64,000 nt of DNA from Acidobacteriota bacterium (GTDB taxonomy: Bacteria; Acidobacteriota; Terriglobia; Terriglobales; Acidobacteriaceae): the NCBI GenBank assembly GCA_028872955.1, contig JAGWNX010000006.1, forward strand, positions 19,568 through 83,567, read 5' to 3'. Positions 1 through 64,000 of the stretch are shown here, piece after piece. The notes beneath the pieces are model-generated. The model made no database searches and was not told the DNA's origin. It saw only the letters and a list, made by a program, of their open reading frames with translations. The translations under genes and the position numbers were made by a program. Within the stretch, counting starts at the first letter, position 1. Every line of letters begins with the position of its first letter.

Positions 1-252
1 CCGCGCCGTGCGAATCTCGCTCAGCAAGGCCAGAACGTCTACCAGCCGCACGCCGCGCGCGACAGCTCGCTCGCTTGCACGCTGAATCACAGGCCCATCC
101 GCCAGCGGATCGCTGAACGGCACGCCCAGCTCGATCACATCGGCACCGTTGTCGATGGCCGCAAGCGCAATCTCGCGCGTCGTCGCCAGGTCAGGATCGC
201 CAGCCGTCAGGTAGATCACCAGACCCGGTTTGTTACGAAACTCGATCGCCAT
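1..252 (-). CDS. trpA: Tryptophan synthase alpha chain, N-terminal part (truncated by window edge)
   Basis: Reverse strand reads [59 protein letters not shown], typical TrpA; directly downstream of trpB. Confidence 0.93.
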
Positions 253-270
253 ACTCTCCCCGTTGCCTGC

Positions 271-1494
271 CTATTTGTAACCCTTCAGGTCCAGCTCTTT
301 GGCCAGGATGCCCATGTCCTTGTCGCCACGGCCTGACAGATTCACCATCAGAATCTCGTCCTTCGCCATCGTCGGAGCCAGGCGGATCGCCTCGGCCACG
401 GCGTGCGCACTCTCCAGCGCCGGCAGAATGCCCTCGGTCCGCGCCAGCGTCACCGTCGCGGCCAGCGCATCCGCATCGCTGCAGGAGACATACGTTGCGC
501 GGCCCGTATCGTGCAGCATCGCGTGCTCCGGGCCAACGCTCGCGTAGTCCAGGCCCGCGCTCACCGAGTGCGTCAGCGAGATCTGCCCGGCGTCATCCTG
601 CAGCACGTAGCTGTACGTACCCTGCAGCACGCCCGGCACGCCGCCGCCATCTTTCTGGAACCGTGCCGCATGCTCGCCCAGCTTGGCTCCGCGGCCGCCT
701 GCCTCCACTCCAATCAGCTTCACCTCGGCATCCGGCAGAAACTCGTAGAACGCGCCGATCGCATTGGAGCCGCCGCCCACACACGCCACAATGGCTGCAG
801 GCAGCTTGCCCTCGCGCTCCAGAATCTGCTGCCGCGCCTCGATGCTGATAACGCGGTGGAAGTTCCGCACCATCGTCGGGTACGGATGCGCGCCCAGTGC
901 GCTACCCAGGATGTAATACGTCGTGCGGACGTTCGTGACCCAGTCGCGCATCGCCTCGCTGATCGCGTCCTTCAACGTAGCGCTCCCTGCCGCCACGCCG
1001 CGCACATCGGCACCCAGCAGGCGCATGCGATAGACGTTCAGCTCCTGCCGCCGCATGTCCTCCTCGCCCATGTAGATCACGCACTCCAGCCCCAGCAGCG
1101 AGCACACCGTAGCAGTGGCTACGCCGTGCTGGCCCGCGCCAGTCTCGGCAATAATCCGCTGCTTGCCCATGCGTCGCGCCAGCAGTCCCTGGCCCAGTGC
1201 GTTGTTGATCTTGTGCGCGCCAGTGTGCAGCAGGTCTTCGCGCTTCAGGTAGATCTTTGCGCCACCCAGCTTCTCGCTCAGCCGCTTGGCATAGTAGAGC
1301 GGTGTGGGCCGGCCGCAGTAGTTGTGCAGCAGGTCATTCAACTCGGCGTGGAAGGCGGGGTCCGCCTGTGCCTCTGCGTAGGCCGTCTCCAGCTCCTCCA
1401 GCGCGGCCATCAGCGTCTCCGGCACGTACCTTCCGCCGTACGCGCCAAACCGGCCGGGTACTGGACCAGCCATCTCAGGTGCTGTCGTCGCCAT
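271..1494 (-). CDS. trpB: Tryptophan synthase beta chain
   Basis: ORF with [20 protein letters not shown] (PLP lysine motif) and GGGSNAIG motif. Confidence 0.97.
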
Positions 1495-1818
1495 CGTTCG
1501 CCTCTCCTTTGCTGCCTAACGCATCCACACACAGAAAAACCGCGACTCGGAGTGAGTGCGCGGCTCGGGGGTTCTACAGTTCTACTGAATTCGTACAACA
1601 AACTCTCAGAGGAACCTACACCGCCGACGCCGCTACCGGGGGCCAGTAGCGGAACGTAAACCAAAATCGGCTGGTAAAGGTCTTCATCACCATTCAAGAT
1701 ACACGCGGGAAGCCGAAACCGCAACTGCGGCCCAATGAGTCAGATTCTCCATCCTCAATGTAATCACCTGAATCCCTCCGGCTATACAGTCAGCGTTGAA
1801 TCCATCTACAACAACTAC

Positions 1819-4575
1819 ATGCCTTTGTCCTGGAACGAAATACGCGACCGCGCCACCGCCTTCTCCCGCGAGTGGAAAGATGAGACCTCTGAGGACGCCG
1901 AAGCCAAATCCTTCTGGGACGCTTTCTTCAACATCTTCGGCATCTCCCGCCGCCGCATCGCCACCTTCGAGACCCCCGTCATCAAATCCGACGGCCACGG
2001 CGGCTTCATCGATCTCCTCTGGAAGGGCAAACTCGTCGTAGAGCACAAATCCCGTGGCCGAGACCTCGACCGCGCCTTCCAGCAAGCCAAGGACTACTTC
2101 CACGGCCTCGAGGATCGCGACCTCCCCCAATACGTCCTCGTCTCCGACTTCGCCCGTTTCCGCCTCTACGACCTCGACCGCGACGAAACCCACGAGTTCG
2201 CCCTCAAAGACCTCCCCAAAAACATCCGCCTCTTTGGCTTCATCGCCGGATACCAGACCCGCTCCTTCGGCCAGCAGGACCCCGTCAACATCCAGGCCGC
2301 AGAAAAGCTCGGCCAGCTCCACGACCTCCTGAAGGACGCAGGCTACCGGGGCCACCCCCTCGAACTCTTCCTCGTCCGCGTCCTCTTCTGCCTCTTCGCA
2401 GAGGACAACGCCATCTTCGAGCCCCAGCAGTTCCGCGAGTGGATCGAGCAGCGCACCGCCCAGGACGGCTCCGACCTCGGCCCCGCCCTCGCCCACCTCT
2501 TCCAGGTCCTCAACACCCCCGAAGACGCCCGCGCCAAAAACCTCGACGAGCACCTCGCCGCCTTCCGCTACATCAACGGCAAACTCTTCCTCGAGACCAT
2601 CCCCCTCACCTCTCTCGACCGCCGCATGCGCGAGATGATCCTCGACTGCAGCAGCCTCGACTGGTCCAGCATCTCCCCCGCCATCTTCGGCGCACTCTTC
2701 CAGTCCATCATGGATAAGGTCGCCCGCCGCAACCTCGGCGCACACTACACCAGCGAAACCAACATCCTCAAAGCCCTCCAGCCCCTCTTCCTCGACAGCC
2801 TCCACGCAGAGTTCCAGCGCGTCCGCCGCGACTCCAAACGTCTTATCGCATTCCACGAAAAACTCGGCAACATCCGCATCCTCGATCCCGCCTGCGGCTG
2901 CGGAAACTTCCTCGTCATCGCCTATCGCGAACTCCGCCTCCTCGAACTCGAAGTCCTCCGCGCCCTCTACAACTCCCAAGATCAGCACCTCGACGTCAGC
3001 CAGATCGTCAACGTCGATGTAGACCAGTTCTACGGCATCGAACTCGAAGAGTTCCCCGCCCAAATCGCCCAGGTCGCCCTCTGGATGACCGACCACCAGA
3101 TGAACCAGAAGGTCTCCGAAGAGTTCGGCCAATACTTCGCCCGCCTCCCCCTCAAAAAATCCCCAAACATCACCCACGGCAACGCCCTCACCCTCGACTG
3201 GGCAACCATCATCGCCCCCAAAGACCTCAGCTATATCGTGGGCAATCCACCCTTCATCGGCAAAAAGGAACAAACTGCACAGCAGAAGAGTGAGGTATTG
3301 GCGCTCTTCAGTGGCACCAAAGGTTCAGGCGTTCTGGATTATGTTTGCTGCTGGTATCTGGCTGCGGTCGACTACATGGCGACTAATAGATCAATCCGAA
3401 CCGCCTTTGTGTCAACTAACTCCATCACGCAAGGCGAACAGGTCGGAGTCCTATGGCCTGGGTTACTGCAGCGCGGTGTGTCCATAGAGTTTGCACATCG
3501 TCCTTTTCAGTGGACAAATGAAGCAAAAGGAATGGCCGCAGTTCACTGCGTGATTGTTGGCTTTAGCTTATCCAATCAAAACGAGAAGCAACTTTACGAG
3601 TACGAAACAATAAGGTCGCGCCCTAATGCTGTCACCGCGACACATATAAACCCATATCTTGTCGACGCGGTTGATGCGTTTATCGTTCGTCGAACCTGGC
3701 CTATCTGTGCGGACGCACCCGAAATGAACTACGGAAGTATGCCAATCGACAATGGTTGGCTCATCCTATCGGATAATGAGCGAAGGGAACTTCTACAAGA
3801 GGAACCGCACGCGCGACCCTACATCCGCCGCTATATGGGTGGCGAAGAATTCCTAAACGGTATTGATCGGTATTGTCTATGGCTAGTTGATATTGACCCG
3901 GCAATGTTGCGCCAGCTTCCCAGAGTATCCGTGCGTGTCGCAGGGAATAGGAAATATCGTCTGAGCAGCGACCGGCAGACGACACGAAATCTCGCGAGAA
4001 CACCAACCCTGTTTGGTGAGATACGGCAACCAAACTCAACATATCTTTTCGTTCCAAAGGTCTCGTCTGAACTCAGACGATATCTGCCAATAGGATTCAA
4101 CAAGCCCTCGATTATTGCGAGCGGTACGGCCCTAATCGTAAAAGAAGCAACAAAATTTCACTTCGGGGTACTGTCCTCTCTAATGCACAGTGCCTGGATG
4201 AGAACCGTCTGTGGACGGATGAAGTCGGACTACCAGTACTCCGCCGGCATCGTCTACAACAACTTCCCCTGGCCCGAACCCACCCCCAAACAACGCGCCG
4301 CCATCGAGACCGCCGCCCAGGCCGTCCTGGATGAGCGCGCCCGCCACCCCGACTCCACCCTCGCCGACCTCTACGACCCACTCTCCATGCCCCCCGGCCT
4401 CGTCAAAGCCCACCAGACCCTGGACCGCGCCGTGGACGCCGCCTACGGCCGTACCAACTTCAGAACCGAAGCCGAGCGCGTCGCCTTCCTGTTTACCTTG
4501 TATGAACGGTTGACCTCACTCTTCCCCACAGAGAAGAAGCCTGCGCGGCGAGGCACCCGGCGCAGGACGACGTAG
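1819..4575 (+). CDS. MmeI-like Type IIG restriction endonuclease/N6-adenine methyltransferase fusion
   Basis: PD-(D/E)XK-like IDLLWKGKLVVEHKSRG near the N-terminus, SAM motif DPACGCGNFL, catalytic NPPF, and post-TRD block GRMKSDYQYSAGIVYNNFPWP. ORF track starts at 1735; ATG at 1819 (MPLSWNEIRDRA) is the more likely start. Confidence 0.85.
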   Translation: MPLSWNEIRDRATAFSREWKDETSEDAEAKSFWDAFFNIFGISRRRIATFETPVIKSDGHGGFIDLLWKGKLVVEHKSRGRDLDRAFQQAKDYFHGLEDRDLPQYVLVSDFARFRLYDLDRDETHEFALKDLPKNIRLFGFIAGYQTRSFGQQDPVNIQAAEKLGQLHDLLKDAGYRGHPLELFLVRVLFCLFAEDNAIFEPQQFREWIEQRTAQDGSDLGPALAHLFQVLNTPEDARAKNLDEHLAAFRYINGKLFLETIPLTSLDRRMREMILDCSSLDWSSISPAIFGALFQSIMDKVARRNLGAHYTSETNILKALQPLFLDSLHAEFQRVRRDSKRLIAFHEKLGNIRILDPACGCGNFLVIAYRELRLLELEVLRALYNSQDQHLDVSQIVNVDVDQFYGIELEEFPAQIAQVALWMTDHQMNQKVSEEFGQYFARLPLKKSPNITHGNALTLDWATIIAPKDLSYIVGNPPFIGKKEQTAQQKSEVLALFSGTKGSGVLDYVCCWYLAAVDYMATNRSIRTAFVSTNSITQGEQVGVLWPGLLQRGVSIEFAHRPFQWTNEAKGMAAVHCVIVGFSLSNQNEKQLYEYETIRSRPNAVTATHINPYLVDAVDAFIVRRTWPICADAPEMNYGSMPIDNGWLILSDNERRELLQEEPHARPYIRRYMGGEEFLNGIDRYCLWLVDIDPAMLRQLPRVSVRVAGNRKYRLSSDRQTTRNLARTPTLFGEIRQPNSTYLFVPKVSSELRRYLPIGFNKPSIIASGTALIVKEATKFHFGVLSSLMHSAWMRTVCGRMKSDYQYSAGIVYNNFPWPEPTPKQRAAIETAAQAVLDERARHPDSTLADLYDPLSMPPGLVKAHQTLDRAVDAAYGRTNFRTEAERVAFLFTLYERLTSLFPTEKKPARRGTRRRTT

Positions 4576-4594
4576 GTACCCTGGCCCACCCGGC

Positions 4595-6982
4595 CTACGT
4601 CTTCTGCACGCGGTGGACATCCCGCACACCGCTTACCTTGCGCAGGTTCTGCACCAGCTTGTTCAGGTGCCGCAGGTCGAGCGTCTCCACCACAAACTCC
4701 ACCGCCGCCGTGCCATCGTCCAGCCCGCGCGACTCCATGCTGCGGATGTTCGTCCCGTCCTCCGCGATGATGGCCGTAAACTCCTTCAGCAGGCCGGCGC
4801 GGTCGTCGCAGATGACCGTGAGCTTCACCGGGTAGGTGGGCTGCTTCTCCTTGCCCGGTTCGGTCGGCATCGGCGCCCACTCCACCTGGATGCGGCGGTC
4901 CGACTCGTACAGCAGGTTCTGGACGTTGGGGCAGCTGCGCGCATGCACGGCCACACCCTTGCCGCGCGTCACGTAGCCGATGATCTCCTCGCCGCGAATC
5001 GGATTGCAGCAGCGCGCGCGGTACACCAGCAGGTCGTCCTGCCCCTCCACCTGCAGCGACTCCGAACCCTTGCTGAAGTAGACGCGCTTGACCGCCTCCG
5101 ACATCTGGCTGGCAGGCCCGGTTGCCGCAGCCTCCGGCGTCGCCACCTCGTCCGCCATCGTCGAGCCCGGCTCCAGCCGATTCAGAATCTGGCGCGCCGA
5201 GTACTTGCCAAAGCCGATGCCCGCCAGCAGCTCCGGCTGGCCGCCCAGGCCATACTCGCCGGCCACCTTCGTAAACTCCGCCTCGCCAAACTTATGCAGG
5301 CTGATCTTGTACTTGCGCGCCTCGCGCTCCAGCAGCTTGCGGCCAATCTCGATCGCGCGTTGACGCTCATGCTCGTTCAGCCAATGCTTGATCTTGTTGC
5401 GCGCACGCGAGCTCTTGGTAAAGCTCAGCCAGTCACGGCTGGGCGCGTGGCCGACCTGCGTGCTGATCTCCACAATGTCGCCATTGCGCAGCTTGGTGCG
5501 CAGCGGCACCATGCGCCCATTCACCTTGGCCCCCACCGTGGAGTTGCCCACCTCCGTGTGGATGGCATAGGCGAAGTCCACCGGGCTGGCATCCTTGGGC
5601 AGCACCACCACCTTGCCCTTGGGCGTAAAGGTGTACACCTCCTCCGGGTACAGGTCGATCTTGAGCGTCGACATGAACTCGTTGGGGTCCTGCATCTCGC
5701 GCTGCCACTCCATCAACTGCCGCACCCAGGCCAGGCGCTGCTCGTCCTTGGCCGAGACGTTGTCGGTCGCCTTGTACTTCCAGTGCGCGGCAATGCCCTC
5801 CTCCGCCACACGATGCATATCTTCGGTGCGGATCTGGACCTCAAACTGGTGCCCGCCCGGCGCAATCAGCGTGGTATGCAGGCTCTGGTACATGTTGGGC
5901 CGGGGCATGGCGATAAAGTCCTTAATGCGCCCCGGCACCGGCCGCCAGATGCTGTGCAGCAGCCCCAGCAGCGCATAGCAGTCCTGCACCGTCTCCACAA
6001 TCACCCGCACCGCCAGCAGGTCATACACCTGATCGACCGGCAGCTTCTGGTCAGCCAGCTTCTGCTGGATCGAGTACAGACGCTTGATGCGCGACTCCAC
6101 CCGGCCGCGAATCTTGTGCTCGCGAAGCTTCTCCTCCAGCTCCGCCACCACCTTCTGCAAAAACTCCTCGCCCGGCCCGCGCAGCGTATCCACCTCAGAG
6201 GAGAGCTGGTCGTAGGTGATGGGGTCGGTGTAGCGAAAGGCCAGGTCCTCCAGCTCGCCACGCAGCTTGCCCATGCCCAGCCGATGCGCCAGCGGCGCGT
6301 ACACATCCAGCGTCTCGCGGGCGATCTTCTGCTGCTTCTCCGGCTTCAGATGCTCCAGCGTGCGCATGTTGTGCAGCCGGTCGGCCAGCTTGATGATGAC
6401 CACGCGTACATCCGTCACCATCGCCAGCAGCATCTTGCGGATGTTCTCCGCCTGGTGGTCCTCGCGGTTGGCAAACTTGATCTTGTCGAGCTTGGTGACG
6501 CCCTCGACGATGTGCGCCACCTGGTCGTTGAACCGTCGCGCAATCTCGGCCGAGGTCACGTTCGTGTCCTCTACCGCATCGTGCAGCAGCCCGGCGGCAA
6601 TCGCCGTGGCGTCCATCTTCAGCTCGGCCAGCACCTGCCCGACCTCCAGCGGATGGATCACATACGGCTCACCGCTGGCACGCTTCTGGCCCTCATGCTG
6701 CATCAGGCAAAACGCCCACGCTTTGCGGATCAGCTCCAGGTCATCGCCGGGCCGGTTCTCCTTCACCGTAGCCAGCAACTTCTCAAACTTTGCCTGGTAA
6801 AGATGACTCTCGTCCGCAACCGGCGCATCTGGCCGGGTGGCAACCTCCGCAGCGGCAGGCGACGCAGCACTCTCCGCTACCGCCGACGGCGGTGCCTCGG
6901 CCGTCACCGGCGGCGGCGTAAAACCGCGCGGCCCACTGGGCTGCCTCCCTGCCTCGCTTGAGGCCGGCTTATTGGATGCCAT
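4595..6982 (-). CDS. Bifunctional (p)ppGpp synthetase/hydrolase RelA/SpoT family
   Basis: HD domain (HPLEVGQVLAELKMDATAIAAGLLHDAVEDT), synthetase domain, TGS (VYTFTPKGKVVVLPKDASPVDFAYAIHTEVG) and C-terminal ACT domain. Confidence 0.95.
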   Translation of the reverse strand: MASNKPASSEAGRQPSGPRGFTPPPVTAEAPPSAVAESAASPAAAEVATRPDAPVADESHLYQAKFEKLLATVKENRPGDDLELIRKAWAFCLMQHEGQKRASGEPYVIHPLEVGQVLAELKMDATAIAAGLLHDAVEDTNVTSAEIARRFNDQVAHIVEGVTKLDKIKFANREDHQAENIRKMLLAMVTDVRVVIIKLADRLHNMRTLEHLKPEKQQKIARETLDVYAPLAHRLGMGKLRGELEDLAFRYTDPITYDQLSSEVDTLRGPGEEFLQKVVAELEEKLREHKIRGRVESRIKRLYSIQQKLADQKLPVDQVYDLLAVRVIVETVQDCYALLGLLHSIWRPVPGRIKDFIAMPRPNMYQSLHTTLIAPGGHQFEVQIRTEDMHRVAEEGIAAHWKYKATDNVSAKDEQRLAWVRQLMEWQREMQDPNEFMSTLKIDLYPEEVYTFTPKGKVVVLPKDASPVDFAYAIHTEVGNSTVGAKVNGRMVPLRTKLRNGDIVEISTQVGHAPSRDWLSFTKSSRARNKIKHWLNEHERQRAIEIGRKLLEREARKYKISLHKFGEAEFTKVAGEYGLGGQPELLAGIGFGKYSARQILNRLEPGSTMADEVATPEAAATGPASQMSEAVKRVYFSKGSESLQVEGQDDLLVYRARCCNPIRGEEIIGYVTRGKGVAVHARSCPNVQNLLYESDRRIQVEWAPMPTEPGKEKQPTYPVKLTVICDDRAGLLKEFTAIIAEDGTNIRSMESRGLDDGTAAVEFVVETLDLRHLNKLVQNLRKVSGVRDVHRVQKT

Positions 6983-7073
6983 GGTTCATTATAGGCCGCG
7001 CCTCTGCAAGCTGCGCAAAGTGCGCGACCCCGTGGCGGCTTGCCGGGCGGCCATTCGCTCCCGCCGCAGCTGC

Positions 7074-7427
7074 TTAGAACAGCATCCGGACACCGACCCC
7101 CACCAGCAACAGCGCAAAGCCGCGTCGCAGCAACAGGTCGGGCACATGCTGGGCAGCGATTCCGCCAAACCAGCCGCCGATCAGAAAGCCGATCGCAATC
7201 AGCAGGGCCAGCCGACCATCCACGTTGCCGGCCTTCCAGTACTCCCAGAACGCCAGCAGCCCGATGGGCCCCAGCAGCGCCCCAAGTGAGGTGCCCTGCG
7301 CCTTGTGCTGATCCATGCCAAACAGGTACACCAGGCCCGGCACCAGAAACAGACCGCCGCCAATGCCGACCACGCCTGACAATGCTCCCACCAGCAAGCC
7401 CAACAACAACACCAGTCCTGTCTGCAA
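7074..7427 (-). CDS. Half-size TauE/SafE (DUF81) family membrane protein
   Basis: 117 aa, hydrophobic; GLLVGALSGVVGIGGGLFLVPGLVYLFGMDQHKAQGTSL is the TauE/SafE signature. Confidence 0.85.
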   Translation of the reverse strand: MQTGLVLLLGLLVGALSGVVGIGGGLFLVPGLVYLFGMDQHKAQGTSLGALLGPIGLLAFWEYWKAGNVDGRLALLIAIGFLIGGWFGGIAAQHVPDLLLRRGFALLLVGVGVRMLF

Positions 7428-7530
7428 AGCGCCTCCTCGGCCATCCTGAAATGCCTTTATATTACTCCATTGTTATGTTGTGATTTTATGCAGCCACAAT
7501 CTCGCCCGCAATCCTTGCCTCAAGACAAAA

Positions 7531-7562
7531 ACCCTCCTGGAGCAAATGCTCGCAGGAGGGGG
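7531..7562 (-). terminator. Rho-independent terminator after MIOX gene
   Basis: CCTCCTGCGAGCATTTGCTCCAGGAGG stem-loop followed by GTTTTTG on the minus strand. Confidence 0.75.
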
Positions 7563-7597
7563 TCAGGAGGTGAATTCAACGAAAGGATCGCTGGCTG

Positions 7598-8464
7598 CTA
7601 CCAGTCGATCTCGGCAGGAAAGAACTCGGCGAACAGGTCGTCGTAGTAGGGCTTCAATTGCTTGAAGTCCGGCTTGGTGTGGCCCTTGGAGTACAGATCG
7701 TACGGGTTGAACTTGCGCACCCACTCCAGCATCTCGCGGTCGTGGTCGTTCATCAGGTGCTGGTACGCGTCGTGCCGGTGCCACGCATAGAACGAGTGGT
7801 AGCGCAGCATGGCCAGCGCAGGCTGCGGCAGGTACGGCTTCATCACCTCGTAGATGTAGCCATCGTGGCCAAACGACATGTGCACGTTGTCCAGGCCGCA
7901 GTTGGGCTCGTAGATACCGTACTTCGTGCTGTAGACCGGGTGATTCAGATCCAGGTTGGCCTTGAAGTACTCCGGAAACACGATCTGGTTCGAGTAGGCG
8001 CAGCCTACCGGGAAGGTATCGCCCACCACGCCCCACTGCGGCTCTCCCCACAGGCACAGCACCTTGCCCAGGTCGTGAATAAAGCCGGTCAGCACAAACC
8101 AGCGCGGATGACCATCGCGGCGGATCGCCTCGGAAGTCTGCAGCAGATGCTCGATCTGGGTCAGATCCGTGTCCGGGTCGCTGTCGTCCACCAGCGTGTT
8201 CAGGAACTCGGCCGCCTGCCAGATGGACTTTTTGCCCTTGTTCAGGCTGAAGTACTCCTTCTCTTTCTGCTGCACGTAGTCAAAGGTCTGGTGCTGGTGG
8301 TTCAGGCGATAGAACTCGGCCACACCAGGGTTAGCCTCCGCGTCATACTGGCGGAACTCCTGCTCGCTCTTGCCCTCTTTGTACCGGCCCACCAGAAACT
8401 CTTCCCACTGCTCCATCTCGTCGTGCGCGCCCTGGGGTACGCTGGTGATCGCTGTCGCTGCCAT
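7598..8464 (-). CDS. Inositol oxygenase (MIOX family)
   Basis: Characteristic MIOX blocks: [84 protein letters not shown] track extends to 8554, but ATG at 8464 has a good SD (AAGGAGCACAGGGA) and lies downstream of the operator-like site. Confidence 0.9.
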
Positions 8465-8515
8465 TCCCTGTGCTCCTTCAGCCTGCTGCAGCGCCGTCTC
8501 GCGGGCAGCAGTTAC

Positions 8516-8527
8516 GTTAGCGGTAAC
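8516..8527. promoter_or_regulatory. Candidate LacI-family operator GTTAGCGGTAAC
   Basis: Near-palindrome centred on CG, in the MIOX upstream region; identical 12-mer at 12061-12072. Confidence 0.65.
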
Positions 8528-8648
8528 TATAAGGAGAACGCGCCTCCCGGTCAAGCAAAATCTTTACCCCGCTCTTGCCCGTGCGCGCTGGGCGTCCGCT
8601 CTGGTAGAGTGCTCGGCAATGCGCTCTCCGCTACCCTGCCCTCGACGG

Positions 8649-9451
8649 ATGCCCTACACCCTGCTGGCCTGCACCGTGGCCCTTTGCACCCTGACCGCCC
8701 CGGCACCTGCCCAGGCCACCCCACCCCCGTGGTTCCAGCCTGGGCCCAGCCGGGCTCTGCCACCCACACCCAGGTTGCCCCGCCTGCGGAGTTCCACCGC
8801 GCCAGCACCACCCTACAGCAGCCGCTGGGCATCTTTACCGCGCAGACCGACGTAGGCTCCGCCGTTGTGCCGGGCAGTGCCAGCCTGGACGCCGCCATCG
8901 GCACCTACACCGTCCGCTCCGCCGGCTACAACATCTGGTACGGCCGCGACGAGTTTCGCATGCTGTGGCAGCGAGTGACCGACGACGATCTCTCGCTGGC
9001 GGCGGACATCAGCTTCCCCAACCCGGACGGCTACGGCGACCGCAAGGCCGTGCTGATGGTGCGGGCCTCACTGGACGACGACGCCCCGGAGGCCTTCATC
9101 GGGCTGCACGGCGCCGGGATGATCCAACTCGCGCTGCGGCCCACGCGCGGCGCACCTGTCACGGATCTGGAGTACCGCATCAACAGCCGTGGCATGGTGG
9201 CAGGCCCCACCACCGGCGGCCTGGCTACCCTGACCGCGCAACGCATCGGGCTGCGCAAGCACGGCGAATCCTTCAGCCTCTACGTTAGCGTCTCCGGTGA
9301 GCCCATGCACGCCTTTGGCCCACCCATCCACCTGGCGCTACCCGGGCCGTACTATGTGGGCATCGGGTTCTGCTCGCACCTGCCCGCCACCGTGGACTCC
9401 GCCAGGTTCAGCAACGTAATGCTGATGCACGGACCCGCCGAGCCACGCTGA
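8649..9451 (+). pseudogene. Secreted concanavalin-like beta-sandwich protein with apparent frameshift after the signal peptide
   Basis: Signal peptide MPYTLLACTVALCTLTAPAPAQATPP in one frame; mature region VVPAWAQPGSATHTQ...IFTAQTDVGS...GPAEPR in another. A single base change in the C run at 8724-8728 would join them. Confidence 0.55.
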
Positions 9452-9474
9452 GCCGCTGACTTGCCGCACCGGAG

Positions 9475-10485
9475 CTAGCTGCCGCCGCTGGAGCGCCGCA
9501 CCACCAGCCGAGGCTCCACCAGCGCCTTGCGCGGCTGGGTGCCCTTCTTGTCCGAGAGCTCCAGCGCCATCTCGCCGGCGATGCGGCCCAACTCGGCCGT
9601 GCCGTGATCGACTGAGCTGAGCGGCACACGCAGGTAGTCTGCATAGCGGAAGTTGCCGCAGCCAACGATTGCAATGTCCTCTGGCACGCGAAGCCCGGCC
9701 TGCAGCGCAGCCTCAATGGCGCCCATGGCGGTCATGTCGTTGTAGCAGAAGACCGCATCGGGCCGCTGGTCGAGGGCAAGCAGCGTGCGCATGGCCTCAA
9801 AGCCGATGCGGTCGCCACGCTCCTCCAGCCGATGCCGTACGATCACCAGCTCCTCATCAACGCTGTGACCTAGCCCCGCCAGGGCTCGCCGGTAGCCGGT
9901 CAGACGGTCAACCGCAGGACTAATGTGCGTGGCGCCGATGTGCGCGATGCGCTTGCGCCCCAGGCTGGCCAGATGCGTCGTGGCAATCTCGCCCACCTTC
10001 ACGTCGTCAGAACCCACAAAGCTGCCCTGCTGCCCGGCAAAGTTGCGGTCAAACAGCAGGTAGGGCTTGGGCTCGTCCCCGGGCTCGAAGAACTCGGCCA
10101 GCTCCTCCTGGCAGGAGGCCAGAATCAGCACGTCCACACCGCGCAGCAGCAGCGTGCGAATCTCCTGCCGCTCCACCTCAGGATCTTCCTCAGAAGAGGC
10201 AAGAATCAGCGCGCGGTTGCTGGCCCGCAGCACGCCGCTCAGCGCCTTGGCAAACTCCGCAAAGTAGGGCTGCAACAGGTCTGGCACCACCAGCCCGACG
10301 GTAAACGTCTTGCCGCTGGCCAGGCCGCGCGCCAGCATGTTGGGCTTGTAGTTCAGCTCCTTCATGCGGTCCAGCACACGCTTGCGCGTGGCCTCTCCGA
10401 TGTCAGGATTGCCGCGCAACACCTTGGATACCGTCACGACGGAGACGCCAAGATCCAGCGCAATGTCTTTTAGTCGAACCGCCAT
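9475..10485 (-). CDS. LacI-family transcriptional regulator
   Basis: MAVRLKDIALDLGVSVVTVSKVLRGNPDIGEATRKRVLDRMKELNYKPNMLAR HTH followed by periplasmic-binding-like domain. Start trimmed from 10527. Confidence 0.95.
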   Translation of the reverse strand: MAVRLKDIALDLGVSVVTVSKVLRGNPDIGEATRKRVLDRMKELNYKPNMLARGLASGKTFTVGLVVPDLLQPYFAEFAKALSGVLRASNRALILASSEEDPEVERQEIRTLLLRGVDVLILASCQEELAEFFEPGDEPKPYLLFDRNFAGQQGSFVGSDDVKVGEIATTHLASLGRKRIAHIGATHISPAVDRLTGYRRALAGLGHSVDEELVIVRHRLEERGDRIGFEAMRTLLALDQRPDAVFCYNDMTAMGAIEAALQAGLRVPEDIAIVGCGNFRYADYLRVPLSSVDHGTAELGRIAGEMALELSDKKGTQPRKALVEPRLVVRRSSGGS

Positions 10486-10558
10486 CGCTTCTCTCTCGAA
10501 CATCGTACAGGCAAGCCGCATTCGCACAAAGCGATCTGCCTGTCTGTCGCGCTCGCCG

Positions 10559-11851
10559 CTAGCTGAACTGTGTTCTCCGCCACAGGCTCCAGGTACCCGC
10601 CGCCAGGCTGACCACCAGCACGACCGCCAGCACCGCCACCCAGCGCAGGTTCATCGCCAGCGGAGGCACCACGGCACGCAGCCCCATCCACAGGAAGAAG
10701 CCCGTTGCAGCCGCCACAATCAGATAGTCCCACCAGCGCTTGGTAGAGGTGCGGCTGTCGAACTCGTCGCCTGCCTGCGCCAGCAGCGTCTTGCGATAAT
10801 CCAGCCCATACCGCTCGCACTCGCGTGCAACCGCCTCGTTGGTGGAGGAGTGCTCCTTCTCGCTGGCCACCGCCGTGCTGATAGCCAACGCGCCCAGAAT
10901 CATGCCTGCAGAACCCGCCAGCACCATCAGCCGGTGCGCATGGTCCGCCTTGGCCAGCTCGCCAAACACCAGCGCGCCCCACGCCAGCCCCCAGAGCTGG
11001 TTGGTATTCGAGAGAGGAATGCCCCGGCCAATGCCCAGATACTTCGTCGCAAACTGCTGAAACAGGTCGCCGATCACCCAGACAAAGCCGCCCAGAAACA
11101 GCCAGAAGACCACACCCGGCATATGCAGCAGCGCAAAGGCCGAGGAGTGCCGGCCACCATCCAGCGCCAGCGTGAGCGCCAGCACCGTGCCCAGCTCGCC
11201 CACGGTGAAGGCAGTGACAAACGACAGCGGATTCATGCCGCTCAGGTAGGCCTTGCGATACGGCACATACATGGTGCCCCACATCAGGCTTGCACCGGCC
11301 GCGGCCACTATGCCCGCCAGCGCATGGTGCCGCGCCACCTCGCTGCCGCCCTGCAGCGTGCTGAAGCCCAGCAGAATCGCCGCTGCGACGATGATGACGC
11401 TGCCCAGCACCACCTTGGCGATATTCCGGGCACTGGCGCCCTCCAGCTCGCGAAACAGAACCCGCCCCCAGAACAGACCCACCAGCGAGTTGGCGTTCCA
11501 CAGCGGAAACGCCACGGCCAGCCCGACATCGCGGATGGCAAAGACCGTCAAGGTATTCGCCACCGCCCACAGCGCCCCGGCCAGCAGAGCCCACACAATC
11601 AGGTGCTTCTTCTCCAGCAGGTCTTCCCACACGTAGCTTGTGCCCTTCAGCAGCGTCGGAAAGGTCCACCGCGCCGTGAAGACGCCCGCGACCATGCACA
11701 AGGAGACGGCAAACGGCGAGAAGCCTGCCGTCACCAGTTTGGTAGGTGCCTCTGCCGTGCCCAGCCACACACCTGCCGTCAGGCCGCAGATGACCCCCAG
11801 ACCATGCAGCGAAAGCCTACTCTTGCTCTGTCTTGCCACTACCACTGCCAT
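10559..11851 (-). CDS. GRP/DMT-type sugar transporter (RhaT/GlcU-like)
   Basis: About ten hydrophobic segments; VWLGTAEAPTKL, LWAVANTLTVFAIRDVGLAVAFPLWNANSLVGLFWG. ORF track start 11923 is GTG; ATG at 11851 has a GAGGTGGG SD. Confidence 0.78.
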   Translation of the reverse strand: MAVVVARQSKSRLSLHGLGVICGLTAGVWLGTAEAPTKLVTAGFSPFAVSLCMVAGVFTARWTFPTLLKGTSYVWEDLLEKKHLIVWALLAGALWAVANTLTVFAIRDVGLAVAFPLWNANSLVGLFWGRVLFRELEGASARNIAKVVLGSVIIVAAAILLGFSTLQGGSEVARHHALAGIVAAAGASLMWGTMYVPYRKAYLSGMNPLSFVTAFTVGELGTVLALTLALDGGRHSSAFALLHMPGVVFWLFLGGFVWVIGDLFQQFATKYLGIGRGIPLSNTNQLWGLAWGALVFGELAKADHAHRLMVLAGSAGMILGALAISTAVASEKEHSSTNEAVARECERYGLDYRKTLLAQAGDEFDSRTSTKRWWDYLIVAAATGFFLWMGLRAVVPPLAMNLRWVAVLAVVLVVSLAAGTWSLWRRTQFS

Positions 11852-11923
11852 TCCGTTGCCCACCTCATCAACTACCCGCGCACCCAGCACCGTCGATTGC
11901 TGCGCCGCTTCATGCCGTACCAC

Positions 11924-12028
11924 CTAATGCAGCACCACCAGCAGCACAATGCCCGCCAGCAACACCACCAGCGGCACCAGAAAGTGGCTGTCCGTCAGCA
12001 CTGCCCGCACCCTGCTTCTCTGTGCCAT
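11924..12028 (-). CDS. 34-aa single-transmembrane small protein
   Basis: MAQRSRVRAVLTDSHFLVPLVVLLAGIVLLVVLH with GGAGG SD; basic N-terminus then one hydrophobic helix; between operator-like site and transporter. Confidence 0.6.
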   Translation of the reverse strand: MAQRSRVRAVLTDSHFLVPLVVLLAGIVLLVVLH

Positions 12029-12060
12029 TCGGCCTCCGTCTCCCTTGCAAAACGCTGTGA

Positions 12061-12072
12061 GTTAGCGGTAAC
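12061..12072. promoter_or_regulatory. Candidate LacI-family operator GTTAGCGGTAAC
   Basis: Identical 12-mer to 8516-8527, 33 bp upstream of the sORF-transporter-lacI gene set. Confidence 0.65.
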
Positions 12073-12124
12073 GCAACCCTCACCCTACCCATCTGCTCCG
12101 CCTGTGTCAATCCTTACTGCCAGC

Positions 12125-14089
12125 TCACCGCTGCGGCTCCAGATCCAGCGTCAGCACAGCAAACGGTGCCAGCGTAAAGGTGTGGGGCTGGCCCGCCCGC
12201 AGCTGCAGCGAAGGCTGCGCCGCATCCTGGTGCCACGGGCTGTGCGCCCGGTACACCTGCGCCGCCCCCGCAGGCAGCTCCAGCACGCGGCCCGCATCCA
12301 GCGTAATGGAGGCCGTCTGGGCGCCCGGGTTACGCAGCGTGAGGATCGCCTTGCGTGGAGACCATGCCGCCCATCCGTAGATTTGTAACCAGTTTGGATC
12401 GCCTCCCACCCAGTGCGTGTCCTGCAGCACATCTGCGTTGCGGCGCGACCACTTTGCCGCCTCGGCCAGGTCGTCCCAGTTCTGTGCCGTCAGCAGCGTA
12501 GGCGTTACATACAGCTCCTGCAGCTGCGTGCCGCTGCCAAAGTACGACCGCACCTCGCTGGCAAAGTCGTTGCCGGGGTCAGCCTCCAGTCCGGGCCTGC
12601 CCTGCGCATACAGGATGCCGTGCAGCATCAACGAGTTCAGCGGATACAACGGCCCGCGCTGCACGATGTGCGCGTACACGTCGCCATCGCGATAGGTGAT
12701 CCACTGCTGACGCTTGGTCCCCACGCCGGCAAAGTCGGAGTCCTCGCCGCCGCGCCAGATGGAGTCCGCGTACAGCACCCAGAAGGGCGAGGCATCGGTG
12801 CCAGTCGTCAGGTTGATGTAGATGTCCGGCTTGGCCGCGCGCAGCTCGCCGATGAGGTGGATCATTGCGCTGAAGTCACTGTCAAACCGGCTACCCGGAA
12901 AGACCGAGTCCGCATTGCCCGTGCCATCAAACTTGAACTGGTTGACGCCATACTCGCGGATCATCTTCAGGCACACGTCGCGAAAGGCATCGTAATAGCG
13001 CGGCCCGGAGAGCGCATACCCGTCACGCACCACCTCGTATCCCTGCGTGCGCCCGTAGGCGATGCGCTCCTGTCGCGGCTTGGAGTAGCCGCCCCACGGC
13101 GACATCCATACGCCCGGCGCGGCATGGAACTCCGCCGCAGCCTGCCGCACCGCCGTAAAGCCCTGCGGAAAGCCCGCGTGAAACTGCCACAGCGAGGCAT
13201 GGTTATCCCAGCCATCGTCGAACAGGAACGAGTCCAGCGTAACGCCGCGCTTGACGCTCAACTCTTCGCCGAAGCGGCGCACGCGGTCGATCGCGAAGGC
13301 CTCGTCGTAGGGCTGAAAAGCCGGCGCGTCCAGCCACGTGTTGTAGTGCAGGAAGGTCCGGTAGGGGTGGGCTCGCTCGCGCTCCAGGTAAGCCAGAAAG
13401 CCGCGCCGTAGCTGGCCCGGCGCAGCCACGCCGATCACGGCGGAGTAGGTAATGCTCTGCCCATGCTGCAACGGCAGCGTCCGCTCCAGCCAGGCGCTGC
13501 CTTCGTCCTGGCGCGCCCGGCTCACCGCAAGCGGATGTTCCAGACCGAGAAAGAAGTTGCCCGCAACCAGCGGGGAACCCGCCGTGACGCCTTCCACACG
13601 AACGCCCGCGGCATGCACGTCGATCAGTTGCACACGACGAATCGCCAGATCGTGCTGCGGCGCTGAAATTGTAACTTCCTGCCTTACATAACCCGAGCCG
13701 GCCCGCAGTTGCAGACGATAGAGGACGCGCAGCGCGCCAGCAGCATCGGCAAGCGTGGCGGTCATCTCTTCGCCGCTGTCACGCTCGGCAGCGCGCACTG
13801 CGTTCGGGTCTGCCGGCAGCGCGTGCACCATGGGCGCGGCGGTCAGGGTCAGGTCCTCGGCACGCACCACGCCCTCCTCGGCAAGCTCCAGGGCAAAGGC
13901 GCTCGCCAGCACCACGCGCTGGTGGGTGGCAAGGTCAGTAACGGCAACGTCGCGCAGATGCCCGCCCTTCGCCTGCCAGGTAACCTGCACCGACGCATTG
14001 GCCAGCTGGTCGCTCTGCTGCGCCGCTGCCACACTGGTTCCCGCACAGCCCAGCCAAAAGGCCAGCACAACTCCACGCACAACCTGCAT
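12125..14089 (-). CDS. Secreted alpha-galactosidase-like glycoside hydrolase (GH-D clan-like)
   Basis: Signal peptide MQVVRGVVLAFWLGCAGTSVAAAQ; TLDSFLFDDGWDN, VNQFKFDGTGNAD, PDIYINLTTG motifs. Confidence 0.7.
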   Translation of the reverse strand: MQVVRGVVLAFWLGCAGTSVAAAQQSDQLANASVQVTWQAKGGHLRDVAVTDLATHQRVVLASAFALELAEEGVVRAEDLTLTAAPMVHALPADPNAVRAAERDSGEEMTATLADAAGALRVLYRLQLRAGSGYVRQEVTISAPQHDLAIRRVQLIDVHAAGVRVEGVTAGSPLVAGNFFLGLEHPLAVSRARQDEGSAWLERTLPLQHGQSITYSAVIGVAAPGQLRRGFLAYLERERAHPYRTFLHYNTWLDAPAFQPYDEAFAIDRVRRFGEELSVKRGVTLDSFLFDDGWDNHASLWQFHAGFPQGFTAVRQAAAEFHAAPGVWMSPWGGYSKPRQERIAYGRTQGYEVVRDGYALSGPRYYDAFRDVCLKMIREYGVNQFKFDGTGNADSVFPGSRFDSDFSAMIHLIGELRAAKPDIYINLTTGTDASPFWVLYADSIWRGGEDSDFAGVGTKRQQWITYRDGDVYAHIVQRGPLYPLNSLMLHGILYAQGRPGLEADPGNDFASEVRSYFGSGTQLQELYVTPTLLTAQNWDDLAEAAKWSRRNADVLQDTHWVGGDPNWLQIYGWAAWSPRKAILTLRNPGAQTASITLDAGRVLELPAGAAQVYRAHSPWHQDAAQPSLQLRAGQPHTFTLAPFAVLTLDLEPQR

Positions 14090-14175
14090 TCTGCCACCCT
14101 CCTTAGGACGCGTCCCCAATCATAGCCGTGCCCATGCTTGACAGTACCAGCGCGTTGCCACTACCGTTGCCGGGC

Positions 14176-15846
14176 ATGAAAACGATAACGTTATTTATTG
14201 CGCTGCGCACCTGCGCGCTGCTTCCTCTGCTTGCCGCCACGCTGCCAGCACCGGCTCAGCAGACGGCCGCCGGTGCTTCGGAGATCCGCCTCGCCGCCAG
14301 CGCCACGGCACCCGGCACACCGCTCGTCCACTTCTGGAGCAAGGTAGTCGGCGCAGGCCGCGCCAACGAGGGGCTCCGCGCCACATGGCAGGAGGAGCTG
14401 GGCACTGCGCACCGCGACGCTGGCTTCCAGTACGTGCGCTTCCATGGCCTGTTCCACGACGACATGTTCGTCTACCGCGAAGACGCCCACGGCAACCCGG
14501 TCTATAACTTCCAGTACATCGACGACCTCTTCGACCGCATGCTCGCGCAAGGCGTACGACCCTTCGTCGAGCTGAGCTTCGTGCCCTCCGAGATGGCCAG
14601 CGTCAAAGGCACCACCTTCTGGTGGAAGGCAAACGGCAGCCCGCCCACGGACAATGCCAAGTGGGCTGCGCTGGTGCACGCCACCGTGCAGCACTGGGTG
14701 GACCGCTACGGCGCAGACGAGGTGCGCACCTGGTACTTTGAGGTGTGGAACGAGCCCAACCTCAAGGGCTTCTTCCACGGCACACAGCAACAGTACTTTG
14801 AGCTGTACCGCGTCACCGCGCAGACGATCAAGGCCATTGACCCGGCGCTGCGCGTCGGCGGCCCGGCCACCAGCAACTTCGTCCTGGACCAGCAGGCGGT
14901 ACAGGCGGCACAGGCCACGGGCAAGCCGTTTGATCCGCTCAGCATCCCCTGGCGGCCAATCTGGATCGAAGACTTCCTCGCCTATTGCAACGCCAACCAT
15001 CTGCCGGTGGACTTCGTCTCCACCCATCCCTACCCGCAGGACTTCGCCATCGACGAGCCCGGCCAGCCGCGCAGCCGCGGCCTGCGCCGCTCCATCGACT
15101 CCACCCACGACGACCTCGCCATGCTGCGCCGCATCATCGACGCCAGTCCCTACCCGCACGCTGAGATCCAGCTAACCGAGTGGAGCTCCAGCCCCTCGCC
15201 GCTGGACCACTCCCACGACTCACTGGCCGCCGCAGCCTTCATCGCCAAGACCAACCTGGAGTCCGCAGGTCTGGTGGACTCGCTCTCCTATTGGGTGTTT
15301 ACCGATGTGTTTGAAGAGAACCGGTTGACCGACTCAATCTTTCACGGCGGCTTCGGGCTCATCAACTACCAGCAGATCGTCAAGCCCGCCTTCCACGCCT
15401 ACCGCATGATGCACCAGCTCGGCGACGAACGGCTGGCGCAGACGCCCGGTGCCATCATCACGCGGTCACACGGCAGCGGCAAGCTGACCGCGCTGGCCTA
15501 TAACTACCCGCCGGAGGTGCGTGTGGCGCTGCCCGTAGCCGATACACTGGCCCAGGCCGACGCCATGGACGCCACCGGCAGCGCGCGCCGCCTAAGCCTG
15601 CACTTCACCGGCCTGCCGCCCGGCGCCAGCTTCCGCGTAGAGACGCTGGACCGCAACCACGGCAACGCCGTCGCCATGTGGGAGGCCATGGGCAAGCCCG
15701 AACCGCCAAACCCGGCCCAGACCCGCACCCTTCGCCAGGCAGCCCGCGCCACCGCCCTCGAAGTGCTGCAGGCCACACCCGCAGGCACACTCGACCTCGA
15801 CCGCACGCTGGCTCCGTGGAGCCTGGTGCTGGTGCAGCAGCAGTAA
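14176..15846 (+). CDS. Secreted GH39 family glycoside hydrolase (beta-xylosidase-like)
   Basis: Signal peptide MKTITLFIALRTCALLPLLAATLPAPAQ; YVRFHGLFHDDMFVY, WYFEVWNEPNLKGFF (acid/base NEP), EIQLTEWSSS (nucleophile). Confidence 0.87.
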   Translation: MKTITLFIALRTCALLPLLAATLPAPAQQTAAGASEIRLAASATAPGTPLVHFWSKVVGAGRANEGLRATWQEELGTAHRDAGFQYVRFHGLFHDDMFVYREDAHGNPVYNFQYIDDLFDRMLAQGVRPFVELSFVPSEMASVKGTTFWWKANGSPPTDNAKWAALVHATVQHWVDRYGADEVRTWYFEVWNEPNLKGFFHGTQQQYFELYRVTAQTIKAIDPALRVGGPATSNFVLDQQAVQAAQATGKPFDPLSIPWRPIWIEDFLAYCNANHLPVDFVSTHPYPQDFAIDEPGQPRSRGLRRSIDSTHDDLAMLRRIIDASPYPHAEIQLTEWSSSPSPLDHSHDSLAAAAFIAKTNLESAGLVDSLSYWVFTDVFEENRLTDSIFHGGFGLINYQQIVKPAFHAYRMMHQLGDERLAQTPGAIITRSHGSGKLTALAYNYPPEVRVALPVADTLAQADAMDATGSARRLSLHFTGLPPGASFRVETLDRNHGNAVAMWEAMGKPEPPNPAQTRTLRQAARATALEVLQATPAGTLDLDRTLAPWSLVLVQQQ

Positions 15847-15999
15847 GGGCGGCGAACAGCGCGCTGCCTGACTCACTCCGATGAATTGGCTTGAGGAGTT
15901 GCGGAGAAGGAGAAGTGGCTGGGACAGCTTTCGTTCGATGGACACCTATGTTGAGGCGGAATGTCCGCGTCTCTAGTGCCATCTGGAATCGAAGGAGAA

Positions 16000-16128
16000 T
16001 GGTCGGGACGATTCGATCTGAACGAGCGACCTCACCCACCATTGTGGGGAGCAGAGAGGAAAACGGTCGGGACGACTAGATTCGAACGAGCGACCTCACC
16101 CACCATTGTGGGGAGCTGAAAAGGAAAA
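16000..16128 (-). repeat. Two tandem degenerate copies of the tRNA-Pro 3' half (about 64-65 bp units)
   Basis: Units starting at 16000 and 16064 share GGGTGAGGTCGCTCGTTCGA... with the 3' half of the tRNA at 16129-16205 and share TCCCCACAATGGT upstream of it. Confidence 0.85.
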
Positions 16129-16205
16129 TGGTCGGGACGACTAGATTCGAACTAGCGACCTCACCCACCCCAAGGGTGCGCTCTACCAGGCTGAGCCACG
16201 TCCCG
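16129..16205 (-). tRNA. tRNA-Pro (anticodon GGG), CCA encoded
   Basis: CGGGACG TG GCTC AGCCTGGTA GAGC G CACCC TTGGGGT GGGTG AGGTC GCTAG TTCGAAT CTAGT CGTCCCG A CCA; complete cloverleaf, 7-bp acceptor stem. Confidence 0.95.
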
Positions 16206-16292
16206 ACGTGTTGCCCACCCTCCAGGCGGAGGATAGCGGGGTTGTACTGTTTGTAGTGTACACGATGCAGGCCGGGCAGCCCCAGCCGGCCT

Positions 16293-16565
16293 CTACGAGC
16301 TGGGGGCCACGAACTCCTTGGGCAGCGTGCCGCCTGCGCCAAAGAAGAAGTCGTTCATCTGCTCCACCAGAAACTCCTGCGCCTCGCGCGTCCAGGGCTG
16401 CAGGCGATACTCGTTCAGCAGCATCTTCTGCCGCTCTACCCACTCGCCCCAGGCCTTCTGGCTGACGCTCTTGAAGATCTTCTGGCCAAAGTCAGAGTCA
16501 AACGGCGGCTCGTCCAGCCCTTCCATCTCTGCCTTGTACTTTGCGCAAAACACCATGTGTGCCAT
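16293..16565 (-). CDS. yggX: Fe(2+)-trafficking protein YggX family
   Basis: FCAKYKAEMEGLDEPPFDSDFGQKIFKSVSQKAWGEWVERQKMLLNEYRL. Confidence 0.92.
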   Translation of the reverse strand: MAHMVFCAKYKAEMEGLDEPPFDSDFGQKIFKSVSQKAWGEWVERQKMLLNEYRLQPWTREAQEFLVEQMNDFFFGAGGTLPKEFVAPSS

Positions 16566-16604
16566 CGTCCCAAACTCCTCGTTCTCGATTGTAGCGTCTA
16601 CCGT

Positions 16605-17579
16605 TTACAGCCCGGCTGCTTCGTCCAGGCCCAGCATCAGGTTCAGGTTCTGCACGGCCGCGCCGGAGGCACCTTTGCCCAGGTTATCCAGAATGGCGAC
16701 CATGCGCACCTGCTGCTGCGCCTCGTTGCCAAAGACGAACAGCCGCATGCGGTTGGTGTTGTTCAAGCTCTCGGGGTCCAGCGCGGCGACGTAGCCGGCC
16801 GCACCGGCGCGCGCCTGCTGCAGCTCTGCCGTCTCCGCCTGGCTGGCTACCTGAACAAACTGCGAGCCTGCATACCGCGCTGCCAGCGCATCGCGCAGCG
16901 AGCTTGCCGTTGCGCCCGTGCCCAGCGACCACAGCGCCAGCGGCACCTCCACCAGCATGCCCTGCGCGTACCGGCCGACCGCAGGCGCAAACACCGGTGC
17001 GTGCCGCAGCCCGGTGTAGGCCACCATCTCCGGCAGATGCTTGTGGTGCAGCGTCAACCCATAGCCGCGATAGGCATCGCGCGTACCGGCAGGCGGCACC
17101 GCGTCAAACTCGGCGATCAGGCCCTTGCCGCCGCCGCTGTAGCCGGAGACGGCGTTGATGGTCACGGGATACTCCGCCGGCAGCAGCCCGGCCTCAATCA
17201 CCGGCCGCAGCAGCGCAATCGCTCCGGTGGCAAAGCAGCCCGGGTTGGCGACGCGCGTTGCGGCAGCAATGGCGGCACGCTGCCCGGCAGCCATCTCCGC
17301 AAAGCCGTACACCCAGCCCGGCGTAACCCGATGTGCGGTCGAGGCGTCTACGACGCGTGTAGCCGGGTTAGTAATCAGCGCGACGGCCTCGCGCGCTGCA
17401 TCGTCCGGCAGGCACAACACCACGGCGTCCGCAGCGTTCAGCACTGCGGCACGCGCCTGCGCGTCCTTCCGTAGCGCGGGGTCAATCGAGAGCAACTCCA
17501 GGTCCTTGCGCCCCTGCAGCCGTTCCCGTATCTGCAACCCCGTGGTGCCCGCTTCCCCGTCGATGAAGACCTTCCATGC
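16605..17579 (-). CDS. argC: N-acetyl-gamma-glutamyl-phosphate reductase (short, type 2 ArgC)
   Basis: [37 protein letters not shown]. Confidence 0.92.
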
Positions 17580-17678
17580 CATCTGCCGCAACCTTTCGTC
17601 GGGCCGCAGCGATCTGTTCCGCCGCAGCCTGCGTCCCCTCTTCATTATCTCTGTTTGCAGTTCCTGCGGCCAGCTGGG

Positions 17679-20408
17679 CTAGCGCCGTTTGCCCTTGCTC
17701 TTCTTGTCGCGCAGCCGAACCTTGGACTTCGTCTTGCCGCCCTTGCTCTTCTTCGGCTTGCCGCTGCGGTCGGGGGATGGGTGCACCGTGCGACCCGCTT
17801 CGTCCGTGGCGGCCGCCCTCTTTTTGCCGCTGCGCAGCGAGCCGCGTCCCGGCGCACTCTCGCCAGACTCTGTACCCGGCACCAGCGCAAACTGCAGCCG
17901 CCGCTGCTGCCGGTCGATACGGTCAAGCAACACCTGAACAGGCTGGCCCAGCCGGAAGACGCGGCCGCTGCGTGCGCCCACAATGGTGCGGTCCGCGTCG
18001 CGGAAGTAGTAGCGGTCGTCGGCCAGCGTGCTGAGCGGCACCAGCCCTTCGATAAACAACTCGTCCAACTCCACAAAGAAGCCGTACTTCGTGCAGCTCA
18101 GCACAATGGCGGGGAACTCTTCGCCCACGCGATCCTGCATGAACTTGATCTTCTTCCACTCCATCAGCTCGCGCTCGGCGTCATCGGCGCGGCGCTCGGC
18201 CTGGCTGCTCTCAGCGGCTATGGCAGCCAGCTCCTTGGCCGGGATCACCTCCACCTGCTCGTCGCGGCGCCTGCGTGGTGCCTCCGCCCGCCACGGCTGC
18301 GGCTCCGTGCTCAGCACCTCGCTGCCCGCGGGCTCGCGGCCCTGGCGCAGCAGCGCTCGCAGCAGCCGATGCACCATCAGGTCCGGATAACGGCGAATGG
18401 GCGAGGTGAAGTGCGTGTAACTGGCGCTGGCCAGCGCAAAGTGCCCTTCATTCTGCTCGCTGTAGCGGGCCTGCTTCAGACTGCGCAGCATCAGAAAGGC
18501 GAGGATCCGCTCCTCCGGCTTGCCTGCAATCTTCGCCGTCAGCCGCTGATACATCTGCGGCGTCACCACGATGCTGTCCGCCACCTCATGCTCCTGCGGC
18601 CTGCCTCGTCCACCGCCACTTCCGCCACGCCGCACCTCGCGGCGGTCGCTCTTCATCGTCATCCGGCGCACGGGCAGGTTGCCGATGCCGAGCGTATAGC
18701 CAAAGGCGCTGGCCGTCTCCTCAAACTCAACGATCCGCTTGGGGTCCGGCATCTCGTGGATGCGGTAGAGGCTCGCCACCTCGGCCTCGCCGGTGCCGCG
18801 CCCCTCGATCCAGTGCGCGACGCACTCGTTGGCGCTCAGCATAAACTCTTCAATCAGCCGGTGCGACCAGCCACGCTCGCTGCGCACGATGCTCTCCATG
18901 TTGCCCTGCGGATCGAAGCGAATCACCGGCTCCGGCAGATCGAAGTCAATCGAACCACGGCGGCGGCGCTTCGCGTTCAGCAGCAGTGCCAGCGCGTGCA
19001 TGCGTTCAAACTCCGGCACCAGCGCAGCAAACTCGGCACGAGTCTCGGCGTTGCCATCCAGCACGCCCTGCACCTGGGTATAGGTCATGCGGCGCGCGCT
19101 GCGGATGATGCCCTCGCACACCTCGTAGCCCACAATCTCGCCTTCGCCATCCACCTCCATCACGCAGCTCAGCACCAGGCGATCTTCGTCTGGCCGCAGG
19201 CTGCACATGCCGCTGGAGAGCTGCGGCGGCAGCATCGGAATCGCCCGATCCGGAAAGTAGACGCTGGTGCCGCGCAGCCGCGCCTCCAGGTCCAGATCCG
19301 TACCAGGCAGCACATAGGCGCTCACGTCCGCGATATGCACCTGCAGCTCGTGGTTGCCGTTGGGCAGCGCCCGCACCAGCACGGCATCGTCAAAATCGCG
19401 CGCCGTCTCACCGTCGATGGTGACGATGGGCAGGCCACGAAAGTCGGTGCGCCAGCCCAGCTCCTCCTCGTCCAGCGACTCCACCGTGCGCGCCGCGCTG
19501 GCGCTGGCCTCAGCCAATACATTGGCCGGAAAGACATGCGGAAGGTGGTGCTTGCGGATGATGATCTCAACATCAACGCCGAAGCCCTCTGGGTCGCCCA
19601 GGACCTCAATCACGCGGCCCCGCGCCGGGCGCCCCACACCCGGAAACTCCGTGATCTCGACATCCACGGCCAGTCCTTCCAGCGGGTGCGGCGCCTGCCA
19701 ATCCACCTCGGCCACGCGAGCCTCATCGCCAATCACGCGGTGCGGGCGCTCGTCCGCAATCGCAGGCAGCTCGGCACCCTCTGGAATGACAATGGGCTGA
19801 GTCATCCGCTCGTCCAGCGGCGTGACATAGTTGCCACGCACCAGTTCGGCAGCATCCCACGCGCCGCGTCGATGGGCGCGGGCATAGTGGAAGATGCCCA
19901 CCACTGTGGGGTTGCGACGCGTCAGCACACGGGCGATGCGACCACTGCGGCGGCCCTCGCGGTCGCGGGGTGCTTCGTCCACCAGCACCTCGTCGCCCTG
20001 CATGGCACCGTTCAGCTCGTGCGGCGGAATAAACAGGTCGTCCGCGCGGTCGTTGCTGCCGTTGGGCCGCACAAAGCCGTAGCCATCGCGGTGCAGGTCC
20101 AGCCGTCCTGCGACAAGGTTGTCGCGTGTGGCACGCCGCTCGCCCTGGTCTGCGTTGTCGCTGCGGCGAGCACGCGCCGTACGCTCCGGCGCAGCAGAGG
20201 GCAGGCACCACTGGCCTTCCTCGCTCTTCACCAGCTCGCCGCGAGCCGTTATGCGGGCCAGCTGCTCCAGCAGCAGACGCCGCTCGCGCCCGCCGCCCAG
20301 GCCCAGCTCCCGCACCAGGTGCTTGTATCCGGCGCGTTGTCCTGCCGCACGGCCGATCAGTCGAATCAGCTCGCGATCGCTCTGTGCGTAGTGTGTCTGC
20401 CGCGCCAT
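17679..20408 (-). CDS. rnr: Ribonuclease R
   Basis: RNB domain ARDFDDAVLV, YFPDRAIPMLPPQLSSGMCSLRPDEDRL, TSPIRRYPDLMVHRLL, S1 domain, basic tail. Confidence 0.95.
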   Translation of the reverse strand: MARQTHYAQSDRELIRLIGRAAGQRAGYKHLVRELGLGGGRERRLLLEQLARITARGELVKSEEGQWCLPSAAPERTARARRSDNADQGERRATRDNLVAGRLDLHRDGYGFVRPNGSNDRADDLFIPPHELNGAMQGDEVLVDEAPRDREGRRSGRIARVLTRRNPTVVGIFHYARAHRRGAWDAAELVRGNYVTPLDERMTQPIVIPEGAELPAIADERPHRVIGDEARVAEVDWQAPHPLEGLAVDVEITEFPGVGRPARGRVIEVLGDPEGFGVDVEIIIRKHHLPHVFPANVLAEASASAARTVESLDEEELGWRTDFRGLPIVTIDGETARDFDDAVLVRALPNGNHELQVHIADVSAYVLPGTDLDLEARLRGTSVYFPDRAIPMLPPQLSSGMCSLRPDEDRLVLSCVMEVDGEGEIVGYEVCEGIIRSARRMTYTQVQGVLDGNAETRAEFAALVPEFERMHALALLLNAKRRRRGSIDFDLPEPVIRFDPQGNMESIVRSERGWSHRLIEEFMLSANECVAHWIEGRGTGEAEVASLYRIHEMPDPKRIVEFEETASAFGYTLGIGNLPVRRMTMKSDRREVRRGGSGGGRGRPQEHEVADSIVVTPQMYQRLTAKIAGKPEERILAFLMLRSLKQARYSEQNEGHFALASASYTHFTSPIRRYPDLMVHRLLRALLRQGREPAGSEVLSTEPQPWRAEAPRRRRDEQVEVIPAKELAAIAAESSQAERRADDAERELMEWKKIKFMQDRVGEEFPAIVLSCTKYGFFVELDELFIEGLVPLSTLADDRYYFRDADRTIVGARSGRVFRLGQPVQVLLDRIDRQQRRLQFALVPGTESGESAPGRGSLRSGKKRAAATDEAGRTVHPSPDRSGKPKKSKGGKTKSKVRLRDKKSKGKRR

Positions 20409-20450
20409 CTTCCCCTCCAGCCTACTGCGCACGCTGCGGATCGCTGTAGC

Positions 20451-21725
20451 CTACACCCACTCCACGCGAGCGCTCTTCTTACCCAGGCGCAAAATTGGCG
20501 AATCTCCTAGTTGATCCCGCTTAATCAATCTTTCAGAGAACTTCGCACCGTTCACGCTGACTGCATTCTCGGAAATCTTACGAACGCCCTCGGCAGACGA
20601 GTTCACTAGACCAGCGAGCTGAAGGAGTTTCGCCAATCTCAACTCATCGCCCTCAACCATGTCCATTAATCCGACAAGCCCATCGGCGTTACGCGCCACC
20701 TGCACCACCGGCGCGTCCTCGCTGACGGCGCGTTGCTGGAACATCCGCGCCCAGCTCTCCGCTGCGGCCTCGGCCTCGTCTTCGCCGTGGAAGCCCGCCG
20801 TAATCGTCCGCGCCAGCTCTTTCTTGACGGCCATCGGATGCCGTGTTCCGGCGGCCACCTCCGCCTGCAGCGCCTCAATCTCGCTGCCCTTCAGATCCGT
20901 CAGAAACACCCAGTACTTCCACATCAGCTCGTCGGAGACCGACATCAGCTTGCCGTACATCTCGCCGGCGGGCTCGTTGATGCCAATGGCGTTGCCCAGG
21001 GACTTCGACATCTTCTGCACGCCGTCCAGGCCTTCAATAATCGGCATCATCAGCACGCTCTGCTGCGGCTGGCTGAAGTGTCGTTGCAGATCGCGACCAC
21101 GCATCAGGTTGAACTTCTGATCGGTCCCGCCCAGCTCGACATCCGCCTGCAGCGCAACTGAGTCGTAGCCCTGCGCAATGGGGTAGATCAGTTCGTGCAG
21201 ACTGATCGGTTGCTCCTGCTGGAAGCGCTTGTGAAAGTCCTCCCGCTCCAGCATCTGCGAGACGGTGAACTGGGCCATCAGCTTCACCATGTCGTAGTAG
21301 CTCAGCTTGTCCAGCCACTCGGAGTTATACCGGATCTCGGTCTGCTCCGGGTCCAGAATCTTGAAGACCTGCTCCTTGTAGGTCTCGGCGTTGGCGGCAA
21401 TCTGCTCCGGGGTCAGCGGCTTGCGCGTCACGTTGCGGCCCGTCGGATCGCCGATGAGCGCCGTCGAGTCGCCGATGAGAAAGATGACCGTGTGGCCCAG
21501 TTGCTGGAAGTGCCGCAGCTTACGGATGAGCACGGTGTGGCCCAGGTGCAGGTCCGGCGCCGTGGGGTCAAATCCGGCCTTCACGCGCAGCGGCACGCCC
21601 GTGGCGATCGACTTGGAGATGCGCTCCTTCAGCGCTTCCAGCGGAACGATCTCCGCAGCGCCCTTCGTAATCAGATCCAGCTGCTCTTCCAGTGAGGCAA
21701 AGGTCTTTCCGGTCGTAGTCATCAC
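20451..21725 (-). CDS. tyrS: Tyrosyl-tRNA synthetase
   Basis: [19 protein letters not shown] (HIGH), [12 protein letters not shown] (KMSKS), C-terminal S4 domain. Confidence 0.95.
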
Positions 21726-21751
21726 AATTCAGTATAAAGACAACAGTTGCC

Positions 21752-22195
21752 ATGCCCGACCACAGACCCAGACGCGACCGCCAGACGCCCCGCAAAGAGA
21801 AGCTGTGCAAGGCCTGCGGGCGGGCCTTCAGCTGGACACCGCAGCAGGCGCGTGACTGGGACGTAACGCTGTACTGCTCCCAGAGCTGCCGCAACCAACA
21901 TGGCACCGCGACGGAGGCCGAGCTGGAGGCCGCGATCCTGGAGTTGCTGGCCGAACGGAACTCCGACGGCGGCCACGATAAGACGATCTGCCCCTCTGAG
22001 GCTGCGCGGCTGGTGGGCGGACGCGCCCGCCGCGGAGCAGAGCGCCAGCCCGCCACAGCCTGGCAGGCGCTGATGGAGCCCGCCCGCGCCGCAGCGCGTC
22101 GCCTGGTGGCGCAGGGCCGCATCGTCCTCACCCAGCATGGCCAGCCGGTCGACCCCGCCGCCGCCCGGGGGCCCATCCGGCTGCGACTGCGTTGA
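21752..22195 (+). CDS. DUF2256-DUF3253-like fusion protein
   Basis: N-terminal KLCKACGRAFSWTPQQARDWDVTLYCSQSCR zinc-finger-like region fused to ILELLAERNSDGGHDKTICPSEAARLV domain. Confidence 0.75.
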   Translation: MPDHRPRRDRQTPRKEKLCKACGRAFSWTPQQARDWDVTLYCSQSCRNQHGTATEAELEAAILELLAERNSDGGHDKTICPSEAARLVGGRARRGAERQPATAWQALMEPARAAARRLVAQGRIVLTQHGQPVDPAAARGPIRLRLR

Positions 22196-22222
22196 GGCCC
22201 GGCCACGCCGTATACTGCCCGC

Positions 22223-22696
22223 ATGGACGCCGACCGGATGCGCTCGTATCTGCTGACCCTGCCGCATGTGGTGGAGACCATGCAGTGGGGCGCCAGCCTC
22301 GTATTCTGGGTGGGAGACAAGGCCATCGGCGGCAGGATGTTCGCCGTCATCAGCCTGGACGAGGAGGCGATCGGCCGCGGACGCTCCGTAATAAGCTACG
22401 CAGCCGGTGCTGAGTGCTTCGCCGAGCTGCTTGAGCGCGAAGGGCTGCACCCCGCCCCCTACCTGGCTCGCGCCCACTGGGTGGCTGTCGAACATTGGGA
22501 GGTCTTCCGGCTAGCCGAGTGGCAGCACCAGCTGGCCGCCGCGCATGCGATCGTGCTGGCCAAACTGCCGGCCCGCACCCGCACGCTGCTGCAACTGCCC
22601 GCCACCCGGCAACGCCGCCTTATCGCCGACCGCCGGCGAGAGGCCGCAGCGGCATCCAAACCCAAGACGTCGCTGCGCAGAAAGTCCACACCATGA
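22223..22696 (+). CDS. MmcQ/YjbR-like family protein
   Basis: MRSYLLTLPHVVETMQWGASLVFWVGDKAIGGRMFAVISL; HWVAVEHW. Confidence 0.8.
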   Translation: MDADRMRSYLLTLPHVVETMQWGASLVFWVGDKAIGGRMFAVISLDEEAIGRGRSVISYAAGAECFAELLEREGLHPAPYLARAHWVAVEHWEVFRLAEWQHQLAAAHAIVLAKLPARTRTLLQLPATRQRRLIADRRREAAAASKPKTSLRRKSTP

Positions 22697-22742
22697 CCGT
22701 CGCCATCGCACCCCACGCCGGGAACACAGAGTCTAATACCCC

Positions 22743-23591
22743 ATGAACCGTTCGCTTCCTCTGCTGCTGGCCCTTGCGCTGGCCACCGCCACACCCGTCC
22801 TGCACGCGCAGGCCTCTGCCATCCCCTCCGCCGCGCCCGAGTCCGCCAGCCTGTCGCCCGAGCAGCGCGGCCGCCAGTTGCTGGATCAGATGGTCAACGA
22901 ACTGGGCGGCACCGTCTGGGTGCACCGCAAGGACATGACCGTTGAGGGGCGCACCGCTGCCTTCTTCCGGGGCGAGCCCAACGGCAGCATTGTGGACTAC
23001 CACCTGATGCATCGCTTCGCCGCCAGCGGCCAACCAGAGGCAGAGCGCCTCGGCTTTCTCTCCGACCGGTCCATGATCCTGCCCGGCAAGAAGATCGACA
23101 TCGTGCAGCTCTACACCGCTGACGCCGGCTACGAACTGACCTTCAAGGGCCGAACCACCCTGCCCGCCGACCAGACGGAAGACTACTTCCGCCGCCGTAA
23201 GCACTCGATTGAAGCCGTCATCGACACCTGGCTGAAGCAGCCCGGCGTCATGGTCGTCTACGAGGGCACCTCCATGGTCGAGCGCCACCTGGCCGATCAG
23301 GTGACCGTGCTGAGCGCCAACAACGACGCCGTAACCCTGGACCTGGACGCCAGTTCGCACCTGCCCCTGCGCCGCAGCTTCCGCTGGAGAAACCAGCAGT
23401 TCAAGGACTACGACGAGGACGTGGAGACCTACGACGACTACCACGTCATTCAGGGCCTGCCCACTCCGCTACGCATCTCCCGCTACCGCAACGGCGACCT
23501 GGTGAGCCAGCGCTACTTCTCCAGGGTGGAGTACAACACCGGACTTTCGCCCGACCTGTTCGACCCCGACAAGCTGCCGAAGAAGAAGTAG
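22743..23591 (+). CDS. Exported protein, outer-membrane lipoprotein-sorting-like
   Basis: Signal peptide; LTFKGRTTLPADQTEDYFRRRKHSIEAVIDTWL and LDASSHLPLRRSFRWRNQQFKDYDEDVETYDDYHVIQGLPTPLRISRYRNGD. Confidence 0.6.
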   Translation: MNRSLPLLLALALATATPVLHAQASAIPSAAPESASLSPEQRGRQLLDQMVNELGGTVWVHRKDMTVEGRTAAFFRGEPNGSIVDYHLMHRFAASGQPEAERLGFLSDRSMILPGKKIDIVQLYTADAGYELTFKGRTTLPADQTEDYFRRRKHSIEAVIDTWLKQPGVMVVYEGTSMVERHLADQVTVLSANNDAVTLDLDASSHLPLRRSFRWRNQQFKDYDEDVETYDDYHVIQGLPTPLRISRYRNGDLVSQRYFSRVEYNTGLSPDLFDPDKLPKKK

Positions 23592-23625
23592 CCGCACCGG
23601 CCGGGCATTTATACTCGTCAGTGCT

Positions 23626-24147
23626 ATGAGTGAGACTCCGCAGACCTCTGCCACCCCGGCTGTGCCCGTCATGGACATCAACCAGATCATGTCCCTGCTG
23701 CCGCACCGCTACCCGTTTCTGCTGCTGGACCGCGTGCTGGAGATCGAACGCCGCCAGCGCATCGTCGCCATCAAGAACGTGACCATCAACGAGCCGTTCT
23801 TCCAGGGCCACTTTCCAGACTTCCCCATCATGCCCGGCGTGCTGATGATTGAGGCCGTGGCCCAGGCCGGCGGCTGCCTGCTGCTTACCGAGTTCCCCGA
23901 CCGCGCCGAGCGCCTGATGCTCTTCACCGGCATTGAGGACGCACGCTTCCGCAGACCCGTGGTGCCTGGCGACCAGCTGCGCTTTGAGGTGACCGTGGTG
24001 CAGTGGCGCAGCCGCGCCGTCAAGATGCTGGGCATCGCCACCGTGGAGGGCAAGGTAGCCTGCGAGGCCACCATCATGTGCCAGCTGGTGCCGCGTCCGC
24101 CCAAGCCTGCCGCGCCAGAGCCCGCTGCCGAGGCTCCGGTCGCGTGA
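23626..24147 (+). CDS. fabZ: 3-hydroxyacyl-[ACP] dehydratase FabZ
   Basis: MSLLPHRYPFLLLDRVLEIE, FFQGHFPDFPIMPGVLMIEAVAQAGG. Confidence 0.96.
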   Translation: MSETPQTSATPAVPVMDINQIMSLLPHRYPFLLLDRVLEIERRQRIVAIKNVTINEPFFQGHFPDFPIMPGVLMIEAVAQAGGCLLLTEFPDRAERLMLFTGIEDARFRRPVVPGDQLRFEVTVVQWRSRAVKMLGIATVEGKVACEATIMCQLVPRPPKPAAPEPAAEAPVA

Positions 24148-24929
24148 GCATCCACCCCACAGCCGTCGTCGCCGCAGGCGCCATCATTCCGGAGTCCTGC
24201 ACCATCGGCCCGTTCTGCACCCTTGGGCCCAACGTCGTGCTGGGCGAGCGCTGCGAGCTGGTCTCCCATGTCGTACTCGACGGCCACCTGACCCTGGGCG
24301 ACGACAACAAGGTGTACTCGTTCACGTGCCTGGGCATTGCGCCGCAGGACCTGAAGTACAACGGCGAGCCCACCCGCCTGACCATCGGCAACGGCAACTC
24401 CATCCGCGAGTACGTCACCATCTCCCGCGGAACCGTGGGCGGCGGCGGTGTCACCACCGTGGGCGACGGCTGTCTGATCATGGCCTACGTCCACATCGGC
24501 CACGACACGCACATCGGCAACGGCTGCATTCTGGCCAACGCGGCCACGCTGGCGGGCCACGTCACGGTGGAGGACTACGCGGTCGTCGGCGCGCTCAACC
24601 CGGTGCACCAGTTCTGCACCATCGGCAAGTATGCCTACATCGGCGGCGGCACTACCATCACGCAGGACGTGCTGCCGTACTCCCTGACCAGCGTGCGCCG
24701 CGAGAATCGCGCCTTCGGCATCAACAAGGTGGGCCTGGAGCGGCGCGGCTTTACGCCCGAGCAGTTGAAGCAGCTTCGCGCGGCATACCGCATCCTGCAA
24801 GTCTCCAAGCTCAACACCACGCAGGCACTCGCGGCCATCCGCGAGAAGGTGGCCTCCGGTGAGTTCGGCGAGCACATCGCCTACTTTGCGGACTTCATCG
24901 CAAAGAGTGAGCGCGGCGTCATCAAGTAG
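24144..24929 (+). CDS. lpxA: UDP-N-acetylglucosamine acyltransferase LpxA
   Basis: SIHPTAVVAAGAIIPESCTIGPFCTLGPNVVLG hexapeptide repeats; GTG start overlapping the fabZ stop (GTGA). ORF-track start 24003 is too long. Confidence 0.95.
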   Translation: MSIHPTAVVAAGAIIPESCTIGPFCTLGPNVVLGERCELVSHVVLDGHLTLGDDNKVYSFTCLGIAPQDLKYNGEPTRLTIGNGNSIREYVTISRGTVGGGGVTTVGDGCLIMAYVHIGHDTHIGNGCILANAATLAGHVTVEDYAVVGALNPVHQFCTIGKYAYIGGGTTITQDVLPYSLTSVRRENRAFGINKVGLERRGFTPEQLKQLRAAYRILQVSKLNTTQALAAIREKVASGEFGEHIAYFADFIAKSERGVIK

Positions 24930-24968
24930 CGCGAAGACGGACGGGCGCCGTCCGGAGGCGTTACACTG

Positions 24969-26111
24969 TTGCCGCCTGCTATGAGAACACTCTTCGCCAC
25001 GCTCCGCCTTGCCGCCGCTGCCTTGATCGCCTGCCTGCCACTCGCCGCCTCGGCCGCGGCGCAGCAGCCGCCCATTCGCGTTGCCGTCGTCGGCCTGGTG
25101 CACGACCACGTTCGCGGCTTCTTTGGCTCGCTGGCCGCACACCCTGAGGTGCAGCTGGTGGGCATCTCAGAGCCCAGTGCGGCGCTGCGCCAGCAGTACA
25201 TCGCCAGCACCGGCCTGCCCGCCAGCCTCTTCTACCCGTCCGAGACGGCGATGCTCGAGGCCACGCATCCGCAGGCCATCCTGGTCTACACCTCCATCGC
25301 CGGGCACCGCGCCGCCATCCAGGCCGCCGCGCCGATGCACATTGCAGCGATGGTCGAGAAGCCGCTGGCAACCACGGTCGCCGATGCCCTCGCCATCCAG
25401 CAACTGGCTGCGCAGTACCACGTCGCCGTGCTCACCAACTACGAGACCACCTGGTATGCCAACAACACCGCCGCGCACCAGATGCTGGCCGACGGACGCC
25501 TGGGCGAGCTGCGCAAACTGGTTGTGCACGACGGCCACCGCGGGCCCAAGGAGATCGGCGTCAGCCCGGAGTTCCTGAACTGGCTAACCGACCCGGTGCA
25601 GAACGGCGGCGGTGCCATGTTTGACTTTGGCTGCTACGGAGTCGATCTCGCCACCTGGTTCCAGCACGGCGAGGCGCCGCTCACCGTAACCGCCGTGGCG
25701 CTGCATATCAAGCCAAAGATCTACCCGCGGGTCGACGACGACTCCACCATCGTGCTCACCTACCCGCACGCGCAGGTCATTGTGCAGGGCTCGTGGAACT
25801 GGCCGTTTGAACGCAAGGATATGGAGGTGTACGGCAGCACCGGTTATGTGGACACCGTGTACGTCGACACCCACACCACCAACCAGATGCGCGTCAGGCT
25901 GCCGGGCGATACCGCAGAGCACCTGGAGCTGGCACCGCCCCTGCCGCAGGAGCAGGCCAGCTCGCTGCACTACCTGGCTGCCGTGCTGCAGGGCACCCTG
26001 CACCCGGAGCATGATCTCTCCTCGCTGGACACGAACGTCACCGTCGTCCGCATCCTGGCCGCAGCGCGAGAGTCTGCCCGGACCGGACGCACCATCACCC
26101 TGGCACGATAA
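24969..26111 (+). CDS. Exported Gfo/Idh/MocA-family oxidoreductase-like protein
   Basis: Signal peptide, then IRVAVVGLVHDHVRGFFGSLAAHPEVQLVGISEPS Rossmann fold and AAMVEKPLATTVADA. Confidence 0.88.
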   Translation: MPPAMRTLFATLRLAAAALIACLPLAASAAAQQPPIRVAVVGLVHDHVRGFFGSLAAHPEVQLVGISEPSAALRQQYIASTGLPASLFYPSETAMLEATHPQAILVYTSIAGHRAAIQAAAPMHIAAMVEKPLATTVADALAIQQLAAQYHVAVLTNYETTWYANNTAAHQMLADGRLGELRKLVVHDGHRGPKEIGVSPEFLNWLTDPVQNGGGAMFDFGCYGVDLATWFQHGEAPLTVTAVALHIKPKIYPRVDDDSTIVLTYPHAQVIVQGSWNWPFERKDMEVYGSTGYVDTVYVDTHTTNQMRVRLPGDTAEHLELAPPLPQEQASSLHYLAAVLQGTLHPEHDLSSLDTNVTVVRILAAARESARTGRTITLAR

Positions 26112-26135
26112 CGCCGCGCTGCCAGCCAGCGCAGC

Positions 26136-26564
26136 CTAGCGACCGCCCTTGATGTAGGCCCACCCCTGCTCCTGCCGGGTCACTACCTCCACCGCGCCGG
26201 ATGGGACCGTGCCAACGCCGCTCAACAGGTCCTTCACCTCGACGTGCTGCATCCGCATGGAGTTCTGGCAGGCCACAAAGCGCACATGCGCCGTCTGCAG
26301 CGCGGCCACGTCCTCCGCCACGGCGGAGCCGTGCTTTACCAGGCCCAGACCCTGCGCGTAGGCGACCACCTCAATCTCCACGGGGTCCGGCGCCAGGCCA
26401 TTCAACAAATTGCGAATGTTGCCCAGCGTGATGTGCCAGTCGACTTCATCGCCCGAGGTCACGGCGAACACCACATGATGCGTCTTCGTCTGCGCAGGTG
26501 ACGGGCGTCCTGCCCACAGCAACACCACAGCGGCCAGCAACAGCAAGATACTGCGTCTCTTCAT
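26136..26564 (-). CDS. Exported DsrE-like family protein
   Basis: MKRRSILLLLAAVVLLWAGRPSPAQ; HHVVFAVTSGDEVDWHITLGNIRNLLNGL, EVVAYAQGLGLV, VRFVACQNSM. Confidence 0.82.
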   Translation of the reverse strand: MKRRSILLLLAAVVLLWAGRPSPAQTKTHHVVFAVTSGDEVDWHITLGNIRNLLNGLAPDPVEIEVVAYAQGLGLVKHGSAVAEDVAALQTAHVRFVACQNSMRMQHVEVKDLLSGVGTVPSGAVEVVTRQEQGWAYIKGGR

Positions 26565-26644
26565 CGGGGTCTCCTCAGTTCCAGTCGTCGGTTTGCGCAA
26601 CGCCTCTGCGTGGAGTTGCGGCAAGGCCATCGTAGCGCGGCGGG

Positions 26645-27460
26645 CTAGTAGCCGTCATTGGCATGGTTATACGCGGGCCGAGGCTGCTGGTGAATAAAGG
26701 CCGCAACGTCCACGGCGTCCTGCGGCGAGAGAACACCGGGCCGGTTCTGCGGCATATTGACGTACACAAACGCGGCCATCTTCTCCGGTTTGTTCATCCC
26801 CGCACCATCGTTGAAGGCGTCCGCACCCCACAGCGGAGGATAGGGCCTGCGCTTGCCTGCACCGTCGTCGCCATGGCAGCCCGCGCACTGCGCGGCGTAC
26901 ACCTGTGCTCCGTGCGGCACGTCGGGCCGCAAAGGCGGCAGCAGCGCCAGCCCGTGGCCCGCAAAGGGCTCCTCTGCCGTATGCGGCTCGGCAAGCCAGC
27001 CCAGGTAGGCCAGCAGCGCTCGCATCTCCAGACTCTGCGCAGGCAAGGCACGGCCGTTTTCACTGCGCGTCATGCACTCCTGGATTCGATCCTCCAGCGT
27101 GATGTTGCGCCGTGCGCGCAAACTGAACATGGGGAAGCGCCTGGCGCTGCCCACCACCGGCAGTCCCTGCGGTGCAATGCCGCCCTGCACGTGGCAGCTG
27201 CCGCAGGCCGTGCGCCCGCCCACGTAGCCGGGGGCGTACACCGGCGTCTCGTTGAAGAGCAGCTTGCCGTAGGCCACCAGCTGGCGTTGCGGCTCCGGCA
27301 GTTGCTCCAGCGATGCCACCTGCCACTGCCGCGCATGCGGCGCGGGCCACAGGCTCCAGCGCAGGCCGCCGGCTCCGGCCAGCATGCCCAGCACCACCAC
27401 CCCGACATACCCCACCAGCATGGCAGCGACCACAACGATCGCCAGCCTCTTCTCTCTCAT
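26645..27460 (-). CDS. Diheme c-type cytochrome (TsdA/SoxA-like)
   Basis: Two CXXCH sites (CGSCH, CAGCH), N-terminal membrane anchor/signal; ECMTRSENGRALPAQSLEM resembles thiosulfate dehydrogenases. Confidence 0.8.
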   Translation of the reverse strand: MREKRLAIVVVAAMLVGYVGVVVLGMLAGAGGLRWSLWPAPHARQWQVASLEQLPEPQRQLVAYGKLLFNETPVYAPGYVGGRTACGSCHVQGGIAPQGLPVVGSARRFPMFSLRARRNITLEDRIQECMTRSENGRALPAQSLEMRALLAYLGWLAEPHTAEEPFAGHGLALLPPLRPDVPHGAQVYAAQCAGCHGDDGAGKRRPYPPLWGADAFNDGAGMNKPEKMAAFVYVNMPQNRPGVLSPQDAVDVAAFIHQQPRPAYNHANDGY

Positions 27461-27630
27461 GGCAAGCCCGCAGTTCGCCTTGATTTTATCGTTTCGGCAT
27501 CCACGGCCCGCAGGCGCAACCCTGGCTGCCCGGGGTACTATGGTTCGCACTTCGTACTTTGCCTGCGGATGCGCGTTGCCCTCGCCACGCGAACTCCGCG
27601 TGCCGCCAACTCCCAAGCCTCGGAGCCTTC

Positions 27631-29223
27631 ATGCTTGATCGCAACTCGCGCCACCCTGCAGCCACCCTGCTGCCTGGCCTCTCTCGCCGCAGCTTTCTCA
27701 CCACCTCTGCCGCATCGCTGGCCGGGCTTGCGCTGGCTCCCTCCTCGCTGTTGGCGCAACCGCCGTCTACGCAGGAGCCTACACTCGTCAACACCCCGCT
27801 GGGCAGGCTTCGCGGGCAGTTGGTCGATGGCGTCCGCGTCTTTCGTGGCATCCCGTTTGCGCAACCACCGGTCGGGCAGCTGCGCTTTCTACCGCCCGTG
27901 CCCGCGCAACCCTGGAGCGGCGAGCGCGAGGCGCTCCGCTTTGCTGCCGCGGCCGTGCAGTCCAACTCCTCCACCCTGCCGCAGGGCGAGGACTGCCTGT
28001 ACCTGAACGTGTGGGCACCGCAGGGCCCCGGCCCCTTCCCGGTCTACGTCTCCATCCACGGCGGCGGATACACCGGAGGCAGTTCGTTTGCGCCCATCTT
28101 TGACGGCTCGCACTTCACCCGCAACGGCATTGTGCTGGTGACGGTCGCCTACCGACTGGGCGTCTTCGGGTTTCTGGAGCTGGAGCCGCTGCTGGGCCCC
28201 TCCTACTCCGACTCCGCCAACAACGCGCTGCGCGACCTGTACACCGCGCTCGACTGGGTCCACCACAACATCGAGGCCTTTGGCGGCGACCCCACACGCG
28301 TCACCATTGGCGGCGAGTCGGCTGGCGCCAAGGCCACCGCAGCGCTCATGGCGGTTCCAGCGGCATCGCGGCTATTCCAGTCCGCCATCTCAGAGAGCGG
28401 CGGCGGCGAGCGCGTCGTAACCGTTGCGCAGGCGGCCCAGGTGGCGGAGCAGTTCGGCCGCATCTGGCGCACTACGCATCCCTCAGCCAGCGGCACCCTC
28501 AACGACCTGCTGACGGCACCGGCCACAGACCTGCTGACCGCGCAGAACGCGCTGATCGCTGCGAGCGAGATGCACTTCCCACTGCGTCCGCTCATCGGCC
28601 ATGCGCTGCTGCCGCACAGCCCGGCAACTGTCGTGGCAGAGACGCCACACCTGGGCAAGCGCCTGCTGATCGGCACCAACCGCGATGAGAGCGCCGCCTT
28701 CCTGGGTCCGCATCCGGCGGCAGACCCCACCGCACGCGACCTGGGCAACCTGCCGCTGGCGACCTTCAATAGCGTCTTTGCCCGCTACCGGGCGCTCTAC
28801 CCGGAGATGACCCCGGAGCAGCTTCGCATCCGCGCCGCCACCGCAGAGGAGTACTGGGTACCCTCCGTTCGCTTCGCCGCAGCCAACCTCCGCTCCGGCG
28901 GTACAAGCTGGATGTATCGGTTGGACTACGCCAAGCCCACAGGCCCCATGGCAGGGCAGGCCTACCACGCCCTGGATCTCTCGCTGGTATGGCAGATGCT
29001 GGACCACGACGAACAGGCCGACCCCGCCGCCGCACCGCTCGCGCAGCAGATGCACACCGCCTGGGCCAGCTTCATTCGTGGCGAGGCACCCACCGCCCCG
29101 GGTCTGCCGGCCTGGCCCGCCATCACGCCCGCCAGCAGGCCAACCATGGTGCTGGCTGCCACGCCACGGCTGGAGCGCGACCCCGCCGAGGCTGAACTGC
29201 GCCTGTGGGATGGCGTGCTGTAA
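27631..29223 (+). CDS. Type-B carboxylesterase/lipase, Tat-type signal
   Basis: SRRSFLTTSAASLAGLAL; GEDCLYLNVWAP, SIHGGGYTGGS, TIGGESAGAKA. Confidence 0.92.
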   Translation: MLDRNSRHPAATLLPGLSRRSFLTTSAASLAGLALAPSSLLAQPPSTQEPTLVNTPLGRLRGQLVDGVRVFRGIPFAQPPVGQLRFLPPVPAQPWSGEREALRFAAAAVQSNSSTLPQGEDCLYLNVWAPQGPGPFPVYVSIHGGGYTGGSSFAPIFDGSHFTRNGIVLVTVAYRLGVFGFLELEPLLGPSYSDSANNALRDLYTALDWVHHNIEAFGGDPTRVTIGGESAGAKATAALMAVPAASRLFQSAISESGGGERVVTVAQAAQVAEQFGRIWRTTHPSASGTLNDLLTAPATDLLTAQNALIAASEMHFPLRPLIGHALLPHSPATVVAETPHLGKRLLIGTNRDESAAFLGPHPAADPTARDLGNLPLATFNSVFARYRALYPEMTPEQLRIRAATAEEYWVPSVRFAAANLRSGGTSWMYRLDYAKPTGPMAGQAYHALDLSLVWQMLDHDEQADPAAAPLAQQMHTAWASFIRGEAPTAPGLPAWPAITPASRPTMVLAATPRLERDPAEAELRLWDGVL

Positions 29224-29252
29224 GCCGACGGCACCCTGTCCCCCGGCAATGC

Positions 29253-29278
29253 AAAAGGCGGAGCCCATGCTCCGCCTT
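29253..29278. terminator. Terminator-like stem-loop between convergent genes
   Basis: GGCGGAGC-CCAT-GCTCCGCC stem with flanking A/T tracts. Confidence 0.7.
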
Positions 29279-29304
29279 CCTCGTCAAAGTAGCGCTGAAG
29301 CCGC

Positions 29305-29418
29305 TTAGTTCACCGGATTGAACGACACCAGACAGGTGACAAACAGCAGCGCGTACAGAATGACCAGCACCTGCCAGTTGCGGTCAAACCAGGACTTGTG
29401 TTCATGCGAAGAGCTCAT
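29305..29418 (-). CDS. 37-aa single-transmembrane small protein
   Basis: MSSSHEHKSWFDRNWQVLVILYALLFVTCLVSFNPVN with upstream AGGAGAAGT SD; bracketed by hairpins. Confidence 0.65.
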   Translation of the reverse strand: MSSSHEHKSWFDRNWQVLVILYALLFVTCLVSFNPVN

Positions 29419-29553
29419 CTCAGACTTCTCCTTTCCCCACGATCAGAGTATCCCGGAACCCGCCTCGGGCTCAATCCATACGCCGCCGGGCCGCCCCACC
29501 CTGGGACGGCCCGGTAGCTGAGGCAGCCGAAGCCAGACGCTGCTGCAGCAGGA

Positions 29554-31248
29554 TCAGTTGAAGATGGCACCGACGGTGACGTTGGTATTCGCAGGCTTGG
29601 TGCTGGTCGCTTGTGAGAAGGTCACTACGCAGTAGTTCGGCCCTGCTGCGGAGATCGTTGCAGGACTGAGCACATTGCCCAGCGCATCGCTTGGAACGCA
29701 GTTGTACGACCAGCCGCCGAAGTTGCTCCCGCTCGCCTTCAAGACGATCGAGGTGCCCAGCGGATAGGTTGCGACGCAGACCGAGCCGCCAGCGCCACCA
29801 CCCAGGCTCCAGCCGGGACCGCAGTGGAGAACATTGGCCGTGCCTGTGGCGGACGCTGCTGTAACCTGCCAGTCCGTCGTGTTGAGTCCCTCGTTATAGA
29901 CCGTCAGGGTTGATAAGAGCGCAAAGGCCTGGGACCCCTGGTAACACTGACCCGGTTGTGGCGGATTTGTAGGAGTCGGGCAGTTGAACGTGGCAGTAGC
30001 AGTTTGAATCGTGCCATCCGTCGGGTTGGTAACCTCAGCGATGATCGTCGCCGAACCCGCACCGTAAGCCGTCACAAGGCCAGCTGAGGCACTCGAGGAT
30101 CCACCGGAGTTGGTGTTCACCGGGAAGACACTCGGGCTCGAGGTCAACCAATTGACATTTGGCGAGTTGGTCACATCGCGCACAAAGGGCGCGGTCGAGA
30201 ACGTCCCAATGGCAAGGAACTGGCCCGTGTCCTGCAGATTGCCCACCGTGATGGAACTCGGAATGATCTGAAGCGAGAGCAGGGGTTCTGGTGCGGAGGT
30301 CTGCGACACGGTGACCGTAGCGGTGTTGGACACCACGCTATTGTCAGGATTCGTCAACTCGGCGGTAATCGTCGTGCTTCCAACGCTCACGCCCGTTACC
30401 AGGCCTGAGGCACTCACCGTTGCGATCGAAGGAACCGCAGACTTCCATGAGATCTGCGGCGAGCTGGTTACGTCAGACTGCAGGCCCGTGGTACCAGAAG
30501 TTCCCAATGCGATGAACTGCCCGGTTTGCCCCGAAGCAGAGAGCGACTGCGCGCCCGGCGTGATGGAGATTGCCGTGAACTGCTCCGTTGTGCCGCCCAG
30601 TACGGTAAACGTCGCCGTGCCAGTGACCACCGTGCCGCTCGTTGCATTGGTAAACAGCGCGCTAATGGTAGCCGTGCCCTGACCCACGGCAGTGGCAAAG
30701 CCGGTGGTGCCACCGATGGTGGCGATCTGTGTGCTGCTGCTGCTCCAGGCAACCTGGTTGGTCAGGTTGACGGTTGCGCCGCTCGAAGTGGTGCCAATCG
30801 CGAGGAACTGCGTGGTCTGGCTGGGCGACGCCACGGACTGCGCTCCAGGCACCACGGCCAGTGTGACGACGCTGCCGCTCACCGTGGAAGAGCCCGCGCC
30901 CGTCACGGTGATTGTGGATGTGCTGGACGTTGGCCCGTTGAACGCTGTGGCCGTAGCGGTGATGGTAGCCGTCCCGGCGCTTAGTGCGGTCACCACACCC
31001 AAGGAGCTGACTGTTGCCACTGCAGGCGCGCTGGAGGTCCAGGTGATGCCGCTCGTCAGTGTAGACGTCGACTGGTGCCCTTTGGCTCCGTACGTCGCAG
31101 TTACCGTCAGCGGCGCGGTCTGGCCAACGGCAAGTGCCTGCGAGGACGGGTTTACCTGAATGCCATCCAACCCGGAGCTGGAGCAGCCCGCCACAACCAG
31201 AGCCAGACCAACGAAGAGTGCCACCAGAATCTTGTATCGTGCGAGCAT
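29554..31248 (-). CDS. Lipoprotein with repeated bacterial Ig-like (BIG2) domains
   Basis: Lipobox LVVAGCSSS; repeats such as ITWTSSAPAVATVSSLGVVTALSAGTATITATA. Confidence 0.85.
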   Translation of the reverse strand: MLARYKILVALFVGLALVVAGCSSSGLDGIQVNPSSQALAVGQTAPLTVTATYGAKGHQSTSTLTSGITWTSSAPAVATVSSLGVVTALSAGTATITATATAFNGPTSSTSTITVTGAGSSTVSGSVVTLAVVPGAQSVASPSQTTQFLAIGTTSSGATVNLTNQVAWSSSSTQIATIGGTTGFATAVGQGTATISALFTNATSGTVVTGTATFTVLGGTTEQFTAISITPGAQSLSASGQTGQFIALGTSGTTGLQSDVTSSPQISWKSAVPSIATVSASGLVTGVSVGSTTITAELTNPDNSVVSNTATVTVSQTSAPEPLLSLQIIPSSITVGNLQDTGQFLAIGTFSTAPFVRDVTNSPNVNWLTSSPSVFPVNTNSGGSSSASAGLVTAYGAGSATIIAEVTNPTDGTIQTATATFNCPTPTNPPQPGQCYQGSQAFALLSTLTVYNEGLNTTDWQVTAASATGTANVLHCGPGWSLGGGAGGSVCVATYPLGTSIVLKASGSNFGGWSYNCVPSDALGNVLSPATISAAGPNYCVVTFSQATSTKPANTNVTVGAIFN

Positions 31249-31471
31249 GTGATCTCCTGTACAACCTGCGACGGAGCAAATACGGGGCATCGCGCAGCAT
31301 GAGGTACGCTGCGTACCCCTTTATTAGAGGAGAAGCTGCGGTCGATTCGAATACCACGAACTCGCCACGCGATGCGTCGTGGGTGGTACCCGGTCTCCCC
31401 GCCGGTACCCTCCTTCCGTTACCATCCTGAGAGTGGGTAGCACCACAATTGCCGCCCACCCGCAACGCACG

Positions 31472-32341
31472 CCTATGAGTAACGCACAGATTCTAGGCCT
31501 CATCGCCGGCAATGGCCGCTTCCCGTTCCTGCTGCTGGAGGCCGCACGCGCCCACGGCCTCACCGTCATCGTCGCCGCAATCCGCGAAGAGACCGATCCG
31601 GAGATGGACGCACGCGCCGCCGCAGACCCGGGCATCCGCGTGCACTGGCTCTCGCTGGGCGAGCTCTCGCGGCTCATCGAGACCTTTCAGCGCGAAGGAG
31701 TCACCCGGGCCACCATGGCCGGGCAGGTGAAGCACAAGCAGATCTTCTCCGCCATTCGGCCAGACTGGCGGCTGGCCAAGCTGTTGCTGAGTCTGCGCAC
31801 GCGCAACACAGACATGCTGCTCGGCGCGATCGCCAAGGTGCTGGCCGATGAAGGCATCGAGCTCATCTCCTCGACGCAGTATCTGGAGCCACTACTGGCC
31901 CCGGTCGGCGTGCTGACCCGACGCGCCCCGGACGACGACGAGACGCGCGACATCGAGTATGGACGCGCCGTGGCTCGGGCCATTGCAGGCTACGACCTGG
32001 GCCAGACCGTGGTGATCGCCGCGCAAGCCTGCGTTGCGGTGGAGGCGATGGAGGGCACGGATGCAACCATTGCCCGCGCTGGCGCACTGCTGGCCTCGCT
32101 GGAACCGCCCATTGAGGGCGACACGACCACCCTGCGCCGCGCCCTGACCGTCGTGAAGGTCGCCAAACCCAACCAGGATATGCGCTTCGATGTGCCCGTC
32201 ATCGGCACAGCCACCATCGACACCATGCGCCAGGCCGGCGCCACCTGCCTGGCCGTGGAGGCTGGCCGCACGCTGCTCTTTGATCAGCAAGCCATTCTCG
32301 CCGCAGCAGACGCCGCAGGCATCGCCATCGTCGCCAGCTAG
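31472..32341 (+). CDS. lpxI: UDP-2,3-diacylglucosamine pyrophosphatase LpxI family (DUF1009)
   Basis: LGLIAGNGRFPFLLLEAARAHG, GQVKHKQIF, KVAKPNQDMRFDVPVIGTATIDTM. Confidence 0.9.
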   Translation, partial: PMSNAQILGLIAGNGRFPFLLLEAARAHGLTVIVAAIREETDPEMDARAAADPGIRVHWLSLGELSRLIETFQREGVTRATMAGQVKHKQIFSAIRPDWRLAKLLLSLRTRNTDMLLGAIAKVLADEGIELISSTQYLEPLLAPVGVLTRRAPDDDETRDIEYGRAVARAIAGYDLGQTVVIAAQACVAVEAMEGTDATIARAGALLASLEPPIEGDTTTLRRALTVVKVAKPNQDMRFDVPVIGTATIDTMRQAGATCLAVEAGRTLLFDQQAILAAADAAGIAIVAS

Positions 32342-32487
32342 ACCGACGTGCCAACCACGCAGCAGAAGACGTATGATGAAGCCGCATAGCGTCCGGCCGA
32401 TCGTTCATCGAATCAACAGCGGCCGAGTCCATTGCAACGGCTGCTTCGTCCACTCTGCAGCACCACATCCACACTAAGGATTCCGAC

Positions 32488-33024
32488 ATGCGCACTGCCT
32501 TCCTACTCACCGCTGCTGCTCTGCTGCTCACGGCTGGCACCTTTGGCCTGCGTGCCAAGGCAGCTGACTCTCTCGCCGTGGGTGCCACCGCACCCAACTT
32601 CACGCTTCCCTCGCAGGACAACACACCCGTCAGCCTCTCAGAGTTCAAGGGCAAGTGGGTCGTCCTCTACTTCTACCCCAAGGACAAGACGACCGGCTGC
32701 ACGATTGAAGCCCACAACTTTCAGCGCGACCTGGACAAGTACACCGCGCTGAACGCCGCCGTACTCGGCGTCTCGCTGGATACTGCCGACAGCCACAAGA
32801 GCTTCTGCACGCAGGAGAGCCTGACCTTCAAGCTGCTGGCAGACCCCGACCACAAGGTGGTGGACCTCTACGGCGTGCCCGTGCGCGGCATGGGACCCGT
32901 CAAGTTCGCCAGCCGCCAGACCTACCTCATCTCGCCCGAGGGCAAGATCGTCAAGTTCTGGCCCGATGTGAAGGTAGACCACCACAGCGAAGAAGTGCTG
33001 GCCGAGATTGCAGCCCACAAGTAA
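32488..33024 (+). CDS. Exported peroxiredoxin (AhpC/TSA, Bcp-like)
   Basis: Signal peptide; VLYFYPKDKTTGCTIEAHNFQRDL. Confidence 0.92.
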   Translation: MRTAFLLTAAALLLTAGTFGLRAKAADSLAVGATAPNFTLPSQDNTPVSLSEFKGKWVVLYFYPKDKTTGCTIEAHNFQRDLDKYTALNAAVLGVSLDTADSHKSFCTQESLTFKLLADPDHKVVDLYGVPVRGMGPVKFASRQTYLISPEGKIVKFWPDVKVDHHSEEVLAEIAAHK

Positions 33025-33071
33025 GCCTCACTCCCCGGCAGCACCCTGCACCAACGCAAAACGTACCGACG

Positions 33072-33112
33072 CAAAAATGCCCGGCACTCCATAACGGAGC
33101 CCGGGCATTTTT
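33072..33112. terminator. Bidirectional terminator between convergent genes
   Basis: AAAATGCCCGG ... CCCGGGCATTTTTG inverted repeat. Confidence 0.8.
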
Positions 33113-33130
33113 GCTTGCCTAGGTTACGGT

Positions 33131-33925
33131 TTACTTCGCAGCGGCCTTCTTCGCCGGTGCCTTCTTTGCCGGGGCCTTCTTTGCAGGGGCCTTCTTCGCC
33201 GGTGCCTTCTTTGCAGGAGCCTTCTTCGCCGGCGCCTTCTTTGCAGGAGCCTTCTTCGCGGCTGCCTTCTTCGCAGGGGCCTTCTTCGCTGCTACTTTCT
33301 TAGTTGCCAAGGTATTACCTCTCTTCGTTGATTTTTTACTGCTCGCAGTGCCCTTCTTGCTGGCTGCCTTTTTCGAGGCAACCGCACCGCCGCGCTGAGC
33401 ACTGGCTTTCTTCGCGGCAGACTTCAATGTCTTGACGGCGGCCTTCTTGGCCACCTTCTTTGCAGCCTTGGCAGGCTTGGCAGCAGCCTTTTTCGCTACC
33501 GGCTTGCTCGCCTTCTTGCCAGCCTTGGCAGGTGCCTTCTTGGCAGCGACCTTCTTCGCTGCAGGCTTGCGGGCTGCAGGCTTCTTCGCCGCGGGCTTCT
33601 TCTTGGCCGCGGGCTTGGTGGCCTTGGCGGCCACGACAACTGCAGGAGCTTCGACTACCGGCACCGCAGTCTCTTCCGTCACCGGCGTAAAGTTGTCCGC
33701 CGGGGTCTCCGTAATCACTAGGATCGTCTCGCTGATCTCTTCCGTCACCACGTCGTCCTCGTCTTCTTCCACAATGTCGTCGTCATCGGAGGTCATCGTC
33801 AACTCCTCTTCGTCGTCCTCGTCGTCGTCGAAGTGGTGCGTCAGATCATCCTCAGCGTCGTGCGCAGCGTCATGATCCTCGTATCCAGCCGCTGCATACA
33901 ACTTGCTCGACTCATCGAAGTTCAT
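33131..33925 (-). CDS. Histone H1-like protein: acidic N-terminus plus KKAPA-repeat C-terminus
   Basis: DDDEDDEEELTMTSDDDDIVEEDEDD followed by long (KKAPA/KKAAA)n tail. Start at MNFDESSK. Confidence 0.8.
   Translation of the reverse strand: MNFDESSKLYAAAGYEDHDAAHDAEDDLTHHFDDDEDDEEELTMTSDDDDIVEEDEDDVVTEEISETILVITETPADNFTPVTEETAVPVVEAPAVVVAAKATKPAAKKKPAAKKPAARKPAAKKVAAKKAPAKAGKKASKPVAKKAAAKPAKAAKKVAKKAAVKTLKSAAKKASAQRGGAVASKKAASKKGTASSKKSTKRGNTLATKKVAAKKAPAKKAAAKKAPAKKAPAKKAPAKKAPAKKAPAKKAPAKKAPAKKAAAK
33138..33298. repeat. 15-bp coding tandem repeat (KKAPA units)
   Basis: Repeated gccttctttgc(c/a)gg(g/a/t) units on the + strand. Confidence 0.9.
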
Positions 33926-34146
33926 CTTGCCATCCTCGTGCTGCTGGCCCTGCGTCTCTGTCCTGTCGTGCACCGCTCAAGCACAGCGCTCTTGCGTTGC
34001 GGACGAATTCTAGCAATAGAGTGCATCGCTTCGCTAGCGATAGCAAGCAATCTTTTTGGGCCGGTAGCTCTTCGTGTAGCGCAGTCATCCAAGCCAGCAC
34101 CGCAGACACCCGCAACACGCCGTGCGCGCACTGCGCCACACCACGC

Positions 34147-36036
34147 TTAGTGAGCGACGCTATGCTTCTTCCTGCTGCTCGTGCTGCTCTTGCCTGAGCC
34201 TGCGCTGTGCGCATGCGCTGCAGCTTTGCCGCTGCCAGCTTTCGCGCTCGACTTGCCGCTCGCCTTGCCGCTCGACTTGCCGCTGGCTGCGCTGCCACCG
34301 TGCTTGCTGCCCACGGCAGCCGCATGCCTGCCACCGCGCGAGGCAACGCTCGTACCCGCATCGGCACCATGCGCGCGGCGGTTGCGCACATGCGTCATGG
34401 GAGCCAGTCGCACCGGTGCCGCAACCGTCAGGCTCTGCCCGGGCTTTACTTTGCTGGAACGCAGATGGTTCCAGCTGCGCAGTTGCTCCACCGTCACGTT
34501 GAAGCGATCTGCCACCGTAACCAGCGTGTCGCTACGACGCACCGTGTAGTGCTGCGTGCGCACCGGGGCAGCCAGCGCGGGCGCGACAGGAATCACCAGT
34601 TCATCTCCCGCGGCGACCACGGCACCCTCGCCCAGCTGGTTGACCTCCGCCACCTCAGCCGGTCGCACACGCAGTGCCGTTGCAATCTCTTCCAGCGTCT
34701 CGCCCGGCTTCACCACGTGGAACCGCCACGTCGCGCGCTTCTCCTCTGGAATCGACTTGATGCGCTCTTCGTAGGCCTCGCGCGTACCCACCGGCAGATG
34801 CAGATCAAACGGAAGATCGGACGGAGTCGCCATGCGCAGCAGACTCGGATTCAGCCCCACGATCTCAGCCAGCGACGCACCCGTCACATCCGCCACCAGG
34901 CGCAGATCCACCGCGTAGTCCACCGTGACCGTATCGGACTCCACTGGCGGGTCCGGCACAATCCGGTCCAGCCCGTACTGCGTCGGATTCTTCGCCATGA
35001 TGATGGCCGCAATAATGCCCGGCACGTAGTTCTTCGTCTCCGCGGGCAACATGTTGCGACGGTACAACTCCCAGAAGTCTGCATAGCCGGTCTTCATCAC
35101 GGCGCGCTGCACATACCCCGGCCCCCAGTTGTACGCCGCCATCGCCAGATACCAGTCACCAAACTGCAGGTACAGCGACTTCATATAGCGCGCATAGGCC
35201 TTCGAGCTCTTCTCCGGATCAAACCGCTCATCAAACCAGCCATTGCGCTGCAGGCCATACGCGCCCGTAGGCATAAACTGCCACATGCCGCCCGCGCCAG
35301 ACCGCGCATTGAGCGCCTGCGGCTGAAAGCCCGACTCTGCCACGGCCAGGTACATCAGATCCTGCGGCACGCCAGCCTCGCGCAGGTTCTTGGAGATCAT
35401 GTCCTTGTACCGGCCGGCACGCTCCAGCGAGCGCAGCAGGTGCGCGTGCCCGCCGGGCGAGTTGGTGAAGTAGCTGATAAAGCCGGCCACATAATCATTC
35501 ACCACCAGCGGAAAGTCCGACTGCGTCGTCTTCAGCTCTGCCGCCAGCTGTGCCGTCAGCGCGCCGTTCGCAGGGAACGTCACCTCGTCGGCGGCATCCA
35601 GCGGCGCAGCCTCCAGCGTGGGCGAGAAGCCATTGCCCTGCTTCAGGGCAGACATCTCCAGCGAGTTCACCGCATCCAGCAGATGCTCAAACTCATCCGC
35701 CAGCTGCGGATCGTGCTTCAGATCCATGCCGCTGGTCAGCATGCCATCGACCGCCGCATCAAAGTCCATGCGCGCCGCGTCCAGGTGGCCATTGCGATAG
35801 TTCTCCACGCCGCTGTGATAGGCGCGCTCCGCACGCTGGATCACTTGCTCCACGCGCGCCGCATGCTCCGCAAACGCTGCGCGGTCCTGGCCCTCCGTTG
35901 CGGCTTGCTGGCTGCCTGGCAACGCTGGTGCCGTCGCCTGCGCGGCAACCTTGCCCGGAGCAGCGGCTCTCTGCTGAGGACACCCCACCAACAGCAGCAA
36001 CGGCACACATCCCAAGACCGCCGCCCACCGCTGCAT
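34147..36036 (-). CDS. mltD: Membrane-bound lytic murein transglycosylase D (SLT plus LysM) with Ser/Gly/Lys-rich tail
   Basis: Lipobox LLLLVGCPQ; SLT domain YLAVAESGFQPQALNARSGAGGMWQFMPTGAYGLQRN; LysM repeats FHVVKPGETLEEIATALRV, HYTVRRSDTLVTVADRFNV. Confidence 0.93.
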   Translation of the reverse strand: MQRWAAVLGCVPLLLLVGCPQQRAAAPGKVAAQATAPALPGSQQAATEGQDRAAFAEHAARVEQVIQRAERAYHSGVENYRNGHLDAARMDFDAAVDGMLTSGMDLKHDPQLADEFEHLLDAVNSLEMSALKQGNGFSPTLEAAPLDAADEVTFPANGALTAQLAAELKTTQSDFPLVVNDYVAGFISYFTNSPGGHAHLLRSLERAGRYKDMISKNLREAGVPQDLMYLAVAESGFQPQALNARSGAGGMWQFMPTGAYGLQRNGWFDERFDPEKSSKAYARYMKSLYLQFGDWYLAMAAYNWGPGYVQRAVMKTGYADFWELYRRNMLPAETKNYVPGIIAAIIMAKNPTQYGLDRIVPDPPVESDTVTVDYAVDLRLVADVTGASLAEIVGLNPSLLRMATPSDLPFDLHLPVGTREAYEERIKSIPEEKRATWRFHVVKPGETLEEIATALRVRPAEVAEVNQLGEGAVVAAGDELVIPVAPALAAPVRTQHYTVRRSDTLVTVADRFNVTVEQLRSWNHLRSSKVKPGQSLTVAAPVRLAPMTHVRNRRAHGADAGTSVASRGGRHAAAVGSKHGGSAASGKSSGKASGKSSAKAGSGKAAAHAHSAGSGKSSTSSRKKHSVAH

Positions 36037-36200
36037 CTGCTTCCTCAAACCCACACCGCTCCCTGGACTTCTTCTTCATTGTAAGCGTGACACACCGCTT
36101 CGCTCCACGGCTGTACCTGCTCCCTACCGTGGCCGCCGCGCAGGCTCCGGCACCTTGCCCGCGGTGTTAAGATAGATATCTGAGGCTCTTCACCAGCACA

Positions 36201-38003
36201 ATGGATCCATCTCACATTCGCAACTTCGCGATCATCGCGCATATCGATCACGGCAAGTCCACGCTCTCTGACCGTTTGCTGGAGCTGACCGGCTCACTCA
36301 CCTCGCGCGAGATGCAGGCGCAGGTGCTCGACGCCATGGACCTGGAGCGCGAGCGCGGCATTACGATCAAAGCACACACCGTGCGCATGATGTACCAGGC
36401 AGCCGATGGCGAGACCTACCAGCTCAACCTCATCGACACGCCCGGCCACGTCGACTTCTCCTACGAAGTCTCCCGTTCGCTCGCCTCCTGCGAAGGCGCG
36501 CTGCTCGTGGTCGACGCCTCGCAAGGCGTCGAGGCCCAGACGCTGGCCAATGCCTACCTGGCCATCTCTAACGGTCTGGAGATCATCCCCATCATCAACA
36601 AGATCGATCTGCCCTCGGCGGACATCGACCGCACCAAGGAGATGATCGAGAAGTCCGTTGGCCTGCCCGCAAGCGACGCCATCGCGGTCTCGGCCAAGAC
36701 CGGTCTCAACGTTGCGCAGATTCTTGAGGCCGTCGTCACGCTCCTTCCGCCTCCACAGGGCAACCCGGATGCGCCCCTGCAGGCACTCATCTTCGACTCC
36801 TGGTTTGACCCCTACAAGGGCGTGATCGTCCTCGCGCGCATCATCAACGGTCGCCTGCGCAAGGGCCAACGCATCAAGGTCATGTCGAACGGAAAGATCT
36901 TCGACGTCGTCTCGATGGGCGTCATGACGCCGAAGCCGGTCGAACTCGCCGAACTGACCGCCGGCGAAGTCGGCTTCTTTGTCGCCACCATCAAGAACGT
37001 CTCCGACACCAAGGTGGGGGACACCATCACCTCCGTCGATGAGCCCTGCGACTCGCCGCTGCCCGGCTTTGAAGACATCAAGTCCATGGTCTTTGCAGGC
37101 CTCTACACCGTCGACTCGCACGAGCACGCCATGCTGCGCGACGCACTGGAAAAGCTGCGCCTCAACGATGCCAGCTTCTCCTTCGAGCCAGAGTCCTCTG
37201 CTGCGCTGGGCTTCGGCTTCCGTTGCGGCTTTCTCGGACTGTTACATTTGGAGATCATCCAGGAGCGCCTGGAGCGCGAGTACAACCTCGACCTCATCAC
37301 CACAGCGCCCGGTGTCCGTTACAAAATCACCCTCACCGATGGATCTGTAACCGAAGTCGATAATCCCTCCCGCTGGCCAGACCCATCGGAGATCGAAAGC
37401 ATCGAAGAGCCGGTCATCACGGCCAAGATTCTGACCAACGAAGAGTACGTCGGCGGCATCTTGAAGTTGGTCGAGGACAAACGCGGTCGCCAGCAGAACT
37501 TCGAATACGTCTCCGAGACACGCGTCCTGCTGACCTACGAGCTGCCACTCAACGAGATCGTGCTCGACTTCTACGACAAGCTCAAGTCGGTCTCGCGCGG
37601 TTACGCATCCCTGGACTACCACCTGGCCGGCACCTGGGTCTCGCCCATGGTCAAGATGGACATCCTCGTCTCCGGCGAGCCAGTGGACGCACTCTCGATC
37701 ATCGTGCACCGCGACTTCGCCTACGATCGGGGCAAAGCCCTGGTGGCCAAGATGCGCGAACTGATTCCGCGGCAGATGTTCGAGGTCGCCATTCAGGCCG
37801 CCATCGGCTCCAAGATCATCGCCCGCGAGACCGTCTCCGCCATCCGCAAAAATGTCATCGCCAAGTGCTACGGCGGCGATATCTCGCGTAAGCGCAAGCT
37901 GCTGGAAAAGCAGAAGGAAGGCAAGAAGCGCATGAAGCGCATCGGCAAAGTGGACATTCCACAGGAAGCGTTCCTGGCCGTGCTCAAGGTGGGCGAGGAG
38001 TAG
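36201..38003 (+). CDS. lepA: Elongation factor 4 (LepA)
   Basis: [70 protein letters not shown]. Confidence 0.98.
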
Positions 38004-38276
38004 CTGACCTGCAGACATCCCCGCCGCATATGTAACTCAGGAGTAATCACAATCTGTGGAAAGCCCGGAAATCCGCGGGCTTTGCGCGGCTGGCTGGGCA
38101 CGGCTGCCCGGCTGGCTGCGGCGCCGCAGGCTATGTTGCACAGGATAAACACCTTAGCCTTGTAGCCAGTGCCCCACTGCGGGGGCCTTGCAACCAGAGC
38201 ACCCGCCGGAGCGTCAAGCGGCAAGGGCGCGGCAATCCACACTTTTTTCCACAGACATCTCTGGTTAGCCACAGCA

Positions 38277-38323
38277 AAAAGCCCGCCAGCAAAGGCTAAG
38301 ATTCAGCCTCTGCTGACGGGCAA
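38277..38323 (-). terminator. Rho-independent terminator of the ompH-like gene
   Basis: GCCCGTCAGCAGAGGCTGAATCTTAGCCTTTGCTGGCGGGCTTTTTG on the minus strand. Confidence 0.85.
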
Positions 38324-38374
38324 TACTTAGGGCACTTGAGCAAACCAGCGGAGCCAGCCTGCCTGGGCCTGCGT

Positions 38375-39043
38375 TTACTTGGTGGCTGCCGGGCGGCTGG
38401 CCGAGGCAGGACGCGGACGGCTGGCCGAGGGTGCGGAAGGTGCCGACGGAGCCGGTGCCGCAACTCCCGAGCTGGCGTTGTATGCCTCCACGACAGCCTG
38501 GGTAACGTCCGTGTTCGGCAGCGCCCACATCACGGCGCTCTGCTGGTTGCTCACATCCAGCAGCAGCGTGTAGCCGTGCTGCGCGACGTAGTTCTTCAGG
38601 GTTACGCTAACCTTCTGAGCCAGCTTGGCATAGGCATCCTGCAGATCGCTGTTGTAGGCGGTCTGCGCATCCTCGGCGTCGCGGTTCAGCTGCTTCTCTT
38701 TGGTGTCGATGGTCTTCAGGCGCGAAGCACGCTCCTCATCACTCATCGTCGCCGGAGCACTCTGCAGCTGCTTCTTGAGCGAGTCCACCTCTTGCGACAG
38801 GCTGTCGATCTCTGCCTTCTTCGGCTCGTACTTCCTCTGCACGTCCTGAACGTTGCGCTGGCCCTCGTTGGTGGCAAACACAGCCTGTTCAAAGGCGATC
38901 AGAGCAATCTTTGCCGGAATGGCCTCTGGCTGGACGGGTACGGCCTGAGCGGCGGGGGCCGGAGCAGCTGCGGTCTGGGCGATGCCAGCCGAGGTCATCA
39001 GGCCAGCGCCAAGTGCGGAGAGAACTACCAAGGTGCGCTTCAT
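38375..39043 (-). CDS. OmpH/Skp-family periplasmic chaperone-like protein
   Basis: Signal peptide, coiled coil KIALIAFEQAVFATNEGQRNVQDVQRKYEPKKAEID, LLDVSNQQSAVMW. Confidence 0.85.
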   Translation of the reverse strand: MKRTLVVLSALGAGLMTSAGIAQTAAAPAPAAQAVPVQPEAIPAKIALIAFEQAVFATNEGQRNVQDVQRKYEPKKAEIDSLSQEVDSLKKQLQSAPATMSDEERASRLKTIDTKEKQLNRDAEDAQTAYNSDLQDAYAKLAQKVSVTLKNYVAQHGYTLLLDVSNQQSAVMWALPNTDVTQAVVEAYNASSGVAAPAPSAPSAPSASRPRPASASRPAATK

Positions 39044-39120
39044 AAACGTCTGTCTTGCTCCTTCACCATAACTACAATGTCGTCCGCAGCCGCAGCTGCG
39101 GGGTCACCCTTCAGAACCTG

Positions 39121-39765
39121 CTACTTGGAGGCTGCTGGCTTGGCCGGGGCCGATGCAGCAGGTGCCTCCAGCGGCGCTACGCCCGAGACCTTGTTATAGG
39201 CCTCCAGCACAGCCTGGGAGATATCCGTGCCGGGCGTCATCCACATCACGCTCAACCCGGCCTGCTGGCCCGTATTGTTCAGCAGCAGCGTATAGCCATT
39301 CTGCTTCACATAGTCCAGCACCACCGGACCCATCTTCTGCGCGATCTTACCGATCGCATCCTGCATCTCTTTACGGTACGACTGCTCGGCTTCAGCAGCG
39401 GCCTGGGAGAGCGCCCGCTCCTTGGCGTCGATCGTCTTCTGCCGCGCACTCTTCTCCGCGGCCGTCGTGGTCGCCGGAGCAGCCTGCAGGTCCTTCTTCA
39501 GCTTGTCGATCTCGGCCAGCTGCGCGTCCAGATCCTTCTTCTTCGGCTCGAACTTGGTCTGCAGATCCTTCAGCGCGTGCTGTCCCTCGTTGGTCTCTGC
39601 CACAACTTCTTCAAACTCGATCAGAGCCACCTTCGAAGGCGTCATGGCAACCGCCGGAGCAGCCGCAGCTGCAGGGGCCGACGTCGCCGTCTGTGCTGCA
39701 CACGTTACCACCATCAAGCCTGCGCCCAGCGCAGCCCACATTACATTCTTGGTCTTCATGCGATC
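39121..39765 (-). CDS. OmpH/Skp-family periplasmic chaperone-like protein (tandem paralogue)
   Basis: KVALIEFEEVVAETNEGQHALKDLQTKFEPKKKDLDAQLAEIDKLKKDLQ; clear paralogue of 38375-39043. Confidence 0.85.
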   Translation of the reverse strand, partial: DRMKTKNVMWAALGAGLMVVTCAAQTATSAPAAAAAPAVAMTPSKVALIEFEEVVAETNEGQHALKDLQTKFEPKKKDLDAQLAEIDKLKKDLQAAPATTTAAEKSARQKTIDAKERALSQAAAEAEQSYRKEMQDAIGKIAQKMGPVVLDYVKQNGYTLLLNNTGQQAGLSVMWMTPGTDISQAVLEAYNKVSGVAPLEAPAASAPAKPAASK

Positions 39766-40806
39766 TCTCGGTACTCCTTCGGCTTTACCGTCTAGGGCCG
39801 TCGGCGCACCTGCGCGAGCCATCCAAGCCTTACGAACCATTCGTTCCCACCCACTCCGCACTGCTGCCAGCCCGGACCTTGCGGCACCCGAGACCCCGCT
39901 CTATAACGGGGATTCACAGACAGGTGGCCAGAACACATCGAATTATAGGGCTGCACCTAAGCGCGGTCAAACAACAATCGTGGCGTTTTTCTTAGGATCG
40001 ACCGGCCACAATCTCCCAAAAACTGTAGCCCCGCCCACCCGGTTCTCTGTTTTCTGGAGAAGATCGGCTCCCCGCATCCCCCAAAAGCCGTATTTGCAAT
40101 ACTTTGAGTTTGGCACGTCAATTGCTCCATGAATTGCATCGCGCAGCTGATGCCATGCGTCATGCTGCAGCACACGCACCGCCTGAAACACTCGTAGCCA
40201 ACGATGCTGCGAAAGTCAGACCGAGTGCCGCTCCCTCAGCGGGAGCACCTTTTCAGGAGGCCAGCGACTGGCCATAGAGCAGAGGCCCCCACGCGGTGGC
40301 CTCTGCTGCGTTTCCGAAGTGATCTGCCTTGGTTCTTCTCCAGCCCCTCACCACAGTGCCGCATTTGGGCTAGGTTCTCCGTCAATATCCTGCTTGCCAA
40401 CGGCAGGTATTCCGGGTAACCTCACAGTTGCCTGGTGAAATCGGCTGTGGGTGCCGCTTCCCGCGCAGTTGCTGCCAGATCGCTGGATGGTCATCGATCG
40501 GCGGTGCATGGCACACAGGCACATTGCACGCAAGGCAATCAGGGATCAGACCTGTCGGACTCTCGCCGGTTGATGAGAGCGCGATGGTTTGCCACACGAG
40601 GCGATGCAGGTGGTTAGCGCCGGTCTTCTACGGATGCTCCCAGTCCATCGCAACACTATTACTTAGAGTTTCGAGTACAACTTGACACCGTTTCATCCGA
40701 CGCTGCACCTCCGGCCTGGCCTGTCTCTCGCAGTCTCTGCGAGGGAACTGTCACGTCCCGGTGCCTCTCGCCAGGCGCTGTCTAACGTAATTCAGGAAGT
40801 GGAAGC

Positions 40807-41880
40807 ATGAGTTCAGAGCAAAACGCACCCGAGGTCGGTACGTACCAGGGTCAGCCAGCACCACCTGCAGCGCACGATCAGGATGGTCAGTTCAGCGGCA
40901 ACGGCGGCGTGCAAGGCATGGGGCAGTCCAAGAGCAGCCGGCGGCGTCGGCGCAAGCGCAAGAATAAGGGCGGCGGTGCCGAGTTCCAGGAGAGCCCGCA
41001 GGCCAGCGGTGAGCAATCCGCAGGACAACCCGTCGGCAACCTGCAGGCGGCAGCACAGCCGCAGGGCAACAGCCAGCAGGGTAGCGGCCAGCAAAATCAG
41101 AACGGCACCAAGCGCTGGAAGAAGAAGTTCCGCGACCGGCAGCGTGGCGGTGGTGGCGGCGGCGAGGCCCAGGCCAGCGGCGGCGGCTATCGCGACCGCG
41201 ATACCCACCAGCCCGGCAACACGGTCTCCGGCTTCAAGCGCAAGGGCGGCAGCGGTGGCGGCGGCAAGCAGCAGCGCGGGCCACGCGGCTTTGTCGGCCC
41301 CATGGACCACAGCTACCGCGCCGTGAATGGCAACTTTGCCGACGGCCCACCCTCCACCATCGAGACCGGTGGCAATGGCAACTACGGCGGCCGCGGCGGC
41401 TCTCGCACGGCGTACCCCAGCGACTCGCAGCCCATCGACTACTCCGTCGGACGCCCCATCCCGATTCCGGAAGACGCGCCGACGCGCATCTACTTCTTTA
41501 TTGAAGATCTCTTCTTCACGGCCAAGATCCAGGAGACCTCGCGCAAGCTGGGTGTCAAGGTGGCCTTTGTGAAGGGGGACAAGGATGCGATTGCGGCCCT
41601 GACCGACCTGCCCGAAGAGCAGCGCCCCGGGCTGATCGTCTTTGACCTGAACAATGTGAACGTCAAGCCGCTCACGCTGATTCCCAAGCTGAAGAGCAAG
41701 CTGAAGCGTTCGACCTCCATCATCGGCTTCCTCTCGCACCTGCAGGGCGACCTGAAGGCCAAAGCGACCGAGGCAGGCTGCGACGTGGTGATGCCGCGTG
41801 CCGCCTTCTCACAAAATCTGCCCAACCTGCTGCGACGCTACGGAAGCGAGCAAGAGGACGAGCCGAACTACAATCAGTAG
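40807..41880 (+). CDS. Disordered Arg/Gly-rich N-terminus fused to a degenerate receiver-like C-terminal domain
   Basis: SKSSRRRRRKRKNKGGG, Gly/Gln-rich region, then TRIYFFIEDLFFTAKIQETSRKLG...GLIVFDLNNVNVKPLTLIPKLKSKLKRSTSIIGFLSHLQGDLKAKATEAGCDVVMPRAAF. Confidence 0.75.
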   Translation: MSSEQNAPEVGTYQGQPAPPAAHDQDGQFSGNGGVQGMGQSKSSRRRRRKRKNKGGGAEFQESPQASGEQSAGQPVGNLQAAAQPQGNSQQGSGQQNQNGTKRWKKKFRDRQRGGGGGGEAQASGGGYRDRDTHQPGNTVSGFKRKGGSGGGGKQQRGPRGFVGPMDHSYRAVNGNFADGPPSTIETGGNGNYGGRGGSRTAYPSDSQPIDYSVGRPIPIPEDAPTRIYFFIEDLFFTAKIQETSRKLGVKVAFVKGDKDAIAALTDLPEEQRPGLIVFDLNNVNVKPLTLIPKLKSKLKRSTSIIGFLSHLQGDLKAKATEAGCDVVMPRAAFSQNLPNLLRRYGSEQEDEPNYNQ

Positions 41881-41910
41881 GTCGCCTGAAAGGCACCACC
41901 TGAGGACACC

Positions 41911-41935
41911 AATGCCCGGCACACTCGCCGGGCAT
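41911..41935. terminator. Terminator-like stem-loop
   Basis: TGCCCGG-cacactcg-CCGGGCA after the 40807-41880 ORF. Confidence 0.65.
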
Positions 41936-41999
41936 CGTTGTCTGCTGCGCTATTCGCCTGCTGCTGTCTTCGTCTCACCGCGCGCCGTCTCGCTGCGTG

Positions 42000-42347
42000 C
42001 TAGCCCGGAGGCCAATCCATGTGGCGTCCACCCAGCACATGAATATGCAGGTGCTCGATCGTCTGCCCGCCCTCGACACCTGTGTTCACCACCAGCCGAT
42101 AGCCGCGCTCATCCAGCCGATTGCGTCGCGCCACCTCGGCAGCGGCAGCCATCAGGTGGCCCACCAGCGCAGTATGCTTCGGCGCCAGGTGTGCCATGGA
42201 GGCGACGTGCTCCCGCGGAACAATCAGTACGTGCGTTCTCGCCTGCGGATTGATGTCCGCAAACGCGACGCACAGCTCATCTTCGTACACAAACATTGCG
42301 GGAATCTTCTCCGCGACGATCTTGCAAAACAAACAGTCCGTTGCCAT
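42000..42347 (-). CDS. HIT family protein
   Basis: CLFCKIVAEKIPAMFVYEDELCVAFADINPQA ... IEHLHIHVLGGR. Confidence 0.95.
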   Translation of the reverse strand: MATDCLFCKIVAEKIPAMFVYEDELCVAFADINPQARTHVLIVPREHVASMAHLAPKHTALVGHLMAAAAEVARRNRLDERGYRLVVNTGVEGGQTIEHLHIHVLGGRHMDWPPG

Positions 42348-42352
42348 GCCCG

Positions 42353-43651
42353 TCATTCTAACCCTATGGGAGGACGCTTGAAATATCTGGGCTGCACCGG
42401 CCCGCTCCACGGATTGTAGCGGGCAGCAAACGCCACCCGATCGCGCACGGCGGGGTGGTCAAAGCTCCACCACACCAGCAGCGCACCGGGGTCAGGCTCT
42501 TCCAGGCTCTCCGCGCCCATCTCGGCAAACGATCGCGACGCAATGGCCTGGGGATCGGCCACTAGGCCGTGAATCGCCTCCTGCCCATAGACGTCGGACT
42601 CATGCTCCAGCTCGCGGCTAAACGCATTCGTGACAGGAAGCGTTACAAACTGCAGCAGCAGCACGACCAGGTACAGAGCAGGCAGCGCGGCCAGGTCGCG
42701 TGGCCCGCGCAGCTGCCACCGCGGCCCATAGCGGCGCAGCAGCCAGCGCCACATTCGGTGCGCCAGCCACAGCAGCTCCAGCATCAATACGGCAGCAAAC
42801 GCCATGCCGCGCAGAATATGGTGCAGCACGTCGTGCCCCAGCTCATGCCCCAGCACAAACAGCAGCTCATCCGGGCTGGAGTGCTGCACCGCGGTGTCCC
42901 ACACGACCACGCGTCGGCTGGCACCGAAGCCCGTCACGTAGGCGTTCTGCTCCGTATACTTGGCGCTGGCGCGCATCAGCACCATGTGATCGGCTGGGAT
43001 CGTGACTCCGGCGTGCGCCGCCAGCTGTTGCAGCTGCTGTACCAGCGCCGGACTGCTGGAGGCGAGTGGCTCAAAGCGGTTGAACAGCGGGTCAATCACC
43101 AGCGGCGCAGCAAAGACCCCCAGCACCATCAGCACCACGGCAAAGCCCCAGAAGCCCAGCCACCAGCGGCGCGGCATCCGCTGCAGCAAAGCCTGCACCA
43201 CCAGCACCAGCACGCTGCCCACCACCGCCATCACGGCCGTGCTGCGCGCATGATCCTGCAGCCAGCTGGGCCAGCCCTGCACCGAGAGCCCGTACTCCAC
43301 TGCCAGCCGATGTCCGCAGGCCTGCACCGGAAGATTCAGCACGGCCAGCAGCACCACCAGCAGCGAGGTGTACAGGCACGCCTGCAGGGACTGCCCGCGA
43401 CCCACGCGCTGCACCACACTGCGTAAACGCGCGGCCACGCCCAGCGCCAGCAAACCCCACAGTTGCAGCAGCTGCCACACCATGAAGCACACCTGCAGGG
43501 TTGTGTGACGCACGGTGTAGGCCTGCGCGCGTGCCAGCAGCGGCGGCGGCAGCGTGTAGCGCGGCACCACGCCGTGCGTCTGCCCAACGGCCGAGCCTAC
43601 GGCCAGCAGCGCCACGCACCCAGCCAGCAACCTCCGCCGGTTCGCGCTCAT
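42353..43651 (-). CDS. M48 family metallopeptidase, Ste24/CAAX prenyl protease 1-like
   Basis: Multiple TM segments; LLFVLGHELGHDVLHHILRG zinc site; FSRELEHESDVYG and C-terminal SFDHPAVRDRVAF. Confidence 0.88.
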   Translation of the reverse strand: MSANRRRLLAGCVALLAVGSAVGQTHGVVPRYTLPPPLLARAQAYTVRHTTLQVCFMVWQLLQLWGLLALGVAARLRSVVQRVGRGQSLQACLYTSLLVVLLAVLNLPVQACGHRLAVEYGLSVQGWPSWLQDHARSTAVMAVVGSVLVLVVQALLQRMPRRWWLGFWGFAVVLMVLGVFAAPLVIDPLFNRFEPLASSSPALVQQLQQLAAHAGVTIPADHMVLMRASAKYTEQNAYVTGFGASRRVVVWDTAVQHSSPDELLFVLGHELGHDVLHHILRGMAFAAVLMLELLWLAHRMWRWLLRRYGPRWQLRGPRDLAALPALYLVVLLLQFVTLPVTNAFSRELEHESDVYGQEAIHGLVADPQAIASRSFAEMGAESLEEPDPGALLVWWSFDHPAVRDRVAFAARYNPWSGPVQPRYFKRPPIGLE

Positions 43652-44196
43652 CGCAACCCCGGCAGGTAGGCGGAGACGCGGCTTCGAAAGCTGGCGAAGG
43701 CCTCGCCAAAGCGCGCAGCCAGCAGACGGTCCTCCAGGCGGACGCGAATCTCCGTGCCGACGACCATGAGCAGCAGCGCCAGCCCGAGTCGCCGCCAGCC
43801 TGCCACCACACTCGCCTGCCCCAGCAGCAGACAGAACAGCGAGGTATACACCGGGTGCCGCACCACGCGATAGGGGCCGCTGCGTACCAGGTCATGCTCC
43901 GCTCCCAGGGCAGCGTCCACACGCAGATTGCGACCGAGCGCACGCACTGCGCTCCAGGAGAGCAGCGACGCCAGCGCCAGCCAGATCGCCGCCATGCCCA
44001 CTCGCCAGCCCGGCACCGGTTGGAGCCAGAAGCGGCTGCTCCACACCACAGGAAACGCCAGACCCTGCAACAGGATGCCCCAGCGCGCACGCCGATCCAC
44101 CTGCACAGCCGGTGCATGGTGCAGCCCTGACCGCACAAAGGGCCAGGCCCAGAGCAGCTGGCCCAGTGCCTCCAGCGCGTATCCCAGCTCTGCCAT
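43648..44196 (-). CDS. Isoprenylcysteine carboxyl methyltransferase (ICMT)-like membrane protein
   Basis: HDLVRSGPYRVVRHPVYTSLFCLLLGQ and GTEIRVRLEDRLLAARFGEAFASFRSRVSAYLPGL; overlaps the M48 gene by 4 nt. Confidence 0.85.
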   Translation of the reverse strand: MAELGYALEALGQLLWAWPFVRSGLHHAPAVQVDRRARWGILLQGLAFPVVWSSRFWLQPVPGWRVGMAAIWLALASLLSWSAVRALGRNLRVDAALGAEHDLVRSGPYRVVRHPVYTSLFCLLLGQASVVAGWRRLGLALLLMVVGTEIRVRLEDRLLAARFGEAFASFRSRVSAYLPGLR

Positions 44197-44333
44197 CTCA
44201 ACTCCCGACGCACGCTCTGCTGCGTCCCATGGCTCATTCCAGCCCCTCGCCGGTTGGCTGTCAAGCCACGGCAGCCCTACTTCCGATACACTCGGCATCA
44301 GTTGCAATCTGCACTCTGAGGGCTCTCGAAGTT

Positions 44334-46121
44334 ATGCGGCCACCTGCTTTCGCTGCACGCACCTGCACCCTGGCGTGCCTTGTTGTTCTGCCTTTGCTGC
44401 CTGCGCACACGCTACGTGCCGCTGCTCCTCGCCCGGCTGCCTCGCGCCCCGCTGCTGCGCATCCTGCCCAGCCCGCCGGCAACACGCTGGTCAGCACCAT
44501 GCAGGCAGAGCTGCAGCGCGCCATGGCCTCGCTCGGCACCTCCACCTCTGCCCAGCAGCCGCGGCCCTACTTCATCAGCTACGAGGTCTCGGACGGCATA
44601 AGCACGACCATCAGTGCGCAGTATGGCGCCATCACCTCCATGGCTAGCGCGCACCGCCGCAACGCCGATATCCAGGTACGCATCGGCAGTGCCCAGCAGG
44701 ACAACACCCACGGCGACCACCGCAACTCTGCCCTGACTACCGTTCCGCTGCCGCTGAGCGATGATCGCGAGGCCCTGGCGCGCAGCCTCTGGTTTGGCAC
44801 CAACCGCGGCTATGCGCGCGCCCTGGACGCCTACCTGAAGGTGAAGACCGAGCAGCAGGTACGCGCCCGCGAAGAGGACAACTCTGGCGACTTTACGACT
44901 GAGGCCGCCAACAACACCGCGCGTGCCGATCTGCAACCGCCGCCGGCACCGTTCCGCATCGACACCAGCGTGTGGCAGGCGCGACTGCGCGAGCTCTCGA
45001 CCGCGCTGCAGCAGTATCCTGACGTCTTATTTGACAGCGTCAGCCTCCAGGCCTCCACGGAGATCGACTACGTCGTCACCTCTGAGGGCACGCGTGTGGC
45101 AACGCCCAGCCGCGTCGCTCGCCTGATTCTGGTGGGCCGCACCCGCGCTGCCGATGGCATGGATCTGTTCCGCGTTGAGACCTTCGAGTCGGACGACCCG
45201 GCCACGCTGCCCGCGCAAAGCGAGCTGCTGGCCAAAGCCAACGTCATGGCGAAGAACCTTGAGGACCTGCGCAAGGCGCCCATCACCGAGCCCTTCGACG
45301 GCCCGGCCATCCTCTCCGGACGCGCCGCCGCCGTCTTCTTCCACGAGGTGCTGGGCCACCGCCTGGAGGGACAGCGGCAGCGTGGCGACGAGGAGGGACA
45401 GACCTTTACCCGCCTGCTGAACAAGCAGATTATGCCCACCTTCATCTCCGTCGCCGATGACCCGACACTCGCCAGCTTCCACGGCAACGCCCTGAGCGGC
45501 CACTACGCCTACGATGATGAGGGCCAGCCCGCACAGCGCGTGGACCTGATCAAGGACGGCGTGCTCGATACCTTTCTCATGTCGCGGATGCCCATCGCCA
45601 GCTTTGCCCAGAGCAACGGCCACGGACGCGCCGAGAGCGGCCACATGCCCACCGGACGGCAGGGCAACCTGATCGTCTCCTCCACCCACATGGTGAGTGA
45701 TGCGGAGCTGCGCCAGATGCTGGTGGACGAAGCGAAAAAGCAGGGCAAGGCCTACGGCCTGTACTTTGAGGACATCTCCTCCGGCTTCGCCGTGACGACC
45801 CGCCGCTCGCCACAGGCCTTCTCGGTCATTCCGCTGGTCGTCTACCGCGTCTACGTCGATGGCCGGCCCGACGAACTGGTGCGCGGCGTCTCGATTGTGG
45901 GCACGCCGCAGGCAGCGCTCAACCGCATCGTTGCGACCGATGACCATCCCGCCATCTTCAACGGCATCTGCGGTGCGGAGTCGGGCTCCATTCCCGTCTC
46001 TGCCGTAGCACCGGCCATGCTCATCAGCGAGATTGAGACACAGCGCCAGGCACAGGGCAATAACCGACCTCCGATCCTGCCGCCGCCGCCGGTTGCAGCG
46101 CCAGCCCCGGAGGCGAAATGA
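44334..46121 (+). CDS. Exported TldD-like metallopeptidase
   Basis: Signal peptide MRPPAFAARTCTLACLVVLPLLPAHTLRA; AAAVFFHEVLGHRLEGQ (HExxxH), GHMPTGRQGNLIVSS. Confidence 0.87.
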   Translation: MRPPAFAARTCTLACLVVLPLLPAHTLRAAAPRPAASRPAAAHPAQPAGNTLVSTMQAELQRAMASLGTSTSAQQPRPYFISYEVSDGISTTISAQYGAITSMASAHRRNADIQVRIGSAQQDNTHGDHRNSALTTVPLPLSDDREALARSLWFGTNRGYARALDAYLKVKTEQQVRAREEDNSGDFTTEAANNTARADLQPPPAPFRIDTSVWQARLRELSTALQQYPDVLFDSVSLQASTEIDYVVTSEGTRVATPSRVARLILVGRTRAADGMDLFRVETFESDDPATLPAQSELLAKANVMAKNLEDLRKAPITEPFDGPAILSGRAAAVFFHEVLGHRLEGQRQRGDEEGQTFTRLLNKQIMPTFISVADDPTLASFHGNALSGHYAYDDEGQPAQRVDLIKDGVLDTFLMSRMPIASFAQSNGHGRAESGHMPTGRQGNLIVSSTHMVSDAELRQMLVDEAKKQGKAYGLYFEDISSGFAVTTRRSPQAFSVIPLVVYRVYVDGRPDELVRGVSIVGTPQAALNRIVATDDHPAIFNGICGAESGSIPVSAVAPAMLISEIETQRQAQGNNRPPILPPPPVAAPAPEAK

Positions 46122-47809
46122 ACGCCGCCCGCCTCAGCCGCCGCCGCCTGCCTTTGCTGCTGCTTACTCTGGCCGTAGCTGGCCACACCGCCCTGGCACA
46201 GACCACCGCGCAACCGAAGCCCCCTGACGACCCCATGTTGCGCGCCATGCAGGACGAGCTGCAACGCGAGCGGGACCAGCTGCTGCTGCCCGGCATGCAA
46301 CGCCCGTACTTCATTGAGTACCGCCTGGACGACCTGACCACCTACGAGGCCGTGGCCAACTATGGCGCCCTCACGCTGGAGCAGGAGAACCACCAGCGCG
46401 CAGTCCACGTCGTCGTGCGTGTCGGCGACTACACGGCAGACTCCAGCTCCGCACGCGGTGACGGAGTGGTGCAGCTTGCACCGCTGGACACCAACCCGAC
46501 CGCGCTGCGTTACGCTCTGTGGACCGCGACCGATGATGCCTACAAGATCGCACTGCGCAGCTATGCCGCCAAGCAGGCCGCGCTCAAGCAGTTCCAGACG
46601 CCACCCCAGCAGAATGACTTCTCCCCGGCCAAGCCCGTCGTGGCCATCGGCCCAACGGTCTCGCTGGTGCTTGACCGCGCCGCCTGGAAGCAGCACATCG
46701 TAGACGCCAGCGGCCTGTTTGCGACCGACCCGCAGGTGCGCGCCTTCGCCGCCGACGTGCAGTACTCCACGGCCAGCATTCGCGCGATCGCCATCAACCA
46801 CTACCTGGTCAACTCCGAGGGTACGGTGATGCGCAACGGCTACTCCGTCTATACCAACAGCATCAGCGTCGGTGGACAGGCGGCTGACGGCATGCGGCTG
46901 GGGCGCGACAACGGCTCTACGGCCGTGACCGCAGACAAGCTGGAGTCGTGGCCCGCCTATCGGCAGCGCGTCCTCGACGATCTGAAGAGTCTGCAGGATC
47001 TGCGCAACGCCCCTGTCGTCTCTGCCGAGGACTATCACGGCCCCGTCCTGCTCTCTGGCGACGCCGCAGCCGACGTCTTTACGGCGCTGCTGGTGCCCAA
47101 CGTCGTAGCCAACCGGCCCGACATGGGCACCACCGCCCGCACGCAAGGCGCCTACAGCTCCAGCCTGCACGCGCGGGTACTGCCAGAGTTCCTGAACGTG
47201 ACCGACCAGCCCGCGCTTACCAGCTTTCACGACCAGCAGATCCTGGGTGCCTACACCGTCGACGACGAAGGTGTGCCCGCTCAGCCGGTAACCATCGTGC
47301 AGGCCGGCAAGCTTGAGGGCTTCCTGATCGACCGCGAGCCCATCCGCGACTTCCCTGCCTCCAACGGTCACGGACGCGCCGCAGCGGCCCAGGCAGCACG
47401 ATCCCGGGCCGGCGTCGTCGTGGTCCAAAGCACCGCGCCGCTCACCGCAGCACAGATGCAACAGAAGCTGCTGGACCTGGCCAAAGAGCAGAATCGCGAC
47501 GTCTACCTGGTGGAAACGCTGGGCGGCGACCTGGAGCCACGACTGCTCTACCTGCTGCACCCCGATGGCACACGCCAGCTGCTGCGTGGCGCGGCCTTTG
47601 ACGAGCTCGACACCCGCAGCCTTCGCTCCGGCATCATCGCGGCCGGCGACGATGCGACGTCCTATGTGGACAACCTGGCCGGGCCGGTGCCCCAGACCAC
47701 CATCGCCCCGTCCATTCTGTTCGACGACATCACCATCAAACGCGCCTCAGAGGAGCAGCAGAAGCTGCCGTACTACACGCCCCCGGCCGCCACCACCAGC
47801 CACCCCTGA
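46118..47809 (+). CDS. Exported TldE/PmbA-like partner lacking the HExxxH site
   Basis: Signal peptide; same fold pattern as the preceding ORF, but the metal-site region reads GDAAADVFTALLVPNVV; ATGA overlap. Confidence 0.82.
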   Translation: MNAARLSRRRLPLLLLTLAVAGHTALAQTTAQPKPPDDPMLRAMQDELQRERDQLLLPGMQRPYFIEYRLDDLTTYEAVANYGALTLEQENHQRAVHVVVRVGDYTADSSSARGDGVVQLAPLDTNPTALRYALWTATDDAYKIALRSYAAKQAALKQFQTPPQQNDFSPAKPVVAIGPTVSLVLDRAAWKQHIVDASGLFATDPQVRAFAADVQYSTASIRAIAINHYLVNSEGTVMRNGYSVYTNSISVGGQAADGMRLGRDNGSTAVTADKLESWPAYRQRVLDDLKSLQDLRNAPVVSAEDYHGPVLLSGDAAADVFTALLVPNVVANRPDMGTTARTQGAYSSSLHARVLPEFLNVTDQPALTSFHDQQILGAYTVDDEGVPAQPVTIVQAGKLEGFLIDREPIRDFPASNGHGRAAAAQAARSRAGVVVVQSTAPLTAAQMQQKLLDLAKEQNRDVYLVETLGGDLEPRLLYLLHPDGTRQLLRGAAFDELDTRSLRSGIIAAGDDATSYVDNLAGPVPQTTIAPSILFDDITIKRASEEQQKLPYYTPPAATTSHP

Positions 47810-47835
47810 ACCCAGCCAGGAGAGAAGCACACAGG

Positions 47836-48345
47836 ATGAACACACTCCACATGGACCCCAGCCTCGTGCGCGCCATCAGCATCGCGCTGGCGCTGGTGCT
47901 GCTCTACGGCAGCCGCGTCAGCACGGGCAAGGCACGAGCAACGGCGGCTGGCCTCGCCTTCCCCATCAAGCCGCTCTACGCCTGGTCGCGCGCCGTGGCG
48001 CTGCCGCTCTACATCCTCTTCTTTGCGTGGTATCTCCACGTGGAGACACACCACACCCCCTGGTGGATCGGCCTCATCTTTCTGGCTGCCCTGGCCATTG
48101 GGCTGGTGCCGCTGCCGGGCACCATCACGCTTACCCCCACCGGCCTGACGCAGCACTTCTGGCTCTTCCCCACCCGCACCATTCCGTATCGCGACATCGT
48201 CGCCGTGCAGACGCTGCAGCGCGGGCGCACCATTCGCGTGCTGACCACGCACGGCCTCTCCATCTCGCACTCCGCGAACCACGCCGCTGCAGCACGGTTC
48301 CTGCAGGAGCTACAGCAGCGCAGCGGCAAACCGCCGCTGCAGTAG
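47836..48345 (+). CDS. Membrane protein with PH-like C-terminal region
   Basis: Several TM helices then ITLTPTGLTQHFWLFPTRTIPYRDIVAVQTLQRGRTIRVLTTHG. Confidence 0.6.
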   Translation: MNTLHMDPSLVRAISIALALVLLYGSRVSTGKARATAAGLAFPIKPLYAWSRAVALPLYILFFAWYLHVETHHTPWWIGLIFLAALAIGLVPLPGTITLTPTGLTQHFWLFPTRTIPYRDIVAVQTLQRGRTIRVLTTHGLSISHSANHAAAARFLQELQQRSGKPPLQ

Positions 48346-48385
48346 TCAGCTACGCTCGGGAGTCAGACGCGGCCAGCGGCCTGCC

Positions 48386-49210
48386 TCAGTCCAGTCGGAT
48401 GACGTAAGGCTCGGCATCCGGAACATGGATCGAGTCCGCCACCTGCAAAGCGGTCTGCTTATCCGGGTTCTTCAGGTTGATGCGCACCCAGTGCCCCGTC
48501 GGGCCGGCAAACTCAATCACCTTGGCGGTGGTGTAGCGGCGCATCAGGTCATTCTTCAGCGAGATAGCATCTTCTTCCTGCAGAAACGCGCCAATCTGCA
48601 CGCACCAGCGTCCGCCAGCCGGGGTGGGCGTATGGGCGTAGGCTGCGGTTGCCGGAGGCGGCGCGCTGTAGGCCTCCACCCGCACCCGCGCCACACCCAT
48701 GCGGTACACGCCCGTCTGCTTAGCCGCGGCCAGCGATAGGTCAATGATGCGTCCGTGCACAAACGGGCCACGATCGGTGATGCGAACCACGGCGCTCTGT
48801 CCGGTCGCCAGGTTGGTCACCCGCACCAGAGACCCCATGGGCAGCGTCAGGTGCGCTGCGGTCATGGCGTTCTGGTCGTACACCGTGCCATCCGCACCGC
48901 GACGGCCGGCGTACGGTGGACCGTACCAGCTGGCAAGCCCAACCTCTGTCTGGAAGGGCGCTCCGTGCAGTTCGCGCGGAACCGGTGCCGGAGCCACCGC
49001 AGGAGGCATGGTCCGCTGCCATGACGGCGCAGTGGCCCGGCTGCTCCAGCTTCCGTTGTCGCGGCGGTCGGTCTGACTGGCCGGTGGCGGTGGCGGCACG
49101 CGGGCGGTGCGCGCCTTCTTATGACATCCGGCAACGCCCAGCAGACCGGCAGCGAGCAGCACGGTCCGTAGTATCCGCGATGCGGCTCTGCCTGTAGCTG
49201 CCATTGGCAC
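48386..49210 (-). CDS. rlpA: RlpA-family septal lytic transglycosylase with SPOR domain
   Basis: EVGLASWYGPPYAGRRGADGTVYDQNAMTAAHLTLPMGSLVRVTNL...RITDRGPF; SPOR-like WCVQIGAFLQEEDA. Confidence 0.92.
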   Translation of the reverse strand: MPMAATGRAASRILRTVLLAAGLLGVAGCHKKARTARVPPPPPASQTDRRDNGSWSSRATAPSWQRTMPPAVAPAPVPRELHGAPFQTEVGLASWYGPPYAGRRGADGTVYDQNAMTAAHLTLPMGSLVRVTNLATGQSAVVRITDRGPFVHGRIIDLSLAAAKQTGVYRMGVARVRVEAYSAPPPATAAYAHTPTPAGGRWCVQIGAFLQEEDAISLKNDLMRRYTTAKVIEFAGPTGHWVRINLKNPDKQTALQVADSIHVPDAEPYVIRLD

Positions 49211-49408
49211 ACCTCTCCACCATCAAGTATCCGGAAGTTGAAATTTGAGGGTCAATCACCCCACCGGGCCATTTGCCGGGTGGTTCCCGCAAGGTAACTG
49301 GCCGGCGGCGGGCCACTTGCCGCACCTGCAGACGCCACACAGGCGGCGCATCTTCTCCAGCGCTTCCGTGTCCGTATACTGCAGCAGGCACCTCTGTCGC
49401 AGGAGAGA

Positions 49409-50314
49409 TTGCTTTTGACCTGGTCCAACCCCGCTCGGGCGTTCGTCCTGCTCGCGACCCTGTTGCCCGCAGCTGTGACGCTGCGCGCGCAGTCTGACAA
49501 CCCGACCGCGCTGCCGGACGCACCCAGCGCCGTGCGCCGACCCGGCGACGACCCGGCGACGCCGCAACCCGTGATCGTAGCCGCCGAGTCTTCGTTTGCA
49601 GCAAATGGCACCGCGCTGGCAGCCTGCCCCATCTCCGCCTGGCATCTCCACCTGCACCAGCACCCCTCAGACGCAGCCCACCGGCCAGCCTGCGTCGACA
49701 CCCTGAACCCTTATACCCGCTTCCTGAATACGACCGTGGTGTTGCCCATGACGCCACAGCAGAAGGGCTACCTGGCCCTGCACAACCTGAGCGACCCCTT
49801 CAACCTGGCCACCATTGCCGCCACCTCTGGCTTCTCCGTGGCAACCTCATCGCACAGCCCCTACGGTCCGGGCATGCCCGGCTTCGCCCGCCTGGCCGGA
49901 GTCAGCCTGACCCAGGACGCCATCGGCGAACTCTTCGGCACCTTCCTGCTGCCCTCACTCACGCATGTGGACCCGCGCTACCATCGGCTGCCAGACGCAC
50001 CGATCCCGCGACGCATCCTGCACGCCGTCTCGCACACGTTCATCGCCACCAGCGACCTCGGCGCTCCTCGCCCCAACTACCCCACGCTGCTCACCTACGT
50101 CCTCACCAACGAAGCCGCCAATCTCTACGTGCCCGGCATTCAGCCCAACGCCGAGTCCACCACGACGCGCGTGGTCACCGGGCTGGCCCTGGACCCCGTG
50201 GACAACCTGATTACCGAGTTCCTGCCAGACGTCGCTCGCCGCATCCACGTCCGCGTCATCTTTGTGCAGCGCATTCTCAACACCGCAGCCGCCGGGCAGC
50301 CCGCAGCGGATTAG
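49409..50314 (+). CDS. Exported protein of unknown function
   Basis: Signal-like N-terminus; PMTPQQKGYLALHNLSDPFNLATIAATSGFSVATSSHSPYGPGMPGF. Confidence 0.6.
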   Translation: MLLTWSNPARAFVLLATLLPAAVTLRAQSDNPTALPDAPSAVRRPGDDPATPQPVIVAAESSFAANGTALAACPISAWHLHLHQHPSDAAHRPACVDTLNPYTRFLNTTVVLPMTPQQKGYLALHNLSDPFNLATIAATSGFSVATSSHSPYGPGMPGFARLAGVSLTQDAIGELFGTFLLPSLTHVDPRYHRLPDAPIPRRILHAVSHTFIATSDLGAPRPNYPTLLTYVLTNEAANLYVPGIQPNAESTTTRVVTGLALDPVDNLITEFLPDVARRIHVRVIFVQRILNTAAAGQPAAD

Positions 50315-50349
50315 CCTCCGCGTCGGGCGGCCCGCAGGCCTGCTGGTGG

Positions 50350-50511
50350 TTAGTGGCCGTCGCCGTCGCCGTCGTGCAGCGCGCTGGCCTGCGGGCTGAT
50401 GTGAACGGTATCCGCCGGAGCAACTGCCGCCGGCGCTGACGTGGCAGCAGCCGGTACAGGGGCCGAGGGCTGAAGGCTTGGCATGGGTGCACTCGTTACA
50501 GGACTGATCAT
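50350..50511 (-). CDS. Possible 53-aa small protein
   Basis: MISPVTSAPMPSLQPSAPVPAAATSAPAAVAPADTVHISPQASALHDGDGDGH; plausible SD; low-complexity. Confidence 0.35.
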   Translation of the reverse strand: MISPVTSAPMPSLQPSAPVPAAATSAPAAVAPADTVHISPQASALHDGDGDGH

Positions 50512-50844
50512 GGTTGTTTCTCTCCTGAGTCGCTTATCGGCACAAAGTCCCACAGCATCAGCCGCACCGCAGCATCAGCTGCACCGCACCCTGCCGGGCT
50601 CCCCATTCGCCGCCACTTTCGCACCATTCAACCCCGCTCAGCTGCCGCTCGCTGCTCTCCGTTCGATTTCTGCTGCTCGATTGCGTAGGCTTAAGGAAAC
50701 TTGGGCGAGTTCTGCTCCAGGCACCCTCAGGCCGCGCTTTTCGCAACGCTATGTATTGGATTGCATCCAAAGCCGTAAGACCTTAGTACGACCCCCGATT
50801 CTCTCTAAATTCAGGTATTTGCATCACCTCAGGAGACCGCCATC

Positions 50845-52938
<2,094 letters not shown>

Positions 52939-52964
52939 CCCTCTAGCCGGACACAGCAACAACC

Positions 52965-52990
52965 AAGGCCGCCAGCAATGGCGGCCTTTA
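52965..52990 (+). terminator. Rho-independent terminator of the radical SAM gene
   Basis: GGCCGCCA-GCAA-TGGCGGCC followed by TTTATTATT. Confidence 0.85.
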
Positions 52991-53008
52991 TTATTGGTAG
53001 ACCTCAAC

Positions 53009-53953
53009 ATGATGAGTCTTCTTCAATTACTACGCCAACACTGGAAAAGGATTCTCTTCCGTGCCCATAAAGACAGGCGCTCTCTGTCGGCGCTTCTCGT
53101 GCTTCTTGGCATAGCTGGGTATTGTGCATTCGAAGGATATCTTTTATTTCGACAACCACTTAGCTTTGTCATGCTCGCTCTGGGTCTCTTTATGGCATGG
53201 AGAATGCGTAAATCCCATGCGAGAGAGGATGAATCGCTGATTCGTCTTTCGAGCTATGAGCCGGTCAGCATCACGCCTTCTGAGGTTGCATCGGCAGCGT
53301 TGCGATCCGAAACCATGAAGCTCGGCCTTCTAGTGTGGAGGGCTTCCAGCGAACAGTTTCTGCGCGCGAAGACGCTCCCCGAAGGCGCAGAAGTTATAAC
53401 CCGTAGGACTGTTTTAGACAAGCTTGATTCCCTGGGTCTTCGAGGCGACCTCAGTGTCCAGGAACTTGAACTGCATCTCGCGCCAGACGGCGGATGGAGT
53501 AAGGAATCTGTTCTTCAAAATCTTATCCGTGCAGCCGAGCTTGAGGCGCTGCAGTATTGCTCTGGCGCAATCAATACGCTCTCGCCAATCGAGGATTTTG
53601 ACCGGATTCCTCTGGTGAACCTCGATTGTATTCGTGCTGATACGCGGGATACTGAATGGAAAACACGGGAAACGTTCGACATCAGAAGAGAGCGAGATAA
53701 TGCCGCCGCATTCTATCTGAGGTGTCTTGCGGAACAGGTACGACGGGGAATAGCTCAGGGGGCCTTCGACGAAGAACAAAACAGAATTCTTCAAGAGGCG
53801 AGTGCTGGTGCCGAAAATCAGGGCTCGGACCGTCTTATTGGAATAGAGATAATCAGCGATGTTGAAGAGGAGAAGCTAAACATCGCCGCTGTTCAGTCTC
53901 GTCTGCGATTCCTAACACTGGAGCACGCATTGTCAGTGCTCGAAGCTGTCTAA
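53009..53953 (+). CDS. Orphan membrane-anchored protein, AT-richer than surroundings
   Basis: Two N-terminal TM segments then soluble region; no recognised motif; ATG about 20 nt after the terminator. Confidence 0.65.
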   Translation: MMSLLQLLRQHWKRILFRAHKDRRSLSALLVLLGIAGYCAFEGYLLFRQPLSFVMLALGLFMAWRMRKSHAREDESLIRLSSYEPVSITPSEVASAALRSETMKLGLLVWRASSEQFLRAKTLPEGAEVITRRTVLDKLDSLGLRGDLSVQELELHLAPDGGWSKESVLQNLIRAAELEALQYCSGAINTLSPIEDFDRIPLVNLDCIRADTRDTEWKTRETFDIRRERDNAAAFYLRCLAEQVRRGIAQGAFDEEQNRILQEASAGAENQGSDRLIGIEIISDVEEEKLNIAAVQSRLRFLTLEHALSVLEAV

Positions 53954-54363
53954 AACTCCACCAACTCCACACCCAGCTTCTCAAAGTCTTTCCGGTTCAA
54001 CGTCGCGAGTACCATCCCGTTCGCGACGGCCGTCGCCGCAATCAGCGCATCCATTGCGTTGGGATTGTGGCCGTTCTTTTTTGCGCGAGCCATCAGGCTT
54101 CCGTAGTGTCTTGCAACATCCAAGCTAAAACCCGCCACGCGGTTGAAGAACTGCATCGACAGCTCATCCTCAATCCATCGCTCAAGCCCAGTCCGTCTTT
54201 TACCGGCAGGCAGCAGGCCCACGCCATGCCAAAGCTCGGCGTACGTGACGAATGAGATGTAGAGATCGCGGTCATCCGTCCGCTGGATCCAGGCATCTAC
54301 CTGGGGGTTTGGAACCGGCTTGGTGTACTGCGACACCACATCCGTATCGAGCAGATACTTCAC
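53950..54363 (-). CDS. PIN-domain toxin, VapC-like
   Basis: MKYLLDTDVVSQYTK, YAELWHGVG, NAMDALIAATAVANGMVLATLNRKDFEKLGVEL. Confidence 0.92.
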   Translation of the reverse strand: MKYLLDTDVVSQYTKPVPNPQVDAWIQRTDDRDLYISFVTYAELWHGVGLLPAGKRRTGLERWIEDELSMQFFNRVAGFSLDVARHYGSLMARAKKNGHNPNAMDALIAATAVANGMVLATLNRKDFEKLGVELVEF

Positions 54364-54620
54364 AGCGCCACCTTCCTGGCCTTGGTCCGTGAGCGGCTCA
54401 GGTCAAGGCCTGAGCCTGCCAGCGGTGAGTTCCGGAAGAAATCCGACATGGTGCGCTCATTCTGTGCCGGTGTCCGCTTCGCGCTTCGCCACTCTTCTGG
54501 CGACACAAGGATTCCAACCAGCTTGCCGTTACGGGTAATCTCCTGCGCACCCTGCACGCGCGCTGACTCGATCACCTCACTGAACTTTGCCTTCGCCTCT
54601 GCCACGGCCCAGGTTCCCAT
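54360..54620 (-). CDS. Phd/YefM-like antitoxin
   Basis: MGTWAVAEAKAKFSEVIESARVQGAQEITRNGKLVGILVSPEEW; overlaps the toxin start. Confidence 0.88.
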   Translation of the reverse strand: MGTWAVAEAKAKFSEVIESARVQGAQEITRNGKLVGILVSPEEWRSAKRTPAQNERTMSDFFRNSPLAGSGLDLSRSRTKARKVAL

Positions 54621-54633
54621 CGCGCGCCTCCAA

Positions 54634-54667
54634 ATGACCATCATGGTCATCTTGACCATTATAGTCA
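54634..54667. promoter_or_regulatory. Candidate autoregulatory operator of the toxin-antitoxin pair
   Basis: Perfect ATGACCAT-C-ATGGTCAT palindrome followed by TGACcATTATaGTCA directly upstream of the antitoxin start. Confidence 0.75.
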
Positions 54668-54728
54668 TCCGTAGCAGAAAAGGCTCCCGAATACCGGGAG
54701 CCCCTATGCCTTAGCGATCTCGAACCTC

Positions 54729-55685
54729 TTACATACCCGCTGTGCTGCTACTGTGGCTGCTGTGCGAGCGGCTGTGGTGTGCCGTGCGGCGCGGCGAGCG
54801 ACCGTGAGCCCACTCGCGCACCGGGCCTACGTCCACATGCACGAACTGGCTGACCGGGTAGTAGCCCACGCCGCCGGCGTGCAGGCTAAGCGCTGCGTTG
54901 CGCACCGCAATGGTGGAGACGCCTGGCACGCGCAGGTCAATCGCGTGTCCTTCCATGTGCTGGCTGTGCTCTGCCACGCCCGTGCTGGGCGAGTTCTCTC
55001 GCAGCGCCTCGTTGGTCTCCGGCGTGCGATAGCCACACATCACGTCGATGATGCCATCCGGCTTGCGCAGCCGCGACATCAGCGCGTGCAACACATCAAA
55101 TTCCTTGGGGTCGTACGGAATCACATCCTGCGTGTAGTGGTCGCGCAGGAAGGAGTTCAGCCGCTCCAGCGCCTCGGGGACGTACACATTGCCGACGCGA
55201 TACACCAGGTCCAGCGTCTCGCCGGTGTGCATGTTGGCCAGCCGCAGGCGGTAGGGCTTGTCTGCACTGGATGAGGCACTGGCTGAGGCACTAACGGGCG
55301 CGCTGGCCGCTACCTGCACAGGCTTGGCCGCAGCCGGGGTTGCAGCCACAGGGGCTGCGGCGCTCGGGGCAACTGGGCCAGCCGCCGCCGTGCCGGGCGC
55401 TGCGCTTGCTGCAACCTCTTGATCCTGGGTTGGATTCTGATCCTCAGGCATTACCCCGGGCACGACAGCCTCTCCAGTGGGCAGCTTGGCCGCGGTCAGC
55501 GCGTTGTGGCCCTTGTGGTGACGGCCCGCCTGGGTGGCGGCGGCAGTGTGAGCATGCGCGGCGTGGGCATGGGTTGCGGCGTGCTTGCGGGCGGTCTTGG
55601 CCACGCCCAGAGACGTGAACGCAAAGACGACTGCTGTAGCCGCCAGCGCCTTGCCGGCAGCGCTCAACATCTTGACTCGCACCAT
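54729..55685 (-). CDS. DUF882/YcbK-like (peptidase M15A-like) murein peptidase
   Basis: DVMCGYRTPETNEALRENSPSTGVAEHSQHMEGHAIDLRVPGV, FVHVDVGPVREW. Confidence 0.88.
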   Translation of the reverse strand: MVRVKMLSAAGKALAATAVVFAFTSLGVAKTARKHAATHAHAAHAHTAAATQAGRHHKGHNALTAAKLPTGEAVVPGVMPEDQNPTQDQEVAASAAPGTAAAGPVAPSAAAPVAATPAAAKPVQVAASAPVSASASASSSADKPYRLRLANMHTGETLDLVYRVGNVYVPEALERLNSFLRDHYTQDVIPYDPKEFDVLHALMSRLRKPDGIIDVMCGYRTPETNEALRENSPSTGVAEHSQHMEGHAIDLRVPGVSTIAVRNAALSLHAGGVGYYPVSQFVHVDVGPVREWAHGRSPRRTAHHSRSHSSHSSSTAGM

Positions 55686-55857
55686 GCTTACCCCAATTGG
55701 AAGTTTGTCTGCCGCAAATGCCGGATCGTGTATCCGATCTTCTAACGTCCATTCGCAATCTTTTGATTCTACTGAAACCTGTGCAAATCACCAACTTTTC
55801 GCCCTATCTCCGCCTACATCGTTTGGGGGAGCCCGCCGGCTGTGGCACCCTGTAGCT

Positions 55858-56574
55858 ATGCTGCTTACGCCCATTGAGCTTCGCGTCCTCGGCTCTCTCA
55901 TGGAGAAAGAGATCACCACGCCGGAGTATTACCCGCTCTCGCTGAACGCACTGGTCAACGCATGCAACCAGCGCTCCAGCCGTGACCCCGTGCTGGAGCT
56001 GACCGAGAGCGAGGTGCGCGACGCGCTCTACACCTTGCAGGAGCTGCAACTGGTCTCGACTGCGCAGGACGCCCGCGTGCCCAAGTTTGAGCATCGCGCC
56101 CGCACCGTGCTGAACCTGCGCCGCGACGAGACTGCCGTCCTGTGCCTGTTGCTGTTGCGCGGACCCCAGACACCGGGCGAGCTGCGCTCCCGGGCGGACC
56201 GCCTGCACAGCTTCGACGACCTGGCCGCCGTGGTCGCCACGCTCGATCGCCTGGCCGCCCGACCCGACGCCCAGGCCGCCGACGCACCAGCCAACGCCAC
56301 CGGACCGCTCACCGTCCTGCTGCCGCGCCAGCCCGGAGCCCGCGAGGCCCGCTACGCCCACCTGCTGGGCGGCCCCGTGGCGGGCGCCGCAGCCGATACC
56401 AGCGCTCCCAGGCCAAACGCCCCGAGCGCGTCGGCAGAGGGGGCCCGCATCGCGGCACTTGAGGAACAACTCGCAGAGGCACAGGCCCAGATTGCGACGT
56501 TGGCCAGCCGGCTGCAGGCACTCGAGGCCCGGCTTGGACCCGCTACAAACCCCACAAATTCTGCAGTCGAGTAA
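55858..56574 (+). CDS. YceH family protein (DUF480)
   Basis: LTPIELRVLGSLMEKEITTPEYYPLSLNALVNACNQRSSRDPVLELTESEV. Confidence 0.93.
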   Translation: MLLTPIELRVLGSLMEKEITTPEYYPLSLNALVNACNQRSSRDPVLELTESEVRDALYTLQELQLVSTAQDARVPKFEHRARTVLNLRRDETAVLCLLLLRGPQTPGELRSRADRLHSFDDLAAVVATLDRLAARPDAQAADAPANATGPLTVLLPRQPGAREARYAHLLGGPVAGAAADTSAPRPNAPSASAEGARIAALEEQLAEAQAQIATLASRLQALEARLGPATNPTNSAVE

Positions 56575-56669
56575 ATTCCTGCCGCCGCCCCTTGCCGATC
56601 ATGCAGGCAGGGCAATATTGTTCGCAGTGTGTCGTAATTGTCCTCACCCCCTGCCCTCAGGAGCACACT

Positions 56670-58514
56670 GTGTCTTTTCGTCCGAATCTTCTCGCCCTGC
56701 TGCTGGCTCTTCCGGCCTCAGCCTTTGCCGTGCAAACCGCCAACACCACGCTGCTGGTGGATATCGACCACCGCCCCGCCTTGTCGCTTGACGGCGACTG
56801 GCATGTCATCGTCGACCCGTACGCGGACGGCTTGTATAACTTCCACCACGAGCTGCTGCAGCACGGCTACTTCGATAATCCGCAGCAGCCTGCCTCGCCT
56901 GCACAGGACCACGGCCCGGTCGAGATCAACTTCAGCGGCATGCCGACTCTCAAGGTACCCGGCGACTGGAACACGCAGCGGCCAGACCTCTTCTACTACG
57001 AAGGGCTGCTGTGGTATCAGCGCAACTTTGACTACACGCCCAAGGTCGGAACGCGTGCCTTCCTGCACTTTGGCGCAGTGAACTACCAGAGCTTCGTGTG
57101 GGTGAACGGCAAAAAGGTCTGTGAGCACGAGGGCGGCTATACGCCCTTTGACTGCGATGCCACCGCCGCGCTGCACGCCGGCTCCAACTTCGTCGTGGTC
57201 GCGGCAGACAACACGCGCCACGCCGACGACGTGCCAACCCTGCAGACCGATTGGTGGAACTACGGCGGCATCACCCGCGATGTCTCGCTGGTTGAGGTGC
57301 CCACGCAGTTCATCGACGACTTCGACCTGCACCTGAGCCGCACCGACCACACCCTGCTGGAGGGCTACGTCCATGTGGAGGGAGCACCGGCCGGCAGCCG
57401 CGTCACCGTCTCCATTCCCGAGCTGCACCTGAAGACCGAAGCCACGCTCGACGCCAACTCCCGCGCCGCCATCTCGCTGCATGCAGCCAACCTGACCCTT
57501 TGGTCGCCGCAGAGCCCGAAGCTCTACACCGTGGTGTTCTCTGCCGCGGGTGGCGACTCCCTGGCAGATGACATCGGCTTTCGCACCGTGGAGGTGCGCG
57601 GCACGCAGATCCTGCTGAACGGCCAGCCCATCTTTCTGCGCGGCGTCTCCGTCCATGCTGAGGCTCCCATCCGCACCGGCCGCGCAGTCAGCCAGCAGGA
57701 TGTGGACACGCTGCTGGGCTGGGCCCAGGAGCTGGGCTGCAACTTCGTCCGCCTGGCCCACTACCCGCACGACCAGCGCATGACCCGTACCGCCGACCGC
57801 CTGGGCATCCTCGTCTGGTCGGAGATTCCCGACTACTGGGCGCTGCAGTTTGATAACCCGGCCGTGCTGGAGAAGTCCAAGCAGCAACTGGGGGAGATGG
57901 TGCGCCGCGACCGCGACAAAGCCTCCATCATCTTGTGGTCTGTGGCGAACGAGACACCCAACACCGAGCCCCGCACCCGCTACCTGACCACGATGGCGAA
58001 CCTGGCCCGCGAGTTGGACCCCACCCGCCTGGTAACCGCAGCACTGCTGGTGCGCACCGAGAAGACCGCCACCGGCTCGAACAAAATTGTGGACGACCCG
58101 CTGGGCGCAGCGCTGGACGTGATCGGCACCAACGAGTACATCGGCTGGTACGAGCAGAAGCCCGCCGGTGCCGACACCACCAACTGGGACATCCGCTACC
58201 AGAAGCCGCTCATCATGTCGGAGTTTGGCGGCGACGCCCGCGCCGGCCTGCACGGTGCCGCCGACCAGCGCTGGACCGAGGAGTACCAGGCGGAGATCTA
58301 CCGCCATCAGCTTCCCATGCTCAACCGCATCCCGCAGCTGCGCGGCATGACGCCGTGGGTGCTGATGGACTTCCGCTCGCCGCGCCGCACACTGCCCGGC
58401 ATCCAGGACAACTACAACCGCAAGGGCCTCATCTCAGACCAGGGCCAGCACAAACAGGCGTTCTATGTGCTGCAGCACGCCTACAAGACCGGCACCGTCG
58501 GCAAGGACGAATAG
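56670..58514 (+). CDS. Exported GH2 family glycosidase (beta-glucuronidase-like)
   Basis: GTG start with signal peptide; TPKVGTRAFLHFGAVNYQSFVWVNGKKVCEHEGGYTPFD, ILLNGQPIFLRGVSVHAEAP, LWSVANETPNTEP, LIMSEFGGDA. Confidence 0.88.
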   Translation: MSFRPNLLALLLALPASAFAVQTANTTLLVDIDHRPALSLDGDWHVIVDPYADGLYNFHHELLQHGYFDNPQQPASPAQDHGPVEINFSGMPTLKVPGDWNTQRPDLFYYEGLLWYQRNFDYTPKVGTRAFLHFGAVNYQSFVWVNGKKVCEHEGGYTPFDCDATAALHAGSNFVVVAADNTRHADDVPTLQTDWWNYGGITRDVSLVEVPTQFIDDFDLHLSRTDHTLLEGYVHVEGAPAGSRVTVSIPELHLKTEATLDANSRAAISLHAANLTLWSPQSPKLYTVVFSAAGGDSLADDIGFRTVEVRGTQILLNGQPIFLRGVSVHAEAPIRTGRAVSQQDVDTLLGWAQELGCNFVRLAHYPHDQRMTRTADRLGILVWSEIPDYWALQFDNPAVLEKSKQQLGEMVRRDRDKASIILWSVANETPNTEPRTRYLTTMANLARELDPTRLVTAALLVRTEKTATGSNKIVDDPLGAALDVIGTNEYIGWYEQKPAGADTTNWDIRYQKPLIMSEFGGDARAGLHGAADQRWTEEYQAEIYRHQLPMLNRIPQLRGMTPWVLMDFRSPRRTLPGIQDNYNRKGLISDQGQHKQAFYVLQHAYKTGTVGKDE

Positions 58515-58538
58515 CAACACGTCATACGCAGCAAACAG

Positions 58539-58566
58539 CAAGGGCCGCCACTTCGGCGGCCCTTGC
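58539..58566. terminator. Terminator-like stem-loop between convergent genes
   Basis: AAGGGCCGCC-acttc-GGCGGCCCTT. Confidence 0.75.
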
Positions 58567-58582
58567 GCATTCTGCCTTGTCG

Positions 58583-61500
58583 CTACTTTTGAATGATCAG
58601 CAGCGAGTCATACCCCTTCGACGGACGCATCGGCATGACGACCGCCAGACCATTTTGCGTAATGGGATACATCACGAAGCTGGCACCGTGGCCGCCACCG
58701 TTGGGGCTGGGGTACACAAACAAGCCGTCGTTGAAGGCGAGCCGGCCCGTGGTTGAGGTAAGGTTGTCCGGGGTGCAGTTGATCGTATCGGTATTGCCTT
58801 GCACCAGTGTCCCATCCAGGTTACTGCCGTCGGATGTCGTGGTTCCAACACCACCGCTAAAGACGATCTCGCCCGTCGACGATCCGACGGCAAACTGTGT
58901 TCGCGAAGAGCCCATCATAAAGCTGCCAGAGAGCGAGGAGCATCCGGTGGACGTAAGCGTCTGCTGTTGCTGCAGCACAATCAACCCTGTTGTGCCCGTG
59001 TTCGTTGTGCCGTTTGGCTGCTCCATACCAAAGACGTGCCCGCTGTCCGCGACATAGAACACCGGTGCGCCGCCGCCCAGCGTCATTCTGCCTGCCGTAT
59101 CCACACTGAAGCTGAGGCCGGTCTGGCTCTGCTCCAGCTTCGTCTGGCCGTCGCTCACTCTTCTGTCCTGGATTAAGTTGAAGGTGTTGCCGCTCTGGAT
59201 GCTGAGGTAGAAGAGTGAGTTGGAGACATACTGTGGCGGCTGTGAGATAGCATCGCCGCCCTGGGACGTGCTCTCATAGCCCACATAGTTGCCGGTCAAC
59301 GTGCTGCTGCTGACGCCGGAGACCTGCGCCAGCGCATCGCCGCTCAACAAGGCAAACGACGCATGCGAGTCCGTTGACATCAGGAACAGTTCGCCTGAGC
59401 CAACCACGTAGTACGCGTAGTTGGTGGGCGGAGCTGTGAACATCGTACTTCCCGGTACCAGCGTCAACGTTCCGCGTCCAAAGCTATCGGGCGTAGTAAA
59501 TGTCCCTGTCAAGCCAACCAGGTTGTAGGTGACGTTGGTCCCGGCCGTATCCTCTTCGCCGGTCAGCGTTCCATTGCTGCCGTTCATGACGATCTTGCCC
59601 ACAGCGCCGAGAGGACCAAACGGCGTTGCCGTCAGCAAGCAGGACGGATTGGTATTGCCGACGTTGGTGCAGGTAGACTCGCCCTCCATCCCGAAGACGT
59701 AGGTCTGCGCCGTCAGCGTGGCCGCAGTCTGGCGCTTGCCCTCGCCAGCTCCTATCCGTCCCCCCTGGCCACCTGTAGCCGCTTCGGTATCGTCAAACTC
59801 GGCGACTCGAAAGCTTTGCGCCACCGGCCCGCTGAAGTTGCCAACCGATAGCGAGAACTCGATCGTGCGCGAGCCAGATGCCGACGGCGTCAGCACGATC
59901 AGGCCACGGTTATCCGTACCAACACTGTAGGAGCCCGTAACCGACACGGTCCCACTGCCACTTGTGCCGGGACCGTTGGAATCTACCTCGCCGGTAATGC
60001 CACCCGCGCCGTTGAACACCAGAGTGCCCACCAGCGACTGCCCGTAGACACTGCCCGTGGATGCGGCACTGCCGTAGGCGCTGGCGTTGCGGAACAGGTC
60101 GCCACGAATGACATAGGAGCCGTTCAACGCAGCCTCGCTACCCTGCGTAGGCAGGTTGGTAGACGCGTACAGGTGCAACGTCGCAGTGGTCGCCGGGTTG
60201 ATGCCGTCGGTTACCGACACACCAATCGTGTAGCTGCCACTTACAGTCGCCGTGCCATTGATCTGCCCGCTGGAGCTAAGCGAGAGCCCAGTCGGCAGCG
60301 CGCCGGAGGACAGCGTCCACGTATAGCTGCCGTTGGAGTTACCACCGGCGGCATAGAGCTGGGCCGTATACGTCTGATTGATCATATAGACCGGCAGCGA
60401 CGACGTGGTGATGCTGACCGGCACCAGCGTGCCCGGGATACGGCCCGCCTGCGCCAGCGCAACCGAGCTGCTGAGCGGTGCCGCGACCGGGACCGCCGCA
60501 CCCACCAGCTCCGTCAACGTATTGCCGCTACTAATGTTGCTGCTGATCCACACATTGCCGGAGCCATCCACCGCAATGCCGTCCCCATTTCTCACGTTGT
60601 TAGCCGTGTAACCGAAGGAACCCGAGAGCAACGTGCCGCTCTGCGTCACCTCCGCAACGCTGCCCGCAGCCGTCGTCAGCCAGATGTTGTTGTTGCCGTC
60701 CACCGCGAGTGCCGTACCGATACTGCTGACGCCATAGCTGTAGCCACCCGAGGGAGAAGCCTCCACGCCGCTGCTATTCAGCTTCACCAGCTTATTTACG
60801 TTGTTCGTCACCCACACATTGTCCGAGCCATCCACAGCCAGGGCCACCGGATTGGTGGCGTCGAGGTTTGCCGTGTAGCCAGTGGATGGCGAGAGAAGAA
60901 TGCCGTACGGGTTGAACTCAAGCACGCCTCCTGAACCGCCCGTGCTCAGCGCCCACGCGTTGCTCTGCGAGTCCAGCGCCACCGCAGTATCGGTAGCCCC
61001 ACCGGCATAGCCGCTATTGCCGGAGATCGTCTGCGCGCCATAGACCTCCAACAAGGCATTGCCGGACGTCGCCCACAGATCGTTGTACGCATCCACTGCG
61101 ACGCCGCGCAATATGCCTGTGCTTACCAACATAGGCCCGCTGACCACGTTGCCGCCGCTGGCATACTGCGTCAGTGTTTGGGCGCCGGAGTTCGAAACCC
61201 AGGCTTTGCCGTTGGTATCAATCGCCAGCGCGACGGTCGCACCAGCCACACCGTTGGAGTATGGGCTGCCAGAGAACGGAGTGCCCGTGGGCGTCAGCTC
61301 ACTCACAGTCGCGCCCGCGCCGCCCGACTGCCCGGCGTTGGCGAGCCAGACGTTACCACTGCCGTCCACCGCTACCGCTCCCGCATTGACTCCGCCCGCA
61401 GCATAGCTCAACGACACCGTCCAGTCACCCGGCGCGCTGGAGAGCGTCGGCAGGAAGGGAGTGCCCGACGCGCTCACCTGGCCGAAGAGCGTCGAGACGT

Positions 61501-62293
61501 TGTTGACCGGATGCTGTGCGATGCTCAACGCCGCCAGCAGCGTGTCCGTGGGGGCACTGCCGCCCGAGGGCGTCGTGAGGGAGAAGAGCGTACTGCAGAG
61601 CGTGGAGGTCGAGCCTGTGGAGTTGACGCACGCCGCCAGCACGTCGCCCAGGGTGTTCAGCTCCGCCTGCGGCACCGTGCCATTGCCACCCGGTGTGGTA
61701 GCCAGGGCTGCGCCGCTGCTGATATTCACCAGGTTATTCACCGTCGCAAACGCATTGATAATGCCCGTCTGGCTGTTGCCGTAGGAGCCAATCGCCCCGG
61801 TCGTCGGGCTCACAAACTGGCCCAGCGCATAAGCCGTCGCGATCGTCGTCACCTCATTGACCACGATGAACGTGGAGGCATTAAGGCTGCCGCACTGACC
61901 CAGCGGTGCCACCAGCCTGATCGCCGTATTGGTGCCAGAGCCCGGATTGCCGCCCGTCGCCGTGAGATACACCAACGTGGAGGCCGAGGGACAGGTGTAC
62001 AGGGTCGAGAGGTTGAAGCCTCCGCTGCCGTCCGTCGTCACCGGCGAGGTCAGCAACTGGGTGCCGGCGCTACCGTAGCCGGTTGTGCCCACCGTCCACA
62101 GCTGAATGGACGCACCCACCACGGGGTTCTGTCCACCATGCACCACGCCTGTCCGGGTCTTGACGGCGGTGGTCGTACTGCCTGTGCCCTGGGTCAGCAG
62201 CGAGCCCGCCCCACCCGCATTGCACCCGGTCAATCCTGCGCCCACCAACCCGAACAACACGCCAGCAACCAGCGATCCCACGCGACGACCCAT
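58583..62293 (-). CDS. Large lipoprotein with NHL/beta-propeller and Ig-like repeats
   Basis: Lipobox [10 protein letters not shown]; repeats [41 protein letters not shown]; Ig-like [36 protein letters not shown]. Confidence 0.85.
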   Translation of the reverse strand: [1236 protein letters not shown]

Positions 62294-62489
62294 ACGGCAC
62301 TCCTCATGTCAGATAGTGCTCTTCCAGGACGTATGGTCGCTCTTCGATCTGGATGTGGGCCCGCCAGGACGTTCCTGCACCACACGCTGCAAGACAACAA
62401 GTGCCGCCATGGTAGCGCCGACCGCAGGAACAAACAATCTTAATTTGTTAATATTTCTGTGACATGCCCCACATTGCCAGCTTAAAACA

Positions 62490-62521
62490 AAGGCGGAGAG
62501 CACTGTGCTCTCCGCCTTTGC
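62490..62521. terminator. Terminator downstream of the TonB-dependent receptor gene
   Basis: AAAGGCGGAGAGCAC-TG-TGCTCTCCGCCTTT. Confidence 0.85.
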
Positions 62522-62548
62522 CCTGCGACTTCGAACTGCGGTTGTGCG

Positions 62549-64000
62549 TTAGAAGTTGACCTTGAGCTGGAACTCCGTCGAGCGCGGCGCGCCCTGGTCA
62601 AACGTACCCGAGCCACGCTGCCAGCGGATACCATCGTGGATCGACGTATCGTTCGGACCGTTCAGGAAGTTCGAGACAGCGCCTACCGAGCCTCCAGCCG
62701 TACTGGTGTTGGCAAGCACTCCGCCCAGACGGCCGAAGTTGCTCATGTTGCTCACGTTGTACAGCGCCACGCCAGGCTCCAGGCTCAGCCCCTCACGCAC
62801 GCGCGAGAGCTTGATCGGGTAGGTGAAGCTGGCATCAAAGCCGCGGAAGACTCCGTTGTTGATCGGCGTCGTCGGCGCGGTGGCAATCGCCTGCTGCACA
62901 GCGTTCATTGACACCAGCTGGCTCTGGGTAAACAGACCCGCCGCCACCAGCGCCTTGCCCGCCGGTGTCAGCGTACCCGCCTGGGTCGCGTTGTAGTTGT
63001 TGATCAGCTTGTTGAGACCAGCGCCCTTCACCTCGTGCATGTACGCACCGGGATTCGTGCCCGGAACCAGATCGCCTGTCGTACCGTCACCATCGACGTC
63101 CGTACGGAAGATCTCGCCCGCCGCACCCGAAGTGGAATCCAGCGTCAGCGAGGTGGCCCCAGCCGAGTAGAAGTGGCCCACCAGGCTCGCGTTCAGACCA
63201 TACTTCAGTTGCATGCTGCCGCCAAAGCTCAACTGGTTCGTGTGGTCCAGATTCGAGCGTCCCATAAACAGATTGGGATTATCGTTGTTCCACGCATACG
63301 AGCTGAAGAACTGGTCGCCCGAGCCCGCAGAGTTCGAGCCCGGCTGAATCGGGTTGATGATGCGCGAGAGTGAGTACGAGACCTGAACGTTCGAACTCAT
63401 CACGCCCGGCACCGGGTGCTTCGCCTGCTGCTTGAAGACGATCTGCAGCGCGTCATAGCCCGAGCGCCCAACCGGCAGGATAAAGAAGCCACGGCCCACG
63501 TTCGGATTGGCGCCCGGGAAGGCCGAGACCGCCGTGTGCGCCGACGAAGCCGGAAAGCTGCCGTCGAACTGATTGCCGGAGTCCAGACCGTTGGACGCAA
63601 AGTCCACGATGGTGGCGCTGGCGTTCGGATTGCCATTGGCATCCACACCGGAACCACCCGGGCAACCACCCGGAACGATGGCAGCGTTGATGGAGGCTGC
63701 GCCGCAGGCAGCCAGGGTGGCAGCAATCGCAGCCTGCGCACCAGCCTTGTTCAGGAACCGCGCGGCACCAACATGGTTCACGTCAATCTGAATGGGAATC
63801 TTCAAGGTGGCGCTATGAATGAAGTCCACACTCAGCACGATGCCCTTCGGCAGCTCACGCTGCACACCCCCGTTGAACTGGATGGCGTAGGGCGTCTGGT
63901 ACGGAGCTGCGTACATTCCCAACGAGTTCAACCCACCGCCTGTGCTGCCGATGTAGGAGGGGTTGGGGCCACCCGTCTGTGAGGCTGCCTGATAGGCCGC
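62549..64000 (-). CDS. TonB-dependent receptor (Oar-like), C-terminal part, truncated by window edge
   Basis: YAIQFNGGVQRELPKGIVLSVDFIHS, GYDALQIVFKQQ, VQVSYSLSRI, terminal aromatic EFQLKVNF; frame stays open to 64000. Confidence 0.85.
   Translation of the reverse strand, partial: AAYQAASQTGGPNPSYIGSTGGGLNSLGMYAAPYQTPYAIQFNGGVQRELPKGIVLSVDFIHSATLKIPIQIDVNHVGAARFLNKAGAQAAIAATLAACGAASINAAIVPGGCPGGSGVDANGNPNASATIVDFASNGLDSGNQFDGSFPASSAHTAVSAFPGANPNVGRGFFILPVGRSGYDALQIVFKQQAKHPVPGVMSSNVQVSYSLSRIINPIQPGSNSAGSGDQFFSSYAWNNDNPNLFMGRSNLDHTNQLSFGGSMQLKYGLNASLVGHFYSAGATSLTLDSTSGAAGEIFRTDVDGDGTTGDLVPGTNPGAYMHEVKGAGLNKLINNYNATQAGTLTPAGKALVAAGLFTQSQLVSMNAVQQAIATAPTTPINNGVFRGFDASFTYPIKLSRVREGLSLEPGVALYNVSNMSNFGRLGGVLANTSTAGGSVGAVSNFLNGPNDTSIHDGIRWQRGSGTFDQGAPRSTEFQLKVNF

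Follow-up and report, generated by a model that had tools for sequence, protein, structure and literature searches.

A single-chain restriction-methylation gene of the MmeI family whose central specificity cassette differs in origin from its backbone

Can the parts of one continuous reading frame have different histories? The window analyzed here, a 64,000-nucleotide stretch of an Acidobacteriota genome assembly, raises this question because it contains a Type IIL/IIG restriction-methylation gene of the MmeI family (1819–4575, forward strand) whose middle is clearly poorer in G and C than both ends. The gene encodes 918 residues with five MmeI Pfam domains. Its product starts with MPLSWNEIR, compared with MALSWNEIR in MmeI, matches the PADLOC profile REase_MTase_IIG with E=0, and aligns to MmeI (5hr4) over its full length with 1150 bits. 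With domain limits set by alignment to MmeI (PMC4833311), the order is nuclease, helical region, methyltransferase, target-recognition domain (TRD), and C-terminal helices, as is typical of the family. The backbone consists of a PD-(D/E)XK endonuclease domain (1819–2283; MmeI_N, with D65...E75-H-K77 at 2011–2049), a helical spacer (2284–2718; MmeI_hel), the N-terminal half of a gamma-class N6-adenine methyltransferase (2719–3231), which carries the AdoMet motif DPACGCGNF and silent sites hyperbiased toward C, and a C-terminal helical domain (4276–4572; MmeI_C). Between them lies a cassette (3232–4227) comprising the C-terminal half of the methyltransferase (3232–3663) and nearly all of the TRD (3664–4227). 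The PD-(D/E)XK, AdoMet, and NPPF motifs, aligned to those of MmeI, are all intact, and the reading frame is open across both joints of the cassette. Judged from its sequence, the gene very probably encodes an intact single-chain MmeI-type enzyme whose central cassette was exchanged for one from MmeI-family alleles of other bacteria. The N-terminal nuclease and the adenine methyltransferase would be steered by the single TRD, which is predicted to direct both cutting and the protective methylation of one strand.

The change in composition is abrupt. GC content falls from about 0.60–0.67 to 0.49–0.53 between about 3150 and 4200 and then returns to 0.67, and GC at third codon positions (GC3) drops from about 0.8–0.96 to 0.44–0.54 before recovering to 0.8–0.92. 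C at the third codon position is the best marker of the change. A two-breakpoint fit on C-ending codons placed the segment at 3232–4227, with a C-ending fraction of 0.34 inside and 0.89 outside, and exceeded the uniform model by a delta lnL of 117. Support extended over 3220–3274 for the 5' joint and 4218–4236 for the 3' joint. The contrast of the middle segment reached z = -12 upon shuffling of synonymous codons, and the GC3 contrast (z -11.2) was the strongest among 32 long open reading frames of the window, which were picked by a simple rule and might include some that are not genes (next |z| 7.8). A sequence-only reading had located an AT-richer middle at 3240–4220, only a few bases from the fitted limits, and its expectation that a sliding window would reveal falling and recovering GC and codon usage there was borne out. 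It had also placed the two transitions at conserved motifs, where we find them as well: the 5' joint at the catalytic NPPF motif (3244–3255), where identity to the sister genes also drops, and the 3' joint inside the GRMKSDYQYSAGIVYNNFPWP block (4213–4275), at the residues K802/D804 that map to position 6 of the recognition word.

The evolutionary trees of the separate segments carry the argument further than composition can. In the backbone tree, the gene groups with L045 (a Granulicella MAG), L046, L049, and G056, all acidobacterial, with an SH-aLRT of 99. In the tree of the middle segment, it pairs with G056 at 99, followed by the Smithella gene L047 and the Chromatium okenii genes L070 and L104 (five rows, 97), and the module of L045 groups with beta- and delta-proteobacterial modules. 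For a set of 17 taxa, which was picked after the large trees had been seen, the data of the N-terminal region rejected the tree of the middle segment (delta lnL 717, AU p<1e-4), and the data of the middle segment rejected the N-terminal tree (delta lnL 417, AU p<1e-4). In the same set, the C-terminal region sided with the N-terminal backbone, preferring its tree (delta 26, SH p 0.195, AU p 0.02) over that of the middle segment (delta 125, rejected). Quick trees of 99 taxa gave p values of 0.06–0.26 in the two-tree AU test, short of significance at 0.05 despite delta lnL of 31–85. Identity to the backbone sisters likewise falls from about 80–85% outside to 48–66% between the anchors. It is thus well supported that the cassette has an evolutionary origin other than that of the backbone on either side. 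The backbone fragment of G056 is 96% identical to L045, and its module is 73% identical in amino acids to the cassette studied here; the two lie on separate contigs. Since the backbone of G056 resembles L045 and its module resembles that of the window, at least one swap must be younger than the split of L045 and G056, provided that the two contigs of G056 represent one gene. This swap may have taken place on the L045 branch. At L125 (G056:C277:36000-40500), an MmeI-type gene of G056 is interrupted by an N gap after its N-terminal half; past the gap follow an apparent further methyltransferase and an MT-A70-like gene, and the C-terminal part opens another contig just before NPPF.

The same joints recur across the family, in unrelated pairs of genes. 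The Lysobacter genes L075 and L076 are about 90% identical in DNA up to NPPF, about 50% over most of the cassette, and 91% thereafter, and the identity of the pairs L078/L102 and L042/L035 drops at the same joints at the DNA level. The pairs L052/L055 and L079/L067 have exchanged only the TRD part, from about residue 600. Among 107 pairs from 65 genes, the fitted 5' joints cluster at residues 441–489 and 560–629, and the 3' joints lie mostly at 770–800. We also found pairs from different groups whose TRDs are more alike than their backbones, such as L048/L094 (63% in the N-terminal region and 77% in the TRD). In MmeI, base contacts extend from K487/S488/K489, just after NPPF, through R810 (PMC4833311). 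Nearly all the equivalent positions lie in the cassette at 3232–4227, the last one, R810, falling at the 3' joint. The exchanged unit is a long cassette of the methyltransferase C-terminal half and the TRD, which brackets the base contacts of MmeI. Recombination within two conserved stretches of coding sequence, NPPF and GR-K-S-D-Y-YSAGIVYNNFPWP, would bring the cassettes in. The earlier suggestion that half a methyltransferase and the TRD were swapped together through two conserved anchors stands, given the conflicting segment trees, the drop in identity, and the base-contact code of distant modules.

The notion of a native backbone with a foreign insert has to be rejected as stated because the flanks are not host-like either. 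At the four-fold degenerate sites of the backbone (1819–3231 and 4228–4572), C accounts for 86% and G for 4%, CTC makes up 88% of leucine codons, and AAA is preferred over AAG. In the host, four-fold sites have on average 42% C and 39% G, with C at most 70% among 128 open reading frames from sampled stretches of the same genome, ribosomal genes included, and, unlike the backbone, the ribosomal genes mostly use CTG and AAG. The silent C/G composition of the backbone falls outside all 128 of these reading frames. Flanks dominated by CTC, GAC, and TTC had been described from the letters, and the preference for CTC is indeed strong, but such flanks are themselves abnormal for this host. As the composition of the cassette differs too, the gene joins two non-host compositions. 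The C bias of the backbone is weaker in L045 (0.71) and G056 (0.67) than here (0.86); the hyperbias ends at the joints in the present gene and, less strongly, in L045.

The gene stands alone between trpB (271–1494) and a relA/spoT-type gene (4595–6982), both on the opposite strand, and no partner methyltransferase lies alongside. In at least ten congeners, relA adjoins trpB across an interval of about 250–270 bp that contains no MmeI-type gene, which makes insertion of the entire gene at this place the simplest explanation. This interval, represented here by 1495–1818 and 4576–4594, is a variable insertion spot. By eye, it holds unrelated genes in some congeners, namely a multicopper-oxidase-like pair and a CRP-like regulator.

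An explanation without any exchange would be that the middle evolves faster, under diversifying selection on specificity, and that low GC3 is intrinsic to this half of MmeI-family genes. Family-wide data lend it some weight. We compared 95 homologues having both regions, from Acidobacteriota, Proteobacteria, Thermodesulfobacteriota, Bacteroidota, and others. GC3 corrected for amino-acid usage was lower in the middle than in the flanks in 94 of them (mean -0.17), the present gene being the most extreme (-0.38); with four-fold sites only, the shift was negative in 100 of 105 and our gene ranked fourth. The middle columns are also more variable, and the GC3 of the TRD follows that of the backbone in every GC class, with an offset of -0.12 to -0.24. 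However, the AT shift amounts to -0.15 at nearly invariant columns and -0.17 at the most variable ones. Because the shift is equal at invariant residues, it does not stem from rapidly evolving sites, and its presence in all entropy classes also rules out conservation or translation accuracy as the cause. Nor would faster evolution account for whole contact codes common to modules on distant backbones, TRDs closer than backbones in pairs such as L048/L094, the abrupt fall and return of DNA identity, or segment trees that reject each other in the 17-taxon set. We consider this explanation very unlikely. A cassette joined artificially, with MmeI-type genes of two strains fused at the conserved blocks during assembly, seems even less probable. 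The assembly does consist of 207 contigs, and one of the approximately 330 contigs of the relative G056 begins just before NPPF. Two separate chimeric joins would nonetheless be required, both preserving an open frame; moreover, the 3' joint with the same type of module recurs on a single contig of G056, and the pattern is found in genomes of named strains, such as Lysobacter.

Least probable of all, and very improbable in our view, is programmed switching of specificity from silent cassettes within the genome, as in phase-variable hsdS loci. Such switching would fit the modular layout. However, the gene is flanked by trpB and relA, a search of the whole genome found a single MmeI-type gene with a single MmeI_TRD and no second or silent cassette, and direct repeats were absent across 3100–4400. 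Without flanking repeats and a second copy, the specificity switching proposed in the sequence-only reading is unlikely. A private and recent event is not supported either. As the composition drop is common to 94 of the 95 homologues, composition alone cannot show one, and the deduction of a private recent swap from GC alone is rejected. The closest module found in any other backbone was the 73% identical one of G056, and the best among plasmids, phages, and viral contigs reached about 50%; no phage or plasmid donor was found. A donor or a near-identical module would be needed for a date, but not for the different ancestry of the cassette. That reading had itself proposed that a drop common to close relatives with congruent trees would speak against a swap. 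The drop is indeed common to the relatives, but the trees are incongruent, and the outcome points to recurrent exchange throughout the family.

The family-wide shift has edges of its own, at about residues 470 and 810. It is shallower over the C-terminal half of the methyltransferase (about -0.11) than over the TRD (about -0.20), and pairs with N-terminal backbones at least 90% identical retain a mean identity of 78% in the former and 59% in the latter. The depth of the shift follows the order of exchange, which we read as recurrent import. The data did not support a composition specific to TRD lineages, with r=0.08 for related TRDs carried by different backbones, and a smaller shift in copies from viral contigs was not significant (+0.048, SE 0.041). 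We tentatively suggest that the cassette from NPPF to GRxxSxYxYS might be a genetic unit of its own across the MmeI family, AT-shifted in nearly every host, a possibility to which we give distinctly less than even weight. The cause would be either that the cassette circulates in a mobile pool richer in AT, or that its alleles are too divergent for the homologous recombination that keeps the silent sites of the backbone GC-rich. If so, each gene of the family would carry its own control for the factors that determine bacterial GC content. A shift that is bounded within one gene and equal at invariant residues allows import from AT-rich pools to be tested against recombination-linked GC bias inside a single gene. 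A cassette that occurs family-wide and keeps a constant AT shift appears to be new, as we found no prior description in the open-licence literature. The exchange of TRDs is of a known kind, and the present gene is a new member of the MmeI family that shows a variant of it.

Type III mod genes provide one precedent. As far as the account in PMC3983042 goes, citing Furuta and Kobayashi 2012, their TRDs move across species by recombination at weakly similar DNA encoding conserved methyltransferase motifs. The likeness to that account lies in cross-species TRD replacement through such motif DNA; the differences from it are that the enzyme here combines restriction and methylation in a single chain, that half of the methyltransferase domain belongs to the exchanged unit, and that the MmeI family also has a second 5' joint near the methyltransferase/TRD border. 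Type I hsdS genes likewise have AT-rich TRDs between conserved blocks, but encode a separate specificity subunit whose chain has two TRDs and lacks domains for restriction or methylation. In hsdS of EcoKI (E. coli K-12, L156:4569-5963), GC3 is mostly about 0.12–0.26 in TRD windows, against 0.66 in hsdM and close to the conserved C-terminal end.

MmeI itself (TCCRAC 20/18; PDB 5HR4), of Type IIL, has the same five-domain chain with the same motifs kept, but differs in most base-contact residues (e.g., the equivalents of K645M and E806K/R808D), so a different word is predicted for our gene. The family methylates adenine at N6 on one strand and cuts about 20 nt downstream. We mapped the contacts as R719, G733, and E734 (position 1), Y638/M641 (position 2), K747/G769 (position 3), T770/Q806 (position 4), and K802/D804 (position 6). 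The resulting code, R-E / Y-M / K-G / T-Q / K-D, is the same in G056 and Smithella L047. By the rules of PMC4833311 (R with E for C at 1, Y with M for A at 2, and K-D for G at 6), the predicted word would be approximately 5'-CA(G)(A)AG-3', with methylation at the A in position 5; we are moderately sure of positions 1, 2, and 6, and the G at 3 and the A at 4 are guesses. The backbone sisters carry other codes (A-Q / F-M / R-D / Q-R / K-D in L045 and R-E / F-M / S-N / L-R / K-D in L046 and L049), so the exchange should have changed the word. Because the cassette spans the equivalents of MmeI K487 to R810, one exchange would replace it for restriction and modification together. The part of a one-gene restriction system that nature exchanges is thus not limited to the TRD but takes in every base-contacting element, beginning directly behind NPPF and ending at the last contact. 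Its limits can serve as a guide, provided by nature, for grafting cassettes into MmeI-type enzymes, in which altering the residues for base position 1 yielded no active enzyme (PMC4833311). The cassettes of L070 and L104, from two strains of Chromatium okenii, are nearly identical, but their position-6 pairs (residues 795–812) are E-R and K-D. It looks as though conversion of only the 3' anchor had altered one base of the word.
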